Virus record (IMG/VR): IMGVR_UViG_3300018890_000002 | Coordinates: 17,219 to 81,218 of that record | Length of the DNA stretch: 64,000 nt | Source: a virus | Strand: one strand, 5' to 3' | Shown: one piece after another, positions 1-64,000 of the stretch | How the letters are laid out: each line of letters starts with the position of its first letter | How positions within the stretch are numbered: the stretch's first letter is position 1 | Notes under the pieces: model-generated | Told to the model about the DNA's origin: nothing | What the model saw: the letters and a program-made list of their open reading frames with translations, nothing else | The model's database searches: none | Made by a program: the position numbers and the translations under genes

Positions 1-93
1 TAAAGCTTTTCTAATAAGACTTCTAGTAACTTCAAATGCTTCTCTACTTCTTTTCCAAGTATTGAATTTAGAACGATATTTTTTAAGAATCAT
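1..93 (-). CDS. Partial basic protein, cut by window edge
   Basis: An ATG on the minus strand at position 93 opens a frame that runs off the left edge after 31 codons (begins MILKKYRSKF, rich in Lys and Arg). Its start overlaps the stop of the upstream gene as TAATG, as elsewhere in this operon. The visible part is too short to assign. By position it belongs to the virion operon. Confidence 0.55.
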   Translation of the reverse strand, partial: MILKKYRSKFNTWKRSREAFEVTRSLIRKAL

Positions 94-383
94 TATTTCT
101 TTTTCTTTTGAGTTAAAAGTGAATTACCTAATGCTGCTCCCATTAATGTAGTAGCACCTGTTCCTATACCTCCAACAATGAGTTTTTCACGTAAAGATAA
201 TTTACTTCCTAGCGATCCTAATGCTGCACCTCCTATACCTCCTACTAATCCTGAACCAGCACCTATAGCTGCATTAATAAGCTTCTGTTTTCTTTTTCCC
301 TTATCTTTTCCTCTACCTTTACCGAATCTGTAAGAAACCTTATAGGAAGAATCAATTTGTCCAATGAATGTTATATTTCTCAT
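93..383 (-). CDS. Glycine-zipper virion-type protein
   Basis: 96 residues. It begins with a short hydrophobic strand (MRNITFIG), then a Lys/Arg-rich stretch (about residues 20-37), then a Gly/Ala zipper (GAGSGLVGGIGGAALGSLG) that could insert in or span a membrane. The same N-terminal peptide and plan recur in the next two genes. Such small basic glycine-zipper proteins in phage structural operons are often internal virion or membrane-acting proteins; that role is inferred here. Confidence 0.6.
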   Translation of the reverse strand: MRNITFIGQIDSSYKVSYRFGKGRGKDKGKRKQKLINAAIGAGSGLVGGIGGAALGSLGSKLSLREKLIVGGIGTGATTLMGAALGNSLLTQKKKK

Positions 384-384
384 A

Positions 385-876
385 TTAAGAAATTGGTAAT
401 AAATAATTTTTCTTTCTCTTAAGACCTCGAAGTCCTCCTATCCCCCCACCTACCGCAGCTCCTTTATACCCGGCTTTCCAGGCACTTTTAGCTCCTTGAT
501 TGATAGCTCCACCAACTACACTTTTCCACCCACCTTTAAGACCTTTTAAACCACCTCTAATAGCACCAGATACTCCACCTACTCCAGCAGATAGAGTTCC
601 TACAGTTTTAGCATCATTAGATACTTTTCCTGCAAATGAAGTAGGAGCGTATCGCTTAGCTCTAGTGAGTAGAGAGTTATATCCATTTTTACGAACAAAA
701 CTATCAGTAGCACCTCGAAGTCCCCCCATTACTCCACCAGTGATTCCACCAGCATTGTAACCCGCAGCAGCTCCTACTCCAGCTCCAATAGCAGCACTTT
801 TTAATCGAGAAGGTTTCTTAGGTCTATTGAAGAAGTAAGAGGAATTAGTAGAACCAATAAAAGTTATTTTTTTCAT
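385..876 (-). CDS. Glycine-zipper virion-type protein with conserved N-terminal peptide
   Basis: 163 residues, starting MKKITFIGSTNSSY, nearly the same prefix as the neighbour at 93-383. Three Gly/Ala blocks are separated by basic segments, and a middle stretch (SNDAKTVGTLSAG) resembles GNDAKIGAKTIGG of the next gene. The set looks like duplication of one module. The start overlaps the stop of the gene at 876-2120 by one base. Function is unknown; an internal capsid or DNA-ejection role is an inference. Confidence 0.6.
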   Translation of the reverse strand: MKKITFIGSTNSSYFFNRPKKPSRLKSAAIGAGVGAAAGYNAGGITGGVMGGLRGATDSFVRKNGYNSLLTRAKRYAPTSFAGKVSNDAKTVGTLSAGVGGVSGAIRGGLKGLKGGWKSVVGGAINQGAKSAWKAGYKGAAVGGGIGGLRGLKRKKNYLLPIS

Positions 877-2120
877 TATTTTTTCTTTTTATTAGGTTGC
901 CTAAATCCTCTAACTAATCCTACTCCACTACCTAGTAAGCCTCCAGAAGCAGTACCCGCCACACCGCTAGTTAAACCAGATGTAACAGCTCCAGCTATTT
1001 TTTGTTTGAGAGAACCAGGAGTAAGTCTTGCACCTGAAACAGCTCCTTGTAAAGCAGACATACCACCAATAGTTTTAGCTCCTATTTTAGCGTCGTTACC
1101 AATTTTACCCGCTCTCGATCTAGCTCCAGTTTTTCGGAATCTATCTTTTTCTTTATCTATTTGTCTATCAATTAAAGCTCCCGAGACACCACTACCAACA
1201 GCACCAGTAACTCCTCCACCAATTAATCCTGTGACTAAACCTGTTTTTAAGCCTACTCTACTTTTTTTCTTTGGTTGACTACTAGGTAAATTAAAAGCAA
1301 ATTCAGTTATATTATCGTAATCGGAATAGCTATAGGTTTTTTTACCTACTTTAATAGTTTTTCTTTTAAGTAGTTTATTAATTCCTGTAGCTCCCGAAGC
1401 TAATAAGGAACCTCCTACTGCACCTAAAGCTCCTTTTATTGCTGCACTTTTAATACTTTTTGAACCTTTTAAGCTAGAAGCTACTCCAGTTAATGCTCCT
1501 ACTCCAGCACCTAATTGAGCGTTACGTTTCAATGTTTTGTTACGATCTATTTGAGGTAATCCAAAAGCAAAATTAGAGACGTTATCAGTAGATTCACTAA
1601 ACTTACCTTTCTTTTTCTTTCCCATTCTATTCTCTTGGACAAATCCTCTACCAGCACCTACTAAAGCACCAGTTCCAGCTCCATTAATAGCTCCAGAGAC
1701 TCCTCCACTGAGAACTCCTAAACCCGCTCCCAGAAGAGTGTTTTTAAGTTTATCTCTAGCTTCTGCTTTTTTATCTCTGCCTAATCCAAGAAATCCTTTT
1801 TTACGATGAGTGGGAAGACTAGAACCTAATGCAGCTCCAGCTAATCCAGCAGTAATAGCACTACCAATACCTACTGATTTAGCTCCTAATTTAGCATCAT
1901 GACCTACTTTACCCAAATGACTTCTTGCACCTTCCTTATCAAATCTATCTCGTTCTTTATTAACTCCTTTAGCAATTAAAGCTCCCGCGATTGTTCCTAC
2001 TGGGCCTCCTGCTACAGTGCCAAGACCTGCTCCTACCAAAGGATTAACTCTACTTTTACGTTTAGTCTTATCCTTCCCTCTACCAAATTGAGATTGAACG
2101 TTACCAATAAAATGAATCAT
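876..2120 (-). CDS. Three-unit glycine-zipper protein
   Basis: 414 residues built from repeats. The N- and C-terminal thirds share the pattern DRF-x(2)-GARS-x-GK-x-G-x-DAK-x-GAK, each followed by Gly/Ala zippers. The units are separated by near-identical linkers, NVSNFAFGLP (about residue 180) and NITEFAFNLP (about residue 271), which resemble the N-terminal MxxITFIG peptide of the two downstream genes. The whole could be a polyprotein-like fusion of the small units. No known domain is recognised. Confidence 0.6.
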   Translation of the reverse strand: MIHFIGNVQSQFGRGKDKTKRKSRVNPLVGAGLGTVAGGPVGTIAGALIAKGVNKERDRFDKEGARSHLGKVGHDAKLGAKSVGIGSAITAGLAGAALGSSLPTHRKKGFLGLGRDKKAEARDKLKNTLLGAGLGVLSGGVSGAINGAGTGALVGAGRGFVQENRMGKKKKGKFSESTDNVSNFAFGLPQIDRNKTLKRNAQLGAGVGALTGVASSLKGSKSIKSAAIKGALGAVGGSLLASGATGINKLLKRKTIKVGKKTYSYSDYDNITEFAFNLPSSQPKKKSRVGLKTGLVTGLIGGGVTGAVGSGVSGALIDRQIDKEKDRFRKTGARSRAGKIGNDAKIGAKTIGGMSALQGAVSGARLTPGSLKQKIAGAVTSGLTSGVAGTASGGLLGSGVGLVRGFRQPNKKKK

Positions 2121-2152
2121 ATATTTATCTCTTAATTATTATCTTTTTTCAA

Positions 2153-2743
2153 CTACCAAAGTCGTTCTTCTACACCAAAAACTCTAGATCTGTCTTGTCT
2201 AAAGTCAAATTCCATATTACTTCTATTATGTTGATACTTACCAATTACAGTATAGTTTCGAGTAATATTATCTCTTCTCTCAGTTAGTTGAGGAGTAAAA
2301 GGAAGAAGTAAAGGATAAGCTTCTCTTATTGCATTATCTTCAGGGGCAAAGATACCGGGGATATAAATACCTGAGCCGATAAAATATCCTTTAAGTAATT
2401 CCTTAGCTTTCTGATAAATAGTAGAACCAAACCCACCATCTCCTCCAAGTGAAGCAATCATTCCTTGATCGTAAAGAGACATCATTAGATCGTTAATAAC
2501 GAATCCTTCTAATATTGGTTCTATTAGTGGAATATCTCTTGGGTCAATAGGTAAGACATAAAGCATTCCAAAATAAGTATCAATAAGAGTTTCATTTCTA
2601 ATGATTAAATCGTGTATTAGTTCAGTATCTAAATTACTAGATAAAACTGATACATTATCACTAGGAATAAGAGAGTTAGTAAAGACATTAGCTCTTCTAC
2701 CTAATCGTCTTTGAATCTTTTCAACAGTTATATACTTATACAT
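2153..2743 (-). CDS. Putative head-completion or connector protein
   Basis: About 196 residues from the ATG at 2743 (MYKYITVEK), which overlaps the upstream stop as TAATG. A longer frame would need a TTG start inside the previous gene. The N-terminal pattern, TVEKIQRRLGRR followed by an acidic helical stretch, resembles small head-tail connector proteins of tailed phages, but the family cannot be fixed by eye. It lies between glycine-zipper genes in the virion operon. Confidence 0.5.
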   Translation of the reverse strand: MYKYITVEKIQRRLGRRANVFTNSLIPSDNVSVLSSNLDTELIHDLIIRNETLIDTYFGMLYVLPIDPRDIPLIEPILEGFVINDLMMSLYDQGMIASLGGDGGFGSTIYQKAKELLKGYFIGSGIYIPGIFAPEDNAIREAYPLLLPFTPQLTERRDNITRNYTVIGKYQHNRSNMEFDFRQDRSRVFGVEERLW

Positions 2744-3165
2744 TAGATTCCATTCTTCTTTTTCCAATCATCAAATCGGGTAGCAGCTCTTAAGTTTCTA
2801 GCTACATCTAAACCATGCTTCTTATTCCATCTTTGAGCTTTAACTTTATTCATAAGTCCCCCTGCAATATCTTTTTTAATGTTGAGTCCAGTATTTACTA
2901 CTCCTCTAGCTTGTTGTACACCTGGTAGTATAGTATTTTTAAAGTAGTTTTTCTTACTCTTATCATTCATAAATATCCCAGCAGTTTTCATAGCTGCATA
3001 AGTCTGTCCACCTGTAACTAATCCTCTTTTAATCTTTTGATGGGTAGTAGCTTTTGAATCTCCAGTAGCAGCTAATGCCCCAACCGCTAAGGGAACTAAA
3101 TATGGGCTATTCTTTTCTATAAATCTCTTACGTTTTTTAGCTGGACTATCAAATGGTCGCCACAT
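2743..3165 (-). CDS. Basic protein of virion operon, unknown
   Basis: 140 residues, strongly basic, with a hydrophobic Ala/Leu/Val segment near residues 22-36 and many Lys/Arg-Asn pairs. It overlaps both neighbours by TAATG junctions, so it is translationally coupled in the minus-strand operon. No family is recognised. A nucleic-acid or membrane-associated virion role is possible. Confidence 0.5.
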   Translation of the reverse strand: MWRPFDSPAKKRKRFIEKNSPYLVPLAVGALAATGDSKATTHQKIKRGLVTGGQTYAAMKTAGIFMNDKSKKNYFKNTILPGVQQARGVVNTGLNIKKDIAGGLMNKVKAQRWNKKHGLDVARNLRAATRFDDWKKKNGI

Positions 3166-4718
3166 TAATCTTTCCCCTCTATTTGTCTCATCTCTTTATT
3201 TATATCATTAATGACAGGTCGAATAAGTCTAGGATATATACTAGGTAAAAGTTGTCCAAAAATAACATAACATACAGCTAGAAAAGCTAATACCCCTTTT
3301 AGGTTTAACTCCTTAAAAAAACTAAGGACATTGACGTTTAATAAATCATCTAATTGGTCTTTTAACTTCTTATTACTTTCTTCTATTCTAGTTAACTTTT
3401 CTCTCATAACATTGTCTTCATTTTTCAGAAAAGCAACGTCATTGAGTAAATTATTATCATTATTATAAAAAATAGTATTATTAAGTCTACTGATTTCTTC
3501 TTCCAATTTACGAATAATTATTTCTGCTTTTATAAGTCCTTCTGGGTTAGAAGTAAGAGGATTATGAATTAACTTAGAAAAAACATCATTAGACATTTTA
3601 GTATTTTCTAAAGTCTTCAATAGTAAATCGGTTCTTCCTTCCATCTCATCTATACGAGTAGTTAAAAGAGCTTCTTGACTTTGATCGATTACAGTAGATA
3701 AAATTCTCGCTTGCCCATCTCTATTAATTAATCTATTAGACCACTTAGTATCAATGAGAGAACCGTCTTTTTTAGCTAACTTAAAATTACTAATTACACT
3801 TTCTACTTCATGAGCAATTAGTCTATAAATCTGACCTTGCATTTTAATCGAATCTTCATCATTAAAAAGATTAAGTTCAGAAATATGTTTCCCTAAAGCT
3901 ACTTCATTACTCCAACCTAACGTTTCACAAGCTTGTTTATTCCATCTACTAACTTTACAATCTTTATCCCACTCTATTTTTATAATTACACTACTGTTAA
4001 AACTATCTTCATCTAGGTTTTTAAGCTCTGTTATTTTTGAAGTCATCTCAACTTCTAAAGTAATATCTCTTAAATAACCAACAATTTTGGATTCACCATC
4101 TTTAGGTATTACACAAGAATGGTCTAATATACTAATAGCTTTTCCTGAACTATGTAGTAGTCTATACTTCTGATAAAAAGAAGATATTTTATTTTTTATA
4201 TTTTTTGCTAACTCTTTAGAGAAGAATTCTTTATCTTCAGGATGTATAAGATCCAAATAAGGTCTAGATAATAATTCTTTTTTTGTATATCCCAATAAAG
4301 AAACTACATTATCAGAAATCTCATCTATCTTCTCTTCTTTATTATTAAGCCAACGAATAAGAAATATATAATCTTCTTTAAATAGTGTCTCTGCTAATAA
4401 AGTATCGGTTTTTTCAGTTCCTACCACTACTATGTAATTCTGATATCTATAACCAGTAAAAATAATTTCTATCTCCCTTTTGTTTTGGACATCGTTGATA
4501 GTAGTAGTTATAGTATTTTCACCTTCATTAAATACTTTATCTAGAAAAGACCTGGTACTATCTGAGTAAGTGTATCCTTTAACAGTTTCAAAATTACTTA
4601 CTGCTTGATTAAGTCTATCTGTCTTATACGAAGGAATATAGTAAGTAATATTATCACTTATATATCTGTAATAATAATTCTCCCCACATTTTTCAATTAA
4701 TATACTAAAAACAACCAT
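3165..4718 (-). CDS. PAS-domain protein with C-terminal membrane segment
   Basis: 517 residues. Two PAS-like domains are visible: about 120-225 (SLLGYTKKELLSRPYLDLIHPED, the typical G-x-E-L / IHPED pattern) and about 240-350 (ETLGWSNEVALGKHI). A long coiled coil follows (350-460), then one hydrophobic helix near the C-terminus (GVLAFLAVCYVIFGQLLP). No kinase, cyclase or GGDEF output domain is present. Its place between a holin-like gene and virion genes is odd for a PAS sensor. It could be a membrane-anchored virion or lysis-timing protein; that is inference. Confidence 0.7.
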   Translation of the reverse strand: MVVFSILIEKCGENYYYRYISDNITYYIPSYKTDRLNQAVSNFETVKGYTYSDSTRSFLDKVFNEGENTITTTINDVQNKREIEIIFTGYRYQNYIVVVGTEKTDTLLAETLFKEDYIFLIRWLNNKEEKIDEISDNVVSLLGYTKKELLSRPYLDLIHPEDKEFFSKELAKNIKNKISSFYQKYRLLHSSGKAISILDHSCVIPKDGESKIVGYLRDITLEVEMTSKITELKNLDEDSFNSSVIIKIEWDKDCKVSRWNKQACETLGWSNEVALGKHISELNLFNDEDSIKMQGQIYRLIAHEVESVISNFKLAKKDGSLIDTKWSNRLINRDGQARILSTVIDQSQEALLTTRIDEMEGRTDLLLKTLENTKMSNDVFSKLIHNPLTSNPEGLIKAEIIIRKLEEEISRLNNTIFYNNDNNLLNDVAFLKNEDNVMREKLTRIEESNKKLKDQLDDLLNVNVLSFFKELNLKGVLAFLAVCYVIFGQLLPSIYPRLIRPVINDINKEMRQIEGKD

Positions 4719-4723
4719 TTCAT

Positions 4724-5002
4724 TTATTCTTTCGTTTTGGTAGGGGCAAGCTTAGTAGTTAACAAGCCCACTGGAATACCTGACTCTGCACTTTCTCTGA
4801 TATCATTATTCACTCTCATACGACCTTGACTTACTCCTAAGAAACTAAATGTTCCAATGAGCAATTGAGTAAAATCTTCTTTAGTCATTTCTTTCTCATA
4901 TAGGTAATTTACTATTGGTGAGTAGACTACTGAAAGATAAAGTAAGAAAGAAAAGAAAAAAGTCTTAGTGAAGTAAAGAGAACGTTTCATTTTACTTTTC
5001 AT
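4724..5002 (-). CDS. Small membrane protein, holin-like
   Basis: About 92 residues from the ATG at 5002; a TTG at 5029 would extend it into the neighbouring gene. One clear transmembrane helix (FFFSFLLYLSVVYSPIVNYL) is followed by a second weaker hydrophobic stretch (LLIGTFSFLGV) and a charged tail. It lies directly downstream of a peptidase that could act as an endolysin, the usual place for a holin. The holin role rests on size, topology and context only. Confidence 0.5.
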   Translation of the reverse strand: MKSKMKRSLYFTKTFFFSFLLYLSVVYSPIVNYLYEKEMTKEDFTQLLIGTFSFLGVSQGRMRVNNDIRESAESGIPVGLLTTKLAPTKTKE

Positions 5003-5007
5003 ATTTT

Positions 5008-5784
5008 TTAATTTGCTATATGCACCCAATAATTTCCATCACCTTCAGGAGCGCCTACTTGTTTAATTAATGGGAAAGAATATAACGTTTCTTTACCCGC
5101 AGTAGGACTATGAATATATCCATTATGAGTAAACTCTCCATAAGGATCGTTAACTATAAATGCACCAACTCCATCATAAGCGTCATAATCAGAACCAACT
5201 AAGAGAATAATATGAGTACCTTCAGTCAAGAATGTTCCTAAAATAACAGGAGCTTTTTTAACAGCATCTTTTATCTCTTGGAATGTCCCAGTAGTAATAG
5301 GAGTATATTTAACTCCATAACTATTCATAATAGCGGATATGTCTTGGTGAGAAAATCTATCATATCCTAAATCTAAGCATTTATTATATAAAGCATCAGG
5401 AGTTACCTTAATCTTATAAAAAGACAAGAGCATTGCTACACAACTTAAGAAACAAGAAGTATAAGGTTGATAGTTATTATATAGTTGATAATAGTAATCA
5501 GTTTTAAGTGAAGTTTTACTATTAGAGCTAGTAACAGGATTTTTAGATTCTTCCGTTATATCAACGTGTTCTTTATAGATGTACCAAACTCTAACACCTA
5601 CAGGTAAATCTTTTAAATTAGATGTAAGTAGTTTAACCTCTAAGTGATTATCTTTTTCTCTTAAAATATCTACTACTATTTCAGTGTTAATCTCCAACCA
5701 ATAAAAGTATTTAGAGTCAAGTTCAATGAATGGAATTGGTCTACTCTTAAGAGGAGTTTTATTTATGATTTTTAATTTAGACAT
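5008..5784 (-). CDS. C39-type cysteine peptidase, possible endolysin
   Basis: 258 residues. The C-terminal half (about 100-255) matches the papain-like peptidase C39_2 pattern: Cys111 in TSCFLSCVAMLL with preceding Gln, His191 in EGTHIILLVGSDY and Asp213 in VNDPYGE form a plausible Cys-His-Asp set. The N-terminal 75 residues look like a small SH3-type beta domain. In phages this fold serves in cell-wall lysis or virion maturation. The adjacent holin-like gene favours lysis, but this is inference. Confidence 0.7.
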   Translation of the reverse strand: MSKLKIINKTPLKSRPIPFIELDSKYFYWLEINTEIVVDILREKDNHLEVKLLTSNLKDLPVGVRVWYIYKEHVDITEESKNPVTSSNSKTSLKTDYYYQLYNNYQPYTSCFLSCVAMLLSFYKIKVTPDALYNKCLDLGYDRFSHQDISAIMNSYGVKYTPITTGTFQEIKDAVKKAPVILGTFLTEGTHIILLVGSDYDAYDGVGAFIVNDPYGEFTHNGYIHSPTAGKETLYSFPLIKQVGAPEGDGNYWVHIAN

Positions 5785-5789
5785 ATTAT

Positions 5790-6191
5790 TTAAATAAGGG
5801 TAACTTTAGAAGTGAAATAGCCTTCGTCAATAGTAATTTCTGCGGTATCCGGGAACACGGCTTTAGTAACAAAATAAACTGAAGAATCTAATTTTGGGTC
5901 TAATCGAGTCTGAAGTACTTCCTTTTCTACTAGACCTTTAAAAATAATCTTAGAAGGTTCAGTAACAATAGGAGATAATCCACTAAGAGTCCCGTAGTTT
6001 CCTACAGCAAAACCAGTAGTAGAAGTATTAGTGAACACAGTAAAATTAACTGATACTCCAACACCTAATAGTGAGGGGTTATCTAAGGACTCTAAACTAA
6101 CACCTAGTGGCAAATCATCCCCTCTAGGAATAACTGAACCAGATAGCTTATTATCTTTCCACTCACGATACGTAACAGTTTTAATAGACAT
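5790..6191 (-). CDS. Small beta-rich structural protein, unknown
   Basis: 133 residues with alternating hydrophobic and polar strands, no Cys and no membrane segment; it looks all-beta. It overlaps the start of the gene at 6181-6606 by 11 bases. Its location between the capsid genes and the lysis-like pair suggests a head-tail joining or decoration protein. No family is recognised. Confidence 0.55.
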   Translation of the reverse strand: MSIKTVTYREWKDNKLSGSVIPRGDDLPLGVSLESLDNPSLLGVGVSVNFTVFTNTSTTGFAVGNYGTLSGLSPIVTEPSKIIFKGLVEKEVLQTRLDPKLDSSVYFVTKAVFPDTAEITIDEGYFTSKVTLI

Positions 6192-6606
6192 AGAATTCTC
6201 CGTTATCAGTAAATTTAGAAATATTTTGAGTAGTCTTAGCTGAAATCATCATTTCGTAATTAAGCTTATGAATTCGGTTAGGAAATTCTAAAGACTTACT
6301 CTCATAGAAAGTAGGAATATCACTTCCGTTTACGTATAAGATAGCCTGAATCTTTTCCACTTGTACTAAGGGAAATACAAAACTATCAGTATCGTATTGT
6401 TTAAGTAAGATTCCAGTTAGTTGGTGATATATCTTAAATGTCAATCCAATATTATTGATAGTAATTGGTAAAGAAGAAGTAATATCTACTATTACTGGGA
6501 TAGTGTCTGTAATAGAATGACTAGAGTGTTTAAGATATACTTGAGGTCTCTCTTTATAGTTATCTCTAACTACTTGGAGAGTTGTAACTTTATGTTGTAT
6601 GAGCAT
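6181..6606 (-). CDS. Small structural protein, unknown
   Basis: 141 residues, mostly predicted strand, no signal or membrane segment. Coupled by overlap to the gene downstream and separated by 60 bases from 6667-7101. By position it could be a head-tail connector. No conserved motif was recognised. Confidence 0.55.
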   Translation of the reverse strand: MLIQHKVTTLQVVRDNYKERPQVYLKHSSHSITDTIPVIVDITSSLPITINNIGLTFKIYHQLTGILLKQYDTDSFVFPLVQVEKIQAILYVNGSDIPTFYESKSLEFPNRIHKLNYEMMISAKTTQNISKFTDNGEFYVY

Positions 6607-6666
6607 CGTTAAAAAAATAAGTATAGCTATTAAACCATACTTACATCATATCTGTTTATTAGCTTT

Positions 6667-7101
6667 TTATTGAAAAGAAAAGTTAAATTCTTCCCAGCTT
6701 TTACCCATAGGAGGTTTTACTTTAGTAGTCAAATCAGTTAAATCTGTGTAAGGCTTATTAGTTACTAATTGAGTAGCAATCTTTTCACCAATACCTTTAA
6801 GTTCTTTAATTTGCTCTAGAGTCATTCTATTAACATCTAGCTTAGATACAATTTCTACCTTACTAGGGTCGTAAAACTTAGGAGTTAGAGTAGTTACTTG
6901 AGGTTCAGTTAAGTGATAAGTTTCATCTGTAATAGAAGTCTCTTTATAAACAGCTACTTGAGTATCATCCTCTATAGTCACAACATTCATAGGGGTTAGG
7001 TATTCTTTAGGAATTTCTCCTTCCATATAAGCAGTCTTCCTAGCGAACAGCATATTACCCTCTTTAGTAAGAATGTTTTTTAGCAGAATATATTTTTTCA
7101 T
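6667..7101 (-). CDS. Helix-hairpin-helix protein of capsid operon
   Basis: 144 residues. The C-terminal part (about 88-135) carries an HhH signature: LDVNRMTLEQIKELKGIGEK followed by IATQLVTNKPYTDLTDL, close to ComEA-type DNA-binding hairpins. The N-terminal half is beta-rich. It lies 6 bases after the capsid gene. HhH motifs bind the DNA backbone without sequence preference, so contact with packaged or entering DNA is plausible. Confidence 0.65.
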   Translation of the reverse strand: MKKYILLKNILTKEGNMLFARKTAYMEGEIPKEYLTPMNVVTIEDDTQVAVYKETSITDETYHLTEPQVTTLTPKFYDPSKVEIVSKLDVNRMTLEQIKELKGIGEKIATQLVTNKPYTDLTDLTTKVKPPMGKSWEEFNFSFQ

Positions 7102-7107
7102 TGTTTA

Positions 7108-8274
7108 TTATTTTACTTGTTGAGAGTATAGCTGCTTAGGATTCATTGCAATAGGTAGAAAAGTAGCAGTTGCCATTGATACGTCTTGCTTAGGATGTTT
7201 ATTTTGTTCATAAGTAGTTACATAGATACCTGATTTAGGCTCAATAGGAACATCTCCACTACCAACAATTGCAGGAACAGATTCAAGAGTAGGGCCAATA
7301 GCACTAATTCCCATATCTTCTTTAAGAAATACGAATCGATTGTTATTCAAAAAGTTAACATCGACAATTGAACCGTCAGGAAGTTGTTCTTGATACTTTT
7401 CTTCAAATACTTCTACTTCTGGTAAATCTCTCATTGATAAGAGTTTTCTACCCATATCAGGAGATACTAGACCTAATTCAGTAGTAGTCAGCTGGCGAGC
7501 AGCATCTCTGGTACTCTTTTGCTGTAAAAAATCCTTCCATAACTTACGACTCATTACAATTTTATCTGGCATATAACCATTAGTATCGTAGTAAGTATCA
7601 CACGCATCAGATAGATTTTGCAGAGCTTGAGCATTTGCATAATCATTCCACTTATTCAAAGTAGGAGTTACTGTATTTCCGGTATCAGTAAGAGGAGCAG
7701 GAAAATGATTGTAATTAACTCCAGCTTTTTTAAAATCTAGTGATAGAGGAATGCCTGTTCGTGGGTCAGTCATATCAACTGCACCAGTTTGAACTACTTG
7801 CCATTTCAAGTGATCCATCCGGTCAGTAATACCTCTCAATAAGTCATTCATTTGACCAAAGAGAATAGTAGCTAAGTCAGGACTTGAACCAGGAGTTACA
7901 GTACCATTAGGATTATAAACCTTTTGAACTTTAATACCTTTAGTAATAGCTAGATTCTGAGCTTCCATCATTTTCCACTGAGTTTCTTCATCATAAAGAC
8001 GTGAAGTACCTAGTTTGAATAATGTAGCAGCCATCCTTTCAACTCCACCAAAGCTTACCAATGGAATTTCAGCTCCATAAGCAACTATTGATGCAGCAGG
8101 TGCTACTCGTTTAGTAAGTAAACCAACAAAATCTCTCCCATCAAACATTTGAGTAGGGAAGTATTTATCAATTAGCTTTCCTCTTTTGAGTAGCATATTT
8201 TCAGTTTCATCTACCATAGCCATTACTTGCTTGGCGACAAACCTTTCAGAAAAAAAACTTGCAACGTATGCCAT
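7108..8274 (-). CDS. Major capsid protein, E-family type
   Basis: 388 residues, a usual size. The N-terminal third has GAEIPLVSFGGVERMAATLF (from about residue 67), typical of the phage major capsid protein E family, with many aromatic and polar strand segments after it and a C-terminal region (KHPKQDVSMATATFLPI) where these proteins end. It is preceded by a decoration-like gene, a scaffold-like gene and a protease-like gene, the normal order of a head operon. It would form the icosahedral shell. Confidence 0.8.
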   Translation of the reverse strand: MAYVASFFSERFVAKQVMAMVDETENMLLKRGKLIDKYFPTQMFDGRDFVGLLTKRVAPAASIVAYGAEIPLVSFGGVERMAATLFKLGTSRLYDEETQWKMMEAQNLAITKGIKVQKVYNPNGTVTPGSSPDLATILFGQMNDLLRGITDRMDHLKWQVVQTGAVDMTDPRTGIPLSLDFKKAGVNYNHFPAPLTDTGNTVTPTLNKWNDYANAQALQNLSDACDTYYDTNGYMPDKIVMSRKLWKDFLQQKSTRDAARQLTTTELGLVSPDMGRKLLSMRDLPEVEVFEEKYQEQLPDGSIVDVNFLNNNRFVFLKEDMGISAIGPTLESVPAIVGSGDVPIEPKSGIYVTTYEQNKHPKQDVSMATATFLPIAMNPKQLYSQQVK

Positions 8275-8315
8275 ATATTTTTTATTTATTTATCTTTTTA
8301 TTGATTAATTTATTA

Positions 8316-9152
8316 CTAAGACCATACTTCTCTAATGTGAAGTCTAGGACACTCATAAGTAATAGAGTTATCCCAGTGAGGTAAAGCTAATTTATAGATC
8401 TTAGCTTCATCAATTACTCCAATAGTATTTCCAGTAATTCCACCAGAAGTATAATCAACTGAGTGAGGAAAAATACCTAAGACTTCATCTTGAGGAACTC
8501 CAACAACTGAACCAACAGGAAGAGTTCCAGAAGCAGCCCCACCTAGAATAATTTCTTCGGTTTCGTTATCTATTGCTTGAATAGTACCAATCGGAGCAGT
8601 TGTGAGAACAGTAGTAGTAGGAGTAGTACCAAGAGTTCCACTAGGAGTAAACGTCACAGGAGGAATAGCTGAGGGAGAGTAGAAGTAGATATTAGCTCCC
8701 ATAGGTATTAATTCTAATACACTACTAATATCAGGTAGCATATTGAAATACTTAGCAATCATACTAGCTGCTTCTGTAGCATTAGCTGCACCAACAGGAG
8801 TATATTTAAATGTCTTAGTTTCATTAATAGTAAGACCTGCTTCAGCTACTCCACTCACTGCTAAAACTGCCATTGGTTGACTAATTTGAAGCATATCTCC
8901 TTGAACGAACACATAAGGATTTTTTACTTTTAGTCTACTTCCACTAGGAGAAACAGTTACTTTTGAACGTGGAAGAAATCGGTGAACTCCATCTTTCTTA
9001 GAAACAAAGTGACCTTCTTCTAGTGCTTTTCTACCTTCTTTATTAGGTGAAATATGTTTACCAGTCATTGCAACGTGGTAAGGAACTCTAATATTTCTGG
9101 GATAAGCAATAATCGCTTTTTCAGCGGTAGTCGATCCGTATCTTGCAAACAT
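8316..9152 (-). CDS. Putative head decoration protein
   Basis: 278 residues, beta-rich with a Pro/Thr/Gly-rich centre (about 165-190). It lies between the scaffold-like protein and the major capsid protein, where tailed phages often encode the decoration protein. No catalytic motif is seen. The assignment comes from position and composition. Confidence 0.45.
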   Translation of the reverse strand: MFARYGSTTAEKAIIAYPRNIRVPYHVAMTGKHISPNKEGRKALEEGHFVSKKDGVHRFLPRSKVTVSPSGSRLKVKNPYVFVQGDMLQISQPMAVLAVSGVAEAGLTINETKTFKYTPVGAANATEAASMIAKYFNMLPDISSVLELIPMGANIYFYSPSAIPPVTFTPSGTLGTTPTTTVLTTAPIGTIQAIDNETEEIILGGAASGTLPVGSVVGVPQDEVLGIFPHSVDYTSGGITGNTIGVIDEAKIYKLALPHWDNSITYECPRLHIREVWS

Positions 9153-9164
9153 ATAATTTATCTA

Positions 9165-10202
9165 TTAATATTTTTTGAACAGTAAACGATTTTCAATCAT
9201 CTTTTCTACTTGAAGTTTAGCTAACTCTTCCTCTTCACTATTGACAGAGAAATTAGCTTCTTTCACATACGATGAAAAGTTAATTCTTGGATCTCCACAT
9301 TTTTCATCAGCTTCTAATGCAAATTGAACAGCATAAAGATGAGTAGCTAAATCAACGTTATTTGCTTCTGCATTTTGAGAGAAAGCTGCTACTTGGTCAT
9401 CTTCACGATCAAAAGAACCTAAAAGAAGGTCGTATTTAGCTTTAGATAACCAACGCTCTTGAATTCCTTGTAGAGCATAATCTGAAATATCAGAGAGACG
9501 AGTTTTAAGCTCACTACTTAACTCAAAATCCGCCATTTTAGCTTCTAATTCTTGGACACGTGGATCAATATAAGAATATACTGCTTCTGCATCTGTAGCT
9601 TCCTCAGTATCATCTTCTTCTACTTCCTCTTCTTCGTCTTCCCCATCTTCTTCGTCTTCAGATTCGTAATCATAATCATCTTCTTCATCTTCCAAGACTT
9701 CATTAACGTCTTCTGGGTCTAAATCCCCACGATCAAGAGCAGCCAAGACTTGAAAAGCTAAAGCATCTTCATTACTGGAAGAAGTAGCGCTATAAAGGTC
9801 GTTTAGTATATCAACAAATTCAGGTGTAGGAACTAATTCTCCACTAAATAGTCCTTCAAGTTGTTCTTCATCAATACCTGTAACTTGCATAATATCAATC
9901 ATGCCGTCTTCTAGGGTTTCATAATCATTCTCGATCTGTTCTAGTAATGCAGGAACAAAATAAGTTCTCATATTAAAGTTTGCGTAATTATTTGTCATTG
10001 AATTATTACTATATTCTATTAATTCAGTATCTTTTAATTGAGTTAAATCGGCTAATGATTCTTCTAATTCAGCTAAACTTTTAATCTTATATTGACTAAA
10101 CTCAGCTTCATTAATTTCTCGATTGTTATAAGCAGTTTCTAATCCTTCTACAATTTGATTATAGATTTGAAAAGCTTCTTGTCTTTGTTTTGCTGTTTTC
10201 AT
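9165..10202 (-). CDS. Acidic scaffold-like protein
   Basis: 345 residues, highly acidic, with a Glu/Asp run at about 168-202 that is almost purely acidic, and helical, charged flanks. Such acidic helical proteins just before the capsid gene are commonly scaffolding or scaffold-linked proteins of the prohead. No enzymatic motif is present. The function is inferred from composition and gene order. Confidence 0.5.
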   Translation of the reverse strand: MKTAKQRQEAFQIYNQIVEGLETAYNNREINEAEFSQYKIKSLAELEESLADLTQLKDTELIEYSNNSMTNNYANFNMRTYFVPALLEQIENDYETLEDGMIDIMQVTGIDEEQLEGLFSGELVPTPEFVDILNDLYSATSSSNEDALAFQVLAALDRGDLDPEDVNEVLEDEEDDYDYESEDEEDGEDEEEEVEEDDTEEATDAEAVYSYIDPRVQELEAKMADFELSSELKTRLSDISDYALQGIQERWLSKAKYDLLLGSFDREDDQVAAFSQNAEANNVDLATHLYAVQFALEADEKCGDPRINFSSYVKEANFSVNSEEEELAKLQVEKMIENRLLFKKY

Positions 10203-10205
10203 AAG

Positions 10206-10637
10206 TTATTTACGTTTTCGTCCTTTATCAGACCTCATTTTACGAAGTTTGCTACCTAGTTTTTTAACTAATAGATTTGCATTTATTCTATCTTGAACAG
10301 TTTTAGGTTTACGATTTCGTAATGCTCTAGTTGCAGCATAACCTAATCCACCAGCAACAGCTAGACCTAAACCAGTCTTTATAGGATTAAAACGAGCAGT
10401 TCTCGCAACACCTTGTATTGCTTTACTTACTTTAAGTCCTAGTTTATTTTTACCTTTACCAGGAGTTGCTGCATTAGCTCTAGTAGGAGTTCTAGAATTA
10501 GCATTAGAAGTTTTAGGTAGAGATTCAGACTCAGAAGATTTAGGATTAACTACTTTACTCTGATCTTCCTTATTAGGGAAGTAGGATAATTTACCTTTAT
10601 TTGGGTCTATTCTTCGTTCAAAGTTAATAAAATTCAT
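10206..10637 (-). CDS. Basic glycine-zipper protein
   Basis: 143 residues, rich in Lys/Arg, with a Ser/Thr/Ala-rich linker (35-60) and a single Gly/Ala zipper (GLGLAVAGGLGYAATRAL) followed by a basic tail that resembles the tail of the gene at 10643-10990 (KPK-x-[VL]-QDR). It begins MNFINF, another short strand peptide like those at 93-876. Probably an internal virion protein; inferred. Confidence 0.5.
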   Translation of the reverse strand: MNFINFERRIDPNKGKLSYFPNKEDQSKVVNPKSSESESLPKTSNANSRTPTRANAATPGKGKNKLGLKVSKAIQGVARTARFNPIKTGLGLAVAGGLGYAATRALRNRKPKTVQDRINANLLVKKLGSKLRKMRSDKGRKRK

Positions 10638-10642
10638 ATTTA

Positions 10643-10990
10643 TTACCTAAACATTTTAGAAGCTTGACTCAACATAGAATTTTTCTTTGCTGCACCTTTA
10701 AGTCGATCTTGAAGAGATTTAGGCTTCTTCATTGCTTTCATTCCGGCCATTCCTAATCCACCAGCAGCAGCTAATGCACCAAGAGCTAAACCCGCTTTTC
10801 CTTTATTTGCACCAATTGCGCCAACTGCTCTACCTACTCTCGCCCCCGCTTGACGTGCAGCATTTTGGACTTTGTAGTTTTTAGTAACAGCATCTCCAGA
10901 AAGTTTAATTGCTCCACCTGGAACAGCAGCTCCTTTCTTTTGAGCTACCGCGGATACTGAATATTTACCTGTGTTTGTTCGTCTTGCCAT
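10643..10990 (-). CDS. Basic glycine-zipper protein
   Basis: About 115 residues from the ATG at 10990 (MARRTNTGKY); an upstream TTG would extend it into the protease gene and is unlikely. A Lys/Arg/Gln-rich N-terminus is followed by a Gly/Ala zipper (GLALGALAAAGGLGMAGMKA) and the tail KPKSLQDRLK, which parallels KPKTVQDRIN in the next gene, so the two are paralogues. The role is probably within the head. Confidence 0.5.
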   Translation of the reverse strand: MARRTNTGKYSVSAVAQKKGAAVPGGAIKLSGDAVTKNYKVQNAARQAGARVGRAVGAIGANKGKAGLALGALAAAGGLGMAGMKAMKKPKSLQDRLKGAAKKNSMLSQASKMFR

Positions 10991-10997
10991 AATTTTT

Positions 10998-11987
10998 TTA
11001 TTTTTTATATTGTGTAAATTGAATTCGCTTAGAAGCGTTGCTAAACGCAATTAATTCTGAAGAAAACCCATAAGTTCTAGTTTTAGGTATTCCTGGTCTT
11101 TGTTGAGCAACTGGAGCTTGAGGAGCCACAGGTTGTTCAGGAGGAGCAAGAAACATTTCTGCTAATCTTGCACTTAAATCATCAATAGCGCTTTGAATCA
11201 CTTCCGAAGCATCTTGGATTCCCATTGAAGCCATTTCTTCTTCATCTATTTCATTAGCACTTTCTACTACTTCTAGAAAAGCAGTAAAGACTTTCATTGC
11301 TTCTTCTCTTTGTTCTTCTATACTTTGAGAGCTGTTAAGAGCTTCTTCTAGTGATAGAGCATAATTACTTTCATTTAATCCTTTAGCAACTAAGAGATTT
11401 TTATTTTTTACTTTTTTCATGTTAGGGATAGATTCGTAAGAACTCCTCTTAGGAGATTTACTTCCATAATAACTAAAAAGTGTAGCATTTGGAATCGCAG
11501 GTAAAGCAACTAAAGATAATTCCTTAATAGAGAAAGAGTCTAAATCTATTCCAGCCGAAACTGTTTTAGCTAATCCTCTCTTCATCCTATCAATAATTTC
11601 AGGAGTTTTAATAACTACATCTTTTACGAATACTCCTACTCTTCCTAATAAGTGTTTTAGTTTAGGATTACCTTTAGTATAAACCTCATCTATTACTCTA
11701 GCTTCAACAGGAGATTCAATAAATCCTACCACATTATTAACATCTTTTTTATGTTCAGTTAATACAGGAATACCAACTTCTGACATATTGAAGTGTTTAT
11801 TAGTATTTTCTACTAATCTATAAATCTTATCAGGTGAGAAATCATGAGATACTTTTCTACTATCTACATGAGGAGAATTCTCTAATGTTGAGTAAAATAT
11901 TAAACCTTCTTTAGTTAACGAATTTGGATCATTATTCTCTACTTCTTTTAATGGAGTAGGAATAGTATTAAAATGGATAATTGTCAT
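10998..11987 (-). CDS. Putative prohead protease
   Basis: 329 residues. The segment KTVSAGIDLDSFSIKELSLVALPAIPNATLFS (about 140-172, pattern S-x-G-x-x-L...EL-S-x-V-x-x-P-A-x-P) matches the region following the catalytic core of phage prohead proteases, and VPVLTEHKK-like GIPVLTEHKKDV (about 74) lies where the catalytic His is expected. The C-terminal third is acidic and Pro/Gln-rich, a possible scaffold extension. It fits a head-maturation enzyme upstream of scaffold and capsid genes. The serine nucleophile was not pinned down. Confidence 0.6.
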   Translation of the reverse strand: MTIIHFNTIPTPLKEVENNDPNSLTKEGLIFYSTLENSPHVDSRKVSHDFSPDKIYRLVENTNKHFNMSEVGIPVLTEHKKDVNNVVGFIESPVEARVIDEVYTKGNPKLKHLLGRVGVFVKDVVIKTPEIIDRMKRGLAKTVSAGIDLDSFSIKELSLVALPAIPNATLFSYYGSKSPKRSSYESIPNMKKVKNKNLLVAKGLNESNYALSLEEALNSSQSIEEQREEAMKVFTAFLEVVESANEIDEEEMASMGIQDASEVIQSAIDDLSARLAEMFLAPPEQPVAPQAPVAQQRPGIPKTRTYGFSSELIAFSNASKRIQFTQYKK

Positions 11988-12220
11988 TTCTTTTTCTTAA
12001 GTAATCCCATTCCTGCACCTACAAGCAAACCACCAATAGCAGCAGAACGTTGAATAGTAGGAGCTTTCTTTTCTCCTTTCCTAATCTTACCTTTTACTAA
12101 CACTGGTATTTTAGTATCATTTCCACCTAAAGCATATCCAGTACCCCAACCTACTCCTGCGCCTGTGCCTGCTAATTTAGCTCCATTCTTAATTCTGTTA
12201 TATATTTTCCTAGCTAACAT
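11984..12220 (-). CDS. Small glycine-zipper protein
   Basis: 78 residues: short basic start, a Gly/Ala zipper (GTGAGVGWGTGYALGG), a basic loop, then a second hydrophobic Gly segment (SAAIGGLLVGAGMGLLKKKK). It resembles the small proteins at the left end of the operon and ends with the same Lys tail. It overlaps the start of the protease gene by 4 bases. Confidence 0.55.
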   Translation of the reverse strand: MLARKIYNRIKNGAKLAGTGAGVGWGTGYALGGNDTKIPVLVKGKIRKGEKKAPTIQRSAAIGGLLVGAGMGLLKKKK

Positions 12221-12308
12221 TTTATAGTTATTTATCTTATATATTTTTGTTATAGCATTCTTCTTTATGTTACTATTTTTATTATTATAGTAATTCTTTT
12301 AGAGAATA

Positions 12309-12572
12309 ATGTCTCAGGTCAATACCAAATTTGGTAAACAGTTAAAAAGTTACAGGGAAGATAGAAAGTTGAATCAAATAGAGTTTGGTAAAATCTTATC
12401 TTACTCTCAAGCTGAGTTAAGTAAAATAGAAAATGGAAAGATAGATATAACAATGAATCAGTATCTTCAAATTATCAAAACTTTAGAAAGATATACTTAT
12501 TTAAACTATCTATCACTTATAACTAAATTGAAAATAGAATCCCTCTTAGTCTTTAAACATAATATTATGTAA
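12309..12572 (+). CDS. XRE-family helix-turn-helix regulator
   Basis: 87 residues with one Cro/C1-type HTH: KQLKSYREDRKLNQIEFGKI then LSYSQAELSKIENGK (about 10-44). It is on the plus strand, convergent with the MuF gene, whose 3' end it overlaps by 27 bases, and divergent from the minus-strand gene at 11984-12220, whose promoter region it shares. It could therefore regulate the late virion operon; inferred. Confidence 0.75.
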   Translation: MSQVNTKFGKQLKSYREDRKLNQIEFGKILSYSQAELSKIENGKIDITMNQYLQIIKTLERYTYLNYLSLITKLKIESLLVFKHNIM

Positions 12573-15470
12573 ACTCTTTATTTTTGGAATGTTGCGAATC
12601 TTATCTAGTAATATAGTATTTTTATTTTGCTCATATGAGCTACTAAATTGAATATCACTACTAACAGTTCTTTCAAAATTATTAAGTTTTTCTAACATAT
12701 CATCTAATTCAGAGAGATAAGACTCGTAAGACTTTTTAATTGTTAAAACATTACTAATCTCTTTATAAGTAGAATCTAATTTTTCTATATCGCTTTCACT
12801 CCAAACTCCTTTACTATATTGATAACCCGTTTTAGCTTTATTACTTATTTCTGACCTATATAAGTTACTAAAATTCTCTAAGTTATCTACATTATCAAAC
12901 TTTTGTAATTGTCCTAAGACTTTTTCTTTTTCAGCTAAGACCTGTCTCATATAGGTTTTCTGAGTATCTATAAGAGCTGCTCTATCCGCTAAACTTGAAG
13001 AATCTAACCTTTGCTTGCTAATATTTCGTATATTATCAATATTTAATCGATTATCATTTAATTCTCTTTTAATTTTATTAACACTGCTAACTACAGAATC
13101 TAATGTTTTAGTAGCTTTACTTATAGGTTGAATAGTAGTAGGAGTATTTTTTAATTGCTCAGCTCTAGCTCTAGTATCTCTCCCTTTTAAGTTTTTATCT
13201 ACTAACCTACTTTCTTTAGATTGTCGATTATTTATATTTTGTACTTCTTTACTGAGATTTCGTTCTATATTTTTTAACTGCTTATTACTACTGTTTAATA
13301 CTTGTGTACTTTTAAGATTGTTTAATGCGTCTTCTAAAGTAATATCTTGAGGTAAATCTTTTCTATTACTAAGAATTGCTTGTTTTGCACTTATATTTAA
13401 ATTTGCATTAATATCAGTCACATTTGATTTTTTAGTCTTAGTAGTATCTAAAAACTGTCTAAGCTCTAATTCATATTTTTGTTTTGCTTCTAAATAAGAG
13501 TTATAAAGATTATCTAAATCTAATCCATCCAACTGTCCTTGTATTATTCTATCTCTTATGGTTTGGTAATCTCTCTTAGACTTTAGCACTGTACCTAATT
13601 TACCAATATATTCAGAATTATCTAATATTACATCTTTAATAGTAAAATCTAAAATCTTACCTACAGGAAATTTCTTATTAGCTAACTGGGTATCTATTTT
13701 TTTTATTACTGGGTTTTTAATGTTAGAAGTGTTGATACTACTAGGTAATTCATCTGCAAAGTCCAATATTTCTTGCATAGTATTTTCATCTAAGTTATCT
13801 ACAAAACCTTTTAATAAAGATCTTTGGTTTTCTTCTACTAAATCTGGTAAAGGTGTAAGACCTCTATTCGGGTTATAAGGATTAAGATTAGGATTGTCAG
13901 ATGTCTGTGTTCCTATATCGTTGGGAATTTTAATCTTAGGAGTAGTTTTAGGAATAGTAGGTTGAGCAGTAGGAGTTTGAGGAACTTTAACTCTATTTCT
14001 AGCTAATTTAGAATATGCAACATAAGCAATACCTACACCTAATAATCCTACTCCTCCTATAATTAATTTCTTAATAAAGGGGTCATCATAAAATGTGTCA
14101 TCTTTAACAGGATTAGCTAAACTATTTGCAACTACTTGGTTTTTTAATAGCTCAGAAACTTCACTTAGTAAACTTGGTTCTGTATCTTCTTCCTCTTGCT
14201 CTACTCCTACGAAATAACACCAACACGATACATGAAAAGGTGGAGCAGCAGAATACAACTTACCATCAGATTCAACTTCTCCATATCTAGTAGCGGTATC
14301 CGGTTTATATAGATCAGATATTAGAAATTCTTCACCATTCTTCTCTTTACAGTAAGTACAAAGAATCGGCATATAAGCTTTTTTATCTTTTGACTGATAA
14401 GCTTTCGGGATACTACCAAAAGTGTTGATAGCTATAGTTCTATTGTTCCTATTTTCAGCTTCATTTACTACTCTTACTTTTGTATAACCTAACTCTTCTA
14501 ATTTCTTTAATCTTCCTAAATTGTAAGCAAGGGATATTTCAGTCTCAGCTATTCTTTTCACTCTACCTATATTAATTAATTTATTTTTTGGGGTGGTGTC
14601 TGTTGGGTCTAATGTATCTCTAGTTAAATCTTTGAATAAAATTGATTCTCTAGTATTAGGTCTATTACCTGCAAGATTATTAAAGTATTTTTTTATACTA
14701 TTCACAATAGATTCTTTATGATCTTGAGAATATCTAGCTCCTAAGACTAAAGTTCTTTTTTCCTGGTAAATAGTACCAAACTCACTAGAATTTAATATAT
14801 CAATATCTCCAGGTCTTGATACAGTTGATATATTTCTACTAGCGATCTTAAGTTCCATATTTCTAACAGATTCTTGTAAATCTCTAGCTCTAACTTCTAC
14901 AGACTTAAACTTTTGAGTTCTTTTATCTTTACTTTTATTATCAATTGAACCTAAAAACTGGTTAAGCTGTTCACTAAGAAAATCTAGAGCTTTATCAATA
15001 TTATCTATCTCTTTTGAGTTTTGTTTAGTAGTAGGTTTACTAAGTTGTTTAGCCAACTCTTTTTCTTGTCTAGCTACCTCAATATTAATTCTTTTTAACT
15101 GCGCTCTTTGTGTCTTAGCGTCTGTAATAGCTCTTAAGACATTAGCTTCTTCATTAAAAGTAACTAAATCACGACTAGAATTGAATTTTATTTTCTTTCC
15201 TTCATTTTGAATGACATCTTTCTGACCTAACATCCAGTGATAATTCCATAACTCATCTAAAGCAGATTTAATAATAACTGTTGGAGCTTTTAAATCTTTT
15301 TCAATATCTTTTATGACTGAAGAATCTAAATTATCTAACTTTTTTTTATGAGGTGTTAAAAAACTAATATTGAATTGTTGTAACTTTTTCTCAACAGTAT
15401 TAACAAAGCTTACTAAATATTTACTATCTAGTGAGCTTTTATTCTTCTCTTTCTTCAACTTGCTTGTCAT
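12546..15470 (-). CDS. MuF-type head protein with long extensions
   Basis: 974 residues. A MuF (phage minor head) domain lies at about 300-425: RIAETEISLAYNLGRLKKLE, a CTYCKEKNGE Cys pair and PPFHVSCWCY. N-terminal to it are 300 residues of helical charged sequence. After it comes a hydrophobic helix (about 468-490, LIIGGVGLLGVGIAYVAYSKL) and then about 480 residues with coiled-coil character. MuF proteins are minor head components next to the portal. The size and the internal membrane-type helix are unusual and suggest an ejected or membrane-interacting part. Confidence 0.7.
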   Translation of the reverse strand: MTSKLKKEKNKSSLDSKYLVSFVNTVEKKLQQFNISFLTPHKKKLDNLDSSVIKDIEKDLKAPTVIIKSALDELWNYHWMLGQKDVIQNEGKKIKFNSSRDLVTFNEEANVLRAITDAKTQRAQLKRINIEVARQEKELAKQLSKPTTKQNSKEIDNIDKALDFLSEQLNQFLGSIDNKSKDKRTQKFKSVEVRARDLQESVRNMELKIASRNISTVSRPGDIDILNSSEFGTIYQEKRTLVLGARYSQDHKESIVNSIKKYFNNLAGNRPNTRESILFKDLTRDTLDPTDTTPKNKLINIGRVKRIAETEISLAYNLGRLKKLEELGYTKVRVVNEAENRNNRTIAINTFGSIPKAYQSKDKKAYMPILCTYCKEKNGEEFLISDLYKPDTATRYGEVESDGKLYSAAPPFHVSCWCYFVGVEQEEEDTEPSLLSEVSELLKNQVVANSLANPVKDDTFYDDPFIKKLIIGGVGLLGVGIAYVAYSKLARNRVKVPQTPTAQPTIPKTTPKIKIPNDIGTQTSDNPNLNPYNPNRGLTPLPDLVEENQRSLLKGFVDNLDENTMQEILDFADELPSSINTSNIKNPVIKKIDTQLANKKFPVGKILDFTIKDVILDNSEYIGKLGTVLKSKRDYQTIRDRIIQGQLDGLDLDNLYNSYLEAKQKYELELRQFLDTTKTKKSNVTDINANLNISAKQAILSNRKDLPQDITLEDALNNLKSTQVLNSSNKQLKNIERNLSKEVQNINNRQSKESRLVDKNLKGRDTRARAEQLKNTPTTIQPISKATKTLDSVVSSVNKIKRELNDNRLNIDNIRNISKQRLDSSSLADRAALIDTQKTYMRQVLAEKEKVLGQLQKFDNVDNLENFSNLYRSEISNKAKTGYQYSKGVWSESDIEKLDSTYKEISNVLTIKKSYESYLSELDDMLEKLNNFERTVSSDIQFSSSYEQNKNTILLDKIRNIPKIKSLHNIMFKD

Positions 15471-15526
15471 TTATAAATTCCTGCAATATAATATATCAAT
15501 ACCATAACAAATGTAAAAAAAACTAT

Positions 15527-15898
15527 ATGACCACTCAATTTTCTAAGATCGAAAAAAAAGGTCTAATTGTTCGAGTTCAAGATAAAGTAAAAACAGCAGG
15601 TAAATCACTTATCTCTCAAGCTTTACTCTCAATAATTTTTGATGCAGTATTTGATGTAATTTCAGAAGTATTAGCAGAAGGTAATGAAGTAACTACTAAG
15701 CTAGGAGTATTTAAACTCAAAACTGTAAAAGATGCTAATAGACGAGATATTGGTAATAATACTACTTTACCAGTTAAAGGATATTACCGCCCCCGCCTAG
15801 CCCTTAATAATAGGATTCGTAAAGAGTTTATGTCTAGAGGTTTTTCTTTCTTACCATCAACTATTAAGACTGAGATTGAAGAAACTAATAACGGTTAG
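15527..15898 (+). CDS. HU/IHF-like DNA-binding protein
   Basis: 123 residues from the ATG at 15527 (MTTQFSKIEK); an upstream ATG would overlap the start of the divergent MuF gene. The HU fold is visible: two helices, then the beta arm with GVFKLKTVKDANRRD (about 66-80) and the return strand VKGYYRPRLALNNRIR. HU proteins bend and compact DNA. The gene sits on the plus strand inside the minus-strand virion block, so it has its own expression. Confidence 0.75.
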   Translation: MTTQFSKIEKKGLIVRVQDKVKTAGKSLISQALLSIIFDAVFDVISEVLAEGNEVTTKLGVFKLKTVKDANRRDIGNNTTLPVKGYYRPRLALNNRIRKEFMSRGFSFLPSTIKTEIEETNNG

Positions 15899-17481
15899 AA
15901 CTTAAATCTACTATTAGTAACTAAACCGAATATTTGAGGAGGAGGACTATCGTTAAAGATATTTCTCCTTTGTTTTATGTAATCAGGAATAGTTACTTGA
16001 CTTTCTTCTGTACTAACTCCTCTTCCATTTCGTTCTAACCACAAGATACCATAACAGAAAGCATCCATGATATCGTCATATCTAGTAAGAGGAAATGTTA
16101 CTATCTGGTCTTTTAGGTTCTCTATTTTTTCGCAAGCTTCTTTAGTAGGAAAATATATCTTACCCGCCATAAAGGAGGGAAGTGTAGCTTTCAATCTATT
16201 TTCTTTCTCGTTACCATAGTCTTTAGGTTCTAACGCAATAATTCCAGGAATCTCTTTAGAAAGTACGTGAATCAAAGCAGCACCCATACTCTTCTTCTCA
16301 ATCAACTTATAAGAGATTGGATATTTAGCTAATAGCTTTTTAACTTCTAATATTTGATCGTCAAACCCTAATCTTTTTTCTACCACGTCCACTACATAAT
16401 ATTTTCCCTCATATGTACCAAACACTACTAACCCAGTAAAGCAAGCAGTATCTTCTACAGACTCAGCTAAGTCTGCTGCTAGTATATATTGGTCATACGG
16501 TGGAGTATTCTGATACTCTTTAAAATACTTACTAGAGATAACATTACCAGAAACACCTCTAACGTTTTGTTGACATTGACGTTCAAATTCAATAGAAGTC
16601 ATTTCGATTTCCATTCTACGAACTTCATCTATAGTTAGGAGTTCTGGAATCAATATCTCACCAGTTGTCTTTCTCCAATCTTTAAAACCCAGCTTAGTAT
16701 TACTATTCGACATTCCCGTATATAACAAAGGTAATTCTAATACGTCAAAACCACCCATCTCTTTTAAATAATTAGAGGTATCATCTTCTCTTAGTCGTTG
16801 TTGAATTAAGATAAAGACTTTCTCTTCACTTGTCTTATCTAAACGGGAAATAAGAGTCTCTCCAATAAATTGATTAGTTCTTGTATTAACTTTTTTACTT
16901 TTTGCCTCAGAAGCTTTAAGAGGGTCATCTAGGATAATTACATCTGCTCCTTTACCAGTAATAGAACCACCAATACCTACAGTAGATCTATCTCCTCTAT
17001 AGCTATTAAGAAGATACTTCTCATTATCCGAAATAATTTTTAATGGGAAATCTATATATTCCTCCATACTGTTTTGTACTAGGTTGTAGTAATCATGTTT
17101 AACCAGATTTCTAAATTTTTCAGAGCAAACTTTAGCAATGTCAAAGGTGTAACTACAATAGATAAATCTAAGATAAGGTTTCTTCAACCACCAATACGCA
17201 GGAAAATAGACTCCAGTTAATAGAGTTTTCATTGTACGAGGACTAATATTAATGATTAATCTCTTAATCTGTCCAGCCATAACAGCTTCTAAATGCTCAC
17301 ACAAAGCTCCTGCTAATCGACTATCTCTGAAATCATGCGTCTCTACATGATCGAATCCAACCTTAAGAAAATCGTATAAGGAGTTAGAAGCACCAATATA
17401 CTTTTGTTGATTCTGAAAAAACTTAATCTCTTCTTCTAGAAATTTAATTTTATCTATTTCTGATCTTTTTCTATTCGCCAT
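15895..17481 (-). CDS. terL: Terminase large subunit
   Basis: 528 residues, normal for the family. The ATPase part has a Walker A-like SPRTMKT (about 80-86), Walker B VIILDDP (about 182-188) and a coupling motif region. The RNase H-like nuclease follows: AADLAES (about 335), a middle acidic site around IEKKSMG and DDIMDAFCYG near the C-terminus. It cuts concatemeric DNA and drives it into the prohead. The small subunit lies 10 kb away at 28016-28699, so the pair is split. Confidence 0.9.
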   Translation of the reverse strand: MANRKRSEIDKIKFLEEEIKFFQNQQKYIGASNSLYDFLKVGFDHVETHDFRDSRLAGALCEHLEAVMAGQIKRLIINISPRTMKTLLTGVYFPAYWWLKKPYLRFIYCSYTFDIAKVCSEKFRNLVKHDYYNLVQNSMEEYIDFPLKIISDNEKYLLNSYRGDRSTVGIGGSITGKGADVIILDDPLKASEAKSKKVNTRTNQFIGETLISRLDKTSEEKVFILIQQRLREDDTSNYLKEMGGFDVLELPLLYTGMSNSNTKLGFKDWRKTTGEILIPELLTIDEVRRMEIEMTSIEFERQCQQNVRGVSGNVISSKYFKEYQNTPPYDQYILAADLAESVEDTACFTGLVVFGTYEGKYYVVDVVEKRLGFDDQILEVKKLLAKYPISYKLIEKKSMGAALIHVLSKEIPGIIALEPKDYGNEKENRLKATLPSFMAGKIYFPTKEACEKIENLKDQIVTFPLTRYDDIMDAFCYGILWLERNGRGVSTEESQVTIPDYIKQRRNIFNDSPPPQIFGLVTNSRFKF

Positions 17482-17529
17482 TGCAATGATATAATAAATA
17501 ATACTCTAACTAAATGATAACTGAAAAAC

Positions 17530-17724
17530 ATGATCACAACTAAAACTATAAATGGAAGAAAGCTAATTACATCTTGTACTTTAGCTAATTGTTGCTTAAC
17601 TTTTGAGGAACTAGAAAATGGGGATGTAAAACTCACTAATGAAAAGAATCAAGAATTAATTTGCTCTAGAGATGAACTAATTGAATTAGCTAATTACATC
17701 AAGAAAGAAGTTCCTGTTCTCTAA
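17530..17724 (+). CDS. Small protein, unknown
   Basis: 64 residues with two Cys near residues 16 and 22 and a helical acidic C-terminus. It is the first plus-strand gene after the divergent terminase and is followed at once by a terminator (17749-17781). A minus-strand frame over the same bases looks like its shadow. No family is recognised. Confidence 0.55.
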   Translation: MITTKTINGRKLITSCTLANCCLTFEELENGDVKLTNEKNQELICSRDELIELANYIKKEVPVL

Positions 17725-17748
17725 TTTCACTTGCTACAATGTTGGAAG

Positions 17749-17781
17749 AATCTCTGCTTAGGCGGGGATTTTTATTTTTAG
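17749..17781 (+). terminator. Rho-independent terminator
   Basis: AATCTCTGC (17749-17757), loop TTAG and GCGGGGATT (17762-17770) form a 9-bp stem with two G-U pairs, followed by TTTTATTTTT. It ends the transcript of 17530-17724 and lies before the ATG of the next gene. Confidence 0.85.
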
Positions 17782-17783
17782 TA

Positions 17784-18194
17784 ATGGAAGAAAATACAAT
17801 GTTTGATTTATCTCCTAACGTCGATTTATTACCAGCTACAAACCATCATAAAGAAAGAGAACAAAGATTATTTGATTATTTAGTAACAGAACTTGACTCA
17901 AATATATTGATTAATATAGCTAGTCATTACTGGATTTCACTAAAAATGAAAGTTTGGGATAATTCTAAACAAATATTAGAAGTCCCTGATTGCTGTCCTA
18001 GTAATGATGATTCTAGAGTTATGTTTACTTGGGATAAAGATGAACACTATTTAGAATGCGAAATAATTATTGATGGTACTAAAGAGTTCTTCTATAGAAA
18101 TCGAATCACTAAAGAAGCTATGGGGGAAGATTACTTTCCTAGTGCTAATATTTCTGAGGATATTTTAAAGAAGTTACAACTATTTGTAGAGTAA
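17784..18194 (+). CDS. Cyanobacterial-type small acidic protein, paralogue 1
   Basis: About 136 residues from the ATG at 17784; the earlier in-frame ATG at 17739 lies upstream of and inside the terminator and is rejected. The second half has MFTWDKDEHYLECEII, matching NLVWDKESYYLRIEVV in the next gene, so the two are tandem paralogues. Function unknown. Confidence 0.6.
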   Translation: MEENTMFDLSPNVDLLPATNHHKEREQRLFDYLVTELDSNILINIASHYWISLKMKVWDNSKQILEVPDCCPSNDDSRVMFTWDKDEHYLECEIIIDGTKEFFYRNRITKEAMGEDYFPSANISEDILKKLQLFVE

Positions 18195-18197
18195 TAT

Positions 18198-18566
18198 ATG
18201 TTAGATGAAGTAGTTAATTATTTGGAATCTAATAGAGAGTTAGTAATTAAAATAGATTCTAGTGACTTAGTAGATACAGCTATCAAAGCTTGGAATTTCA
18301 TTAAAGAAGATTTTAGAGAGCAATATAATAAAAAGCTAGTTAGTCCAGAAATTCAGTTTGATACTACTAACTTGGAGTATTTACAAGCAAATCTAGTCTG
18401 GGATAAAGAGTCTTATTACTTAAGAATAGAAGTTGTTGAGAATATGTCTTATTGCTACATTTATTTTGAAGACAACGTTGAGAGAGTAACCTTAGATAAG
18501 TGGTATACTTTAAATACTCCACTACCCGATTGGCTAATTAATAAACTTTCACTATTTATTTACTAA
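18198..18566 (+). CDS. Small acidic protein, paralogue 2
   Basis: 122 residues, 3 bases after the previous gene. It shares the W-D-K-[DE]-x-x-Y-L-x-[CI]-E motif and general layout (helical N-terminus, beta strands after 60) with its neighbour. Probably a tandem duplication. No known domain. Confidence 0.6.
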   Translation: MLDEVVNYLESNRELVIKIDSSDLVDTAIKAWNFIKEDFREQYNKKLVSPEIQFDTTNLEYLQANLVWDKESYYLRIEVVENMSYCYIYFEDNVERVTLDKWYTLNTPLPDWLINKLSLFIY

Positions 18567-18601
18567 ACCCAAAAGCATCTACTCACGTATTTCTAATTAT
18601 C

Positions 18602-18829
18602 ATGAAAAACTATTCTATTGAAGTTACAGAATCTATTCCAAAACCTAAGATAAGAGAACAAACTCCTAAGACTAATTCTTTCTCTTGGGGTATTTTATTC
18701 TTAGCTATACTCGCTACATTTATCCTCTTTCCTGAATCAGTAGACACAGTTAACGACTATTATAAACAACAGAAAGAACAATATCACTTAAGAGAAAATA
18801 AAAATGATTACTATCTCAGAACCAAATGA
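18602..18829 (+). CDS. Small single-pass membrane protein
   Basis: 75 residues with one clear transmembrane helix (WGILFLAILATFILFP, about 29-44), a Pro/Lys-rich N-terminus and a charged helical tail. It overlaps the next gene by 26 bases in another frame. Unknown function. Confidence 0.5.
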   Translation: MKNYSIEVTESIPKPKIREQTPKTNSFSWGILFLAILATFILFPESVDTVNDYYKQQKEQYHLRENKNDYYLRTK

Positions 18830-19034
18830 TAAACGTACAGCTAATTTACTCAAAGGACTAAGAACACTTTTTAACGCGAACGATAATAATGTTGTTGACC
18901 CTTTATCTTATCCTGGTACCGTAGAAGTAAAAATAGTGTATAGATTAAATATTCAGGAAGTGATATATCTAGAGTATTTAGGATGGGAACAATTAGAGGA
19001 TAATGTGATTTGGAGATTTAAGTTAAATAGTTGA
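18804..19034 (+). CDS. Small protein, unknown
   Basis: 76 residues, no membrane segment, ending with TGA directly before the consensus promoter that starts at 19031. The overlap with the upstream membrane protein suggests translational coupling. No family recognised. Confidence 0.5.
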   Translation: MITISEPNDKRTANLLKGLRTLFNANDNNVVDPLSYPGTVEVKIVYRLNIQEVIYLEYLGWEQLEDNVIWRFKLNS

Positions 19035-19059
19035 CAATTTAAAATGAGAAAACTATAAT
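19031..19059 (+). promoter_or_regulatory. Consensus sigma-70 type promoter for tRNA unit
   Basis: Perfect TTGACA (19031-19036), 17-base spacer, perfect TATAAT (19054-19059). It drives a short unit holding the tRNA-Arg. The strength suggests early, host-polymerase transcription. Confidence 0.85.
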
Positions 19060-19168
19060 TAAAAGTGTTGTTAGAACTTTGTATTTATTATGAATTTCTT
19101 AACATACATTTGGTTCGATAGTTCATAGTACCAACAAAAGGGAGGATGAAATGTCTTCCCTTACTTTC

Positions 19169-19240
19169 AAGTCCATAGTTTAGTAGATAGAATACGGAAC
19201 TTCTAATTCCATGACCTCAGTGCGATTCTGAGTGGACTTA
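19169..19240 (+). tRNA. tRNA-Arg (anticodon TCT)
   Basis: 72 bases fold as a cloverleaf. The acceptor AAGTCCA pairs with TGGACTT over 7 bp, with discriminator A. The D stem is short and weak. The anticodon arm has loop CTTCTAA, giving anticodon TCT at 34-36, with one C-A mismatch at the top of the stem. The T stem CTCAG/CTGAG closes the loop TGCGATT. No CCA is encoded. It reads AGA, a very common Arg codon in this AT-rich genome, so it would help translation in a host that uses AGA less. A hairpin (19140-19161) lies just upstream. Confidence 0.85.
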
Positions 19241-19263
19241 TTGATTGTGCAATTTGTTTTTGT

Positions 19264-19293
19264 AGGAGAAGTGAAATATCTTCTATCTTTTTT
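19264..19293 (+). terminator. Probable terminator after tRNA
   Basis: AGAAG (19267-19271) pairs with CTTCT (19280-19284), followed by ATCTTTTTTATT. The stem is short, so it is only a probable terminator, but it closes the promoter-tRNA unit before the next gene. Confidence 0.5.
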
Positions 19294-19331
19294 ATTAATA
19301 GATATAATTAAAGATAAAACATAATAAATAT

Positions 19332-19664
19332 ATGCCACATTTAATTTATACTACTCTCTATCCAATACCAATTACTACTAATAATCAAGCTACTCAAAGA
19401 ATAGCAGAAGACTCTACTTGTTATCTCTTAGAGGTTATTAAATTTCAAGATAAGACTATAAGAGGAGTGACTAAAGATAGGACACTCTGGTTCTTAGCTG
19501 AAGACATACTAAAAACATTATCTAGTCCTTATGAGAAACAAAGACTCTTAGATAATATAAAAGATGAGTATAAGAAATTTATTTATATAGTAGATGATGT
19601 AGGAACTAGAAGACATCTTTTAATGATTAGTATGAAAGGTATAATAGATCGATTAGTTAATTAA
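19332..19664 (+). CDS. Bro-N domain protein, antirepressor-like
   Basis: 110 residues. Most of it matches the N-terminal BRO domain: IRGVTKDRTLWFLAEDILKTL, a helical LLDNIKDEYKK segment, then DDVGTRRHLLMISMKGIIDRLV (about 45-108). In phages Bro-N is a DNA-binding unit of antirepressors, usually with a C-terminal partner that is absent here. It lies 9 bases before another small gene. Confidence 0.7.
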   Translation: MPHLIYTTLYPIPITTNNQATQRIAEDSTCYLLEVIKFQDKTIRGVTKDRTLWFLAEDILKTLSSPYEKQRLLDNIKDEYKKFIYIVDDVGTRRHLLMISMKGIIDRLVN

Positions 19665-19673
19665 TAAAGAAAA

Positions 19674-19889
19674 ATGGTCACTAACTGGACAACACTTTAC
19701 GTTAAATTAAATGGAGAAATGAAGAGAATAGGTAATGTAAATCCTAAGACAGGAGCAGTCTCTTTGTATTCTGAAGGATATAAATACTATGACTCACCAG
19801 ATCTCTATTATGTGAATACACAAGGACTATATAGGAATATTAATTCCTATCTCTTTTTTATTATATCACAGAGGGAAGAAAAAGTGTAG
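19674..19889 (+). CDS. Small protein, unknown
   Basis: 71 residues, rich in Tyr and Asn; closely follows the Bro-N gene. No domain recognised. Convergent with the helicase gene downstream. Confidence 0.45.
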   Translation: MVTNWTTLYVKLNGEMKRIGNVNPKTGAVSLYSEGYKYYDSPDLYYVNTQGLYRNINSYLFFIISQREEKV

Positions 19890-19947
19890 TATTAGAGCTA
19901 TATAAGAATAGAGATACTAAAAAATATTCTCTACTCTCAATACTCTA

Positions 19948-21732
19948 CTAAAAACAATATCCTAAAACTTTCTTGCCTTCTATTTTTCTAGAAGTCTCAG
20001 AACCAGGAATATATTTGAGAACATCTAACCCTTTAGCTTTTTTATCTAACCTTAAGCTGATATAAATTTCGGCTAAGATATTTTTGCAATCGTTCATACT
20101 ATAAAAAGTATTTTTCTCAAAAGTCTTTTCTAATTTATCTTTAATAACGTTTTGAACTTCTTGGCATTGAGCATATATCTCATTATTAATTTTTTTCTTA
20201 ACGTATTTTAAAGACCTAATACGAGAGATACCTAGAATTTCTACTGCTTTCTTGATTGAGTTATCAAGACTATTAATCTCAGCTAAAGTTTCTAAGTCCA
20301 ATTCACTCAATTCTTCTTTAGACATAATTTCAACATACTGCTTGAGCATTGCTTGGTAACTAATGCTAGTAGTATTATATAAGAAATCATCTTCGATCTT
20401 TTCATATTCCTGATTACCCTCAAGAGTAAAACCCGCATCAATATATCCTTGTCTAATACTTAATCCACTACTATAAATGCCGTGAATAACCTCATAGTTA
20501 AATTCTTCGTTTAGCTTTTTAAGTTCGTTGAATTCAATAGTATTGGTTTCTGAATTGTACTGAATATAAAAATCATCTAAATCTAATTGATATAGTTTTT
20601 TATAAGCTTCTTTCTCTAAATCCTCCATTTTATTATTAAACATATTAATGTGAACAAGAGTATCTTTAACTTTATTCTCTACTGTATTTTGGAATTCTTT
20701 TTCATCTAGTTCATATACTCCAGTGTTGTAGATATGGAAGATAGTATCTTTAAATGGATTATTAATGTTTCGTATCCTACCTGCAATTTGAGTAATATCT
20801 GTGGAGATGTCTAGTAGAGTATGTTTTTTACTAACTCCACTTACTACATAGATCACTCCACTATCTGAATAGAAATCAACTCCAAGGAAAGACTTAGATG
20901 TTACGAACGTGAATGGTTTATTTGGATCATGTACCTTGCTAATACCAAAATCTTCTAAGAGATACTTATTTCTATCACTTTCACCACAGATGATTTTTAC
21001 TTCATCAGGAGTTAGATTAGCATTATCTAAGATATCTTTAATAATACGAACAGAGTTAACAAAAAAATAAGCTTCATGACTAATGTGGTTTCCTATTTTT
21101 AGTTGATAGCCATTAGCTTTATATTTAGCGATAATTTTTACTACATTAGCAAAGGGAGTATTAGTCTTCTTTCTATGTAGTTTAATTTGTCTAGTTACCC
21201 ATTTAACTTCTGTGTAATCTAAGTCAGCTAATATCTTAGGAGTAAACTTTGGCTTAATAGGTGTGGCGGATAGATACGTTACATAGTTGAACTTACTAGA
21301 TTCTTCTAATAAAGTATCAATAGCTTTATCTCGGTATGAGTAGTCACTAAGTATTTTATGATACTCATCAACTAAGAGTTTGTATTCAGTATAAGCGTCT
21401 ATCTCTAATGCCTTTAACCAATTAACTGTTTTGTGCAATGAGTTATAAGTGGTAAATATTTTAATATTCGATTGATTTGCTTTAATTTGTTTAGCAAAAG
21501 TTTTATAATCCATATCTCCGTATACCCCAATAATTTGAGTGTTCTGACTCATTTTGTTACTGATAATCTCAATAGTGGGAACAGCTACAATATATGGATC
21601 AAGAGATACGGTAGCTAGAAAAGTACCTCCTACTCCAGTAGCTCCTTTGTTGAATATACCTTGAGGTAACTCCGACATGAACTCACTGAGATAGATGGCG
21701 GGGGCTGGCGCTTCGATTGTGTGAATAGTCAT
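19948..21732 (-). CDS. SF2-type DEAD-like helicase, copy 1
   Basis: 594 residues from the ATG at 21732 (MTIHTIEAPAPAIYLSEF). An in-frame ATG at 21774 overlaps a TATAAT box and is rejected; the paralogue at 40282 aligns to the later start. Helicase motifs are clear: P-loop variant GATGVGGT (about 30-37), Walker B VDEYHKIL, motif III LSATPIKP and motif VI QIAGRIRN. The C-terminal 250 residues are shared only with the paralogue and with 36249-37001. It would unwind DNA or remodel nucleoprotein during replication. Confidence 0.8.
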   Translation of the reverse strand: MTIHTIEAPAPAIYLSEFMSELPQGIFNKGATGVGGTFLATVSLDPYIVAVPTIEIISNKMSQNTQIIGVYGDMDYKTFAKQIKANQSNIKIFTTYNSLHKTVNWLKALEIDAYTEYKLLVDEYHKILSDYSYRDKAIDTLLEESSKFNYVTYLSATPIKPKFTPKILADLDYTEVKWVTRQIKLHRKKTNTPFANVVKIIAKYKANGYQLKIGNHISHEAYFFVNSVRIIKDILDNANLTPDEVKIICGESDRNKYLLEDFGISKVHDPNKPFTFVTSKSFLGVDFYSDSGVIYVVSGVSKKHTLLDISTDITQIAGRIRNINNPFKDTIFHIYNTGVYELDEKEFQNTVENKVKDTLVHINMFNNKMEDLEKEAYKKLYQLDLDDFYIQYNSETNTIEFNELKKLNEEFNYEVIHGIYSSGLSIRQGYIDAGFTLEGNQEYEKIEDDFLYNTTSISYQAMLKQYVEIMSKEELSELDLETLAEINSLDNSIKKAVEILGISRIRSLKYVKKKINNEIYAQCQEVQNVIKDKLEKTFEKNTFYSMNDCKNILAEIYISLRLDKKAKGLDVLKYIPGSETSRKIEGKKVLGYCF

Positions 21733-21772
21733 AAATTTTGAGAGGGAATATATTTTAGTTGTGTCTACTATC

Positions 21773-21778
21773 ATTATA
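21773..21778 (-). promoter_or_regulatory. -10 box for helicase gene
   Basis: TATAAT reads on the minus strand at 21778-21773, 41 bases before the chosen start. No good -35 is visible, so it may need an activator. Confidence 0.45.
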
Positions 21779-21896
21779 GCTCGAATACTACAAAAAATCT
21801 TCTCTCTGATAAATTAGAGAATAAAAAATTCAGTTTAGGAATATAAAAAGCTACTATGTAAACTAAAAATTATTCACTTCGATTATGAAAAATAAG

Positions 21897-21960
21897 TTGT
21901 GGATTTTTTAAATTATGTATTATTGTTAATGCTCATTTTTGAAAATTAGTCCACAGTTTG
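21897..21960. other. AT-rich gene-free stretch with DnaA-box-like inverted pair
   Basis: The gene-free region 21780-22090 is very AT-rich. TGTGGA (21898-21903) and TCCACA (21950-21955) form an inverted pair, each close to the DnaA-box core, about 50 bases apart around pure AT sequence. It could be a replication start or operator; only a weak case from the sequence. Confidence 0.25.
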
Positions 21961-22039
21961 AAAATATTTATTTAGTAGAATAATAGGTTAATGTCCAGTA
22001 GGATAATCTGAGAAATTGCAACTATTAATTACGGTAGCA

Positions 22040-22069
22040 TTGTTACTTCTTATCTAGTTGTGATATAAT
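22040..22069 (+). promoter_or_regulatory. Extended -10 promoter
   Basis: TTGTTA (22040-22045), 18-base spacer and TGATATAAT, i.e. a TATAAT (22064-22069) with the TGn extension. It precedes the small genes that start at 22095. Confidence 0.7.
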
Positions 22070-22094
22070 GAGCTAAATAACTTAGGAGATTAGT

Positions 22095-22193
22095 GTGACT
22101 GAAGAAAAAGAAGTTAAACTTAAATTAGTAAGAATAGAACAAGACAAAAGTGCTAAGATTTTTGTTTATCGTGAAATTAAAGAGAAAAAATAG
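22095..22193 (+). CDS. Very small charged protein
   Basis: GTG start after TTAGGAGATTAGT; 32 codons ending TAG, about half of them Lys or Glu. First frame after the promoter at 22040. Real by its ribosome site and promoter, function unknown. Confidence 0.45.
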   Translation: MTEEKEVKLKLVRIEQDKSAKIFVYREIKEKK

Positions 22194-22271
22194 TATCACT
22201 AGAATCATTCCTAAAAAAGAGTTAAGAGACTTAGTTATGAAGAACGACAAAACATAGAAAATAAAAAGCTT

Positions 22272-22646
22272 ATGACTATTGAAGAGGAGGAATTAACTAT
22301 ATCTTCTAATGTAGGTATAAAAGGAATGCCTGGTTCTACTCGTTGGGTCTACAAGGAAAGCTATGAAACAGGTAGAAAAGTTAAGATAGGGATTCTAGCT
22401 GAAGATAATGTGATTGAGTTATATCCACCTAAAGATACTACTATTTATCAGCCTACCCTATATTCCCTTTCTTGGTATGTTGAGTCTATAGGATATGAAG
22501 GAACTGACCAATATATAAGTATTGAGCCTATGAACTTTATTAATGAGATAGTAGTTAAGAGAAAAGAGTTAGGTCTGGTAGATAAGGTAACTGGTTATAT
22601 AACTGATGAAGGTAAAGCAATCTATTACGATCAATATAGGACTTAA
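22272..22646 (+). CDS. Beta-hairpin-module protein, member 1
   Basis: 124 residues. Two copies of a short motif, roughly [IV]-G-x3-[DE]-[GDN]-x-[IVA]-x-[YL]-Y: KIGILAEDNVIELYP (about 36-50) and VTGYITDEGKAIYYDQY (about 106-122). The motif recurs in the next four genes. It reads as two beta strands joined by a turn. No known family recognised. Confidence 0.55.
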   Translation: MTIEEEELTISSNVGIKGMPGSTRWVYKESYETGRKVKIGILAEDNVIELYPPKDTTIYQPTLYSLSWYVESIGYEGTDQYISIEPMNFINEIVVKRKELGLVDKVTGYITDEGKAIYYDQYRT

Positions 22647-22647
22647 T

Positions 22648-22871
22648 ATGACTTATATACTAGACTTTGTGAATAACTATAATTCTCCTAAGAGAGATGG
22701 AATTACTGTTTATAAAACTCATAGTAGAATAGAAGTTGGTTTAGTGGTAAATGGTAAGATAGTTTTCAATATAATAGAGAAGTATTTGTAAGAGAAGAGT
22801 TACATACTTGGTCTATTGGTTATTGGGAGAATGATACTTTAGTTCTTTGGAGTCAATATGAATATTCCTGA
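22648..22871 (+). pseudogene. Beta-hairpin-module protein, member 2, frameshifted
   Basis: The ATG at 22648 opens 47 codons (motif VGLVVNGKIVFN) and stops with TAA. In the frame one base back, coding resumes with SIGYWENDTLVLWSQYEY and ends at TGA 22869-22871, overlapping the next start by 14 bases in the way of its neighbours. The two halves rebuild the two-motif plan of the family, so this is one gene with a frameshift near 22785. Confidence 0.55.
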
Positions 22872-23079
22872 TGATCCTTGGAGTAATCAAGAAGTAGCTA
22901 TTAGTTTTGAAGATAATAATAATTGTCTTGAGGGTTACGTAGATGATAAAGGTAATGTAGCCCTTAAGTGGTCATCTAGTGTAGACCCATTAGATAATTC
23001 TAATATGTGTCTTATTGGGTCTTTGGTAGACGGAAAGTTAAATCTTAAATGGGTGAGAGAATATGAAATTTCTATCTAG
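22858..23079 (+). CDS. Beta-hairpin-module protein, member 3
   Basis: 73 residues with two motif copies, LEGYVDDKGNVALKW and LIGSLVDGKLNLKWVREYE. Almost the whole protein consists of the two modules, so it may show the minimal unit. Overlaps the genes on both sides. Confidence 0.55.
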   Translation: MNIPDDPWSNQEVAISFEDNNNCLEGYVDDKGNVALKWSSSVDPLDNSNMCLIGSLVDGKLNLKWVREYEISI

Positions 23080-23524
23080 TTTATTCAGTCGGATGACCCG
23101 TCTTCGGAAGTGGTGGCAAAAAGAAGAGAATAATCGACTACAAGGAGATAAAAAGCAAGATGTAGTTTCTCCTATTACTTTTGTTTCTCAGCATGATTAT
23201 CCACTGTGCTATAAGTATTGTGTTGATACACATAAATATAATGTCATAGGTACTATTGTTGATGAAGAGATTGTGTTTGATAAGATTTATCCATTACGAG
23301 ATAATCACATTCCTAGAGCTTATCAGTATGTTTTCTTTCGCAAAGCGGTGCCAGACGCTATTAAGGAAGATAGGAAAGGTGAGCGAAGTGAGACAAACTT
23401 TAAGACATTTATTCCAAAGAATGTTCCACAACAAGTTAGGATTAATGAAGATACTAGCTATGTTATAGGGTTTTTGAGAAATGGTAAGATTGTGTACTAC
23501 GATCAATGTTTATTAGGAGAGTAA
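23063..23524 (+). CDS. Beta-hairpin-module protein, member 4
   Basis: 153 residues. Basic N-terminus (about 1-30), first motif VIGTIVDEEIVFDKIYP (about 61-77), a variable linker and second motif VIGFLRNGKIVYYDQ near the end. The longest intact member; the interrupted gene next to it has the same length. Function unknown. Confidence 0.6.
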   Translation: MKFLSSLFSRMTRLRKWWQKEENNRLQGDKKQDVVSPITFVSQHDYPLCYKYCVDTHKYNVIGTIVDEEIVFDKIYPLRDNHIPRAYQYVFFRKAVPDAIKEDRKGERSETNFKTFIPKNVPQQVRINEDTSYVIGFLRNGKIVYYDQCLLGE

Positions 23525-23525
23525 T

Positions 23526-23987
23526 ATGAATTTGATTACCATAGTAGAGAAGTTAGATACTATTATTAAGCTATTAACTCCTCCATCCGTTACGAGTAGC
23601 AACGAGCATTCTCTTCAAAGTAGAGATATTACAGAAGCTAAGAAAAGAGAGTCGCAACTCCTTCGCTTAGTAGTTGAACGTAACGCTAAAGGTAAGAGAG
23701 TAAGAGATGGCTATTTAAATGAAGATGGTAGTGTTGAGTGGATTAGGAGTTACAAATGAACAAAATACATAAGAGACCTACTATTAGTAGGAACCGTAAG
23801 TGATAAGAGTAATATTATCTTTAATGAACCTAATAAAGTTATCCATTAAGTAGATTATGAATATCCAACTTTATATAATTACAGAGAACTTTTAGTAGAT
23901 ATTTATGAAGGGGATTTTTGCTCTATTGGTTACTCTGATAATGGTAAAGTGATTTATTGGGGTCAATACGTTAAAGAGTATATCTGA
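23526..23987 (+). pseudogene. Beta-hairpin-module protein, member 5, with two in-frame stops
   Basis: 77 codons end at TGA 23757-23759 after GYLNEDGSVEWIRSY. The same frame continues with LLLVGTVSDKSNIIF, meets TAA 23847-23849, and goes on to CSIGYSDNGKVIYWGQY and TGA 23985-23987. The full frame is 153 sense-length codons, matching the intact neighbour, and carries three motif copies. This is best read as one gene with two nonsense changes. The first part may still be made as a short protein. Confidence 0.55.
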
Positions 23988-24013
23988 TTTTTTTTAAATA
24001 GAGAAAATACAAG

Positions 24014-24050
24014 ACTCCTTATTAATTAGTATTAGGGAGTTTTTTGTTTT
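24014..24050 (+). terminator. Rho-independent terminator
   Basis: ACTCC (24014-24018) pairs with GGAGT (24036-24040) with further weak pairing inside, followed by TTTTTTGTTTT. Ends the repeat-protein operon. Confidence 0.75.
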
Positions 24051-24059
24051 GGGGAATTG

Positions 24060-24089
24060 TTGTCTGCTTGCAATTATCTAAGTTACAAT
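24060..24089 (+). promoter_or_regulatory. Probable promoter of membrane/ATPase operon
   Basis: TTGTCT (24060-24065), 18-base spacer, TACAAT (24084-24089), directly after the terminator and 24 bases before the next ATG. Confidence 0.55.
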
Positions 24090-24113
24090 GTAGATTCATA
24101 ATGAGGAATTAGT

Positions 24114-24443
24114 ATGAGAATTCAGCAACGCTATAAAGAACCAATCGAAGGACTTCATATTGAGACTGGTGGAAGTAGCTCGCTAGAGCCTCACTTTGGG
24201 ATATTAGTATCTCCTCTAGCTAACTCAATTCCTGATACTCATCAACCATCTAATTTTAAGATTCTATTCGTCTTTAGTATTGCTACTTTCATTGGTTTAT
24301 TTATTGGATGGTTCTTGACTAACTCAATAAATAATGAGAAGTTGAAGTCTGCGGAGTTGAATACTAATCTTGCTAAACTCAATCTTGCTAAGAATCAAGA
24401 GCAGATAGATAATTTCTGTAGAGCAAACTCATCCTTAAGATAG
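24114..24443 (+). CDS. Single-pass membrane protein
   Basis: 109 residues: about 45 polar residues, one transmembrane helix (ILFVFSIATFIGLFIGWFL, about 50-68), then a coiled-coil tail. First gene of the apparent operon 24114-27954. Unknown family. Confidence 0.55.
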   Translation: MRIQQRYKEPIEGLHIETGGSSSLEPHFGILVSPLANSIPDTHQPSNFKILFVFSIATFIGLFIGWFLTNSINNEKLKSAELNTNLAKLNLAKNQEQIDNFCRANSSLR

Positions 24444-24531
24444 CCAAGCTCAGCAGTATGAAACGATAAATAAGCAAACTCATCCATTAGGTTCAGGGAG
24501 CATCTAAGTAGACAAAAAATAGGGTAAAGCA

Positions 24532-25140
24532 ATGGTTAAAAAAGCTAAGGACGTAAATCTTGGGTTAAGTAATGTTCCTAAATGGTTGTCAGGAGTTAAG
24601 ATTCCTTCGATTCTGGTAAAAACGTTCGGCATTAATCCAGGACAAATGGGAGGACTAACTTTAGATTCATTATCTCAAGCTAAGGCATTATCTGAAGGGG
24701 CATTACTCCAAGTAGAGATGGCTCATAAGTTCTTTGATTATTTGAAGAATATATGTGAATCTCATGAGGAAATAGAGAGACTCAGAGCTGATGCAGTTAA
24801 GCTAATGTACTCAACTAAGGAAAGAGAAGATAGTTCTATTATGTCTGCTCTTTTAGCTGAGACTAAATATCAGGAGCATTATGAGACTTGGCAGCATAAA
24901 TTAGCTGGTAGTCAAGAACTTATTAAGCAGAAAGGAAAGTTAGATAGAGATTATTTAACTGAGAATTTTAAGAATAAACTCTTAATAGCTATTGAGTTTG
25001 GTAAAAGGAAGAAAGAAAAATCAGATAACTCCGTTAAAGCGTTAAAAGCTAATAATGGAAAAGCAATTAAAGAAGATTTAGAAAGAGAAAAGCAATTGAA
25101 AGAAGCTAGAGCTAAATTTGACCAACTTATTAAGAGGTAA
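24532..25140 (+). CDS. Helical charged protein, unknown
   Basis: 202 residues. After a short start the protein is nearly all charged helix with coiled-coil character (about 65-200). No membrane segment or catalytic motif. It lies 5 bases before a four-helix membrane protein and may form a complex with it and the P-loop ATPase; inferred from the operon. Confidence 0.6.
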   Translation: MVKKAKDVNLGLSNVPKWLSGVKIPSILVKTFGINPGQMGGLTLDSLSQAKALSEGALLQVEMAHKFFDYLKNICESHEEIERLRADAVKLMYSTKEREDSSIMSALLAETKYQEHYETWQHKLAGSQELIKQKGKLDRDYLTENFKNKLLIAIEFGKRKKEKSDNSVKALKANNGKAIKEDLEREKQLKEARAKFDQLIKR

Positions 25141-25145
25141 GAGTT

Positions 25146-25658
25146 ATGTATTTATATCCTATGGGGGATGATAATGGAAGTGCTATTGATCCTAAAAATA
25201 TCTATAAGTCTGCTGAGATAATAGATGTTGAATCAGAACAGTATGAGGAAGAAGAACTTTTATCTCAGAATAATCAATATAAAAGAATTACTAAGCAATG
25301 GTTAATCTTACAAGAAGTTTCAAGAGCTATTTTATTCACTTCTGGAACATCTTGGATATTTTTAGTCTTTAGGTCTATTAATTGGTTCCCGTTAGTCATA
25401 GGACTTAATATACTTTTTTTCTTAGCTATAGGAGTTATATTTTCTATGTCTTGGAGTAAGTTGAAGGTAATAGATAGAGTTAGGTTATTTGTGAGTGGAA
25501 TAGCTACAGGCTTTGCTTCTGCTATTAGTGGTTCTGATATTCTTTATTTTTGGTTTATGAATAACCAAATATTAGCTTTATCTATAGTAGTTACTGTATT
25601 AGTGGTTCTTAGTCTTATAGGAATATTAGGCTATAGGACTAAAGTGTTGAGGTATTAA
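25146..25658 (+). CDS. Four-helix membrane protein
   Basis: 170 residues. An acidic cytoplasmic-type N-terminus is followed by four hydrophobic helices (about 56-75, 77-97, 106-128, 136-160). Directly coupled to the next membrane protein with one base between. No known transporter signature. Confidence 0.6.
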   Translation: MYLYPMGDDNGSAIDPKNIYKSAEIIDVESEQYEEEELLSQNNQYKRITKQWLILQEVSRAILFTSGTSWIFLVFRSINWFPLVIGLNILFFLAIGVIFSMSWSKLKVIDRVRLFVSGIATGFASAISGSDILYFWFMNNQILALSIVVTVLVVLSLIGILGYRTKVLRY

Positions 25659-25659
25659 T

Positions 25660-26166
25660 ATGAAAAAGAACTTAAGAGCTATTGGTATTTTCGTAGGATG
25701 TATAAGTGCTTCTTGTGCATTGATGGTACTATCTGCTCTTACTCCTAAACAAAATTTATATCTTATCAATAATCAAATTAATACTTTAACGACTAAGACT
25801 AACGATAAAAAAATACAATCTAACTATACTTTTTTAGCTTTTATATTACTCTCAGGAGCTATTCCATTTGCTGCTATGTCTTTATTAGTTGTGTCTAATA
25901 GATTACCAGAGATAGAGTTAGAAGCTGAGGAGTATAATAAGCAGAAAGAAATAAGAAGAATAAGAAAAAACTCCGAATTAGAAACTGAGAAGGAGTTATG
26001 TAATGCTAATAAAACTGTAACTGTCACTGCTCATGAGAAGAATTTAGAGAGTGCATTTGTTGAGTTAGCTGAAGCTAGTGATTGGCATTATGTATCAGAT
26101 AATGATGAGGAAGAAGTAAAAGATAGTAACTCATTAGTAATAGAAGATCAAAAAAAAAATTCTTGA
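25660..26166 (+). CDS. Two-helix membrane protein
   Basis: 168 residues with a helix near 7-26 and another near 55-78, then a long charged tail. Its TGA stop is embedded in the TTGA overlap with the ATPase gene, which points to coupled translation of the two. Confidence 0.6.
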   Translation: MKKNLRAIGIFVGCISASCALMVLSALTPKQNLYLINNQINTLTTKTNDKKIQSNYTFLAFILLSGAIPFAAMSLLVVSNRLPEIELEAEEYNKQKEIRRIRKNSELETEKELCNANKTVTVTAHEKNLESAFVELAEASDWHYVSDNDEEEVKDSNSLVIEDQKKNS

Positions 26167-27344
26167 ACTCTGAGAGATATCACGAAAATAGACTACTAAA
26201 TGATTTAGCTTACTCCGATAAGTCCATTATTATTAGTGGTTCTAACGGTTCAGGTAAGAGTCATACATTAAGTCTATATTTGAGATTGCTATATGAACAA
26301 GCTAGAAATAAGGATCAAGTTGCATCTACCTGGATATTAGCTAGAAAGAATGATAGTTTCTGTGGATTGAGAGAAGCAGATAAATTAGTTATCTTCAATA
26401 CTTTAGACCCTAGTGAAGCTTTTAAGTTAATAGAGAAGACTTATAAAAACTTTCAAGCTCGACTTAAAGTAGTTGAAGAAGTAGATAGAGTTAATCTTCC
26501 ACCTTTGAGATTAATATTAGAAGATTGGTCATCTACTGTAATGATACTTAAGAAAGCTCATAAAACTCTTTGGACTAAGATTGAGTTAATGCTTCTTGAT
26601 ATTATTACTGTTGGTAGAGAATATAATGTTTGCTTAGTAATCTTAACTCATACGATTGGTTTAGAAGCTTTAGGATTAGTGGTAGATTCAAATTTAAGAG
26701 CCAATCTTACTATTGTTGTTCAAGGTCTTATTAGAAATGAGTTAGGAAAGATTAAAGGAGACTATTTATTGATTGAGCTAGCTATTAAGAATCAGTTTAT
26801 TGTTCCCGATAATTCATTGAGATCTGTTTATTTAACTCAAGTGAATGATTTGATACCTGAATCGAGAAAAGAACAAGTTCCTATTTATTTCACTACTTTG
26901 GGAAATGGTGGAGTTGGTCTTCTTCCTTATATTCAAAAGTCTAATATTGATTTTACTGAGAGGGAGATAGATGAGGATTTAGTCTTTAGAAATAATAATG
27001 AGTTTAGGTTATCTGAGAAGTTAGAGGATGATGGGGATGTTAGAGATTCATTAGAGAGGTTATATGAGTTAGAGGAAGTGAAAGAAGAAATAGATGATAT
27101 GATAGAGATGAAATCACAAGAAGATAGCGAGTTAGAAGAAAGTGAAATCATTTATTATACTGCTTTAAGACTTAATAAGAAAAATGCAATTGAGCTAATT
27201 TATAAGTTAAAGGTAGAAATGAAACATACACAGACTCAAATTATATGGATGTTATGGAATGCTAAACCAGGAGTAACTAAAGCTTATAAGAATGCTGTTA
27301 GCGAGTATAAAGAATTAATGAGGGATGAAATAAATGAAGAGTAA
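26163..27344 (+). CDS. P-loop ATPase of membrane-protein operon
   Basis: 393 residues from a TTG that overlaps the previous stop (TTGA). Walker A GSNGSGKS (about 26-33) follows a strand; Walker B is probably LRLILEDWSS (about 115-124), and VCLVILTHTIGL looks like sensor 1. The fold resembles HerA/FtsK/VirB4-type pumping ATPases seen on plasmids and integrated elements. Residues 270-340 are very acidic; the C-terminus is helical. With three membrane proteins before it, it may power DNA or protein movement at the membrane. It is not the terminase. Confidence 0.65.
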   Translation: MNSERYHENRLLNDLAYSDKSIIISGSNGSGKSHTLSLYLRLLYEQARNKDQVASTWILARKNDSFCGLREADKLVIFNTLDPSEAFKLIEKTYKNFQARLKVVEEVDRVNLPPLRLILEDWSSTVMILKKAHKTLWTKIELMLLDIITVGREYNVCLVILTHTIGLEALGLVVDSNLRANLTIVVQGLIRNELGKIKGDYLLIELAIKNQFIVPDNSLRSVYLTQVNDLIPESRKEQVPIYFTTLGNGGVGLLPYIQKSNIDFTEREIDEDLVFRNNNEFRLSEKLEDDGDVRDSLERLYELEEVKEEIDDMIEMKSQEDSELEESEIIYYTALRLNKKNAIELIYKLKVEMKHTQTQIIWMLWNAKPGVTKAYKNAVSEYKELMRDEINEE

Positions 27345-27954
27345 AGTTTCAGGTTACGTTTATATTGTTGGTGCAGTGGGAACTCGATATTTTAAGATTG
27401 GCATTAGTCAAGAGTCAGTAATGAGAAGGTTGTGTAATCTTCAAACAGGTTCTCCTCTTAAATTAAGGTATGTTTATCATGGTTACGTAGCTAATATGTT
27501 TCAAACAGAAAAAGACTTACATAAGATATTTAGTTCTTTTCGTACTATTGGTGAATGGTTTTCTTTAACTACTGAGGGTGTACAAGAATGTATTACTCTA
27601 ATAAGGTTAATGCAGGTAGAGGAACAAAAAGAAGAAGTGAGTAAACCTATACTAATGGAGGAGGAAGATTTAGAAGAAGAACCATTTTGTGATATTGCTT
27701 GGAATGTTAAATTAGTTAAAGAATATTACCCAAATACTTCTCTTGAAGATTTGTTCTTATCAATACGTAACTCAGCTTTATCTGGAAAAACTGCTAGATA
27801 TATTATAAGAACTGTTTTAAAGTTTACTGATGGAAAAAACCATCCTACTAAGAGTTACACGAATCATGGAAAAACATTGTTGAAATGGTTGATAATAAAT
27901 TATGACTTTAATGATGAAGTTTATAATTTACCTGAGATACAAAAGTTATTTTGA
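27334..27954 (+). CDS. T5orf172/GIY-YIG-like protein
   Basis: 206 residues. The N-terminal 85 match the T5orf172 domain: VYIVGAVGTRYFKIGIS, then LCNLQTGSPLKLRYVYHG, E-KDLHKIFSSFRT and GEWFSLT. This domain is a GIY-YIG relative found in phages and eukaryotic viruses, with nuclease activity proposed. The C-terminal half is helical and unassigned. It overlaps the ATPase gene by 11 bases, so it belongs to the same operon. Confidence 0.75.
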   Translation: MKSKVSGYVYIVGAVGTRYFKIGISQESVMRRLCNLQTGSPLKLRYVYHGYVANMFQTEKDLHKIFSSFRTIGEWFSLTTEGVQECITLIRLMQVEEQKEEVSKPILMEEEDLEEEPFCDIAWNVKLVKEYYPNTSLEDLFLSIRNSALSGKTARYIIRTVLKFTDGKNHPTKSYTNHGKTLLKWLIINYDFNDEVYNLPEIQKLF

Positions 27955-27976
27955 TATTAACTAATACTCAATAAAA

Positions 27977-28010
27977 AAACTCCTTAACTTAATTGCTAGG
28001 GAGTTTCTTT
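27977..28010. terminator. Bidirectional terminator
   Basis: AAACTCC (27977-27983) pairs with GGAGTTT (28000-28006); T-rich sequence follows on the plus strand and a run of seven A precedes it, giving a T-run on the minus strand. It serves the convergent genes 27334-27954 and 28016-28699. Confidence 0.8.
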
Positions 28011-28015
28011 TTATC

Positions 28016-28699
28016 TTAGTAAGACTCTATCTCTGTTATTGCTTTAGCGTTTATTACATTTATATCTTCTACTGCTCGTTTCTCTTGTTTCATATTTTGT
28101 TCTATTCGCTGTCTTTCCTCTAAGAGTTTTTTGATTTTTTCATCCATTGCTTGAGGGTTTTGTTTTAGTTTAGTTAGTTGTTTAGTTCTTTCTTTTGTTT
28201 GTATTTCTTCTAAGTGTTCTTGTAAGGATTCAGTTCCCATTATTGCTTTAGTTAATGTATGAACTTTTCCTATTACTTCAACTATATCTTTTAAGTCTCT
28301 TGGATTGATTTGAGGCATTTCTTCTAGGTCATATCCTTCTTCGTTTGCACTCTTAAATGCTTGAGGATATTGATTGAAGTATGCGTTAATTAGTTGTGCA
28401 GTCTTTCCTAGTTGAGCAAGAGCTAAAGTATCTGACATATTAGATTCACCTAATATTGATGTTACTTTACCTTCTGTCATCCTCCTTCTTAACTTAGAGT
28501 CTAAGAGGTTTCTTTGATGTGTCCATTTATCTCTATGAGCTTTGTCGGTTAGAGTATTAACTGATATTTCATGTTTTTCAGCTAATCGTTTCATTGTGTA
28601 TGGTCTATGACATTCTATCCCTTCTTTATTGAGATAGATTTCTCCTACCATATAATCTAATCTGATTGAATCCCAATCCCATTTTTTGGGGAACGGCAT
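28016..28699 (-). CDS. terS: Terminase small subunit, probable
   Basis: 227 residues. The N-terminus has WDWDSIRLDYMVGEI, YTMKRLAEKHEISVNTLTDKAHRDKW, the HTH of small terminases and related phage HTH proteins, followed by helices and a charged coiled-coil tail (185-215). It would recognise the packaging site and recruit the large subunit. It faces leftward out of the gene-free region, whose palindromes could include a packaging or origin site. Confidence 0.75.
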   Translation of the reverse strand: MPFPKKWDWDSIRLDYMVGEIYLNKEGIECHRPYTMKRLAEKHEISVNTLTDKAHRDKWTHQRNLLDSKLRRRMTEGKVTSILGESNMSDTLALAQLGKTAQLINAYFNQYPQAFKSANEEGYDLEEMPQINPRDLKDIVEVIGKVHTLTKAIMGTESLQEHLEEIQTKERTKQLTKLKQNPQAMDEKIKKLLEERQRIEQNMKQEKRAVEDINVINAKAITEIESY

Positions 28700-29429
28700 A
28701 TATTATTCCTTGAATATCGTATAAATTTTTAGTCTTTCTATTTTATTTTACTTGCTTTTGAATAATTATATTTTGTGTATTGTTTTGGGTTGTTTATGTT
28801 GATTAGTTGTTAAAGGGTTTGGTGTTTAGTAACTCACACTTTCGTTGCATACGCACCTTCCCACATCCCAGCCACCTATTACCTCTCAGCACTCACAGTC
28901 CTATAGCGTATCACTTGACAGCCTGTCCATCATCTGCTATCCTCTATTACTCTTCATAAGCTCTACTTATAACTATAACCCTTACTCATTAGCTATTCTC
29001 ATTTGACGTATTCCCTATCATCTGTTACCCTATGATCCTTATATAAGTAGCTATCCCCGCTGTAAGCCGTTATCTGGTACGGCTTAGCACTACTATCCAC
29101 ACAGAGGCCTCTAACGTCGCATCCTAGCCACCTTATCTCTATATCCTATGTGTTCTATCTTTAGCTATATGACTAAGCTTAGATAACCTACTAACTCTTA
29201 TGACTTATAGTATGGTTGTAATATATAAGTAGTATACTAGGAGTTAGTCTTAAGACTATTAGGAACTCTAATGGCTTACCCCCTTTACAATACCTCTATT
29301 ATCGTGCGAGTATAGATACATCGAATAAGAGAGACGGGCGAGCCAAGCTTAACCTTTACTCATAACTCGATTCAGAATCTTAACCTCTAGGACATAAGCA
29401 AAACTCATAAGACAAAAGCTTAAAAAGAG
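28700..29429. other. Gene-free region rich in palindromes, strand-biased for C
   Basis: No gene is seen on either strand. Between about 28830 and 29130 the plus strand is rich in C and T with many CTAT, CCTA and ATCC words. Perfect palindromes occur: CTTATATAAG (29038-29047), CTAAGCTTAG (29173-29182), TAGTATACTA (29230-29239) and AGTCTTAAGACT (29246-29257). A hairpin AAGCCGT/ACGGCTT lies at 29064-29085. It separates leftward from rightward transcription, a place expected of an origin, packaging site or control region. Confidence 0.5.
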
Positions 29430-29458
29430 TTGACATCTTAAGAGCAACCCGCTAGAGT
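29430..29458 (+). promoter_or_regulatory. Strong promoter before structured RNA
   Basis: TTGACA (29430-29435), 17-base spacer, TAGAGT (29453-29458). Predicted start near 29465. It would drive the gene-free structured region and probably the genes from 30166 on. Confidence 0.75.
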
Positions 29459-29464
29459 ATAGAG

Positions 29465-30151
29465 AGTTAAGAAACCACAAGCCCGCTGAGTGCTGGCATT
29501 ACATTATCGGAAAGACTCGGATCTGAGTGATCCCTAAGTCAATCCATCCCCTCGGATCTAGGCTGCTTTTAAAGTTGTCTAGCCCGAAAGGGAAAAACTA
29601 CAGTTACATCTTGCGGTCAAACTTTCTCTTATGAGTTAGCTCGATCGTAATAGGTTGGCCTCACAGGCTGAATAACTTCGAGGCTGTTTTCGAGTCAATC
29701 CTTCGGGATAGTCACTCCAATAGCTAGACATAATTTAATAAATAAGAGTTAACGCTTGAAAGTCTGGCGGTTTGCTCATCTTAGAAATTGGTAACTGAGA
29801 TGAACAAAGCTACTTAAAGATTAGAGAGTATTACTCCAACAGAACCTAGACAACCAAATAGTTTTACCTGCAATGGTAGCTTGACAAGCAATCTCGCTTT
29901 ATACCATTATCTGCGGTAAGTAAGTTTTAACTCTAATTTCTATGGGTTACTAACTACTGAGACAAAGATAATCAAATGATACAAGTACAGTATAAAGCAC
30001 TAAAACATCTATCCCTATTTTCAACTAGCAATTGATTAGGGAGTGCGATAGATGGAGATTAAGCGAAGTAATAGGCGATCGAAAGTACAAAAGTATAGAC
30101 GATCTATGGTTCGATTCCCCTAGCAGGTATTACCGGTAAACTATCCCCGGT
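29465..30151 (+). ncRNA. Candidate large structured RNA
   Basis: About 690 bases with no reading frame, richer in G and C than the surroundings and dense in good hairpins: GGATC/GATCC (29519-29533), CCC-GAAA-GGG with a GNRA loop (29583-29592), ATCC-TTCG-GGAT with UUCG loop and outer GAGT/ACTC (29692-29717), TCATCTTAG/CTGAGATGA (29776-29803), and CATCTAT + CCCTA paired with TAGGG + ATAGATG (30006-30054). A T-loop-like GGTTCGATTCCC lies near the 3' end (30108-30119). The size and place in a phage resemble GOLLD or ROOL giant RNAs, but no family can be confirmed by eye. Confidence 0.55.
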
Positions 30152-30165
30152 GACAAGTGAGAAAA

Positions 30166-30561
30166 ATGACTACTCAAAAAGAACAAATCGATCTATCTCG
30201 TTTTTTTCCCTCTCAATGGTTGCAAGATGATTACACACTTAAAGCAAGCGAGACAGACCCGGAGGAAGAAGTTAAAATTCAGAAAGTCGAGATAGTGGAA
30301 ACACTCCCCACAGTACGCAACACTGTCAAAGGGCGACTACCTGAGTATTTAAAGCTCCTTTTCATCCTTTCCTCTATGAGCTATAAGACAGAGGATAACA
30401 AAGCTAGTTATCGAATCCTTATCTGTAACAAATCACCCAACACCTCAACCGCTTATGATTCTTTTTACTTAGTTCTAGACACTAAGAACAACTACCGAGG
30501 TTTTGCAGACAGTGAGTTAAAAGCTTGTGAGTTAGCTGAACTGATTATCAAGAAACCTTAA
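30166..30561 (+). CDS. Unknown protein, first gene of 30-36 kb polycistron
   Basis: 131 residues from the ATG at 30166; a GTG 9 bases earlier is less likely. Acidic N-terminus, then a mixed alpha/beta region (YRILICNKSP, YDSFYLVLDTKN). No family recognised. Hairpins precede it at 30132-30151 (ACCGG/CCGGT). Confidence 0.6.
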   Translation: MTTQKEQIDLSRFFPSQWLQDDYTLKASETDPEEEVKIQKVEIVETLPTVRNTVKGRLPEYLKLLFILSSMSYKTEDNKASYRILICNKSPNTSTAYDSFYLVLDTKNNYRGFADSELKACELAELIIKKP

Positions 30562-30573
30562 CTCTAATCTAAT

Positions 30574-30636
30574 CACTGCTGTATAGTTCGTTGCTATGCA
30601 GTGGTATTTCTCCCCTATACCGTTAAAACTGGGGAG
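30574..30636 (+). other. Leader hairpin pair
   Basis: CACTGC...GCAGTG (30574-30603, with inner TATAG/CTAT) followed by CTCCCC...GGGGAG (30610-30636), whose loop contains ATACCGTTAAAAC. The second hairpin shares its loop with the one at 31155-31181 while the stem differs. It lies 28 bases before the next ATG. Confidence 0.55.
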
Positions 30637-30663
30637 ATGTTAACCAAACACAAAGGATCTAAA

Positions 30664-31110
30664 ATGTCTAACACTATCCCAGTAATTGATTCTACATCTA
30701 ATCTCTGCCAGCATCAATTCGAGAATCGCTACTCTATCTACTGTCATGATCCCTTTGAAAACCAACCTATCAGCAATGAATTAATCGAGCAATTAGCTAC
30801 TCAGTTAAGTGCAATTAGCCCTGTAATAGTTACTACCAAAATGGCTAGCGGTAGAATTGGTAAGTTTTTAACGGCGGATAGTTTCGATGTCTTACAGAAC
30901 CAAGTCAATCAGAAGGAGGAGAATAAAGACTTTTTAGCAGAAGGGTTTAGGGGTTACTTACTAGACATCACTCACTCAGCGTTTTATAAAGGTTATCCCA
31001 AACTATTCTGGATTAATTTTGATATTGACAGAGTAGACTTAGAACTTTTTGAATATGGCGAAATAGGTTATTATCAACTGATTAACAGGTTTGCAGTTCC
31101 TAGAATTTAA
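30664..31110 (+). CDS. Unknown protein
   Basis: 148 residues from the ATG at 30664, after AAAGGATCTAAA; an upstream GTG frame runs through the leader hairpin and is rejected. Contains FLTADSFDVLQNQVNQKEE and a Tyr-rich region. No domain recognised. Confidence 0.6.
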   Translation: MSNTIPVIDSTSNLCQHQFENRYSIYCHDPFENQPISNELIEQLATQLSAISPVIVTTKMASGRIGKFLTADSFDVLQNQVNQKEENKDFLAEGFRGYLLDITHSAFYKGYPKLFWINFDIDRVDLELFEYGEIGYYQLINRFAVPRI

Positions 31111-31120
31111 CCCTTCACTA

Positions 31121-31181
31121 CTCCTATAGTCTGTCGTTAGCTATAGGGGCATTGATACCTAACACCGATAAAACTAGGTAT
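31121..31181 (+). other. Leader hairpin pair
   Basis: CTCCTATAG/CTATAGGGG (9 bp, 31121-31149), then ATACCTA/TAGGTAT (31155-31181) with loop ACACCGATAAAAC. The latter loop matches that at 30617-30629 over 11 of 13 positions with unrelated stem. 30 bases before the next ATG. Confidence 0.55.
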
Positions 31182-31211
31182 TTTATCCACCAATACTTAG
31201 GAAGAAAGACA

Positions 31212-31571
31212 ATGACTGATATAGAAAAGTTAGAAGCAATTCTTGAGATGAGAGGGAGAACGCTGCCGACAATTCAAAGAGTAGGGGAAGTAGTTAAAAG
31301 TGAAAGATGTAAAATGTGGCATCATCTAGCAATTGTTAACATTACATCATACGGTATAGGTTATATTCTAACAGTTGACAAAACCCATCCGACTCTTAAG
31401 TATCACTACATCGCTGTTACTGCGGATTATGAACCAATAGGGATCTACAAATATATAGAAGATGCTCAACATTTTCTAGTAGGGGATCTAAAATACGCAG
31501 CAGTTCTCGGAGGTAAAAGTCAGGAAGCCAAACCTAGACCTTATGATGCTGTGTTAGGTGGCAAGAGATAG
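31212..31571 (+). CDS. Unknown protein with duplicated C-terminal motif
   Basis: 119 residues from the ATG at 31212 (MTDIEKLEAI). The tail has AAVLGGKS and DAVLGGKR, a short duplication. The centre (YGIGYILTVDKTHPTLKYHYIAV) is beta-rich. The longer frame from a TTG runs through leader hairpins and is rejected. Confidence 0.6.
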   Translation: MTDIEKLEAILEMRGRTLPTIQRVGEVVKSERCKMWHHLAIVNITSYGIGYILTVDKTHPTLKYHYIAVTADYEPIGIYKYIEDAQHFLVGDLKYAAVLGGKSQEAKPRPYDAVLGGKR

Positions 31572-31577
31572 TTAATT

Positions 31578-31642
31578 TTCTCAGACTCAATGGTGAGAGA
31601 TAGTGCAATCATTATCTACTAGGTTCGATCCCTAGCTGAGAT
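31578..31642 (+). ncRNA. tRNA-like element A, odd anticodon arm
   Basis: TTCTCAG pairs with CTGAGAT over 6 bp next to a canonical T arm CTAGG-TTCGATC-CCTAG. A short D-like arm CTC-AATGGT-GAG has the usual GG. The middle stem is GATAG/TTATC with an 8-base loop TGCAATCA instead of 7. About 65 bases in all. It may be a degenerate tRNA or a tRNA-shaped processing signal; it is not a standard tRNA. Confidence 0.55.
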
Positions 31643-31683
31643 CTTCCCTATATGGGAGTTCACTTAAGACAAAGGAGAATATC

Positions 31684-31980
31684 ATGTCTACTGCAATCAA
31701 CAAACAAGTCAAGCAAATAATGTCTAATTTCCCTTACTACTTGGGAGAATATTTGATAGTAAAGGAGACTAAGATTACTACACATTTAGGTAGTGAATTT
31801 GCAATCTATCGAATAGAAATAATAGTGGGGGATGTTGTAAGATATTTAGATTTAATCACTACTGTCTTTCAATGTTTTAAAGGGGTTGGCGGTTTCTATG
31901 GAGATATCCGCTCAAGTCATCGGATAGCAGAGATAATGTGTGACTCATTAGCCGTTCTAGATTACCTTGAAGAGAGATAA
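31684..31980 (+). CDS. Unknown protein
   Basis: 98 residues after a good ribosome site (AAAGGAGAATATC). Beta-rich centre (SEFAIYRIEIIVGDVVRYLDLI) and helical C-terminus. No family recognised. A small hairpin CCCTATATGGG lies in its leader. Confidence 0.6.
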   Translation: MSTAINKQVKQIMSNFPYYLGEYLIVKETKITTHLGSEFAIYRIEIIVGDVVRYLDLITTVFQCFKGVGGFYGDIRSSHRIAEIMCDSLAVLDYLEER

Positions 31981-31989
31981 ACATTCATC

Positions 31990-32045
31990 AATCTACAGCC
32001 AATAGGTGGCTACTAAGTAATTAGGTTCGATCCCTAAGTAGATTA
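31990..32045 (+). ncRNA. tRNA-like element B, no anticodon arm
   Basis: AATCTAC (31990-31996) pairs perfectly with GTAGATT (32038-32044), then A as a discriminator-like base. D-like arm AGCC-AATAGGT-GGCT and T arm TTAGG-TTCGATC-CCTAA are both well formed. Only TACTAAGTAA-type single strand lies where the anticodon arm should be. 56 bases; cannot decode. A hairpin CCCAAT/ATTGGG follows (32048-32066). Confidence 0.65.
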
Positions 32046-32084
32046 TTCCCAATATGAGTTATTGGGGTTTATTAGGAGGATCAA

Positions 32085-35000
32085 ATGTTTAAAAAGTCTG
32101 AGCTAAAAACTATTGCTAACTGTCAGCAAGCTCTCAGAAGTTTAATTGATGTCGAGTTCTTTTGCTACGATGTCAAGACTATTTCTTTCTATTTCGGTAC
32201 AACAAAGATCATCCTTAACAATGCTGACTCTAAAGCAATTGTGGATAAGGGGCCGAAGTTAGCCGATCTACAATTAGCCTGCATGAACTTCTCAGCAACT
32301 TATAATTATAATGTTGTCTGCAAAGTGAACAATGAAGGATTGCTAGAAAGCACTACTGCTATTTATCAGTGGGATTCTACTACTGAGAGGATGGTATTAC
32401 TCCCTCTTGATGAAAATTTCCAAGCATTTGAATGTCCTCCACTTCCTGATGATGAGACAGTAGCAAATCTTGTCGATCGTCCGATTGTTCCGTTTGATTC
32501 AGAGACTAACACAGAAGTTAAGACCGAAAAAATTGAAGTAAAACCACAATCTGAGAAAGTCAAAATCGAGAAAACTCAAGCGAGCGAACCTATTACGCCA
32601 GAACTTGTAGAGGATATTACACCGATCAAGCTTCCCTCAGAAATTGGTGTTTATATCGTTCTTTCTGATAAAGAGAATCAATCAGTCAAGAAGCGTCTCC
32701 CCATCTCATTAGAATCAATCAGACCGCATTTAATGGCTTGGTTGTCTGGTACGGATCAACATTATCAAGGGCAGTTAGCAAAGTTTAAAGAAGCAATCAA
32801 GAGTAGCAAACATAATGCACTAACTCTCTACCTCTACCGTCCTTATACGTGGCAGGTGATGGACGTAGCAGGAGATAAACAACTGAGAAAAGTTGAGGTA
32901 ACATCTGCTAAAACTCCTGAGATTAGAACCCAAAAGAAAGGAAGTATTACGCAAAACTCAAGGGATGCGATCCCGGAGTTGGGGTCAATGTACACTATCT
33001 CACCCGTTAAAATTTTGGAGTCTGGTAACATCTACTTAGCTCAGACTTACATAGAGTTAAGTGTGGATAATGATTACCTGCTACGATCCCGTAAGATAGC
33101 GATCTTTGAAAATGGCACTCTGAAATATCATTCAGAATTGATTGAAACTGAAAGGGATAAGCATGATATTCACCCGTTAGTTGAGGCGGATGGTAAAAGG
33201 ATATTTCCGCAGATGTCTATTGCTCATATTGAGTTACAAACGTTAGAACCTAACCCTAATAACCCGGAGTATTATCTCAACGTCAAAAAACCCCACTACG
33301 AACCTGTAATAGGTGGCAAGCTAGTATTAAAATCTAGTATCACTCCCGATACAGATATGAGTCAATTTGTGAAGGTAGGGAATGATTATTTAGAATATAA
33401 TACCTATCTCAACACTCCAATAAAATTTGAGGGATTCAAACACCCTAATATCTCACCTAAAGCACCAAAAAAACATGAGATAACTCAGAGGCAGAACGTA
33501 AAACCCGTCAAGATTCACAATGAGAAAGTAGTCAGCGGACAGATAGAATTTACTGATGTAGTCTCTACCGTGCCAATGTTACTCAGACTTACTCCTTCTC
33601 AAACAGGGTATGCTCTAGTTGGTTTACCTCTCAAATTACCTGATGACTTTACCTACGATCTAGCGCGATATATTGCATCTAATTTAGGACAAAACTCGAT
33701 TGGTTATCTTAACTCCGAGATACAACGGGTTAAAAGCTCCCCTAGCTTGATGATCGGTAGGTTTGACAAATATCAGCTATTATCAGCATTGGAAAAATTA
33801 GCAAAAGGAGTGTTAGCAGAGGAAAAACTAGACCCCAAAGGAGTGTTAGAGAGTAAAAATAAGCTCAAAGCATATATGGGCAAGCAGGATTTCTACTCAT
33901 CATCAGTTGACCCTTACTTCTCTTTCTACCCTTTAGCTAGTGTCAAGATAGTGCAAGAGACAGAAAGCCTAAAGTATAGCTACCGTCTGACTAATTTCGG
34001 AGACAGTCGAGGGTTAATCAAGAATAATCTCTCATCAGTACAGACCTGGATTCAACGGATCAGTTACAATCTCAAGAATTACTTTGGAGTCAAAAAACCT
34101 GACTTTAACGAGGTAAAAAACTACCTGAAGGATAACTTTAAATTCAAAAACTGTAATCTAAAGGTCTACTATTCTACTGGGATCTTTTTTGAAGTCTGGC
34201 ATCTAGATCAAATGGTAGCTAAGCAATTAATTAGCATAATTGATCCGGCTAATACAGAGAAAGTCTGGAACATCTCAGTTGTTAATATCGCCAGAAATAT
34301 CCAGTTTGGTGATAATCGGATCTTTGAAAAAGTCTTAAAGTGTAACAACTTAATAGACTCTGATCTAATACAGTTCGCCAAGTCTCAACTCTCAAAAGTA
34401 GTAGACAAATTTATCACTGCTAACGAGAAAAAATTAGTAGGTGAGGGAAAAATAAAGCAGACTACAGCAGTTAAGGAAGTAGTAGGATTTGATAAGACTA
34501 GCCACGGGTTTAGTAACATTAAGTCTACCTTCTTAAGGTTTATTACTCCTTTCTCTATTGAATCAGAAGTAGATAAAGGTAAGCTATTCAACCTTAGAAC
34601 GGGTAAGATATTAGACCGTCATTCTGCTAATGACCTATTCGAGACAATGGTTAAGAATTGGAAACAATGGGGTAGAGATAAAGATTCTACAATTCATTTA
34701 GGAGGATATGAGTTTAAAAAACCTAATCCTGGTAAGTTGATGCTTGAGATACATCACAAGGTATCGGATAATCCTGAGTTAGACAAAATTATCTGGCCCG
34801 AAGTGATCGAGATATGGTGGCAACTGACAAACGAGCCAATAGGCTTTAGAACATCATCGGGAGTAGTCTTAACACCTTGGTCTATTCACTCTAATAGAGT
34901 TGATATCTGGGAGTATAGGATCAAAATGCAAAAGATCGACATTTTACGGGATCAGAAAACTAATGAAAGTAAACCCGATAGAATCAAGTCACATTTACAG

Positions 35001-35138
35001 TTGTCTATAGAGAGATTGACTGAGATACTGGATAAAACTTATCCCATCTGGTATCAACAAATATCAGAGGATGTAAGGAAACATTTAGACGCTTTAGAGG
35101 AAGCTTTAGAACTAGCTAAAGAGTCAGATAACGTCTAA
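32085..35138 (+). CDS. Large protein of unknown function
   Basis: 1017 residues with a strong ribosome site (AGGAGGATCAA). N-terminal 140 residues mixed, then a Lys/Glu-rich linker (145-180), a beta domain (185-275), another linker, and several alpha/beta regions to the end; the tail is helical. No membrane segment, no P-loop, and no nuclease or polymerase motif found. Base composition is richer in G+C than the 36-64 kb genes. It is the main product of this polycistron. Confidence 0.7.
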   Translation: MFKKSELKTIANCQQALRSLIDVEFFCYDVKTISFYFGTTKIILNNADSKAIVDKGPKLADLQLACMNFSATYNYNVVCKVNNEGLLESTTAIYQWDSTTERMVLLPLDENFQAFECPPLPDDETVANLVDRPIVPFDSETNTEVKTEKIEVKPQSEKVKIEKTQASEPITPELVEDITPIKLPSEIGVYIVLSDKENQSVKKRLPISLESIRPHLMAWLSGTDQHYQGQLAKFKEAIKSSKHNALTLYLYRPYTWQVMDVAGDKQLRKVEVTSAKTPEIRTQKKGSITQNSRDAIPELGSMYTISPVKILESGNIYLAQTYIELSVDNDYLLRSRKIAIFENGTLKYHSELIETERDKHDIHPLVEADGKRIFPQMSIAHIELQTLEPNPNNPEYYLNVKKPHYEPVIGGKLVLKSSITPDTDMSQFVKVGNDYLEYNTYLNTPIKFEGFKHPNISPKAPKKHEITQRQNVKPVKIHNEKVVSGQIEFTDVVSTVPMLLRLTPSQTGYALVGLPLKLPDDFTYDLARYIASNLGQNSIGYLNSEIQRVKSSPSLMIGRFDKYQLLSALEKLAKGVLAEEKLDPKGVLESKNKLKAYMGKQDFYSSSVDPYFSFYPLASVKIVQETESLKYSYRLTNFGDSRGLIKNNLSSVQTWIQRISYNLKNYFGVKKPDFNEVKNYLKDNFKFKNCNLKVYYSTGIFFEVWHLDQMVAKQLISIIDPANTEKVWNISVVNIARNIQFGDNRIFEKVLKCNNLIDSDLIQFAKSQLSKVVDKFITANEKKLVGEGKIKQTTAVKEVVGFDKTSHGFSNIKSTFLRFITPFSIESEVDKGKLFNLRTGKILDRHSANDLFETMVKNWKQWGRDKDSTIHLGGYEFKKPNPGKLMLEIHHKVSDNPELDKIIWPEVIEIWWQLTNEPIGFRTSSGVVLTPWSIHSNRVDIWEYRIKMQKIDILRDQKTNESKPDRIKSHLQLSIERLTEILDKTYPIWYQQISEDVRKHLDALEEALELAKESDNV

Positions 35139-35145
35139 CCAAGCT

Positions 35146-35177
35146 AGCTAGGGTATATCTGGTAAATTATCCTAGCT
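35146..35177 (+). other. Intergenic hairpin
   Basis: AGCTAGGGTA pairs with TATCCTAGCT over 10 bp with one G-U pair and a 12-base loop. No T-run, so more likely an RNA-processing or stability element than a terminator. Confidence 0.5.
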
Positions 35178-35269
35178 TTAGCTACTAACTTAGATAACGT
35201 GCATAATCTGCATACCCAACTATCTATTATTAGTAGTGAACTGTAAACACTCAACATAGGACAGAAACA

Positions 35270-36163
35270 ATGCTTAACATTAACGACGCGATCGCTTCTT
35301 TTGGTAACATGACTCTAGCAACCGTGGCAGAAGAGTCAATGATTCTCGAATACAAGCAAGCAGTTGAACGGAAAAATAAGTTAGGACAAGTTACATCTTA
35401 CGCGGTTAAAGGTGATGCAACACTTGAGTCAATCTCGATTAATTGGTGTCAAGATAACGACGGTTCACAGTGTCTTCATCTTAAGAAAAAAACTGAATTG
35501 CTCGCTTCTTTCAATCTCCGATCTAATGGCACGATTGAATGGCTTCCTAATACTACATTCAACGTTCGATCGACATTAATTGCAAAACCAATTGATCCAG
35601 AACAAGACACAATAGTTTCTTTTTCGCTTTATAACTTCTTTGATCAGTGGATTAAGTCTAAGCCTTTCTCTGTTGGTCTTAATCAACTAGCACAGGAGAT
35701 GATCTACCCTCCTGCTGTTGTTAAGCTTCTATTGCTGTTTATTTCTTACATGACAGAGCGCACCCGCCAAGCTGAATTAACAGGTAAACTCTCTCAAGAA
35801 GCTAACCTGACAATTGACATGGATCGAGTATCTGTGATGTATCACGATCTGTTACGTCGCCTAGTTGGTGATAAAAAGCGGATGCAAAGGTTATATGCAG
35901 GTGCAAGTGACTTCATCGCTCTGCCAGCTAACAGGGATGAGATTTTAGCTTTAGTAGCAGAAGAAGTCGATCAACCCGAACCAATAGCAGAAGAAAAAAC
36001 CATCGATCCTGACAACACAGAAGACGATCAGGATATTATGTCTCTACCTTCAGAACCCCCCGACGATAAGAAATTTGAAGCAGATTTTAAGGAATTAGTA
36101 GAAAGTTCTGAACCGATCGAGGTAACAGTTAACCCTGATACTGAGGAAACACAACCAGAATAG
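35270..36163 (+). CDS. Unknown protein with acidic tail
   Basis: 297 residues. The first 200 form a globular region with a helical middle (FFDQWIKSKPFSVGLNQLA, MTERTRQAELTGKLSQEA); the last 85 are acidic and Pro/Glu-rich. A full HIP1 octamer GCGATCGC lies at 35286-35293 in its start region, a mark of cyanobacterial DNA. Ends the polycistron before a strong terminator. Confidence 0.65.
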   Translation: MLNINDAIASFGNMTLATVAEESMILEYKQAVERKNKLGQVTSYAVKGDATLESISINWCQDNDGSQCLHLKKKTELLASFNLRSNGTIEWLPNTTFNVRSTLIAKPIDPEQDTIVSFSLYNFFDQWIKSKPFSVGLNQLAQEMIYPPAVVKLLLLFISYMTERTRQAELTGKLSQEANLTIDMDRVSVMYHDLLRRLVGDKKRMQRLYAGASDFIALPANRDEILALVAEEVDQPEPIAEEKTIDPDNTEDDQDIMSLPSEPPDDKKFEADFKELVESSEPIEVTVNPDTEETQPE

Positions 36164-36186
36164 TCTAACCCTCAAATAGTCAATCT

Positions 36187-36222
36187 AGCCTCTATCCTTT
36201 AATTAGGGTAGGGGCTTTTTTG
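36187..36222 (+). terminator. Strong rho-independent terminator
   Basis: AGCCTCTATCC pairs with GGGTAGGGGCT over 11 bp with two G-U pairs and loop TTTAATTA, followed by TTTTTT. Ends the 30-36 kb unit. Confidence 0.85.
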
Positions 36223-36248
36223 TGTCTTTCAATAGTTGATTTTCTTTT

Positions 36249-37001
36249 TTAGATATTACAAGAGATAACTTTTAGCTTTGTTATAGTGCGTCCATCAATT
36301 TTTTTATTGTGATCTTTTATCGTGTACCAATAAGCTAGATCACTTGCTTTTGCAACTTTTTTAATATTTAATATCCTGTAAATTTCTTGTAATTTTTTCT
36401 TAATTACTGACTTATCAAGTAATTGTTCTGGCTCTAAATTAAGCATATTCATAATTTCGCTACCTAAGTTAATTAAACCTTCATCTATTCCTATTTGATT
36501 TTTAATAAGTTTTTCAGAAAACTGCAAAGCTCTCATTTTATCAAAACCTAATTTTTCATGAGCTTCCTTAATTAAAGGATGTATTTTAGAGATAGAAATT
36601 CTATTTTCTGGATTATTTACATACTCTGCACAACATTTTTTAAAACTACTATTAATTTTGACATCGTTGACTTTATTTTTATTATTTGTAATGGTTACAT
36701 CTGCCTTTAATACTTTTTCTTTTTTAGGTAAATCTATTTGGATTGTAGGTTTAATATCTCTAAAAACACGGTCTTTATTATAAATAGGTTTATGAAGATT
36801 TATACAGTAAAGTTCAATAATATCTCTATCTACTTCATTTTTAATAATCATATATTCAACATAGTAAATGTACTCTTTCCATTCTTGTGCTTCCGATAAA
36901 TGCTGATAGAGACGATTTTTTAGGTTGTAGGTTTTTCCTATATTAGGTTTTTCTATCTTTTTTAAATTTTTACCTACTAGAATTTTGGGGAGGATACTAA
37001 C
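36249..37001 (-). pseudogene. GIY-YIG part fused to helicase C-terminal domain, 5' end lost
   Basis: From the ATG at 36851 there are 200 codons, but the frame is open back to 37001 and reads PNIGKTYNLKNRLYQH...RDIIELYCINLHKPIYNK, the middle and end of a GIY-YIG-like domain. No in-frame ATG, GTG or TTG lies before it and a TAG stands at 37002-37004, so the start seems lost. Residues after about 90 of the ATG form (INSSFKKCCAEYVNNP onward) align with the last 130 residues of the helicases at 19948 and 40282. Either a truncated gene or a non-AUG start. Confidence 0.5.
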
Positions 37002-37036
37002 CTATGTCAGAAAACACAAACTAATAGGGGAGAGTT

Positions 37037-37324
37037 ATGGAAACTATAACTGCTGAAATAGTTAATTTTCGTAGAGGTAATGAAAAACAAGGAGTTAGAC
37101 TTTGTGTAAGATTAGATATCAGGGGAGAAAAAGTCTACCACTACACTAATCTTTTAACTCGTAATGAAGAAAACTTCTGGATTGATTGGACAGAAAATAA
37201 CTTTCATAATCAACCAAAACTTAAGGTTAAACCCGGTGATAAGGTTTCTTTTGTTGGTGAGATTGAGGATAATCGTTCAAGCTGGGGAGGATACAAAATA
37301 TTAAAAGGAGAAGTTATTAAGTAG
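37037..37324 (+). CDS. OB-fold-like small protein
   Basis: 95 residues, all beta by appearance, ending KVSFVGEIEDNRSSWGGYKI-type sequence in which KPGDKVSFVGEI looks like an OB-fold strand pair. It could bind single-stranded DNA or RNA. Ribosome site AGGGGAGAGTT precedes the ATG. The family is not certain. Confidence 0.55.
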   Translation: METITAEIVNFRRGNEKQGVRLCVRLDIRGEKVYHYTNLLTRNEENFWIDWTENNFHNQPKLKVKPGDKVSFVGEIEDNRSSWGGYKILKGEVIK

Positions 37325-37468
37325 ATTGTATTCTTCGTCAACCTTATAATTTTCTCGTCAATATTGTAACTTCTCTCGATTTTTTTGTAAATTTTGAGAG
37401 AGGATTTTTTGCTGCTAATCGCATCTTTTTGTGATTTTGCCCACCTTAGATTTTTTTGGAGAATTCCC

Positions 37469-37654
37469 TTGCCTAGAATATTTTTCGATAATGCTGAAGA
37501 TGCAGAGAAAGTATCCGAAAATATTGAGGAACCAGTAGAAGACAACCTTTCTATCAATGTAGATGCTGAAGAGTTAAATTTAGCATTGAAGCAAGTAAAA
37601 ATTTCCCCAACAGCTTATTCAATTGCTGAAGTTACAGAACCATTACCACAATAA
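37469..37654 (+). CDS. Small acidic protein, TTG start
   Basis: 61 residues from TTG 37469 (MPRIFFDNAEDAEKV), which follows GGAGAATTCCC; the longer frame from 37394 reads through a hydrophobic stretch and has no ribosome site. Strongly acidic, helical; no family recognised. Confidence 0.5.
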   Translation: MPRIFFDNAEDAEKVSENIEEPVEDNLSINVDAEELNLALKQVKISPTAYSIAEVTEPLPQ

Positions 37655-37675
37655 CCCTAGAACCAGGAAAAAATT

Positions 37676-37882
37676 ATGACTACTTGGCAAAATGTATCTG
37701 ATGAAGTTTTTCTTCAAGCTCATATCAATCATGTAATCCGAGTTTGGGGTCATTGTCCTGATATTCCAGAAGATAAAGTTTCCTTAGTAATAGAAAGAGC
37801 TAAGAGACATTATGAGATGTTCCCAGACCAAGTAGAAGCTTTAGAAAAGGAGATTGCTAAGTTAATAATGGAAACTAAGTAA
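37676..37882 (+). CDS. Small helical protein
   Basis: 68 residues with AGGAAAAAATT before the ATG. Contains HVIRVWGHCPDIPEDKVSLVIERA and a helical tail. No family recognised. The same frame stays open for 45 codons beyond its TAA, but the codons of the overlapping frame look more protein-like. Confidence 0.55.
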   Translation: MTTWQNVSDEVFLQAHINHVIRVWGHCPDIPEDKVSLVIERAKRHYEMFPDQVEALEKEIAKLIMETK

Positions 37883-38175
37883 TTTTCTATCGCTCAAATT
37901 GGAGCTTTGAAGATACAGCGAAAAAAGCACCTTACTGCATCTACCAACAATTATGGTACGGAGAATTTCCCTACGGAACTTGGTCTTGAGCGATTCGTAA
38001 ATGTTTAGTAACTCAAGAAGTCAAAATATCAATGATTTGTACTGACATTAATCCATGAGGTTTAAGTGATTCTGATTATTGGGTAGAAAAGTGTAAGAGT
38101 TACGTTCCTGAGAGTATATCTGCTGATTTAGTAGCTACTAATATTTTCCACACTCTAAAACTAGCTAACTCTTAG
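37879..38175 (+). pseudogene. Start-less gene with two in-frame TGA codons
   Basis: The frame from 37879 reads SFEDTAKKAPYCIYQQLWY...YGTWS, TGA (37987-37989), AIRKCLVTQEV...CTDINP, TGA (38056-38058), GLSDSDYWVEKCKSYVPE...KLANS, TAG. The composition (Trp, Tyr, Cys, acidic) is protein-like across both stops, and Trp would fit both positions. No start codon was found. Either a decayed gene or a readthrough product. Confidence 0.5.
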
Positions 38176-38226
38176 AGGAAATATTTAACTTCTGAGAGTT
38201 ACTAGGTGCAATCCCTAGAGAGTGTT
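38150..38226 (+). ncRNA. tRNA-like element C
   Basis: ACACTCT (38150-38156) pairs with AGAGTGT (38219-38225) over 7 bp, stacked directly on a T arm CTAGG-TGCAATC-CCTAG (38202-38218). Total length about 76, as in a tRNA. A D-like CTAG/TTAG stem is possible, but no regular anticodon arm can be drawn. The 5' strand overlaps the end of the broken gene at 37879-38175. Confidence 0.45.
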
Positions 38227-38291
38227 TAGTCTAGGATACTTCCTTTACTTACAAGTAAGGTTTTCAACTACCCCTATGACTTCTTACGAAC

Positions 38292-38795
38292 GTGAAAGCT
38301 CAAACTAGCTCCTTAATTACTCCCATTCACTTCCTTCTATCTAGTGCTATTTATGATTTAGTAGCACATTCCGACTCAAAGTTCTATTATCTAAGAGCTT
38401 TATTCATATCCCCTCAGTGCTGTAGTGTGGAGAAATTTGAGCAGGTGATAGAAGATTATTCCTTAGATATTGAGGAAGAAATTGAATCTGCTACTGAGAA
38501 AGTTATTGATTTAGTAGTAGGACTCAATAACCTATGGAAAACTCTGCCTATTACTTTTGAGGATTTACTAGAGACTTCTGAGGTAGATGCTGCTTTTGAA
38601 CTTTTAGGAGCTACTGGAGATAGTACAAGGTTCTGGGATAATTATGAGTTACAAGATTTTGGATTAACTCAATTACCTCCTTTAGTTACAATTGAGTCTT
38701 TATATGAGGAAGCATATCTCATATTAGAGAAAGTCCGAGTAGCTAAGAGGAAAGTAATGCTTGCAAAGTTTTCAGATATGAGGAAAGCTGCTTAG
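38292..38795 (+). CDS. Helical protein, unknown
   Basis: 167 residues from a GTG at 38292. An ATG at 38277 opens another frame (MTSYER...) that stops after 10 codons; joining the two would need a one-base change, so the true start may be damaged. The protein is almost all helix. No family recognised. Confidence 0.55.
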   Translation: MKAQTSSLITPIHFLLSSAIYDLVAHSDSKFYYLRALFISPQCCSVEKFEQVIEDYSLDIEEEIESATEKVIDLVVGLNNLWKTLPITFEDLLETSEVDAAFELLGATGDSTRFWDNYELQDFGLTQLPPLVTIESLYEEAYLILEKVRVAKRKVMLAKFSDMRKAA

Positions 38796-38806
38796 TACAT
38801 TCAATG

Positions 38807-38827
38807 CTAGGGAAGTGACTAACCTAG
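38807..38827 (+). other. Leader hairpin, ACTAA-loop family, copy 1
   Basis: CTAGG/CCTAG closing the 11-base loop GAAGTGACTAA; 22 bases before the ATG of 38850, with AAGGAG between. The loop is shared with copies at 39129, 43548 and 50913. Confidence 0.65.
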
Positions 38828-38849
38828 TTATCATCATAAGGAGAAATAA

Positions 38850-39029
38850 ATGACAAATCAATCTATCGAAACAGCACAGAAATTAGTCGAGTTCTATCAA
38901 TCTCAATTAGAGTTAACTCCTCAGTTCAAACTCTTAGAAACTGCTAAAAAAAATCTAGCAGAACTAAAAGATAAGGAGAGAGAAGACTATTGGAAAGGTA
39001 AAACTATCAGCATTGTGACGGGAGATTAA
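38850..39029 (+). CDS. Small coiled-coil protein
   Basis: 59 residues (MTNQSIETAQKLVEFYQSQ...), ribosome site AAGGAGAAATAA. Almost fully helical and charged; resembles the N-terminal third of the proteins at 44834 and 45530 (…ELTPQFKLLETAKKNL against …MKTPEFLAVQKQREVM). Probably a shorter paralogue. Confidence 0.55.
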   Translation: MTNQSIETAQKLVEFYQSQLELTPQFKLLETAKKNLAELKDKEREDYWKGKTISIVTGD

Positions 39030-39128
39030 TCGTCTTTCAAGGCACTCTATCCCTAAGAATGAACTCCACATCATTTATCTAAGTAAAGTGTCCTCAATGA
39101 GCAATGAGAGCCATCTGAGAGGATATTA

Positions 39129-39153
39129 AGCTTAGGAAGATACTAACTAAGTT
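39129..39153 (+). other. Leader hairpin, ACTAA-loop family, copy 2
   Basis: CTTAG/CTAAG (39131-39151, extendable by two weak pairs) with loop GAAGATACTAA; 22 bases before the ATG at 39176. Confidence 0.65.
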
Positions 39154-39175
39154 CTCAATAATTACAGGAGAAGCC

Positions 39176-39895
39176 ATGAATTCTAGTACCTTATTTTTCT
39201 ACTTCAATAAAACTCAAGAATGTTTTGCAGTAGAAAGTAGAAGCTCAGGTTACTCAAAAGATAAAAGTAAAAAGTTCTATCATTTAAAACCTAATGATGA
39301 AGCAGCTAGAAAATTGATGGAGTACGTAAAATTTAAAAACTGGACTGAGTATATCTCTGAAAAGAATACTCCTAAAATTATACTAATAGGAGATCCTAAC
39401 TCTAGCCATTTTTTTAGATTAGAGTACGAAGGCTATCAAGTAGATTTTACACCTGACAAATTTGCTGAAGAACCAAATAAGGAGAACACAATGAATTACA
39501 CTGCTGAACATAAAGGTTTTACTCTCAACATCAATGAAGTATTAGACGCTCAACAAAATCCTATTTACTTTGAAGGAGAATGTAAAGAAATCAATTTTAG
39601 TGTTAAAGGATTTCATAAGGAATACCAACACTCAATGCAAGGTTTCTTCAAGTTAGTTTATAAGTTTAAAGATGAGGTAGATAAACTGACAGAAGAAAAA
39701 CAAGAAGATAAAGTTCTCAACCAACTCCATAAACAACTAGACAGATTAAGAGAAAGAGATAAAGAGATTAATTATCCGCCCTTTGAATTAAGAGGAGAGT
39801 TAATCAGTATTCATCATCTTTTTAGCGGTATTACAGAGCTAACTTTGGAAGATGTAAAGAGAATTTATTTTGAACGTGCAGAGAGTAACCAGTAA
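39176..39895 (+). CDS. Two-part protein with internal start signal
   Basis: 239 residues. A good ribosome site (AAGGAGAACACA) and ATG occur inside it at 39491 (MNYTAEHKGF), so a shorter second product from the same frame is likely. The N-terminal part (1-100) is mixed; the C-terminal part has helices with ELRGELISIHHLFSGITELT at the end. The gene may be a fusion of two neighbours in which the stop was lost. Family unknown. Confidence 0.55.
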   Translation: MNSSTLFFYFNKTQECFAVESRSSGYSKDKSKKFYHLKPNDEAARKLMEYVKFKNWTEYISEKNTPKIILIGDPNSSHFFRLEYEGYQVDFTPDKFAEEPNKENTMNYTAEHKGFTLNINEVLDAQQNPIYFEGECKEINFSVKGFHKEYQHSMQGFFKLVYKFKDEVDKLTEEKQEDKVLNQLHKQLDRLRERDKEINYPPFELRGELISIHHLFSGITELTLEDVKRIYFERAESNQ

Positions 39896-39916
39896 TTGAT
39901 TAAAGGGAGAAAAATC

Positions 39917-40153
39917 ATGAGTGTAAATAGTTCTGAATTCTACAAACTTCAAACGAGATTAGAAGATATAAAAAATAATCTCAAACGTTATAAATCTACT
40001 GATCTATCTTTTGCCTACAATGTTCAAGAGTTAGAAGAAACAGCAGATGAAATTTTAAAGTCTTTAGCTACTGAATGGTTAACTTGTAAAGAGTATAGAG
40101 AAGAATATGGAGAAGACGTGGATTATAACAATGATGATGAATTATTAGATTGA
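39917..40153 (+). CDS. Small acidic helical protein
   Basis: 78 residues from the ATG at 39917 (MSVNSSEFYK), after AAAGGGAGAAAA. Helical with an acidic tail (YGEDVDYNNDDELLD). No family recognised. Confidence 0.5.
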   Translation: MSVNSSEFYKLQTRLEDIKNNLKRYKSTDLSFAYNVQELEETADEILKSLATEWLTCKEYREEYGEDVDYNNDDELLD

Positions 40154-40224
40154 CCTAAAAGTTGAAATCTAAGAGTAAAATGAATATACAGAGCTAATAA
40201 AATATGTCAAAAATCTTGTGTCAG

Positions 40225-40254
40225 TGACCTATTTTCTAAAATAAGTGCTATAAT
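40225..40254 (+). promoter_or_regulatory. Promoter of helicase copy 2
   Basis: TGCTATAAT, an extended -10 (TATAAT 40249-40254), with TGACCT 18 bases upstream as a weak -35. 28 bases before the chosen ATG. Confidence 0.65.
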
Positions 40255-40281
40255 ACATTTATAGTTTAAAATGTGTCAACC

Positions 40282-42066
40282 ATGAAATATCAGATTCAAG
40301 CTCCAAGTAATGCTCTTTATGTTAGTGATTTCCTAAGTGAAATTCCTAAAGGGATAATTGACAAAGCAGCGACGGGGGTAGGTATGAGTTCTATTGCTTT
40401 AGAAGATAAATATCCTACTATTATTGCTGTTCCTACTATTGAAGTGATTAGAAACAAAACTGCACAATATCCTAATGACAGACGTTCTGAATCTGTTTTC
40501 GGGTACTATGCAGGAGTAAAAGATAAAAGCGTAATTGAGTATCTTAATTCTACTGCAATTCCTAAGATTTTAGTAACTTATGATAGTTTTTATAAGGTGG
40601 CTAAACTAATAGACAAGACTATTTATCGAGTAGTTGTAGATGAATTCAGTGATTTACTAGATGCTTACAGCTACAGAGATAAAGCTATTGAACATTTACT
40701 ATCAGCAGTCCAAGATTTTGAGTATGTATCTTACATCTCTGCTACTCCATTAAAAGAAGAGTATTATCCTGAAGCTCTTAAAGGTTTAGATGAGTATGAA
40801 ATAGTTTGGCAAGGTTCAGTAAAGATTAAAGTTGAGAGAAAAAAGACAAATAAGCCTTATAAATTAGCTTGTAACATCATTGAAGCCTATAAAGCAGGAG
40901 GAAAAGAGGGGTTATTAATGCCTAATGGTCACTATTCTAAGTCTGCTTACTTTTTTGTTAACTCGGTTAACTCAATTGCAAGTATTTTAGAAGCTTCAGA
41001 ATTAGAACCTAGTGAAGTGAGAGTAATTTGTGCTAATAACGAGGTAAACCAGAAAAAATTAGAAAATTATCCCATTGAAACTGCTTTAGCTCCTGAGAAA
41101 AAGTTTAATTTTATTACCAGTACAGCTTTTAAAGGTTGTGATTTCTACTCTGAAAGTGGGGTTACTTACATTATTAGTAACACTTCTAACAGCAATACCT
41201 TAATTAGTATTGATACTGATGTTAAACAAATTGCAGGAAGGATTCGTAACTCTAATAACCCTTTCAATAACCACATTTACCACATCTATAATACTGATAA
41301 TTCACTTTTATCGGCTGAAGAGTTTGAGAAATTAGTTAAAAAGAAAACAAAAGCTACAGAATCCACTATTTCTCTATTTTATAAAGGTAATGAAGAAGAA
41401 AGAGAAACTTATTTAGCTAATTACTATTTAAGAGCTAAGTGTAAATTTAGAGATGACGACTATACTTACCTCACTGATGAGAATAATATTATCTTTAACC
41501 ACTATGCGGTATTAAATGATAAGCGTAGATGGGAAGTTAGTAGTAATGTATATAGAGATGGAGTTTCTATTCGAGAAGCTTATCTTAAAGCAGGATGTTT
41601 TGATATTTCTACTTATCAAGATTTTGAGAAAATAGAGGATAATGGCTTTTTAAATAAGCTTACTAATGGCAGCTTTAAGGAGTATTGTCTAAAATATATC
41701 AACAACACTGAAGAAAGAAGCTATATAGGTGATAGATTTCCAGTAATTAAAGAAGCATTTAGTCGACTAGGTGCTGATAGAATGAAAGCTTTAAGTTATA
41801 ATCCTTCAAGATTTCTATCTGAGATGCAGGTTAATTCAGATTCTACTCAAAACTACATAATTAGAGATTTAGAAAACACACTTGTAGTAGGACAAGAATA
41901 CCTTTCAGCAGAAATAAAGGCTATGTTCAATAATATTTATTATGCAGTGGGGATAAAAAAGAAAGCTAAAGCTACTGATATTGAGGCTTATTGTGACATT
42001 GAGAAAAAACAAAGAAGATTTAAAGGTGTTCTTAAAAATGTAATTGAGATTAAAGCTTGGAAATAA
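40282..42066 (+). CDS. SF2-type DEAD-like helicase, copy 2
   Basis: 594 residues from the ATG at 40282 (MKYQIQAPSNALYVSDF), the point where it aligns with copy 1. Motifs: P-loop variant AATGVGMS, Walker B VVDEFSDLL, motif III ISATPLKE, motif VI QIAGRIRN. Copies 1 and 2 are similar over their whole length but well diverged, so both are maintained. Monocistronic: own promoter before it and a terminator after it. Confidence 0.8.
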   Translation: MKYQIQAPSNALYVSDFLSEIPKGIIDKAATGVGMSSIALEDKYPTIIAVPTIEVIRNKTAQYPNDRRSESVFGYYAGVKDKSVIEYLNSTAIPKILVTYDSFYKVAKLIDKTIYRVVVDEFSDLLDAYSYRDKAIEHLLSAVQDFEYVSYISATPLKEEYYPEALKGLDEYEIVWQGSVKIKVERKKTNKPYKLACNIIEAYKAGGKEGLLMPNGHYSKSAYFFVNSVNSIASILEASELEPSEVRVICANNEVNQKKLENYPIETALAPEKKFNFITSTAFKGCDFYSESGVTYIISNTSNSNTLISIDTDVKQIAGRIRNSNNPFNNHIYHIYNTDNSLLSAEEFEKLVKKKTKATESTISLFYKGNEEERETYLANYYLRAKCKFRDDDYTYLTDENNIIFNHYAVLNDKRRWEVSSNVYRDGVSIREAYLKAGCFDISTYQDFEKIEDNGFLNKLTNGSFKEYCLKYINNTEERSYIGDRFPVIKEAFSRLGADRMKALSYNPSRFLSEMQVNSDSTQNYIIRDLENTLVVGQEYLSAEIKAMFNNIYYAVGIKKKAKATDIEAYCDIEKKQRRFKGVLKNVIEIKAWK

Positions 42067-42203
42067 AAATAGTATTGACATATTTTATCTAGTCTCTGTA
42101 GCTATATTAGACTTAGATTTTATAATTTATGTCAATTTCCTTACATTTTAATGACTTGAAACTTATCTTAAGGTCATACTATTAAATAATGTAAGAACTT
42201 TTT

Positions 42204-42237
42204 ATCCTACTATTAATTTAGTGGGATTTTTTGTGTA
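42204..42237 (+). terminator. Rho-independent terminator
   Basis: ATCCTACTA (42204-42212) pairs with TAGTGGGAT (42219-42227), 9 bp with one G-U pair, loop TTAATT, then TTTTTTG. It ends the helicase transcript. Confidence 0.85.
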
Positions 42238-42279
42238 CTAGAAGACAATAAACTATCACTTAACTTTAAGGAGTCCATT

Positions 42280-42501
42280 ATGCAGACTAAAAGATTAAAT
42301 TGGCAAACCCAACAGATAAAAGATTGGCTTGATTACAGTGACATTTCCACTTCTTGTAAAACTTCTGCTCAATTAGAATGGGAAGTAGTAGATAGATTTT
42401 TAGTTAGAGATTGTCCGACTCCATTAGATAGAGTAAAAAATGCTGCTATGCAAGAATTATTTGCAGAAGTTGAATGGAGTGAATTAGTGTTTAAATTCTA
42501 G
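42280..42501 (+). CDS. Small protein, unknown
   Basis: 73 residues, ribosome site AAGGAGTCCATT. Two Cys, several Trp, acidic tail (LFAEVEWSELVFKF). First of a run of small genes to 54 kb. No family recognised. Confidence 0.5.
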   Translation: MQTKRLNWQTQQIKDWLDYSDISTSCKTSAQLEWEVVDRFLVRDCPTPLDRVKNAAMQELFAEVEWSELVFKF

Positions 42502-42543
42502 TCCGCAATGACATTAAACTAATACTTAGCTAAGGAGAATCAA

Positions 42544-42876
42544 ATGGCTGCTAAATACAACGAAACAATTACTCTTTGTCATCCTGAATATGGTACTTGT
42601 TGTCTAACTCGTAAAGAATTTCAGGAACAATACGGGTTAACCAAGCAAGATATCTCAAATTTAGCTAATCATAGGGGTAAAATTCGACAAGGATGGAGTC
42701 TCCCAAAGCAAGATAGTTGGAAGAGTTTTTATCTTAGTGTCTCACAAGAGGTTTGGAATATTGCAGAAAAGATAGCCTATGAAAAAGGAGTGACGGTAGA
42801 AGCTGTTATATGTGATGCTGCTGAGAAACAGTTGAAGTATCAGGTAAATGAGATGTTGTCAGAAAATATTGAATGA
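42544..42876 (+). CDS. Protein with NUMOD-like DNA-binding motif
   Basis: 110 residues. About 10-55 read CHPEYGTCCLTRKEFQEQYG...LANHRGKIRQGWSL; the same pattern (H-x-x-YG-T-x-x-L-x-[RK]-x-[DE]-F-x-x-Q[YF]-x-LT...GW-[ST]-L) ends the GIY-YIG nuclease at 57350. It resembles the small DNA-contact modules of phage homing nucleases. The C-terminal half is helical. The leader carries GTCCGCAATGACATTAAACT, repeated at 45310. Confidence 0.6.
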   Translation: MAAKYNETITLCHPEYGTCCLTRKEFQEQYGLTKQDISNLANHRGKIRQGWSLPKQDSWKSFYLSVSQEVWNIAEKIAYEKGVTVEAVICDAAEKQLKYQVNEMLSENIE

Positions 42877-42931
42877 TTCAAAACGTTAGAGGTAAGTAAG
42901 GGCTTCCAATCAAGTAACTAAAGGAGTTGTC

Positions 42932-43540
42932 ATGTCTATATTCAAATCAACACAAATCGAAAAGAAAAAGACTGCTCAAATATCCCAATGAACAGAAAAT
43001 GGTTACGACTACAAAGGAGTAGTTGAATATGGAATGGTTTACTTGAAAGGTAATTCTCAGCCATATTTCTCTATTACTGCTTTTACTTGGTGTAAGAGTA
43101 GTAAAGGAGGTAGATGGAGAGAAGATAGTGGCGGTTGTCTTCATGAGTTAATAGTCAAGAAAAAGAAGTCATTAGCCCCATTAATTCAATTTCATTTAGC
43201 CGGACAAGATGGACTGCCAATTCTCTATCTAGAGAACGGATATTATTGGTACAAGGAGAACTTAGAAATCTTTAAAAGCTATGTTCAATTATCTGAGGAT
43301 GAAGAAATTCCAGAAGTTTCAAAGATTGAGCTACCTGTGGTCTTAAGTGAGACTGGAAAAGAACTTGATTTACCAGAGAAAGAACAAGAGAAAATCAGAG
43401 AAAAATTCCGTAAACAATTTATTTGTCAATGGCTCAAAACCCGAGAAGATAGATTGAGAGAGGAGTTTAATGAAGTAATGAAGATTTTTGGTGTTGAATA
43501 TATCACTGAAGAGGAAATCAATCAACTCAAGACTAAGTAA
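42932..43540 (+). pseudogene. Phage-type protein with in-frame TGA after codon 19
   Basis: ATG 42932 with AAAGGAGTTGTC opens a frame that meets TGA at 42989-42991 and continues without break to TAA 43538-43540. Around the stop it reads AQISQ-stop-TENGYDYKGVVEYGM; Trp would fit. The rest (SGGCLHELIVKKKKSLAPLIQFHL, LYLENGYYWYKE) resembles phage proteins with a conserved GC-H-E-x-I motif. An internal ATG at 43034 could give a 168-residue product, but no ribosome site stands before it. Confidence 0.6.
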
Positions 43541-43547
43541 TTTAATA

Positions 43548-43574
43548 AGTAGAGGGAAGTGACTAACCTTTACT
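43548..43574 (+). other. Leader hairpin, ACTAA-loop family, copy 3
   Basis: AGTAGAGG pairs with CCTTTACT over 8 bp with one G-U pair around loop GAAGTGACTAA, identical to the loop at 38812-38822 although the stem differs. 23 bases before the ATG at 43598. Confidence 0.7.
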
Positions 43575-43597
43575 ATCAATTCACTAAGGAGTTTAAG

Positions 43598-43849
43598 ATG
43601 GTAGCTAGAATATCAGTAAGGACTTTCACTGTTCCAGAGTATTTCCTGTCGTTTCTAATTAACGATCAATGTAGTGGTTTGACTCAAGACGATTTTAACC
43701 AATTTAAAGACTTCATTGAAAGAGAAGAAATTGATGAGAGTTTGGGTCATTGGTCTTATGATGACGTTGAACCTTATTATTCTGAGAGTAATAATATAAC
43801 AAGTCAAAGTGGAACTGTGGTAGATGTTGAATGGGTAGAAATTAATTAA
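43598..43849 (+). CDS. Small acidic protein
   Basis: 83 residues from the ATG at 43598 (MVARISVRTFTVPEYFLSF), after AAGGAGTTTAAG; the longer frame starts inside the leader hairpin and is rejected. Acidic C-terminus. No family recognised. Confidence 0.55.
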   Translation: MVARISVRTFTVPEYFLSFLINDQCSGLTQDDFNQFKDFIEREEIDESLGHWSYDDVEPYYSESNNITSQSGTVVDVEWVEIN

Positions 43850-43893
43850 GTCTTAAGAGTTACTAAGGAAACTAAGACAATGTGGAAGAGGAA

Positions 43894-44278
43894 ATGTTTG
43901 CAATAGTAATTAGAGAGGACAAAGGAGCTAAAGTAGTATCCTATAAGAGTAAGGAGATTGATAGCTCAGAAAATATGTCAATCTGTGGAGTTGAGAATTA
44001 CGAGCAAGGGAAAAGATTATCCTAATTGGGTTAGAGGGTTCAAAGTTATAGGAGATGATTTTTTACACTTAAGTGATAAAGATAAAGATAGCTTTTGTCT
44101 TATGCTTAAGAATATCGAGTATGTGAAAAGAAATAATATTAGTAGGTCTATTACTCTAGAAGATTTACCTATTAAGGAACCTACTAAAGATGAGATACGT
44201 GATATCTACTATGAAGAAATAAAAGTTTACCCTCAGTTAAATGAGATAGTTAAACGATACATAGAAAATAATCACTAG
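43894..44278 (+). pseudogene. Frameshifted small gene
   Basis: ATG 43894 (after GGAAGAGGAA) reads 43 codons to TAA 44023-44025. In the +1 frame coding continues KDYPNWVRGFKVIGDDFLHL to 44278. The switch falls at CAAGGGAAAAGAT, where removal of one base would join NYEQGK to DYPNWVRG. A one-base insertion in a G/A run, or a +1 shift. The second frame alone has only a TTG without a ribosome site. Confidence 0.55.
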
Positions 44279-44287
44279 GAGAAAATC

Positions 44288-44611
44288 ATGAATTACAGAG
44301 TACCAGCTTACTATCCAGAAGTTCCTGAAGAAGTTAAGAACTATTTACGGATTGTTGATGAAGTCATAGTTCCTCAGTGTATTAAGGGTAATTAAGTGTC
44401 AGTTGTAACCCCAAAAATAGGAGGTTCTGCTTTACTACCTTCTTATGCAATGATTGGAGATATACTATTCACTTTCTATTCCTCTATTCAAGATATGTGG
44501 GAAGATGCTTATTACGACGCTTGGTATGGTTCAGAAGATAAGAATGATGTAACTCTTCTGACTGACCTAGCTATCAACTGCGTTAAGTCATTAGAATGGT
44601 GGAGTCGTTAA
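44288..44611 (+). pseudogene. Paralogue of 50958-51251 with in-frame TAA
   Basis: ATG 44288 (AGGAGAAAATC) reads 35 codons ending CIKGN, then TAA 44393-44395, then the same frame runs VSVVTPKIGG...SIQDMWEDAYYDAWYG...LEWWSR to TAA 44609-44611. The intact gene at 50958 has the same plan: VPQKVKSLL...HFIKGENIEVL...TIEDAWVDVVYDCWIE...TWWTH. The paralogue proves that one gene is interrupted. GTG directly follows the TAA, so re-start is possible. Confidence 0.65.
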
Positions 44612-44612
44612 C

Positions 44613-44697
44613 ATGGATAATGAAGAAATGATTAGTATTGAGAATTGCGAAAGAAGGTTATGGTATTTCTGAAGATGAAATTGAGTTCATTGAGTAA
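44613..44697 (+). pseudogene. Very small frameshifted gene
   Basis: ATG 44613 reads MDNEEMISIE then stops at codon 20. The +1 frame reads IAKEGYGISEDEIEFIE and ends TAA 44695-44697. The join would need one base less near 44640. Too short for firm assignment. Confidence 0.35.
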
Positions 44698-44718
44698 TCT
44701 TTAACTCATCGTTTAAGG

Positions 44719-44812
44719 CATCTTATATCTAGTAATGTACTATTTATCGTTTTTAGGTATAAGGTGTGTCTATGAAGCAAATAAAGCCATCTGAGAGGAT
44801 ACTAACTCTTAG
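44719..44812 (+). repeat. Leader with two hairpins, shared with 52142-52190
   Basis: CATCTTATA pairs with TATAAGGTG (44719-44766), followed by the shared stretch GTCTATGAAGCAAATAA and then CTGAGAG-GATACTAA-CTCTTAG (44791-44812), whose loop ends in ACTAA. The segment TTTTTAGGTATAAGGTGTSTC plus ATGAAGCAAATAA recurs at 52151-52182, and GCCATCTGAGAGGATAYTAA recurs at 39108. Confidence 0.55.
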
Positions 44813-44833
44813 ACTAAAACATAAGGAGAAATC

Positions 44834-45280
44834 ATGACTACTTTATCCCCAATTGAAAAAGCTGAGTTAGAAGCACAAGAAGCTAGAAGTCAATTTAACT
44901 ATCTTCAAAATATAATGATGAAGACTCCTGAGTTTTTAGCAGTTCAAAAGCAAAGAGAAGTAATGAATAAAGCAGATGAAAAAGTAAACTTATTAAAAAG
45001 AGAGGCAGCTAAACCCAAGGTAGACGCGACAATTTCTAGTTTAAAAGAGAAAGGTTATGAATGTAGAGCTGTTTACTCACATGGTTATATTTCTGAGTAT
45101 GTAATCTGTGATAAAGAAATATCTGAGATAGGAAGTTTATTTTCTACGGATAGAGGGATTGAAGCTATTTCAAGCGATCACAGTGATCATTTTTATGAAG
45201 GAAGTGATTTGTTAGGTTGTGGGGATAGTGAAGAAGAAGCTTGGAGAGATGCTGTAAGAAATCAGAATTGTAAAATCTAA
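44834..45280 (+). CDS. Coiled-coil protein, paralogue pair member
   Basis: 148 residues, ribosome site AAGGAGAAATC. Helical N-terminal 65 residues, then SSLKEKGYECRAVYSHG and an acidic C-terminal part ending LLGCGDSEEEAWRDAV, which aligns with ILGSGKTEDLAWKSAV of 45530-46015. A phage-typical GxGxTxEEAW end seen in small hypothetical proteins. Role unknown. Confidence 0.6.
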   Translation: MTTLSPIEKAELEAQEARSQFNYLQNIMMKTPEFLAVQKQREVMNKADEKVNLLKREAAKPKVDATISSLKEKGYECRAVYSHGYISEYVICDKEISEIGSLFSTDRGIEAISSDHSDHFYEGSDLLGCGDSEEEAWRDAVRNQNCKI

Positions 45281-45351
45281 TCTCAATTATTCTCAGATTT
45301 TCGTTTGTGTCCGCAACGACATTAAACTATTAATTAATTTAGGAGGGTATT

Positions 45352-45492
45352 ATGACGACATCTGATGGTATTGCCTTTGTTATTATAGGCTATTTGATTC
45401 CTCAGCTACTATACGTTTGTTACATGGTTGGAATGTCTAAAGGCTATGACATAGCAGTAGAAGATTACAAAAGAATTAATAGATGTCCATAA
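45352..45492 (+). CDS. Small single-pass membrane protein
   Basis: 46 residues, ribosome site AGGAGGGTATT. One helix (GIAFVIIGYLIPQLLYVCYMVGM) and a short charged tail. Leader repeat GTCCGCAACGACATTAAACT just upstream matches that at 42503. Confidence 0.55.
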   Translation: MTTSDGIAFVIIGYLIPQLLYVCYMVGMSKGYDIAVEDYKRINRCP

Positions 45493-45529
45493 AGTTTAAT
45501 GCTAAAGCTCAGTAACTAGGAGAAAAGTA

Positions 45530-46015
45530 ATGTCCATTACTAATATCAATGCAAAAGTTTCAGCAGCAGAAGAGTTGGTAGATTTCCATAGACTAGAATT
45601 AGAAAATTCGATTGACTACGAGAGACTGGAAAAAAGCAAAAAGCTACTTTCTGATTTAAAGAAATTGCAAGAAGAAGAGTACCAGAAAAAGCAAATTCAA
45701 CTACACATAGAAAGGTTAAAGAAGGAAGGGTACGAGTTGCGAACTGGTCACTTGACTAGCTCTACTAGAACAGATGAGTGGCAATCAGAAGACGGAGAGT
45801 CATATACTTTCCTAGTTGTTCATAAGGACACTCCAAAAATCAGAGAGATGCTAGAGTGCAGCTTTGAAGCAATCCCGTTAATAGGTGATCCTGGTAGCGG
45901 AAAAGTATTAGAACCAGAAACAATTCTTGGATCTGGAAAGACAGAAGACTTAGCTTGGAAATCTGCGGTAACAGGGGACTATATTAACAACTTACCTACA
46001 GAAGAGTGTAGATAG
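45530..46015 (+). CDS. Coiled-coil protein, paralogue pair member
   Basis: 161 residues, ribosome site AGGAGAAAAGTA. Same plan as 44834-45280: helical start, LKKEGYELRTGHL at the domain change and the same C-terminal motif. The two are diverged tandem copies. Confidence 0.6.
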   Translation: MSITNINAKVSAAEELVDFHRLELENSIDYERLEKSKKLLSDLKKLQEEEYQKKQIQLHIERLKKEGYELRTGHLTSSTRTDEWQSEDGESYTFLVVHKDTPKIREMLECSFEAIPLIGDPGSGKVLEPETILGSGKTEDLAWKSAVTGDYINNLPTEECR

Positions 46016-46044
46016 TTAGTCTCTTCCCCAGTAATTGACTAACT
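46014..46044 (+). other. Intergenic hairpin
   Basis: AGTTAGTC pairs with GACTAACT over 8 bp; loop TCTTCCCCAGTAATT; overlaps the stop of 45530-46015. No T-run, so likely an RNA element and not a terminator. Confidence 0.45.
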
Positions 46045-46067
46045 CAGTAATATAGTAAGGACAAAGC

Positions 46068-46109
46068 ATGAACGTTGAAGAAATTGTAGAACAAGTCAAA
46101 AGTTTATGA
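46068..46109 (+). pseudogene. Remnant of a small gene
   Basis: ATG after AGTAAGGACAAAGC, 13 codons (MNVEEIVEQVKSL), TGA, one codon, TAG. A ribosome site with almost nothing behind it suggests a decayed gene. Confidence 0.3.
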
Positions 46110-46145
46110 TATTAGAATGTTCTTAACTAAAAGGAGAGTCACATA

Positions 46146-46436
46146 ATGTTTAACCCTCTGAGTGAAATTTTAACTCTAGATCTAGATTGGTTGAAATCTA
46201 ATGGATGGACGTTAAGAGGAATCTTAGCATACCGTCATATTCTGTACGAATACAATCATTCGGGAACTCCTTCTCAAAGCAGAATTACTGAGATTATTAA
46301 ACAGTATGACGCAGAAGGACAGGCTCACAAGATAATTGAAGCTTTACAGGATTTGCTTTTGCTCAAGCAGTTATTTTCAAATCCTGTAGAAATATCAGAT
46401 ACAGCTTGGGAAAAAATTATCTCAGCTTATCGTTAA
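46146..46436 (+). CDS. Small helical protein
   Basis: 96 residues, ribosome site AAGGAGAGTCACATA. Reads WLKSNGWTLRGILAYRHILYEY, then a Gln/Ile-rich helical part. No family recognised. Confidence 0.55.
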   Translation: MFNPLSEILTLDLDWLKSNGWTLRGILAYRHILYEYNHSGTPSQSRITEIIKQYDAEGQAHKIIEALQDLLLLKQLFSNPVEISDTAWEKIISAYR

Positions 46437-46441
46437 CTCCT

Positions 46442-46480
46442 AGCTAGATGTAGGGTGCAATTCCCTACAAAACATCAGCT
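46442..46480 (+). ncRNA. tRNA-like element D, acceptor/T-arm minihelix
   Basis: AGCTAGATG and CATCAGCT pair (8 bp, one bulged A) around TAGGG-TGCAATT-CCCTA, with a CAAAA bulge on the 3' side. The D and anticodon arms are absent altogether. It has the same T-loop-like core as elements C and E. It lies about 90 bases before the hammerhead candidate. Confidence 0.45.
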
Positions 46481-46567
46481 CTAACTTCCTCCAAAGAAGA
46501 TGTCTTATTGACTCTGGAGCTTTTAGAAGGAGAATATTATGCAGTTGTTCTCATAAGAGAGAATTAA

Positions 46568-46632
46568 AAGTCGAAACATTTTAGCTCCTTAGCTAAGATG
46601 TCGGTAGATTATGTCTGCCCTGATGAGGACTT
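46568..46632 (+). ncRNA. Type II hammerhead ribozyme candidate
   Basis: Order as in a type II hammerhead: stem II 3' strand AAGTC (46568-46572), GAAA (46573-46576), stem III CATTTTAGCT/AGCTAAGATG with CCTT loop (46577-46600), TC (46601-46602), stem I GGTAGA/TCTGCC with TTATG loop (46603-46619), CTGATGA (46620-46626), stem II 5' strand (46627-46632). The core CUGAUGA, GAAA and a GUC cleavage triplet are all present. The one flaw is an extra G before GACTT in stem II. Predicted cleavage is after C46602, in the leader of 46668-47444. Confidence 0.7.
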
Positions 46633-46667
46633 CTCATTGGAACAACAATTATTGGAGTAAAGGTCAA

Positions 46668-47444
46668 ATGACTAATATTATATTTTCTCCCCTTCAACAG
46701 AGAGATGTGGAAATCCGGTTTATTTGTCATGAGGGATTCACCATAACTACGACCAATGAAAAGTACCAGTTTGTGAGAAATATTCTAACCGTTCTTCAAG
46801 AGCAAGAGGGTCTTCCGTTAGAATATGCTAGTGAGAACGAAGGAATGAAGATTGCGGGTATCTCCAAGATAGTGTTTGGTTTTGTTCCCGATTTTATTAT
46901 AGATGAAAAAGATGGACTACCCCCACGCTTAGAAAATCACTTCGTCATACCTGGCTACCGAAAAGTCGGGTCTAATGTAGTCAAAATGAAAGCACTGGCC
47001 GAACAAGTAGCAGAGAAGTTACGAACGTTCCAATTAAAGGTGGAGGTAAACAGCGAAAGTTCTATTCATCCCAAAATGGATGAAGAGACAGAATTTGTTT
47101 ATACAGTAATGATCACATCCGTTGCCTTGGAGGTGGCTAAGGTGAATAAAAACCATCCGATCTGGAGTGGTATTCCTGCATTAAACCGAATCACTTTGAT
47201 GAGTGGAGAGTTCGAGGCAATGCGAGCAATGATAGCTGAAACTCCACCAGTTCTTCAAGCTGTATGTACTCTATTTGAATCTTATACTGAAGAGGTTAAA
47301 AACGCGATCGATACTTGCGAGAATTTCAAAGAGGAGTACGACTCTAATGAACCTGTACCACATATCAGCAAATTACAACTTAGACGACCAACGAAAGAAG
47401 TTATGGAAATGTTGAAACTTCTTCAAAGTCATCACAAATCGTAG
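46668..47444 (+). CDS. Unknown protein before MoxR/VWA pair
   Basis: 258 residues from the ATG at 46668 (MTNIIFSPLQ), after TAAAGG; an ATG at 46611 lies inside the ribozyme and is rejected. Mixed alpha/beta; ends in a helical, basic tail. Richer in G+C than the small genes around it, like the MoxR and VWA genes, so it may belong to their system. Confidence 0.6.
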   Translation: MTNIIFSPLQQRDVEIRFICHEGFTITTTNEKYQFVRNILTVLQEQEGLPLEYASENEGMKIAGISKIVFGFVPDFIIDEKDGLPPRLENHFVIPGYRKVGSNVVKMKALAEQVAEKLRTFQLKVEVNSESSIHPKMDEETEFVYTVMITSVALEVAKVNKNHPIWSGIPALNRITLMSGEFEAMRAMIAETPPVLQAVCTLFESYTEEVKNAIDTCENFKEEYDSNEPVPHISKLQLRRPTKEVMEMLKLLQSHHKS

Positions 47445-47453
47445 TTGGTTAGT

Positions 47454-47494
47454 AGTCCTGGAAGTCCTTACTTCTGGGACTAGCTCGCTTCGAG
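47454..47494 (+). other. Two intergenic hairpins
   Basis: AGTCC-TG-GAAGT-CCTT-ACTTC-TG-GGACT (47454-47481), a long stem with a symmetric internal loop, then CTCG-CTT-CGAG (47484-47494). No T-run. 20 bases before the next ATG. Confidence 0.5.
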
Positions 47495-47513
47495 ACATTT
47501 TATCAGGAGAATC

Positions 47514-47876
47514 ATGAATCAAGTACCAGAATATTCTCAAATCCAAGAGTTTCAAAATTTAGTAGAAAAAGCTAAGAAAAGATATCTCAAGTATCTAATC
47601 TCTTTAGGTTACGTGTTTGAGCAGCAGGGAAGTTACGAAGATACTAGATACTTAGCTATTCATCCTAGCTATTATTTGACTTCACATGAATTGTTGGAAA
47701 AAGAATGTCAAGAAAATCGCTACATCTCAGATGGAAAATATAGCCCTGAAGATTATCCTTTAGGTGCTTTCATCAGTATTAACTCTTTGTGTGTGGAGGA
47801 TGGTAGGTTTTCTGTTCTCTCATCAGAATTTTTAGAGGATGATAGATGCTCATTAGATTACTTAGATGAATGCTAG
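47514..47876 (+). CDS. Unknown acidic protein
   Basis: 120 residues, ribosome site CAGGAGAATC. Tyr-rich, acidic C-terminus (EFLEDDRCSLDYLDEC). Overlaps the next start by 7 bases. No family recognised. Confidence 0.55.
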   Translation: MNQVPEYSQIQEFQNLVEKAKKRYLKYLISLGYVFEQQGSYEDTRYLAIHPSYYLTSHELLEKECQENRYISDGKYSPEDYPLGAFISINSLCVEDGRFSVLSSEFLEDDRCSLDYLDEC

Positions 47877-48166
47877 ATAAGACAATGTGGAAAAATCAAG
47901 TGGAAGTAATTTCTCCCAAATTACAAGAATGGAAAACACAATCACAAGTAGTAATAGTCACAGAGGATAATGGAGTTTTAAAAGCTAAAACAATTCAGAA
48001 TACCAATGAATTAGAACTAAAGAACCTAATATCAATTTTAGCTGTAGATAGCTATAAAGAAGGGATTAGAATATCTCAGCTCTATAACAATATGGTAGCG
48101 AAAAAGATCAGAGTACAATCACTCAATAAAATAGTTGAAGCAATCAATATCTTAGGAAGTAACTAA
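47870..48166 (+). CDS. Small protein, unknown
   Basis: 98 residues coupled to the previous gene (ATGCTAG overlap). Helical C-terminus; no family recognised. Confidence 0.5.
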   Translation: MLDKTMWKNQVEVISPKLQEWKTQSQVVIVTEDNGVLKAKTIQNTNELELKNLISILAVDSYKEGIRISQLYNNMVAKKIRVQSLNKIVEAINILGSN

Positions 48167-48193
48167 CTAGGGTCATTAAACTTAGGAGAAAAC

Positions 48194-48252
48194 ATAGTAA
48201 TCCAGACTGGCTTTTGAAGGTACTAGAAGAAATAGACTCAGATATTGAATAG
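48194..48252 (+). pseudogene. Start-less small gene
   Basis: After TTAGGAGAAAAC the frame SNPDWLLKVLEEIDSDIE is open and ends TAG, but the expected ATG reads CATAGT. A single lost G (ATGAGT to ATAGT) would explain it. Confidence 0.35.
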
Positions 48253-48368
48253 TCTTCCACCTCTATTATGATTGGTTGTTGTGATAGAGGTTTTGCTTTA
48301 CCTCTAAGACTAGCCATAAAAGTCTTAAATAAAGTAGTCCGCTCAATAAATATAGAAGGATCATCCAA

Positions 48369-49472
48369 ATGTCTCTAATTCTCCCTGAAATCAAAACGGC
48401 ACTTGCTGGGTTCGTTAAGTGTGACTTAGTAGCTGAGGTTATATCTCTTGGCTTACAACTAAGAAAACCCGTGCTACTCTATGGTCGAGGAGGTCATGGA
48501 AAATCAGAAATAGTGAGAGCAGTCTTTAAAGCGCTGGCAAAGAGTGACGACGAATGGTTCATCCAATCTTGCGGGGAAGGGATGACAGAAGCTATGCTCT
48601 ACGGAGGGTTAGATCTGGATGCTCTTTCCCGTCCAGAAGGAAAAACAATGCAGTATTACCCTGAGCGGTCATTTTTAAATTACAAATACTCTCTTCTTGA
48701 AGAGTTTAATGATGCACCACCAGCAGTTCTTCTGTCGTTGAAAAATACAATCACAGCCGGACAGCTAGACAATGGTTATCAGACTTTCGAGATGAAAACG
48801 CTCTTATTGATTGGGGCTACCAACAAAAATCCAATGGAGATTTGCGAGATGGGGCCTACCTACGAAGCGTTAATGGAGAGGTTTCCTCTACAAGCTCGTG
48901 TAGAGTGGTCAAGTTACAGAAGAGAAGATTTTCTGGAATTGTTTAACACAGTGGAAAAAGAAGATACTGTTCCTTCTCAAATGCGTTCATTATTGGCGCA
49001 GTTAATTTCGGATGCCCACGATAAAGGGCAATGGATCAGTCCTAGAACTGCCATTGTTTGTCTAAATCTATTGAAAGCATCAGCAGTCCTTCACAAACGT
49101 AAACAGGTAACTGAAGATGACTTTTTTGCAATAAAGCACATCCCTGGTACAGAGCAAATCTTAGAAGATCTCAGTACGAATCTAGATTGTATTAAGAGAG
49201 TTGCTATAGCTCAATTACAATTAGCTGAGCATGATGAACACTTAACTGAGGTTTTGTCTAAAATGACTCAGTACGAACAGAATAAAGCAATCAAAAATAG
49301 AGAGAAAGCAATCTTGTTCTTACAACTTTCTACCGTTTTAGAGAATTTAGACCAAAAATTACAAAACCTTAGCCTCCCTGACAATCTAGTTAGACATAGA
49401 GATCAACTTAGGGAGAAAATTAAGGAAGGTCATGAAAGAGCTATTAAATTAGCTAGACAATTCTCTGCTTAA
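48369..49472 (+). CDS. MoxR-family AAA+ ATPase (CobS-like)
   Basis: 367 residues. Walker A GRGGHGKS (39-46), Walker B LLEEFNDAP (about 116-124), sensor 1 LLIGATNKNP (about 149), then a winged lid with SPRTAIVCLNLL. The C-terminal 90 residues are coiled coil. MoxR ATPases act as chaperones that remodel a partner through a VWA protein. That partner lies 58 bases downstream. Similar pairs, often called CobS/CobT-like, occur in large phages including cyanophages, with an unknown target. Confidence 0.85.
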   Translation: MSLILPEIKTALAGFVKCDLVAEVISLGLQLRKPVLLYGRGGHGKSEIVRAVFKALAKSDDEWFIQSCGEGMTEAMLYGGLDLDALSRPEGKTMQYYPERSFLNYKYSLLEEFNDAPPAVLLSLKNTITAGQLDNGYQTFEMKTLLLIGATNKNPMEICEMGPTYEALMERFPLQARVEWSSYRREDFLELFNTVEKEDTVPSQMRSLLAQLISDAHDKGQWISPRTAIVCLNLLKASAVLHKRKQVTEDDFFAIKHIPGTEQILEDLSTNLDCIKRVAIAQLQLAEHDEHLTEVLSKMTQYEQNKAIKNREKAILFLQLSTVLENLDQKLQNLSLPDNLVRHRDQLREKIKEGHERAIKLARQFSA

Positions 49473-49484
49473 TCTCATTGTTTC

Positions 49485-49500
49485 GGCCCACCTCTGGGCC
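49485..49500 (+). other. Hairpin between ATPase and VWA genes
   Basis: GGCCCA-CCTC-TGGGCC, 6 bp of mostly G-C. Without a T-run it is probably a processing or expression-balancing element between two partner genes. Confidence 0.5.
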
Positions 49501-49530
49501 ACTAACCTACAAATTTATAAAGAGAAAATT

Positions 49531-50907
49531 ATGACTACTATTAGAACTACTGCACCACAAACCTATATCCCCCCCTCTCCTTCGGATATTAGGGCAATGG
49601 CTAGAGAAGTAGGTGTCTCTAGATACGATACTTCTTTAGTACAAGATTTGTGTAATATTCAAGCTGGGGGAGAATTCACTTCCACTATACAAATAGAGAA
49701 AGAATTAACTAAAAATATTACTAAAATCAATAGGGAACTAAAAAAGGATAGCGATGGTGATTACGAGTTTCGTGGTAAGTGGTTAAAGAGTGAAAGTGGA
49801 AATTATGTATCAAATATAGATGATGCTCAAGCTATTGTTGCTAAACAACAAGTTAAGTATCATAAAAGTATTCAAGACTTCATTAGAACGTTAGACTTTT
49901 CCAATATTCCCGGATATACACCACTTGAGCGGTCATTAGGACTATTGAAATTACTTTCTTCTCAAGAAGGGGGTTCTCCAGAAGATAGTCAAGATGATGA
50001 GTGTGGGGATGTTTTACCAATTTTTAGCGAAAATAATGAAGACAGGAAAGATCCCAAAGAATTAGCTAATCAAATTAATGAGGTACTAGAAAATATCTCA
50101 AACATGGACGAACACGAAAAGATCCTGTGTAATATTACAGGGGATGGCAATAACATTCCACTAGATCTTGCCTCCGACATGATGAACGGTAAAGATGTAA
50201 TGTTGAAAATAAAAAGAGAGCTTGATAAAGTTTGTGCTTTGCAGACTACTAAACATTGTGTAATGAAACCTGACTCTAATGGAGCAGAGGTACGATATAG
50301 GTCTATTCAGGATATTTCCGAGTTTCCAAAATTGCATCCAACCGAATTTATCTATCCAGATGCTTACAAGAATTATAGATTAGTCAATGGAATTGCTCAA
50401 ATAAGAGAGCGATGTTCCAAAATAGACAAGAAAATGCTGTTGTATATAATTTGTGATTGCTCAGGTAGCATGAGCAACGAACGTTTTTTGAAAGCGGGAG
50501 GAGTAGTGATGAACCGTCTCAAAGCGGTTCTAAGAGGTGAAGCTGATCTTTGGTTAGCCTTTTTCCACAATCGGTTAGGAGAAGAGTTTAGAGCTTCTTC
50601 GGAAAATATCTCTGAAGTGAAAAAACTGATGAGTCATATTAAGGCTTCCAATTTTGATCAAGGAGGCACAAACATTGCACGTTGTACTAAAGAAGCAATT
50701 TTAAGGATTGAGAAAAAAAGAAAGCAAGACCCTAAGTTAATAGCTCCAGAACTATTGGTAATTACTGACGGTAGAGACAATACATCTTCTCTGACTGTAG
50801 GACATTTACGTGGTGTACGACTTAATACAGTAATAGTAGGTGGGCATAATCAACATTTAATTAACGTATCTCGACAAAGTGGGGGCGTGGGTATATCTCG
50901 TATTTAG
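49531..50907 (+). CDS. VWA-domain protein (CobT-like)
   Basis: 458 residues. The C-terminal third is a von Willebrand A domain: MIDAS DCSGSMS (about 309-315), the Thr in DQGGTNIARC (about 379) and TDGRDN (about 411). The N-terminal 280 residues are helical and charged, with an acidic Ser/Asp stretch near 150-165. It would bind metal and tether a substrate for the MoxR ATPase encoded just before it. Confidence 0.85.
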   Translation: MTTIRTTAPQTYIPPSPSDIRAMAREVGVSRYDTSLVQDLCNIQAGGEFTSTIQIEKELTKNITKINRELKKDSDGDYEFRGKWLKSESGNYVSNIDDAQAIVAKQQVKYHKSIQDFIRTLDFSNIPGYTPLERSLGLLKLLSSQEGGSPEDSQDDECGDVLPIFSENNEDRKDPKELANQINEVLENISNMDEHEKILCNITGDGNNIPLDLASDMMNGKDVMLKIKRELDKVCALQTTKHCVMKPDSNGAEVRYRSIQDISEFPKLHPTEFIYPDAYKNYRLVNGIAQIRERCSKIDKKMLLYIICDCSGSMSNERFLKAGGVVMNRLKAVLRGEADLWLAFFHNRLGEEFRASSENISEVKKLMSHIKASNFDQGGTNIARCTKEAILRIEKKRKQDPKLIAPELLVITDGRDNTSSLTVGHLRGVRLNTVIVGGHNQHLINVSRQSGGVGISRI

Positions 50908-50912
50908 TTTCT

Positions 50913-50939
50913 AATAGTAGGGAGTTACTAACTACTGTT
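50913..50939 (+). other. Leader hairpin, ACTAA-loop family, copy 4
   Basis: AATAGTAG pairs with CTACTGTT over 8 bp with one G-U pair, loop GGAGTTACTAA. 18 bases before the ATG at 50958. Confidence 0.7.
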
Positions 50940-50957
50940 TTTACTTAGGAGATTACT

Positions 50958-51251
50958 ATGTTTCAACAACCTAACATCTACCCTTTAGTACCACAGAAGG
51001 TAAAAAGTCTTTTGAGACAAATCCAAGGAGTTACAATCCCTCATTTTATTAAGGGAGAAAACATCGAAGTCTTAGCTGATATCCAAGTAGTTCAAGTTGA
51101 TGATGTAGTAATTCCTATCTATCCTACAATAGAGGATGCTTGGGTGGATGTAGTATATGATTGCTGGATTGAAGTGGGAAAAATTGATTCCCCACAGATT
51201 GAACAATTAGCTACTGATAAAATTTTGACCCCAACTTGGTGGACTCATTAA
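50958..51251 (+). CDS. Small protein, intact paralogue of 44288-44611
   Basis: 97 residues, ribosome site AGGAGATTACT. Reads VPQKVKSLLRQIQG, HFIKGENIEVL, TIEDAWVDVVYDCWIE and ends TPTWWTH; the broken gene at 44288 follows the same order. Probably a phage-specific family. Function unknown. Confidence 0.6.
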   Translation: MFQQPNIYPLVPQKVKSLLRQIQGVTIPHFIKGENIEVLADIQVVQVDDVVIPIYPTIEDAWVDVVYDCWIEVGKIDSPQIEQLATDKILTPTWWTH

Positions 51252-51275
51252 TAAAAGAGAGTAGATAATTGCTCT

Positions 51276-51338
51276 CCTCAGAAGTTTAGCTATTAAAAGT
51301 TTCGTAGCTTTTAATCCTAGTGCAATTCTAGGCTGAGG
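51276..51338 (+). ncRNA. tRNA-like element E, no D arm
   Basis: CCTCAG (51276-51281) pairs with CTGAGG (51333-51338), stacked on T arm CCTAG-TGCAATT-CTAGG. The middle arm TTAAAAG/CTTTTAA (7 bp) has an 8-base loop TTTCGTAG. The 11 bases AAGTTTAGCTA replace the D arm. About 63 bases. It precedes the gene at 51383. Confidence 0.55.
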
Positions 51339-51382
51339 TTTTCTTATGGTGAAAATTGTATTCCCATAAGATATATTAGAAA

Positions 51383-51727
51383 ATGATCAAACCCGTTAAT
51401 TCCGCAGTCATTCATATATTGAGTGAATACTACATCAAAGTTGATTTAGGAGTTCGTTTATCCCAAGATAATTGGGACGAACTTTTTAAACTTCCTAAGT
51501 CATGTGCAGGTGTTTCGCTACAACATCCCAACAAAGCTCTTAAACAGACATGGTTTGGATTCGAGGTAAGATTCAACGCTTGCTGGAGTTACAAAGTAAT
51601 TTCCATGTTTCTATTTGACACTTTGAAAATGATCAAAGAGATTGAAACTATCCGTATCAATAACAAAGTTGAAAATAATGACGCAATTCATGATTGTCGC
51701 TCATTTCGCTCACCAATCGCTCTATAG
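51383..51727 (+). CDS. Unknown small protein
   Basis: 114 residues starting MIKPVNSAVIHIL; a Trp/Phe-rich centre (TWFGFEVRFNACWSYK). No clear ribosome site; start chosen as the first ATG after the tRNA-like element. No family recognised. Confidence 0.5.
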   Translation: MIKPVNSAVIHILSEYYIKVDLGVRLSQDNWDELFKLPKSCAGVSLQHPNKALKQTWFGFEVRFNACWSYKVISMFLFDTLKMIKEIETIRINNKVENNDAIHDCRSFRSPIAL

Positions 51728-51763
51728 TCGAATCCACTTCATTATTAATCGTAGGAGAACATC

Positions 51764-52174
51764 ATGGAACCAATTATCAAATACTTGTCTAGCTTGTTTG
51801 ATAACGAACGAGAAGCGGCAACACTCTACATCCAAGAATTTGGTAAATTACCATCGAGAGCAGTCTTTCAAAAGATTACAAAACCCTTTGGTGAGAAATT
51901 TTTAGCTCTCTTTGAGTTAGAACAAGCGTTAAATAGTCCTCTATAGGGTGATGAAGAGTTAGAAAAAATGGGAGACATGATGATGCGAAGGATAATACAT
52001 CAAATGTCTCTCAGATTAGCTCTAATTGAGCGTTTAAGACACTTAAGAGTTATAGGTAGACAATATATAGGTATTTCGGATTACTGGGACGCTGTGGACG
52101 AAGGTAGAGCTTCTATGATAGTATCAGCAGATCACAGAAACGACACTTTATTTTTAGGTATAAGGTGTCTATGA
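51764..52174 (+). pseudogene. Gene with in-frame TAG
   Basis: ATG 51764 (GTAGGAGAACATC) reads 60 codons to TAG 51944-51946 (ALNSPL-stop-GDEELEKMGDMMMRR), then continues in frame to TGA 52172-52174. The part after the stop is helical and protein-like (LRLALIERLRHLRVIGRQY). Gln or Trp would suit the stop position. The internal ATG at 51968 has no good ribosome site. Confidence 0.55.
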
Positions 52175-52190
52175 AGCAAATAACCATATC
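52142..52190 (+). repeat. Leader hairpin shared with 44719-44785
   Basis: GACACTTTAT pairs with ATAAGGTGTC over 10 bp (52142-52169), followed by TATGAAGCAAATAA. The 3' half matches 44751-44784; the 5' half differs but still pairs. Confidence 0.55.
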
Positions 52191-52203
52191 TCAGGAGGAA
52201 TAT

Positions 52204-52524
52204 ATGTCTAGGATCGTAATTTGTCTAGGAAAGGAAACTTTTATTCCTAAAGTCCAAGCTATAAGCAAAAACGAAGAAGGCAAATGGAGATATTGGAGTT
52301 ACTGGATAGATACTAAATGTCCTGATACCATTAGATTAATTAGAGAATTAGGGTTCTATAGATTTGAGTCTGTACCTTTTAGAGAAATAGAACTAAAAAT
52401 AACTGAAGAGGACACTATAAACTTTTTTGGCAGACCCACAACAATCACTAACTATTACTTTAAGTGTGGTTATTACGAAAAAAATCTTCATCCTAAAGTG
52501 TTTTACTTAGAGGAATCAACCTGA
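52204..52524 (+). CDS. Unknown protein
   Basis: 106 residues from the ATG at 52204, after a perfect CAGGAGGAATAT; the earlier ATG at 52171 belongs to the repeated leader. Beta-rich with aromatic residues (WRYWSYWIDTKCPD). No family recognised. Confidence 0.6.
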   Translation: MSRIVICLGKETFIPKVQAISKNEEGKWRYWSYWIDTKCPDTIRLIRELGFYRFESVPFREIELKITEEDTINFFGRPTTITNYYFKCGYYEKNLHPKVFYLEEST

Positions 52525-52595
52525 CTATACTAGACTGGGCTATTTGGTTGGAGCAAAAATACGCAGACCCTTATTATGATATAAAGGTCAGTTAA
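52521..52595 (+). pseudogene. Possible start-less small gene
   Basis: A 24-codon frame (TILDWAIWLEQKYADPYYD) overlaps the previous stop and ends TAA. The only start is CTG. Protein-like composition, probably a remnant. Confidence 0.25.
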
Positions 52596-52640
52596 AGACG
52601 ACCGACTTCCAATCCACAAATTAAGGAGTATTTTGATAAG

Positions 52641-53285
52641 ATGGAACCTGAATTAGAGATAGCAAAAAAACCCTTTATGCTTAGAACTAAACTTGGATTA
52701 ACTCAACAACAATTAGCTAGATTAGATACTCTTCAACAGATTGCCGGGGCTGTGGGATATAATTTTGAAGTCAAATTCGTACCTCAAACTACCATGAATG
52801 AAGATAAAAGAGCTACATTAGAAACCGCCGGCTGGAAAGTAAGAACTACTAAAGAGTTTCTTGATTTATCTTTAGAAGAAACAGAGATTGTAGAAACTAG
52901 GTTGCAAGTTATGAAAGATTATTTAGTTTCTGAAACTGAAAGAAAAGAAGTATGTACCAAACTAGCAGAATTGGAGGTAAAACAGCATTATTTAGTGAAA
53001 TATAAATCTAGTTGGGCAGATGAGATGGATATCTACGGATTACATCTTCTAACTGATTTAGATAAAAAATGGTTTGAAAGTCTTACTCCTACAGATAATA
53101 AACCTTTTGTTCATCATGTAGGTACAAACGAAGATATCGAGTATACAAACTCAAAGACGTTTTTGGAAGCTTACACTTGGATTCCTATCACAATTGAAGA
53201 ACACGAGGTACTTAAAAAACTAATTGGTACAGACTATGGACATTTCTTTTACCCTGAGCTAATTGAAGAAGATGAGGAATGGTAA
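52641..53285 (+). CDS. XRE-like protein with unusual domain order
   Basis: 214 residues. Residues 13-48 (RTKLGLTQQQLARLDTLQQI...YNFEVKFVP) look like the end of an XRE-type HTH protein; residues 51-85 (MNEDKRATLETAGWKV, TKEFLDLSLEE) look like the start of cyanobacterial HTH proteins of the WKV-x-[TS]-x-x-EFL type. The order is the reverse of the usual one, as if two genes had been joined. The C-terminal half is unassigned. Confidence 0.55.
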   Translation: MEPELEIAKKPFMLRTKLGLTQQQLARLDTLQQIAGAVGYNFEVKFVPQTTMNEDKRATLETAGWKVRTTKEFLDLSLEETEIVETRLQVMKDYLVSETERKEVCTKLAELEVKQHYLVKYKSSWADEMDIYGLHLLTDLDKKWFESLTPTDNKPFVHHVGTNEDIEYTNSKTFLEAYTWIPITIEEHEVLKKLIGTDYGHFFYPELIEEDEEW

Positions 53286-53459
53286 ATGAGTCCTATTGAA
53301 CAAAAGTAGTATATTTTCACAGATACTAAAGACGCTAGGGATTTTAACTTTGACCAAGAAGAGGATTGTGCTAGATTCATTATTCAGCTATGTAATATGG
53401 TTAGAGTAGTAAGTTACACTCCTCTTTATCTACATAAATGGAAAAAAGACAATGAATAA
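53286..53459 (+). pseudogene. Small gene with in-frame TAG at codon 8
   Basis: ATG 53286 reads MSPIEQK, TAG (53307-53309), then YIFTDTKDARDFNFDQEEDC...HKWKKDNE to TAA 53457-53459. It overlaps the next start by 8 bases in the same manner as intact neighbours. Trp would fit (KWYIFTD). No start follows the stop until a distant ATG. Confidence 0.55.
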
Positions 53460-53898
53460 ATTGATGAAGTGGGTACGAACTAACGGAAATCTCCATCTAG
53501 AAGTATTGGTTAATGGAGGTTGGAAACACTACAAAAACTGTCCGTATGTAGTTGCTGATGCAGAAACTTCATCTAACAACGGTTTTGCAACTGCTCAGAG
53601 CTGTTTAAGAAACGGATACAAGTATATCCGAGTAATTGAAGTAGCTGACTTTTTGAAACATAATAAAACTCTAGACCTTCTCAATGAGATATACAAGAAT
53701 CTTTCAGAGGATTTACCTGTTGAGTTAAATCTAGAACAAATAGACAGTTCACATATAAATAGTTTATTAGCGGTGGGAAATTGGTTAAAGATAGAGTTTA
53801 AAACTGCCACTCTCCGACAATCTTTGTTTATGTCTGGCGGGTTAGAAATTTATCGACGTGTTCTAGAGGATAAAATATATGGAAGTCAGAGTAACTGA
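53452..53898 (+). CDS. Unknown protein
   Basis: 148 residues (MNKLMKWVRTNGNLH). Starts within the end of the previous frame. N-terminal beta hairpin (LHLEVLVNGGWKHYK), helical remainder. No family recognised. Confidence 0.55.
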   Translation: MNKLMKWVRTNGNLHLEVLVNGGWKHYKNCPYVVADAETSSNNGFATAQSCLRNGYKYIRVIEVADFLKHNKTLDLLNEIYKNLSEDLPVELNLEQIDSSHINSLLAVGNWLKIEFKTATLRQSLFMSGGLEIYRRVLEDKIYGSQSN

Positions 53899-54148
53899 GA
53901 AAGTAGTTAAAGAAGTAGAAGTCACTAAGGATTTTTATGATGAATGTGATAAGTGTAAAACCAGAATTAAAACTGGTAACTTTGATTCTTTTGAGTGTAG
54001 TTTCAAGTATCAAGAAGGCACTGTTTATCCCGAAAGTGGTTCTATAGATCAAACTACTATGGAATTATGTCAGAAATGTGGGCAAGAATTAGTAGAACTA
54101 TTAAAATCTTTGGGGTATAGGCTAAATACTAAGGAGTTGGATATTTAA
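53879..54148 (+). CDS. Zinc-ribbon protein
   Basis: 89 residues. ECDKCKT (about 22-28) and LCQKCGQ (about 64-70) give two Cys pairs for one zinc, the arrangement of small ribbon proteins common in cyanobacteria and phages. The start overlaps the previous gene by 20 bases. Confidence 0.65.
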   Translation: MEVRVTEKVVKEVEVTKDFYDECDKCKTRIKTGNFDSFECSFKYQEGTVYPESGSIDQTTMELCQKCGQELVELLKSLGYRLNTKELDI

Positions 54149-54213
54149 TGCTACCTAAAAACACTGAATTAGGATCTGCAGTGAAGAAAGTGACAAATTA
54201 TTTAAAGAATTAA
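54148..54213 (+). CDS. Very small protein
   Basis: 21 codons from an ATG overlapping the previous stop (TAATG). Too short to assign; kept because of the coupled start. Confidence 0.3.
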   Translation: MLPKNTELGSAVKKVTNYLKN

Positions 54214-54221
54214 TATAAAAT

Positions 54222-54776
54222 ATGAACGAGCTATTAGAATATTTCAAGAATTTAGAAAATATAGAAGACCCAGAACTTCAACTAACTCTTAGGACTCTAT
54301 ATCAAAGGTCAGGAGCTACTATCCCAGAAGATGCTGCTTGGTACTGGGAAAATCAAACTAAAATAAATCTTCAAAGTACTAAGTTGACTAATATTTACTC
54401 TTTAAAATTTCTTCCTAGATTAGAGATCGTAGTTTTAGATGGAAACTATATTAGTGATTTTTCTTCTATATTAGATTTGCCCAATGTTACTCACTTAAAT
54501 CTTATTGATAATAGATTAAAGAATATTAGTGGAATTGAAAATTTAACTAATATGCTAGAACTGTTTTTAGGAGTAAATCTCATAGAGGATATTTCTTCTC
54601 TTAAGAGTATGACTAATTTGAGAATGTTAGGGCTTAAGAGTAACAGAATTACTAATATTGAACCTCTAAAGTCTCTAACTAAGCTAGTTCAACTCAATAT
54701 CTCAGGGAATTTAGTTACTAACTCTCAAGTAGATAATTTAAAAGGAGCTTTACCTGGATGTAAGATTATTTTTTAG
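54222..54776 (+). CDS. Leucine-rich repeat protein
   Basis: 184 residues. After a 40-residue cap, five to six LRRs of about 22 residues follow, with the SDS22/internalin pattern L-x-x-L-x-x-L-x-L-x-x-N-x-I-x-[DN]-[IF] (for example HLNLIDNRLKNISGIENL, MLGLKSNRITNIEPLKSL). LRRs bind proteins. An intracellular LRR protein is unusual for a phage and may target a host factor. Confidence 0.75.
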   Translation: MNELLEYFKNLENIEDPELQLTLRTLYQRSGATIPEDAAWYWENQTKINLQSTKLTNIYSLKFLPRLEIVVLDGNYISDFSSILDLPNVTHLNLIDNRLKNISGIENLTNMLELFLGVNLIEDISSLKSMTNLRMLGLKSNRITNIEPLKSLTKLVQLNISGNLVTNSQVDNLKGALPGCKIIF

Positions 54777-54788
54777 TATTAATTGTAT

Positions 54789-54831
54789 TAACCTTTATTA
54801 GATAGAAATATCTCTTAGAGGTTATTTTTTT
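54789..54831 (+). terminator. Rho-independent terminator
   Basis: TAACCT (54789-54794) pairs with AGGTTA (54819-54824) with inner weak pairing, followed by TTTTTTTG. Ends the LRR transcript. Confidence 0.65.
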
Positions 54832-54851
54832 GTAAATATTAGGAGATTCTC

Positions 54852-54971
54852 ATGAAGATTACAGTTACTTTCAATATGTTTCGTGACATGATGGAAGAAG
54901 AATATCTAGAGAGAAACACTTGTATTCTCGGATTTACTGATGAAGTTACCGTAATTTATCAGGATTTTTAA
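54852..54971 (+). CDS. Small protein
   Basis: 39 residues (MKITVTFNMFRDMMEEEY), ribosome site TAGGAGATTCTC. Followed by the next ATG after 2 bases. Unknown. Confidence 0.45.
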   Translation: MKITVTFNMFRDMMEEEYLERNTCILGFTDEVTVIYQDF

Positions 54972-54973
54972 TC

Positions 54974-55330
54974 ATGAGTAATCAATTGGTAGTAGAGTTT
55001 ATTGAGACTCATCGAAAAGTTAAGTATTGTTTAGACATTATTTCTTTCTTTCCTTTAGAAGTAGCAGGAGTTCTTAGAGAAAACACTTATACTTTAAAAG
55101 TTAATGATCTACTATATAACTTCTGGAGATATTTGAGAAGAAATAAAGACAAAAAAGAACTAAAACCTATAATAGCTATAGAAGAAGCAGTTATTAAACA
55201 AACGAGTAGAGGAGAAAGCAATAAAAATCTTCCTTGGATACATACTTTAACTGTGAAAGACGGAGAGTTTATTGAAGTTTTAGAATTTTTCCCTTATGAA
55301 TGTTCTTTACTAGGAGAAGAGAATGAGTAG
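54974..55330 (+). CDS. Unknown protein
   Basis: 118 residues; helical and basic centre (NFWRYLRRNKDKKELKP). Overlaps the next start by 8 bases. No family recognised. Confidence 0.55.
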   Translation: MSNQLVVEFIETHRKVKYCLDIISFFPLEVAGVLRENTYTLKVNDLLYNFWRYLRRNKDKKELKPIIAIEEAVIKQTSRGESNKNLPWIHTLTVKDGEFIEVLEFFPYECSLLGEENE

Positions 55331-55646
55331 AAACCTTTGTCAATCAACTTGTTGTGAAAATACGGTAAGACTATCAGATTTACGGGGAAAACCTATCGAA
55401 TTTAGGAGATATCATAATTCTCCTCCAGTTATTGGTACTCGTTGGGATTGTCCTACTTGTAAAACAGCTTATTTTGCATGGTGGAGAGATGCTCAATGGT
55501 ATATGGAAACTAAAGAATTCTCAAACTTTGTCATAGATTTGTCTTATTATGAGTCGTTCAGTGATGAACCGGGATGTCCGGAAGAGAGGGAAGACCCAAG
55601 GTATTTGTGTAAAGATAATGCAGAGGATGTACAAGATGTTTGGTAA
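55323..55646 (+). CDS. Zinc-ribbon protein
   Basis: 107 residues. CQSTCCENTV (about 6-15) and WDCPTCKTAYFAWW (about 41-54) supply Cys pairs for a zinc ribbon; the acidic C-terminus carries two more Cys. No further assignment. Confidence 0.6.
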   Translation: MSRNLCQSTCCENTVRLSDLRGKPIEFRRYHNSPPVIGTRWDCPTCKTAYFAWWRDAQWYMETKEFSNFVIDLSYYESFSDEPGCPEEREDPRYLCKDNAEDVQDVW

Positions 55647-55669
55647 AAAATTGACGGTAGGAAATAAAT

Positions 55670-55745
55670 ATGAAGAACGAGGAAGTGGAAGATGACTAGA
55701 AGAGAGTTTCTAAAACTCATTGTTAATTGTTTGAAAAGTAAATAA
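55670..55745 (+). CDS. Two overlapping very small frames
   Basis: MKNEEVEDD (55670-55699) overlaps ATG 55692 of a 17-codon basic frame (MTRREFLKL), ending at 55745. They may be tiny genes or remnants. Confidence 0.25.
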
Positions 55746-55755
55746 AAAGCAATTT

Positions 55756-55788
55756 AGAGAGGTATTTATCTCTCTTTTATGTTATAAT
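55756..55788 (+). promoter_or_regulatory. Terminator followed by extended -10 promoter
   Basis: AGAGAG/CTCTCT (55756-55775) with TTTT ends the upstream unit. TGTTATAAT (TATAAT 55783-55788) starts the next, 28 bases before the ATG at 55816. Confidence 0.6.
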
Positions 55789-55815
55789 ACACTTAACTAC
55801 AAGTTGGTGAATAAA

Positions 55816-56637
55816 ATGACAATTCAGATGGTACAGAAAGAAGTCGATGGGATTGAGTTTTATGTTTCTATTGATGGAATTCAAAGCGGAATGAGTGAAA
55901 GTGGGTTAGCGAGGTTATGCGGAGTAAATAGGTATGCAATTCAAAATTTAATAAAAAGAATTAATGACCCTGCCAACAAAGAGCTACCTAAAACCTTAGA
56001 ACCGTTTACTGGTAAAGCTTTGGAGATGCAGGAGACTGCCAATAAAGATCAAGCTAAAGTAATATCTTCAGATTTATGTGCTGCGATAGTTGAGTATTAT
56101 GCTTTTGAAAGTAAGGCTGCTAATGATACTGCAAAGTTCTCATTTAGAAAATTTGCTAGTAAGGGAATGGATTTATGGATAAAAGAAGTTACTGGTTATC
56201 AAATAAATCAAATTCCAGATTCTAAGGAAATAGTGTCGTTATTGCAGCAGCTACTAATTAAAGTGGATGGGTTAGAAAAAGACTCTAAAGAATATAAAAA
56301 TTTGAGAGGTAGAAGTGTTCAAGTTTTTCCTGCTTTAGATAAAACTTTAGAAGAATTTGTAGTGGAAGGTGAGTCTTTATCTGAAGTAGATCCTCAAAAT
56401 TACACTTTGACAGAGTGGATTAATAAAACTAAGAGAGGAGTAGTATTAGATAATTCTGCTAAACATAGGTTTGCATTACTGGTATCTGAAACATATAAGA
56501 GTGTTACAGGTAAGGAACCTAAAAAAGAACACCGACAACATAAAGAAACTAAGAAGAGAACTAATAGTGTTTCAGTTTATAGCTATACTGAACTTCCTAT
56601 TCTTCAATTAGCTTGGAATAAATTGTTTAATTTGTAA
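55816..56637 (+). CDS. Antirepressor-like regulator, copy 1
   Basis: 273 residues from the ATG at 55816; TTG and GTG upstream are weaker. An N-terminal HTH-like region (MSESGLARLCGVNRYAIQNL, about 25-45), a central part (AAIVEYYAFESKAANDTAKFSFRKF) and a C-terminal part (HRFALLVSETYKSVTGKEPKK...) match the plan of 61882-62643. The layout resembles phage antirepressor or KilA-type regulators, and similar proteins are common in cyanobacteria, but no fixed family name is safe. Confidence 0.6.
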   Translation: MTIQMVQKEVDGIEFYVSIDGIQSGMSESGLARLCGVNRYAIQNLIKRINDPANKELPKTLEPFTGKALEMQETANKDQAKVISSDLCAAIVEYYAFESKAANDTAKFSFRKFASKGMDLWIKEVTGYQINQIPDSKEIVSLLQQLLIKVDGLEKDSKEYKNLRGRSVQVFPALDKTLEEFVVEGESLSEVDPQNYTLTEWINKTKRGVVLDNSAKHRFALLVSETYKSVTGKEPKKEHRQHKETKKRTNSVSVYSYTELPILQLAWNKLFNL

Positions 56638-56669
56638 CTCTTGTTTTGAGGATAATTAGTAGTTGTTTT

Positions 56670-56704
56670 AACACTCTTAGGCTTTGTGCTTAGGAGTGTT
56701 TTAT
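56670..56704 (+). terminator. Rho-independent terminator
   Basis: AACACTC (56670-56676) pairs with GAGTGTT (56694-56700), followed by TTATCTT. Single regulator transcript end. Confidence 0.65.
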
Positions 56705-56720
56705 CTTAGGAGTTTTAATT

Positions 56721-57329
56721 ATGAAAGAAGTGAAAATTATTGGAATTTCTGGATACATTGGGTCTGGAAAAGATGAAGTTGCAAAGCTAGCAGTTAAACA
56801 ATTTGGTTATAAGCATTTTATGTTATCGGGATTAGCTAAATCAGTATTATCTCAAGTACACGGAATAAGTTTAGAACAACTAGAGGATAGAAAATACAAA
56901 GAACAATACCGTCCTTTAGTGATTCAGTACGCAGAGAAACTAAAAGAAGTGGATCTATATGTTCACTGTAAATATGTGTATGAGTTAATTAAAACAGATT
57001 TAGATAATTGTGGTAGTGAAAAGTATGTAGTGAGTGGACTAAGATTTCCTTACGAGAGTTCTTTTTTTAGGACTATTAGTAGGTGTAGCAAAACTAAATG
57101 TGAAGTGAGTCATAGGGAACTTCCAGGTTATGATGTTACTTTTAAATCTATTTATATAGAGAGTGATTTAGCAGATAAAAGTAGTAAAGATCCTTCGGAG
57201 TCTTATTATGAATCTTATTTTTCTAAGAATAATGATGGAATAATCTTCAATGGAACTCAAGAAAGATACGAAAGTAGAAAAGATAAAGTAAATTTTCGTT
57301 TAGTTAATCAGCTAATTAAGTTCTTGTAG
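56721..57329 (+). CDS. Deoxynucleoside monophosphate kinase
   Basis: 202 residues. Walker A GYIGSGKDE (11-19), then AKLAVKQFGYKHF and a helical CORE as in T4 gp1-type dNMP kinases; GLRFPYESSFFR (about 108) is the typical RxPxE region. It would phosphorylate dNMPs to supply dNTPs for phage DNA synthesis. It has a good ribosome site (TAGGAGTTTTAATT). Confidence 0.75.
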   Translation: MKEVKIIGISGYIGSGKDEVAKLAVKQFGYKHFMLSGLAKSVLSQVHGISLEQLEDRKYKEQYRPLVIQYAEKLKEVDLYVHCKYVYELIKTDLDNCGSEKYVVSGLRFPYESSFFRTISRCSKTKCEVSHRELPGYDVTFKSIYIESDLADKSSKDPSESYYESYFSKNNDGIIFNGTQERYESRKDKVNFRLVNQLIKFL

Positions 57330-57349
57330 TATTTAAGAAGTAAACTACC

Positions 57350-58051
57350 ATGTCTCTTATCACTAATAAACCAAAAGCTATTATCTATTGTGCAGAAAAT
57401 AATATTAGTGGTAAGAAATATATAGGTAGAACATTTAGATCACTTGAGATAAGAAAGAAAGAACATTTTAGTAAAACTGTTAAGTATTCTCACAGATTCG
57501 CTACTGCTCTTAAAGCTTACCCAAAAGATTCTTGGAACTTCTATATACTAAAAGAAGTTGAATATGATCAAGCGGATTACTATGAAGAGTTTTTTATTAA
57601 TGATTTAGATACTTGTAACTCTGAAAAAGGTTATAACACTTTAAAAGAGCCTTATTTAGGGAAAGGTAAATCTAATATTAATTACAATCCTAAAATATAT
57701 TTTCTCTATCATTTTGAATATGGAGAAGTTTCTGGTACTAAACTAGAGTTAACGTCTAAATACCCCGAGTTGATAAGTGTATCTCAATTAGTTAGTGGTC
57801 ATAAAAAGCAAATAAATGGTTTTGTACTACTTTCTAACAAAGATAAGTATGAAGAGATTACACAAGGTAAAACTAAAATAGGGAGACTTTGCAAATATAT
57901 TACTCTTAGTCATGCTGTCTATGGAACTCATACTCTAAGACAAAAAGATTTTCAACAGCAATTTAATTTAACTAGCTGTGGAATAGCAGCTCTCAAATCA
58001 GGGAAACAAAAAACTTATCATGGATGGACATTAATTAAGGAAGAAAACTAA
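57350..58051 (+). CDS. GIY-YIG homing-type nuclease
   Basis: 233 residues. The GIY-YIG domain lies at about 12-105: AIIYCAENNISGKKYIGRTF (the GIY here is IIY), R in EIRKKEHF, E in YYEEFFI and N in YNTL. The C-terminus (about 190-230) has HAVYGTHTLRQKDFQQQFN and YHGWTL, the module also found alone at 42544-42876. A free-standing homing nuclease is likely. Its stop overlaps the next ATG (TAATGG). Confidence 0.75.
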   Translation: MSLITNKPKAIIYCAENNISGKKYIGRTFRSLEIRKKEHFSKTVKYSHRFATALKAYPKDSWNFYILKEVEYDQADYYEEFFINDLDTCNSEKGYNTLKEPYLGKGKSNINYNPKIYFLYHFEYGEVSGTKLELTSKYPELISVSQLVSGHKKQINGFVLLSNKDKYEEITQGKTKIGRLCKYITLSHAVYGTHTLRQKDFQQQFNLTSCGIAALKSGKQKTYHGWTLIKEEN

Positions 58052-58917
58052 TGGCTTCTGTTCTAGAATCAATTACTAAAAAGATTGAAGAGTTAGGAGT
58101 TGGTCAAGTTACTGAATATCAATTAGGTAATGAGACTACTGATTATAGTGTAGTGGAACTATTAGACCCTAGAGACTACAAAGAGTATCTTCGATTAGAT
58201 GATTTAGGAATAGCTAAAAGTATTAAGTCTTGTGTAATAGAAGTAAAAGATAGTGAGTGTAAGATTTATTACTTATTAGATTCTTCACTTATTTCTATTA
58301 CTCTTAGTTGTAAGTGGCAACCTCTAGAAGTAATTAAGGAGTTACCTATTGCAGCTATAGCTTATTTTAGAATCTTAAGTGCTAAGAAAGCTTCTATAGA
58401 ATTGAATATCTATGAAGATAAAATACATATAATCTTTGAAGATACTATACCTAAAACTACTAAGGAAATAGTAGAGTCAGTATTAGAAACTATAGAGGAT
58501 ATTGAAAAACCTAAGAAAAGGCAAAAGAAAGAGAAACCAGTAGCTAAAAAGTATAGTTTAGAAATTCCCTTAAGTGATACAAGAGAACTAGATAAAAACG
58601 TATTAGATTTTGTAAATGTTTTAGATATAGACAGTAATTATGAATTTGTAGAGGCTTTTGAATTACCTATAAGTGTTAAAGATTATGATTCACAATATAA
58701 TGTTTATACTGTTACTTCTACTACTTACGGAGATTTTAAAAGTGTAAATGTAAACTGTAATTCTGGCTTAGTCATAGGAGTTATTGAATGTCCTGTTTTA
58801 ATAAGTAAGAATTTCTTAGAAGAAGAGATTATAGTTAAAGATGATATTAGTGAAGAGACATTAGAATTTGATGATGACCTTTTATTAGTAGAAGAAGATG
58901 AACAAAATAATGATTGA
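58051..58917 (+). CDS. Unknown acidic protein
   Basis: 288 residues. Two similar-sized halves are joined by a Lys-rich linker (about 152-168); the C-terminus is very acidic. No motif recognised. It is coupled to both neighbours. Confidence 0.55.
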   Translation: MASVLESITKKIEELGVGQVTEYQLGNETTDYSVVELLDPRDYKEYLRLDDLGIAKSIKSCVIEVKDSECKIYYLLDSSLISITLSCKWQPLEVIKELPIAAIAYFRILSAKKASIELNIYEDKIHIIFEDTIPKTTKEIVESVLETIEDIEKPKKRQKKEKPVAKKYSLEIPLSDTRELDKNVLDFVNVLDIDSNYEFVEAFELPISVKDYDSQYNVYTVTSTTYGDFKSVNVNCNSGLVIGVIECPVLISKNFLEEEIIVKDDISEETLEFDDDLLLVEEDEQNND

Positions 58918-59209
58918 TACTTCACCGATTGTTCTTAATCAAATAAGTAATAAGCTATTTTGTAAGTCACCGCTACAAATAGAAATAACTGTAGATAAAG
59001 ACGCTTATATCTTAGAGGAAAAGACTTTACCCATAGATGATGTGTATCTAATAGAGTTAATAAATAGTAGAGAACAACTCATAGAGGAAGTTAGTGGTTA
59101 TATTTTATGGTTATGGCAAGAGTTTATAGAAGTTGATGAAGAAAAACTTAGTCCTGGTAGTAAAAGACTAAGACAAAGACTAACCAATAAATTTGAGGTA
59201 CTCGCATGA
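58898..59209 (+). CDS. Unknown small protein
   Basis: 103 residues; a second ATG at 58910 is possible. Helical; no family. Overlaps both neighbours (ATGATG at its end). Confidence 0.5.
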   Translation: MNKIMIDTSPIVLNQISNKLFCKSPLQIEITVDKDAYILEEKTLPIDDVYLIELINSREQLIEEVSGYILWLWQEFIEVDEEKLSPGSKRLRQRLTNKFEVLA

Positions 59210-59481
59210 TGACTATAAGAGAATTAATTGATATAGGTATATATGAGGTCGATCTTGAAGAACCCACCCCACTAGAAAAGAAAGCAGAGTTAGTAGATGG
59301 AGTAAAGATTAAGTTCTATGAGGATTGTTTATTTAGAGATTATCACTTAGAAACTATTAATCTAGCTTGGTCTTTAGCAGAGGATGTGAATGGAGAAGAT
59401 GAAGCACTGAATCCTATTTTTCTACATAGTGTATTAAAGTATATTGATATTTTGGAAGAGTTTATAAAGGTTAGAAACTAA
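59206..59481 (+). CDS. Unknown small acidic protein
   Basis: 91 residues, helical, acidic. Coupled at both ends (GCATGATG, then TAATG). No family recognised. Confidence 0.5.
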   Translation: MMTIRELIDIGIYEVDLEEPTPLEKKAELVDGVKIKFYEDCLFRDYHLETINLAWSLAEDVNGEDEALNPIFLHSVLKYIDILEEFIKVRN

Positions 59482-59660
59482 TGAAGTGTAAATGCGGAGG
59501 GAATTTTATAAGTGAAAAGAGAAGAATTAAAATACTCATAAGAGATAAGATATTTTATCCGTTTAGCTACAAATGTGATAAATGTCAGTCTAGTGCTTTT
59601 GTTCCTTGGATTCATATACCTATTAAAGGAGGTTCGTTAAGAGGAAAAATTAATGACTAA
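59481..59660 (+). CDS. Small zinc-ribbon protein
   Basis: 59 residues: KCKCGGNF (3-10) and KCDKCQSSAF (about 33-42) form a CxC/CxxC ribbon; basic remainder. Start overlaps the previous stop as TAATG. Confidence 0.6.
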   Translation: MKCKCGGNFISEKRRIKILIRDKIFYPFSYKCDKCQSSAFVPWIHIPIKGGSLRGKIND

Positions 59661-59766
59661 CTCCGTTGAAATTGTAATTATTACTAATAAATTACCCCTT
59701 TTCAAAAAAGGAACGGGAGAACCAGCTGCACTTCCAAAAGACTTAGAAGTAATCATTTTGAACTAG
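59653..59766 (+). CDS. Small protein
   Basis: 37 codons (MTNSVEIVIITNKLPLFKKG), starting within the end of the zinc-ribbon gene. Unknown. Confidence 0.4.
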   Translation: MTNSVEIVIITNKLPLFKKGTGEPAALPKDLEVIILN

Positions 59767-59809
59767 GCTCAATTTTAAGTCATGTTATGATAAAGGAAAA
59801 GGTTATAGC

Positions 59810-60262
59810 ATGACTAATAAATTACTACTAGATATTGGTTTTACGAAACTAGGTTACGCAATTTCAATCAACAATGAGTTAGTGAAATACGGAACTTTCC
59901 ATACTTCGCCTAAACAATGTAATGGGGAGAGGTTACATTCTATTAGGACTTTTTTAGCTAATCTTCTTTTCAAGTATAAGATAAATGATTGTCTTATTGA
60001 GTTACCTGTACTAGCTGGACTTAATGGTGCAAATCTTTCTAAAGTAGTTGGATTAGTAGAACTTGAATGTTGGACTAAGCAAATTACTTATAGAACAATT
60101 TCACCTAAGTCTATGAAGCTAAAGCTTACCGGTAGTGGAAATGCTAGTAAAGGTGAGGTAAGATTCTGGGTTGCAAAAGAAATAGATATATCTAAGATTC
60201 CAAATAAAGAACTAGATACAATCGACGCAATTGCTCTTTACATAGTTGATAGAGAACAATGA
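59810..60262 (+). CDS. RuvC-like Holliday junction resolvase
   Basis: 150 residues. RNase H-fold acidic residues are in place: Asp8 in LLLDIGFTKLGYA, Glu64 in CLIELPV, and Asp136/Asp139 in DTIDAIALY. A Ser/Gly-Lys loop (GSGNASKGEVR) precedes the last helix as in RuvC. It would resolve branched DNA before packaging. Its ATGA overlap couples it to the next gene. Confidence 0.8.
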   Translation: MTNKLLLDIGFTKLGYAISINNELVKYGTFHTSPKQCNGERLHSIRTFLANLLFKYKINDCLIELPVLAGLNGANLSKVVGLVELECWTKQITYRTISPKSMKLKLTGSGNASKGEVRFWVAKEIDISKIPNKELDTIDAIALYIVDREQ

Positions 60263-60546
60263 ACAACAACACAGTAGAAATTGAAATAGATTCTGCGGAT
60301 AGTGAAATAAGTGTAAATATTAGTAAATGCTTTCTTACTAATAAGGAGATAACTGCTTTGGTTACTTTACTATGGGAACATCGGGGGAATGTTGAAGGAG
60401 ATTTTGAAGCTACAAATAATAAAAACCAACACTACTTTATTTTTAGTCTTCACTATACTCCAATAGTACCTCTAGAGACTGTAGCAGAAGAACTACGAGA
60501 GAAAGTTCAACAATTATTTCCTGATAAGTTTGTTAACATTGTATGA
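60259..60546 (+). CDS. Unknown small protein
   Basis: 95 residues starting in the ATGA overlap with the resolvase, ending in another ATGA overlap. Alternating strands in the first half. No family recognised. Confidence 0.5.
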   Translation: MNNNTVEIEIDSADSEISVNISKCFLTNKEITALVTLLWEHRGNVEGDFEATNNKNQHYFIFSLHYTPIVPLETVAEELREKVQQLFPDKFVNIV

Positions 60547-60713
60547 GTAAACAAATGTCATATTGGTTAGTTATTCTTTCTTTAATTTTTGGTATTAGTG
60601 ATAGGACTGTTAACTCTATCATCAATAACTACTCAATAGAGAGTCTGTCTCAAATACTAATAGGAGCTATTTTACTCTTATTAGTTAATCAGTTGTACCC
60701 TTACAATCACTAG
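60543..60713 (+). CDS. Small two-helix membrane protein
   Basis: 56 residues with hydrophobic helices at about 6-18 and 37-50. ATGA overlap with the previous gene. Unknown. Confidence 0.5.
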   Translation: MSKQMSYWLVILSLIFGISDRTVNSIINNYSIESLSQILIGAILLLLVNQLYPYNH

Positions 60714-60724
60714 AGGAAAATAAA

Positions 60725-60844
60725 ATGAAAACACTGTATTTGTTTTTTGCACTAGGAGTTATGGCTACTTTAGTTCAACCAGTAACATTTACAAATTGTC
60801 CTGAAACTAATAAACCTCCTGTAAGAGGAGAATGTAGAAGATAG
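60725..60844 (+). CDS. Small exported-type peptide
   Basis: 39 residues: MKTLYLFFALGVMATLVQPV looks like a signal or membrane segment, followed by a short tail with two Cys (NCPETNK, RGECRR). Ribosome site AGAGGAAAATAAA. Confidence 0.45.
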   Translation: MKTLYLFFALGVMATLVQPVTFTNCPETNKPPVRGECRR

Positions 60845-60872
60845 TTAATTCATACTATTTAGGAGAAAAGCA

Positions 60873-61154
60873 ATGAGACATAGCGTACCTGAAAAAACAA
60901 TTAATCGAATTTCTAATACAATCAAAAGTCTTAAGAGAAAAAGACCTTTAGAGGGAAAAGATACAGGTAAAAATCTAAGTCTTGATATGTTATATAAAAA
61001 TGGAACTACAGGACTAAATAACAGATTATTTAAGAATCCTCCTAGTAGATTTATAAGTAAGGACAAGAAAAGAGGGACTTACTTACCTGATAATAAAGTT
61101 TATAATCTAGTTACTGAAGAACTCTTAGAGGAATATTACAGTGATCATTTATAA
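60873..61154 (+). CDS. Small basic protein
   Basis: 93 residues, Lys/Arg-rich first two thirds, acidic end. Ribosome site TAGGAGAAAAGC. No family recognised. Overlaps the next start by 14 bases. Confidence 0.5.
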   Translation: MRHSVPEKTINRISNTIKSLKRKRPLEGKDTGKNLSLDMLYKNGTTGLNNRLFKNPPSRFISKDKKRGTYLPDNKVYNLVTEELLEEYYSDHL

Positions 61155-61653
61155 ACCAGGACAAGATATTTTTACTTCAACAGCTCATGTTCTAATTAAT
61201 CCCGTCAACACGAAAGGTGTTATGGGAAAAGGATTAGCACTTGAGTTTAAAAAGAGGTTTAAAGAGAATTTTAAATTTTACCATGAGTATTGCTCTGTAT
61301 CTTCTCCTAAAGGGGGAGATTTAATTTGGTATAGTGCTAAAGACTTAAATGACAGGAACATAGTTAACTTCTGTACTAAAGAAGACTGGAAGAAACCTTC
61401 TAAACTAGAATGGGTTGAAAAAGGAATGACTAGGTTAGTAGAACAGTTCAATGTGTTTTACCCTAATGGACAATATCCTTGTCCTATGCTAGCTCTACCT
61501 ATGTTAGGGTGTGGAGAAGGTGGATTAGAGGAAGGTGAAGTTTTAAGAGTTATTACACAATCATTAGTGGAGTGTAAATTCGATGTTGAGATATACACAA
61601 GTAAGTTACCTGCTACTTCTGCACCAGTTCAAGAAATTAATGAACCAAAATAG
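61141..61653 (+). CDS. Macro-domain ADP-ribose-binding protein
   Basis: 170 residues from a GTG inside the previous gene. The macro fold fills residues 1-155: LINPVNTKGVMGKGLA (about 18-33) binds ADP-ribose, YCSV...GDLIWY follows, and ALPMLGCGEGGLEEGEV (about 119-135) is the second loop. The sequence type is that of TARG1/DarG-like domains, which remove ADP-ribose from DNA or protein. In a phage this could counter host ADP-ribosylation defences such as DarT; inferred from the family. Confidence 0.8.
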   Translation: MIIYKPGQDIFTSTAHVLINPVNTKGVMGKGLALEFKKRFKENFKFYHEYCSVSSPKGGDLIWYSAKDLNDRNIVNFCTKEDWKKPSKLEWVEKGMTRLVEQFNVFYPNGQYPCPMLALPMLGCGEGGLEEGEVLRVITQSLVECKFDVEIYTSKLPATSAPVQEINEPK

Positions 61654-61732
61654 TGTACCTCTAACTTACTGTACTAGATGTAATAGAAATACGGACGGTA
61701 CTAATTGTGGTAGAGATAACTGTGATTTTTGA
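61640..61732 (+). CDS. Very small Cys-rich protein
   Basis: 30 codons (MNQNSVPLTYCTRCNRNTDG...), with CTRC and a second Cys pair, a minimal zinc knuckle. Starts within the macro gene's end. Confidence 0.4.
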   Translation: MNQNSVPLTYCTRCNRNTDGTNCGRDNCDF

Positions 61733-61781
61733 GTTAATAGCTATGTTCAGCGTTAATGTAAAAAGAAGTCCAAAAGTATAC

Positions 61782-61854
61782 CTACTATAGCTTTAAGAGT
61801 GTACAGCTAAATTACTCTATAGTAGTTGACAATATTTCTAAGTTAGTATAGAAT
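61782..61854 (+). promoter_or_regulatory. Promoter with abutting inverted repeat, operator-like
   Basis: TTGACA (61826-61831), 17-base spacer, TAGAAT (61849-61854). The perfect inverted repeat CTACTATAG (61782-61790) / CTATAGTAG (61817-61825) ends exactly at the -35. It could be an operator for the product of 61882 or a rival repressor. Confidence 0.65.
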
Positions 61855-61881
61855 AGAAAAAAGTCTAAAAAAAATAAATCT

Positions 61882-62643
61882 ATGACAAATCTAAATTCTC
61901 AACTAACAGAAGTTCTTAAAGGTATTCGTTCCGAAATTAAAGTAGATACTGAAGGAAAGGCAAGTATAACAAAATATGGTCTGACAAAACTTATAGGAAT
62001 ATCTAAGGATAATCTAATAGGCGATCGAATAGCTAAAAAACTAGCTGAAATGCTTGCAGAGCTTGGGTTTGAACTAGGCGATCGAGTATTTGAAAATGGG
62101 GTTCCAGATATTGCAGTAGCTTGTATAATTAAATACTATGCTTTGTATGCTCAACGAACTACTGAAAATGCTAAGATTCTGCTAGATGCTTTTTCTGCTG
62201 TAGGTATTAGGACTTGGTTTCAAGAAATGGTGGGGTTTGAGAAACCTAAACCAATCTCAAAACTAGAAGGGTACAAAGAAGCTCAAAGAGCAATGACAGA
62301 ATTAATTACTCTTATGGAATATGCGTCTAACAAACCAGGATTAGAAAACATTCATAATTTTGCATTAGAGACAGATGCTACTATATTGCCAGGACTTATT
62401 ACCGTAGATAATATTATGGATCAAAAAGAAGATAGTAATTTTTCTCATAGGGAACGTTCCATTATCGGGATGTATGTCTCAACAGCTTACAGAAATCTTA
62501 CAGGTAAAGTTCCTGAAAAAGTTAAAAAACGTACTATAGATAAAAGTGGAAAACCCCAAACTACTTGGGTTCCTGCATACCCGTTAGATTTTGCTCCAAT
62601 TATTGAAAATGCTATTGAATTAGGATTTGGTTCTAGTTCTTAG
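61882..62643 (+). CDS. Antirepressor-like regulator, copy 2
   Basis: 253 residues, same plan as 55816-56637: N-terminal HTH-like region (KYGLTKLIGISKDNL), central CIIKYYALYAQRTTENAKILLDAF and C-terminal SHRERSIIGMYVSTAYRNLTGKVPEK. Two GGCGATCGA sites (62015, 62075) lie in its coding region, close to the HIP1 sequence of cyanobacteria, which suggests host origin. It has its own promoter and terminator. Confidence 0.6.
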   Translation: MTNLNSQLTEVLKGIRSEIKVDTEGKASITKYGLTKLIGISKDNLIGDRIAKKLAEMLAELGFELGDRVFENGVPDIAVACIIKYYALYAQRTTENAKILLDAFSAVGIRTWFQEMVGFEKPKPISKLEGYKEAQRAMTELITLMEYASNKPGLENIHNFALETDATILPGLITVDNIMDQKEDSNFSHRERSIIGMYVSTAYRNLTGKVPEKVKKRTIDKSGKPQTTWVPAYPLDFAPIIENAIELGFGSSS

Positions 62644-62671
62644 TAAATTCTCTAAAAATTAAATAATAATT

Positions 62672-62704
62672 GCTCATACTACTAAAGGTGTGAGCTTTTC
62701 TTTT
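62672..62704 (+). terminator. Rho-independent terminator
   Basis: GCTCATAC (62672-62679) pairs with GTGTGAGC (62688-62695), 8 bp with one G-U pair, followed by TTTTCTTTT. Confidence 0.8.
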
Positions 62705-62715
62705 AGGAGGTAACT

Positions 62716-62964
62716 ATGTCTACTCGCAAAAAATCTAGATGGAACTGTTTTCACTGCAAGAATAACACTCAATATGAACACTTCTTTCTTTCTAATGAGA
62801 TATGGTCTAAGATTCATAATTCTCATAAGGTAATGATTTGTGTCTTATGCTGTGAGAAAAAGCTAGGAAGAAAACTAACTAAGAAAGATTTTACGGAAGC
62901 ATTCATTAATAATCCTAAGTATGGAAAGAAAAGTCTAGTATTATTAGAAAGGTTAAGAGGTTGA
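62716..62964 (+). CDS. Zinc-binding phage protein
   Basis: 82 residues. FHCKNN (about 12-17, the first Cys at 10) and MICVLCCEKKLGRKLTKKDF (about 42-61) give Cys pairs in the arrangement of small phage proteins with LC-x-x-CxE-x-x-LGR-x-LT. These may bind nucleic acid. Ribosome site TAGGAGGTAACT. Confidence 0.65.
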   Translation: MSTRKKSRWNCFHCKNNTQYEHFFLSNEIWSKIHNSHKVMICVLCCEKKLGRKLTKKDFTEAFINNPKYGKKSLVLLERLRG

Positions 62965-62965
62965 T

Positions 62966-63385
62966 ATGTCTACTGTAAGTGATGTTGAACAAGCACTAAT
63001 TAATGCTCGAGTATTAGAAGAATATTGGATGTCTAATGGTTGGGAATCTTTAGTTTTGGAGAAAGAACAAATGACTAATGAAATACTAGATATTTATCCT
63101 ATAGTAGAAGTAGATGTTAGTGTACAAATTACAATCAAACTTCCTAATAAGACTTACTCAGTTCCTTTGGAGGATGTATCTTCGTTAAGTGTAAATGATT
63201 GTTTAGTTATAGAGATTAGTGACTTATACCTAAATTGGGAAGAAAGGGTACAGAGTAAGATAAAAGAAAGTAAAGTTATCCATCATCTTTTGACTTTTCC
63301 AGAAGAAGGTAAAGCAGAAATTCATACTCGTAAATTTTTGGGGGTAGACCATCAGATTAGAGTAATAAGAGAAACTTTTTATTAA
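62966..63385 (+). CDS. Unknown protein
   Basis: 139 residues, one base after the previous stop. Helical start, beta-rich centre (VSVQITIKLPNKTYSVPLEDV). No family recognised. Confidence 0.5.
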   Translation: MSTVSDVEQALINARVLEEYWMSNGWESLVLEKEQMTNEILDIYPIVEVDVSVQITIKLPNKTYSVPLEDVSSLSVNDCLVIEISDLYLNWEERVQSKIKESKVIHHLLTFPEEGKAEIHTRKFLGVDHQIRVIRETFY

Positions 63386-63412
63386 TTCTTGCCACTAACT
63401 TAGGAGGTTCCT

Positions 63413-63778
63413 ATGGATACTTTTGGTTATAGATTCTTACGATTAAATTCTGAGACACTAGCTTTAGTAGAGATTTACCCCCCTGTATATTTACCAGAAC
63501 CATGTCAAGAAATTTATCCAGAAATTCCATACATAGATGGAGTTAAACTACCACCTGTAACTAACTTTACTCAATTAGAAGAATGGAAAGAAGACTGTAG
63601 ATTTGGGTTCAATGTAGCTGTTAAAGTAGCTAAGTTTTACCCAATAATCGATTATACCGAGCAACTGAATACCGAAGAACGAGAAACAATATTGTGGAAA
63701 ATATTAGATCCGTTAGTTTATTGGGATGAGTTTATTCCATTATTCGATAATAACTTTAACTTAATTTTGAGGGATTAA
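63413..63778 (+). CDS. Unknown protein
   Basis: 121 residues, ribosome site TTAGGAGGTTCCT. Pro/Tyr-rich first half. No family recognised. Confidence 0.5.
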   Translation: MDTFGYRFLRLNSETLALVEIYPPVYLPEPCQEIYPEIPYIDGVKLPPVTNFTQLEEWKEDCRFGFNVAVKVAKFYPIIDYTEQLNTEERETILWKILDPLVYWDEFIPLFDNNFNLILRD

Positions 63779-63780
63779 TT

Positions 63781-63960
63781 ATGAAAGAGAACTTAGCTAG
63801 AGACTTTCAACGAATGTTAGCTAGAAGAGAGATAGAGAATGTCACTCCTGCTCAATTCGAGAAACTAAAGCAAATAGCGTTAGAAATATTCGATCAAAAC
63901 TGTGCATTACAGGAAATAGCAGAAAACACAATGAAACAAAGTCTAGTTGGTAAAGAGTAA
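63781..63960 (+). CDS. Small helical protein
   Basis: 59 residues (MKENLARDFQRMLARREIE), two bases after the previous stop. Fully helical; no family recognised. Confidence 0.5.
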   Translation: MKENLARDFQRMLARREIENVTPAQFEKLKQIALEIFDQNCALQEIAENTMKQSLVGKE

Positions 63961-64000
63961 TTTCATAGGTCAAACAACACTACTGAGTTAACCTTTACCA

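Follow-up and report, generated by a model that had tools for sequence, protein, structure and literature searches.

In the tRNA punctuation and the t-elements of mitochondria, tRNAs or tRNA-like folds lie between the genes of a polycistronic RNA, and RNase P and RNase Z cut the RNA at these folds. Mitochondria also have D-armless tRNAs, in which the D arm is missing and a short linker is found instead, and these tRNAs decode. T-even phages carry tRNA-like RNAs that have acceptor/T-like halves without being ordinary tRNAs, and in T4 these lie within a tRNA cluster. Among the substrates of RNase P are tRNA-like folds in RNAs of phages and operons, and the non-tRNA substrates described for it include M3 RNA, the C4 antisense RNA of P1 and P7, the gene 32 mRNA of T4 and operon mRNAs (PMC11143913); these are single cases, which do not form a serial intergenic module with UU and a 3′ hairpin. 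The tRNA-like domain of tmRNA has an acceptor, a T arm and a reduced D region, and the halovirus HF2 has an atypical tRNA-like gene next to an integrase that was proposed to be an attachment site (PMC8707807). In the open-licence literature that we searched, we found no description of phages with a series of intergenic tRNA-like modules.

Here we describe a tRNA-like element without a D arm in the window, i.e., the whole 64-kb stretch of DNA that was analysed, which belongs to an 81-kb virus record (G000) and encodes a terminase and a major head protein. We suggest, with a probability of roughly 45%, that this element is one copy of an intergenic tRNA "punctuation" module at which RNase P and RNase Z of the host would cut phage mRNA. 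All 16 non-tRNA elements that we find in this phage and its relatives are intergenic and on the coding strand, where intergenic sequence makes up 11% of the total, and like the mitochondrial t-elements they are tRNA-like folds on the sense strand between co-oriented genes. The differences are that they occur in a DNA phage, that they are not working tRNAs, that a UU-hairpin unit is attached to them and that their cleavage is predicted. They share with the T4 RNAs the acceptor/T-like half, but are scattered between protein genes and not gathered in a tRNA cluster; the search descriptor used below has a match in T4 at 70933, close to the T4 tRNA genes, which we assume may be one of the known tRNA-like species of this phage. 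Unlike tmRNA, the element has no tag frame, no mRNA-like part and no encoded CCA. In contrast to the gene of HF2, the elements described here are many, differ from each other and lie in operons, and no integrase was seen among the few proteins that were searched.

The first-pass annotation had called the locus a tRNA-like element lacking a D arm, which is correct, and the element is indeed located in a phage. The acceptor strands are contiguous with CCTAG-TGCAATT-CTAGG, so that acceptor and T arm stack as had been described. The middle arm is also present, but it comprises 8 bp (10 in the minimum-energy fold; loop 4–8 nt) and not 7 bp, and the count of 11 bases in place of the D arm is valid if the arm is taken as 7 bp and drops to 10 otherwise. 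The acceptor has 6 bp, the seventh pair of which would be U-U, and the T arm retains G53-C61 and has G at position 55. In the segment that replaces the D arm, UAG is found where GG is usual. The minimum free energy of the element is −18.2 kcal/mol (z −2.9), and 2 of 200 shuffled sequences fold equally well; taken alone, the fold is thus only moderately beyond chance. The 17-nt T arm also occurs in tRNAs from other viral contigs.

Table 1. Positions of the features discussed, numbered in the window unless another genome is named.
Feature	Position	Strand	Details
Ordinary tRNA-Arg(TCT)	19169..19240	+	T loop TGCGATT (G55), AG in D loop
Sibling	31579..31641	+	three arms: D arm (GG), middle arm of 7-8 bp closed by 4 nt, T arm with loop TTCGATC; UUCCC hairpin follows
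Sibling	31990..32044	+	D arm, no anticodon arm, TTCGATC T loop, then UUCCC hairpin
Sibling without D arm	38150..38225	+	ACACTCT-AAAACTAGCT-(13-bp arm)-T arm TGCAATC
Stop codon TAA of upstream ORF	51249..51251	+	97-aa ORF 50958-51251, from the ORF list
Leader hairpin GAGAGTA/TGCTCTC	51257..51276	+	directly 5′ of the element; from the fold of the whole gap
tRNA-like element without D arm	51276..51338	+	63 nt
Acceptor, 5′ strand CCTCAG	51276..51281	+	pairs with CTGAGG 51333-51338
D-arm replacement AAGTTTAGCT	51282..51291	+	unpaired, 10 nt
Middle arm ATTAAAAG/CTTTTAAT	51292..51315	+	strands 51292-51299 and 51308-51315
T arm CCTAG-TGCAATT-CTAGG	51316..51332	+	stem 51316-51320, loop 51321-51327, stem 51328-51332
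Acceptor, 3′ strand CTGAGG	51333..51338	+	abuts T arm directly
TT at positions 72 and 73, then UU at 74-75	51339..51342	+	U-U mismatch (72) and discriminator (73); UU = 51341-51342
3′ hairpin TCTTATGG...CCATAAGA	51342..51371	+	z −4.3; counterpart in most siblings
Start codon of next ORF	51383..51385	+	ORF 51383-51727; 43 nt past acceptor register
Element of Planktothrix phage PaV-LD (HQ683709)	gap 14800-14887		CGACCG-CAGGTTAGCCCCTGA-CTGGG-TTCGATT-CCCAG-TGGTCG, then UUCCC-GAAA-GGGA

Neither ARAGORN nor Rfam (RF00005) calls the element, and the ordinary tRNA-Arg(TCT) is the only call of these programs in the whole window. We considered several known classes. The 5-bp T arm with a 7-nt loop stacked on the acceptor is that of a tRNA, but a functional tRNA is rejected, as there is no 7-nt anticodon loop on a 5-bp stem and the middle arm has 8–10 bp. 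A tmRNA is likewise rejected, since the element measures 63 nt, has neither a tag reading frame nor a pseudoknot region and is not called as a tmRNA by ARAGORN. No terminator-like site (stem and U tract) is found at the element, which speaks against an intrinsic terminator, and a promoter is unsupported.

Searches with terminase and capsid led to G001, a contig of 130 kb whose terminase is 84% identical, to G002, a contig of 151 kb (70%), and to fragments. A fourth relative of 57 kb (G012) was found by its von Willebrand A (vWA) protein. The contigs G003–G011 hold the structural region and do not cover the genome part in which the elements lie, so that the absence of elements from them is uninformative. 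By capsid, the nearest isolates are the Pseudanabaena phages PA-SR01 and Pam2 (~30% identity, E 3e-39), and this distant similarity suggests that the host is probably a filamentous cyanobacterium. A host search of genome contigs with capsid and terminase found nothing. We also note two paralogous helicase-like proteins of ~600 aa (19948-21774 and 40273-42066), which have about six regions matching by tblastn in G001 and for the second of which no PHROGs family was found; a BstA-like protein at 55804-56637 (PHROG 6287, E 1.6e-10), a gene of abortive-infection type; and a 37-bp repeat, GTCCGCAAYGACATTAAACT..., the two copies of which (42501-42537 and 45309-45345) are 84% identical and lie upstream of short ORFs, where they are perhaps a shared leader.

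The element begins 24 nt 3′ of the upstream stop codon, compared with 5–16 nt for about half of its siblings, in a gap of 131 nt between two same-strand ORFs, and the entire gap folds with a z of −3.7. The leader hairpin is not a constant feature of the sibling elements. For the proteins encoded on either side (50958-51251 and 51383-51727) no relatives were found in IMG/VR, and this copy therefore lacks an orthologue for comparison; when phage records were searched with the locus by BLAST, there were no matches either. Upstream of the element, a MoxR-type AAA ATPase (48369-49472) lies beside the vWA protein (49531-50907). This pair is conserved in G002 and has no PHROGs match, and no element was found beside the vWA orthologues of G002 and G012.

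To find further copies we used a descriptor that asks for a 5-bp T stem with G-C at the loop, for T[G/T]CRANN in this 7-nt loop and for 6 or more pairs in a closing stem, the 3′ strand of which must abut the T arm. There are 20 matches in the 419 kb of the four related genomes (G000, G001, G002 and G012), as against none upon reversal and 0.45 on average over 20 second-order shuffles, and from these counts the family of tRNA-like elements is clearly real. In G000, G001 and G002 the descriptor finds real tRNAs and many short elements, and G012, which was fetched after the rules had been chosen, has 4 closed elements in 57 kb (reversed 0). The enrichment is lost when the loop is relaxed to NNCNANN (62 matches vs 46 reversed) or to any 7 bases (881 vs 924), from which it follows that the signal depends in part on the identity of the T loop. 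When nine further phages (1.12 Mb) were searched, there were 5 matches that ARAGORN does not call, and 0 upon reversal; of the five, two are located within or next to tRNA clusters and one lies inside an ORF. A scan of IMG/VR for the exact T arm returned six contigs, which is near chance expectation by our own estimate, and of which three have clear cloverleaf tRNAs and one has a good tRNA-like fold. The scan with one degenerate position mostly returned permuted tmRNAs.

What all the elements have in common is the acceptor/T half, while the presence of the D arm and of the anticodon arm varies, even from one orthologue to another. The D arm is absent in the element at 51276 and in that at 38150, the orthologue of which lies at 49505-49575 of G001. 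The element at 48343 of G001 resembles the one at 31990 in having kept the D arm and lost the anticodon arm, and at 47049 of G001 merely a 14-nt loop separates acceptor and T arm. The comparison with functional D-armless tRNAs of mitochondria, which had been drawn at first, is therefore not upheld: those tRNAs decode, the present element has neither an anticodon loop nor a CCA, and there are siblings in these genomes whose missing arm is the anticodon arm and not the D arm. The shape without a D arm represents one form of an intergenic module in which only the acceptor/T half and, as we infer, the elbow contact are preserved. Beyond the T arm, the elements have a common register of seven bases and one discriminator base followed by UU, which is present in 15 and absent in two of 17 elements (TT frequency 0.12, binomial p ~1e-12, although some elements are orthologous and hence not independent). 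In 16 of the 17, pairing of the 3′ hairpin starts 1–4 nt past position 74, and in three this hairpin is weak. An intergenic gap of the window has a T-arm-like hairpin without an acceptor stem (GTAGGG-TGCAATT-CCCTAC, 46450-46470), possibly a degenerate member.

The order of the module is a stop codon, a reduced tRNA-like fold, a discriminator-UU-hairpin unit, and then the next gene with its ribosome site and its start codon. In a polycistronic mRNA, RNase P of the host would recognise the acceptor/T stack and the elbow and cut 5′ of the acceptor, and RNase Z would cut past the discriminator, promoted by the UU. The upstream cistron would in this way obtain a free 3′ end near its stop codon, the downstream mRNA would obtain a new 5′ end consisting of UU and a protective hairpin, and the tRNA-like RNA would be excised without having a role in decoding. 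Both enzymes recognise the acceptor/T stack and the elbow, with the anticodon arm being dispensable, and a hairpin at the extreme 5′ end protects bacterial mRNAs. The UU at 74-75 agrees with the preference of RNase Z for U near the discriminator, as the B. subtilis enzyme is stimulated ~200-fold when a U lies no further than 2 nt past it (PMC10100781). Together with the RNase P precedents cited above, these matches make punctuation the best-supported mechanism. It is not a general cutting signal, since most intergenic gaps in the window lack an element. Against punctuation stand the missing CCA, which bacterial RNase P usually uses, the 6-bp acceptors with U-U at 1-72 that several elements have, the leader hairpin directly 5′ of the acceptor at 51276, and the two elements without UU and the three with a weak 3′ hairpin. 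That a lineage of DNA phages relies on such serial punctuation, with freely evolving tRNA mimics splitting its polycistronic mRNA and downstream 5′ hairpins protecting it, is a more tentative proposal, to which we give rather less credit than to the reading of the single copy.

About half of the 17 elements start 4–16 nt past a stop codon. Such a position would also suit an element that stays on the upstream mRNA as a cap, comparable to the tRNA-like ends of plant viruses, blocking 3′ exonucleases and possibly receiving a CCA. The CCA-adding enzyme and EF-Tu also see the acceptor/T half, i.e., the part that is kept. We consider this unlikely, though deserving of attention: a cut at the discriminator would be required in any case, and it would not be explained why hairpin and start codon follow at a fixed distance.

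Gain and loss of tRNAs are common in phages, and this lineage has genuine tRNAs in which the unusual G55/AG elbow is also present, so the elements could be conceived as degenerate tRNA genes that have lost arms and have no function. The comparison of orthologues, of which four pairs could be aligned, argues against such decay. Between 24070 of G002 and 30181 of G012 (acceptors TGCCCAA/TTGGGCT vs ACTTAAA/TTTAAGT), both partners have changed in four acceptor pairs and in one T-stem pair; the hairpin downstream is almost the same in the two, and the anticodon arm is present in one member and absent in the other. Double changes are also found in the acceptor and T stem between 22235 of G002 and 26993 of G012, in the T stem between 24372 of G002 and 30624 of G012 (C-G to A-T), and in the middle arm between 38150 of the window and 49505 of G001 (C-G to G-C). 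Acceptor and T stems have thus been kept through compensatory double changes, as is seen for a half under selection, and decay is partly refuted already. It would furthermore not place the elements on the coding strand just past stop codons, followed by UU and a hairpin, and outside clusters, and the acceptor should break as often as the anticodon arm, although here the descriptor itself selects intact acceptors. We therefore regard decay as quite improbable.

The next start codon lies 37–54 nt past the acceptor in most elements (~40 nt), and this narrow distance could indicate a 5′-UTR element whose folding controls the access of ribosomes to the downstream gene. As this would explain neither why the fold is specifically tRNA-like nor the T-loop rules and the covariation in the elbow, we think it a shade more improbable still.

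The covariation concerns position 55 of the T loop, which in tRNAs is U or pseudouridine. G55 is found in the element at 51276, in the tRNA-Arg of the window and in cloverleaf tRNAs of other viral contigs. Of the tRNAs in the viral loci that were retrieved, 40 of 43 with U55 have GG in the D loop, and 5 of 6 with G55 do not have it (Fisher p 1.7e-4); as the loci were partly picked by the TGCAATT arm, the share of G55 does not reflect a natural frequency, but this choice did not force the association with the D loop. The same holds for the short elements (U55 with GG 11/11, G55 without 5/6, p 1e-3), the D regions of which were delimited by hand. When AAGTTTAGCT is compared with the sibling D regions AAAACTAGCT and AAAATCAGCT, the G55 cases carry AG: UUUAGC at 51276, UAGC at 38150 and CAGC in the orthologue of the latter. 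The simplest reading of the covariation is that A18-G55 replaces G18-U55 and that G19-C56 is retained, in which case the linker would still form a tRNA elbow without a D stem.

With the elbow contact apparently conserved, a free excised RNA would resemble the elbow of a tRNA, and the product itself could matter, with tRNA-binding proteins or host defences directed at tRNAs taking it as a decoy or substrate; it is known that phages counter defences that cut tRNAs by means of tRNAs. Anticodon nucleases, however, usually target the anticodon arm, which here is the most variable part or is absent, and the intergenic architecture would not be explained, which makes this reading highly unlikely in our view. 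Chance folding, finally, deserves next to no credence: it fits the modest z of the single element, but is refuted for the family by its enrichment over reversed and shuffled sequence and by the compensatory changes.

The module is also found in an isolate, the Planktothrix phage PaV-LD, where the unannotated element lies a few nt past a stop codon. BLAST of this element gave a full-length match in PaV-LD itself only. PaV-LD is a cultured system that carries the module, and the idea is therefore directly testable.

Other tRNA-like RNAs were observed among the viral contigs. Two contigs, L041 (minus strand, ~317) and L049 (minus strand, ~7511), have a second, GC-rich kind of D-armless element, GCCGGTG-GCAAGCGTTCG-GCTGC(TTCGTGG)GCAGC-AAAAC-CCGAG(TGCAATT)CTCGG-CACCGGC, with a normal anticodon-type arm of 5 bp and 7 nt. 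L025, L061 and L067 share a conserved AGTGAGA-TAGATCTAACGA-CCGAG TGCAATT CTCGG-TCTCACT, in which 12 nt and no other arm lie between. On the minus strand of L053 (~3530-3620), an acceptor and a T arm resembling those of tmRNA, GGGGGTGAATAGGTCGACGAG ... CACCTCCACCA, are found within ~90 nt, with a CCA end and beside 13 tRNA genes; this may be one half of a tmRNA or a mini tmRNA-like RNA. Permuted tmRNA genes with a TGCAATT T loop, as in the element at 51276, occur in L009, L015, L026 and many others, which are contigs of pelagiphage type, and the tags given by ARAGORN for them include ANNNFAMAA and ANESYALAA.

If the punctuation reading is correct, it would extend to bacterial viruses a form of tRNA punctuation that is known from mitochondria. 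It would also show how little of a tRNA, namely the acceptor, the T arm and the elbow contact, persists when there is no demand for decoding. The elements further suggest that a class of structured RNAs in phage genomes escapes annotation pipelines, as these ask for a complete cloverleaf.
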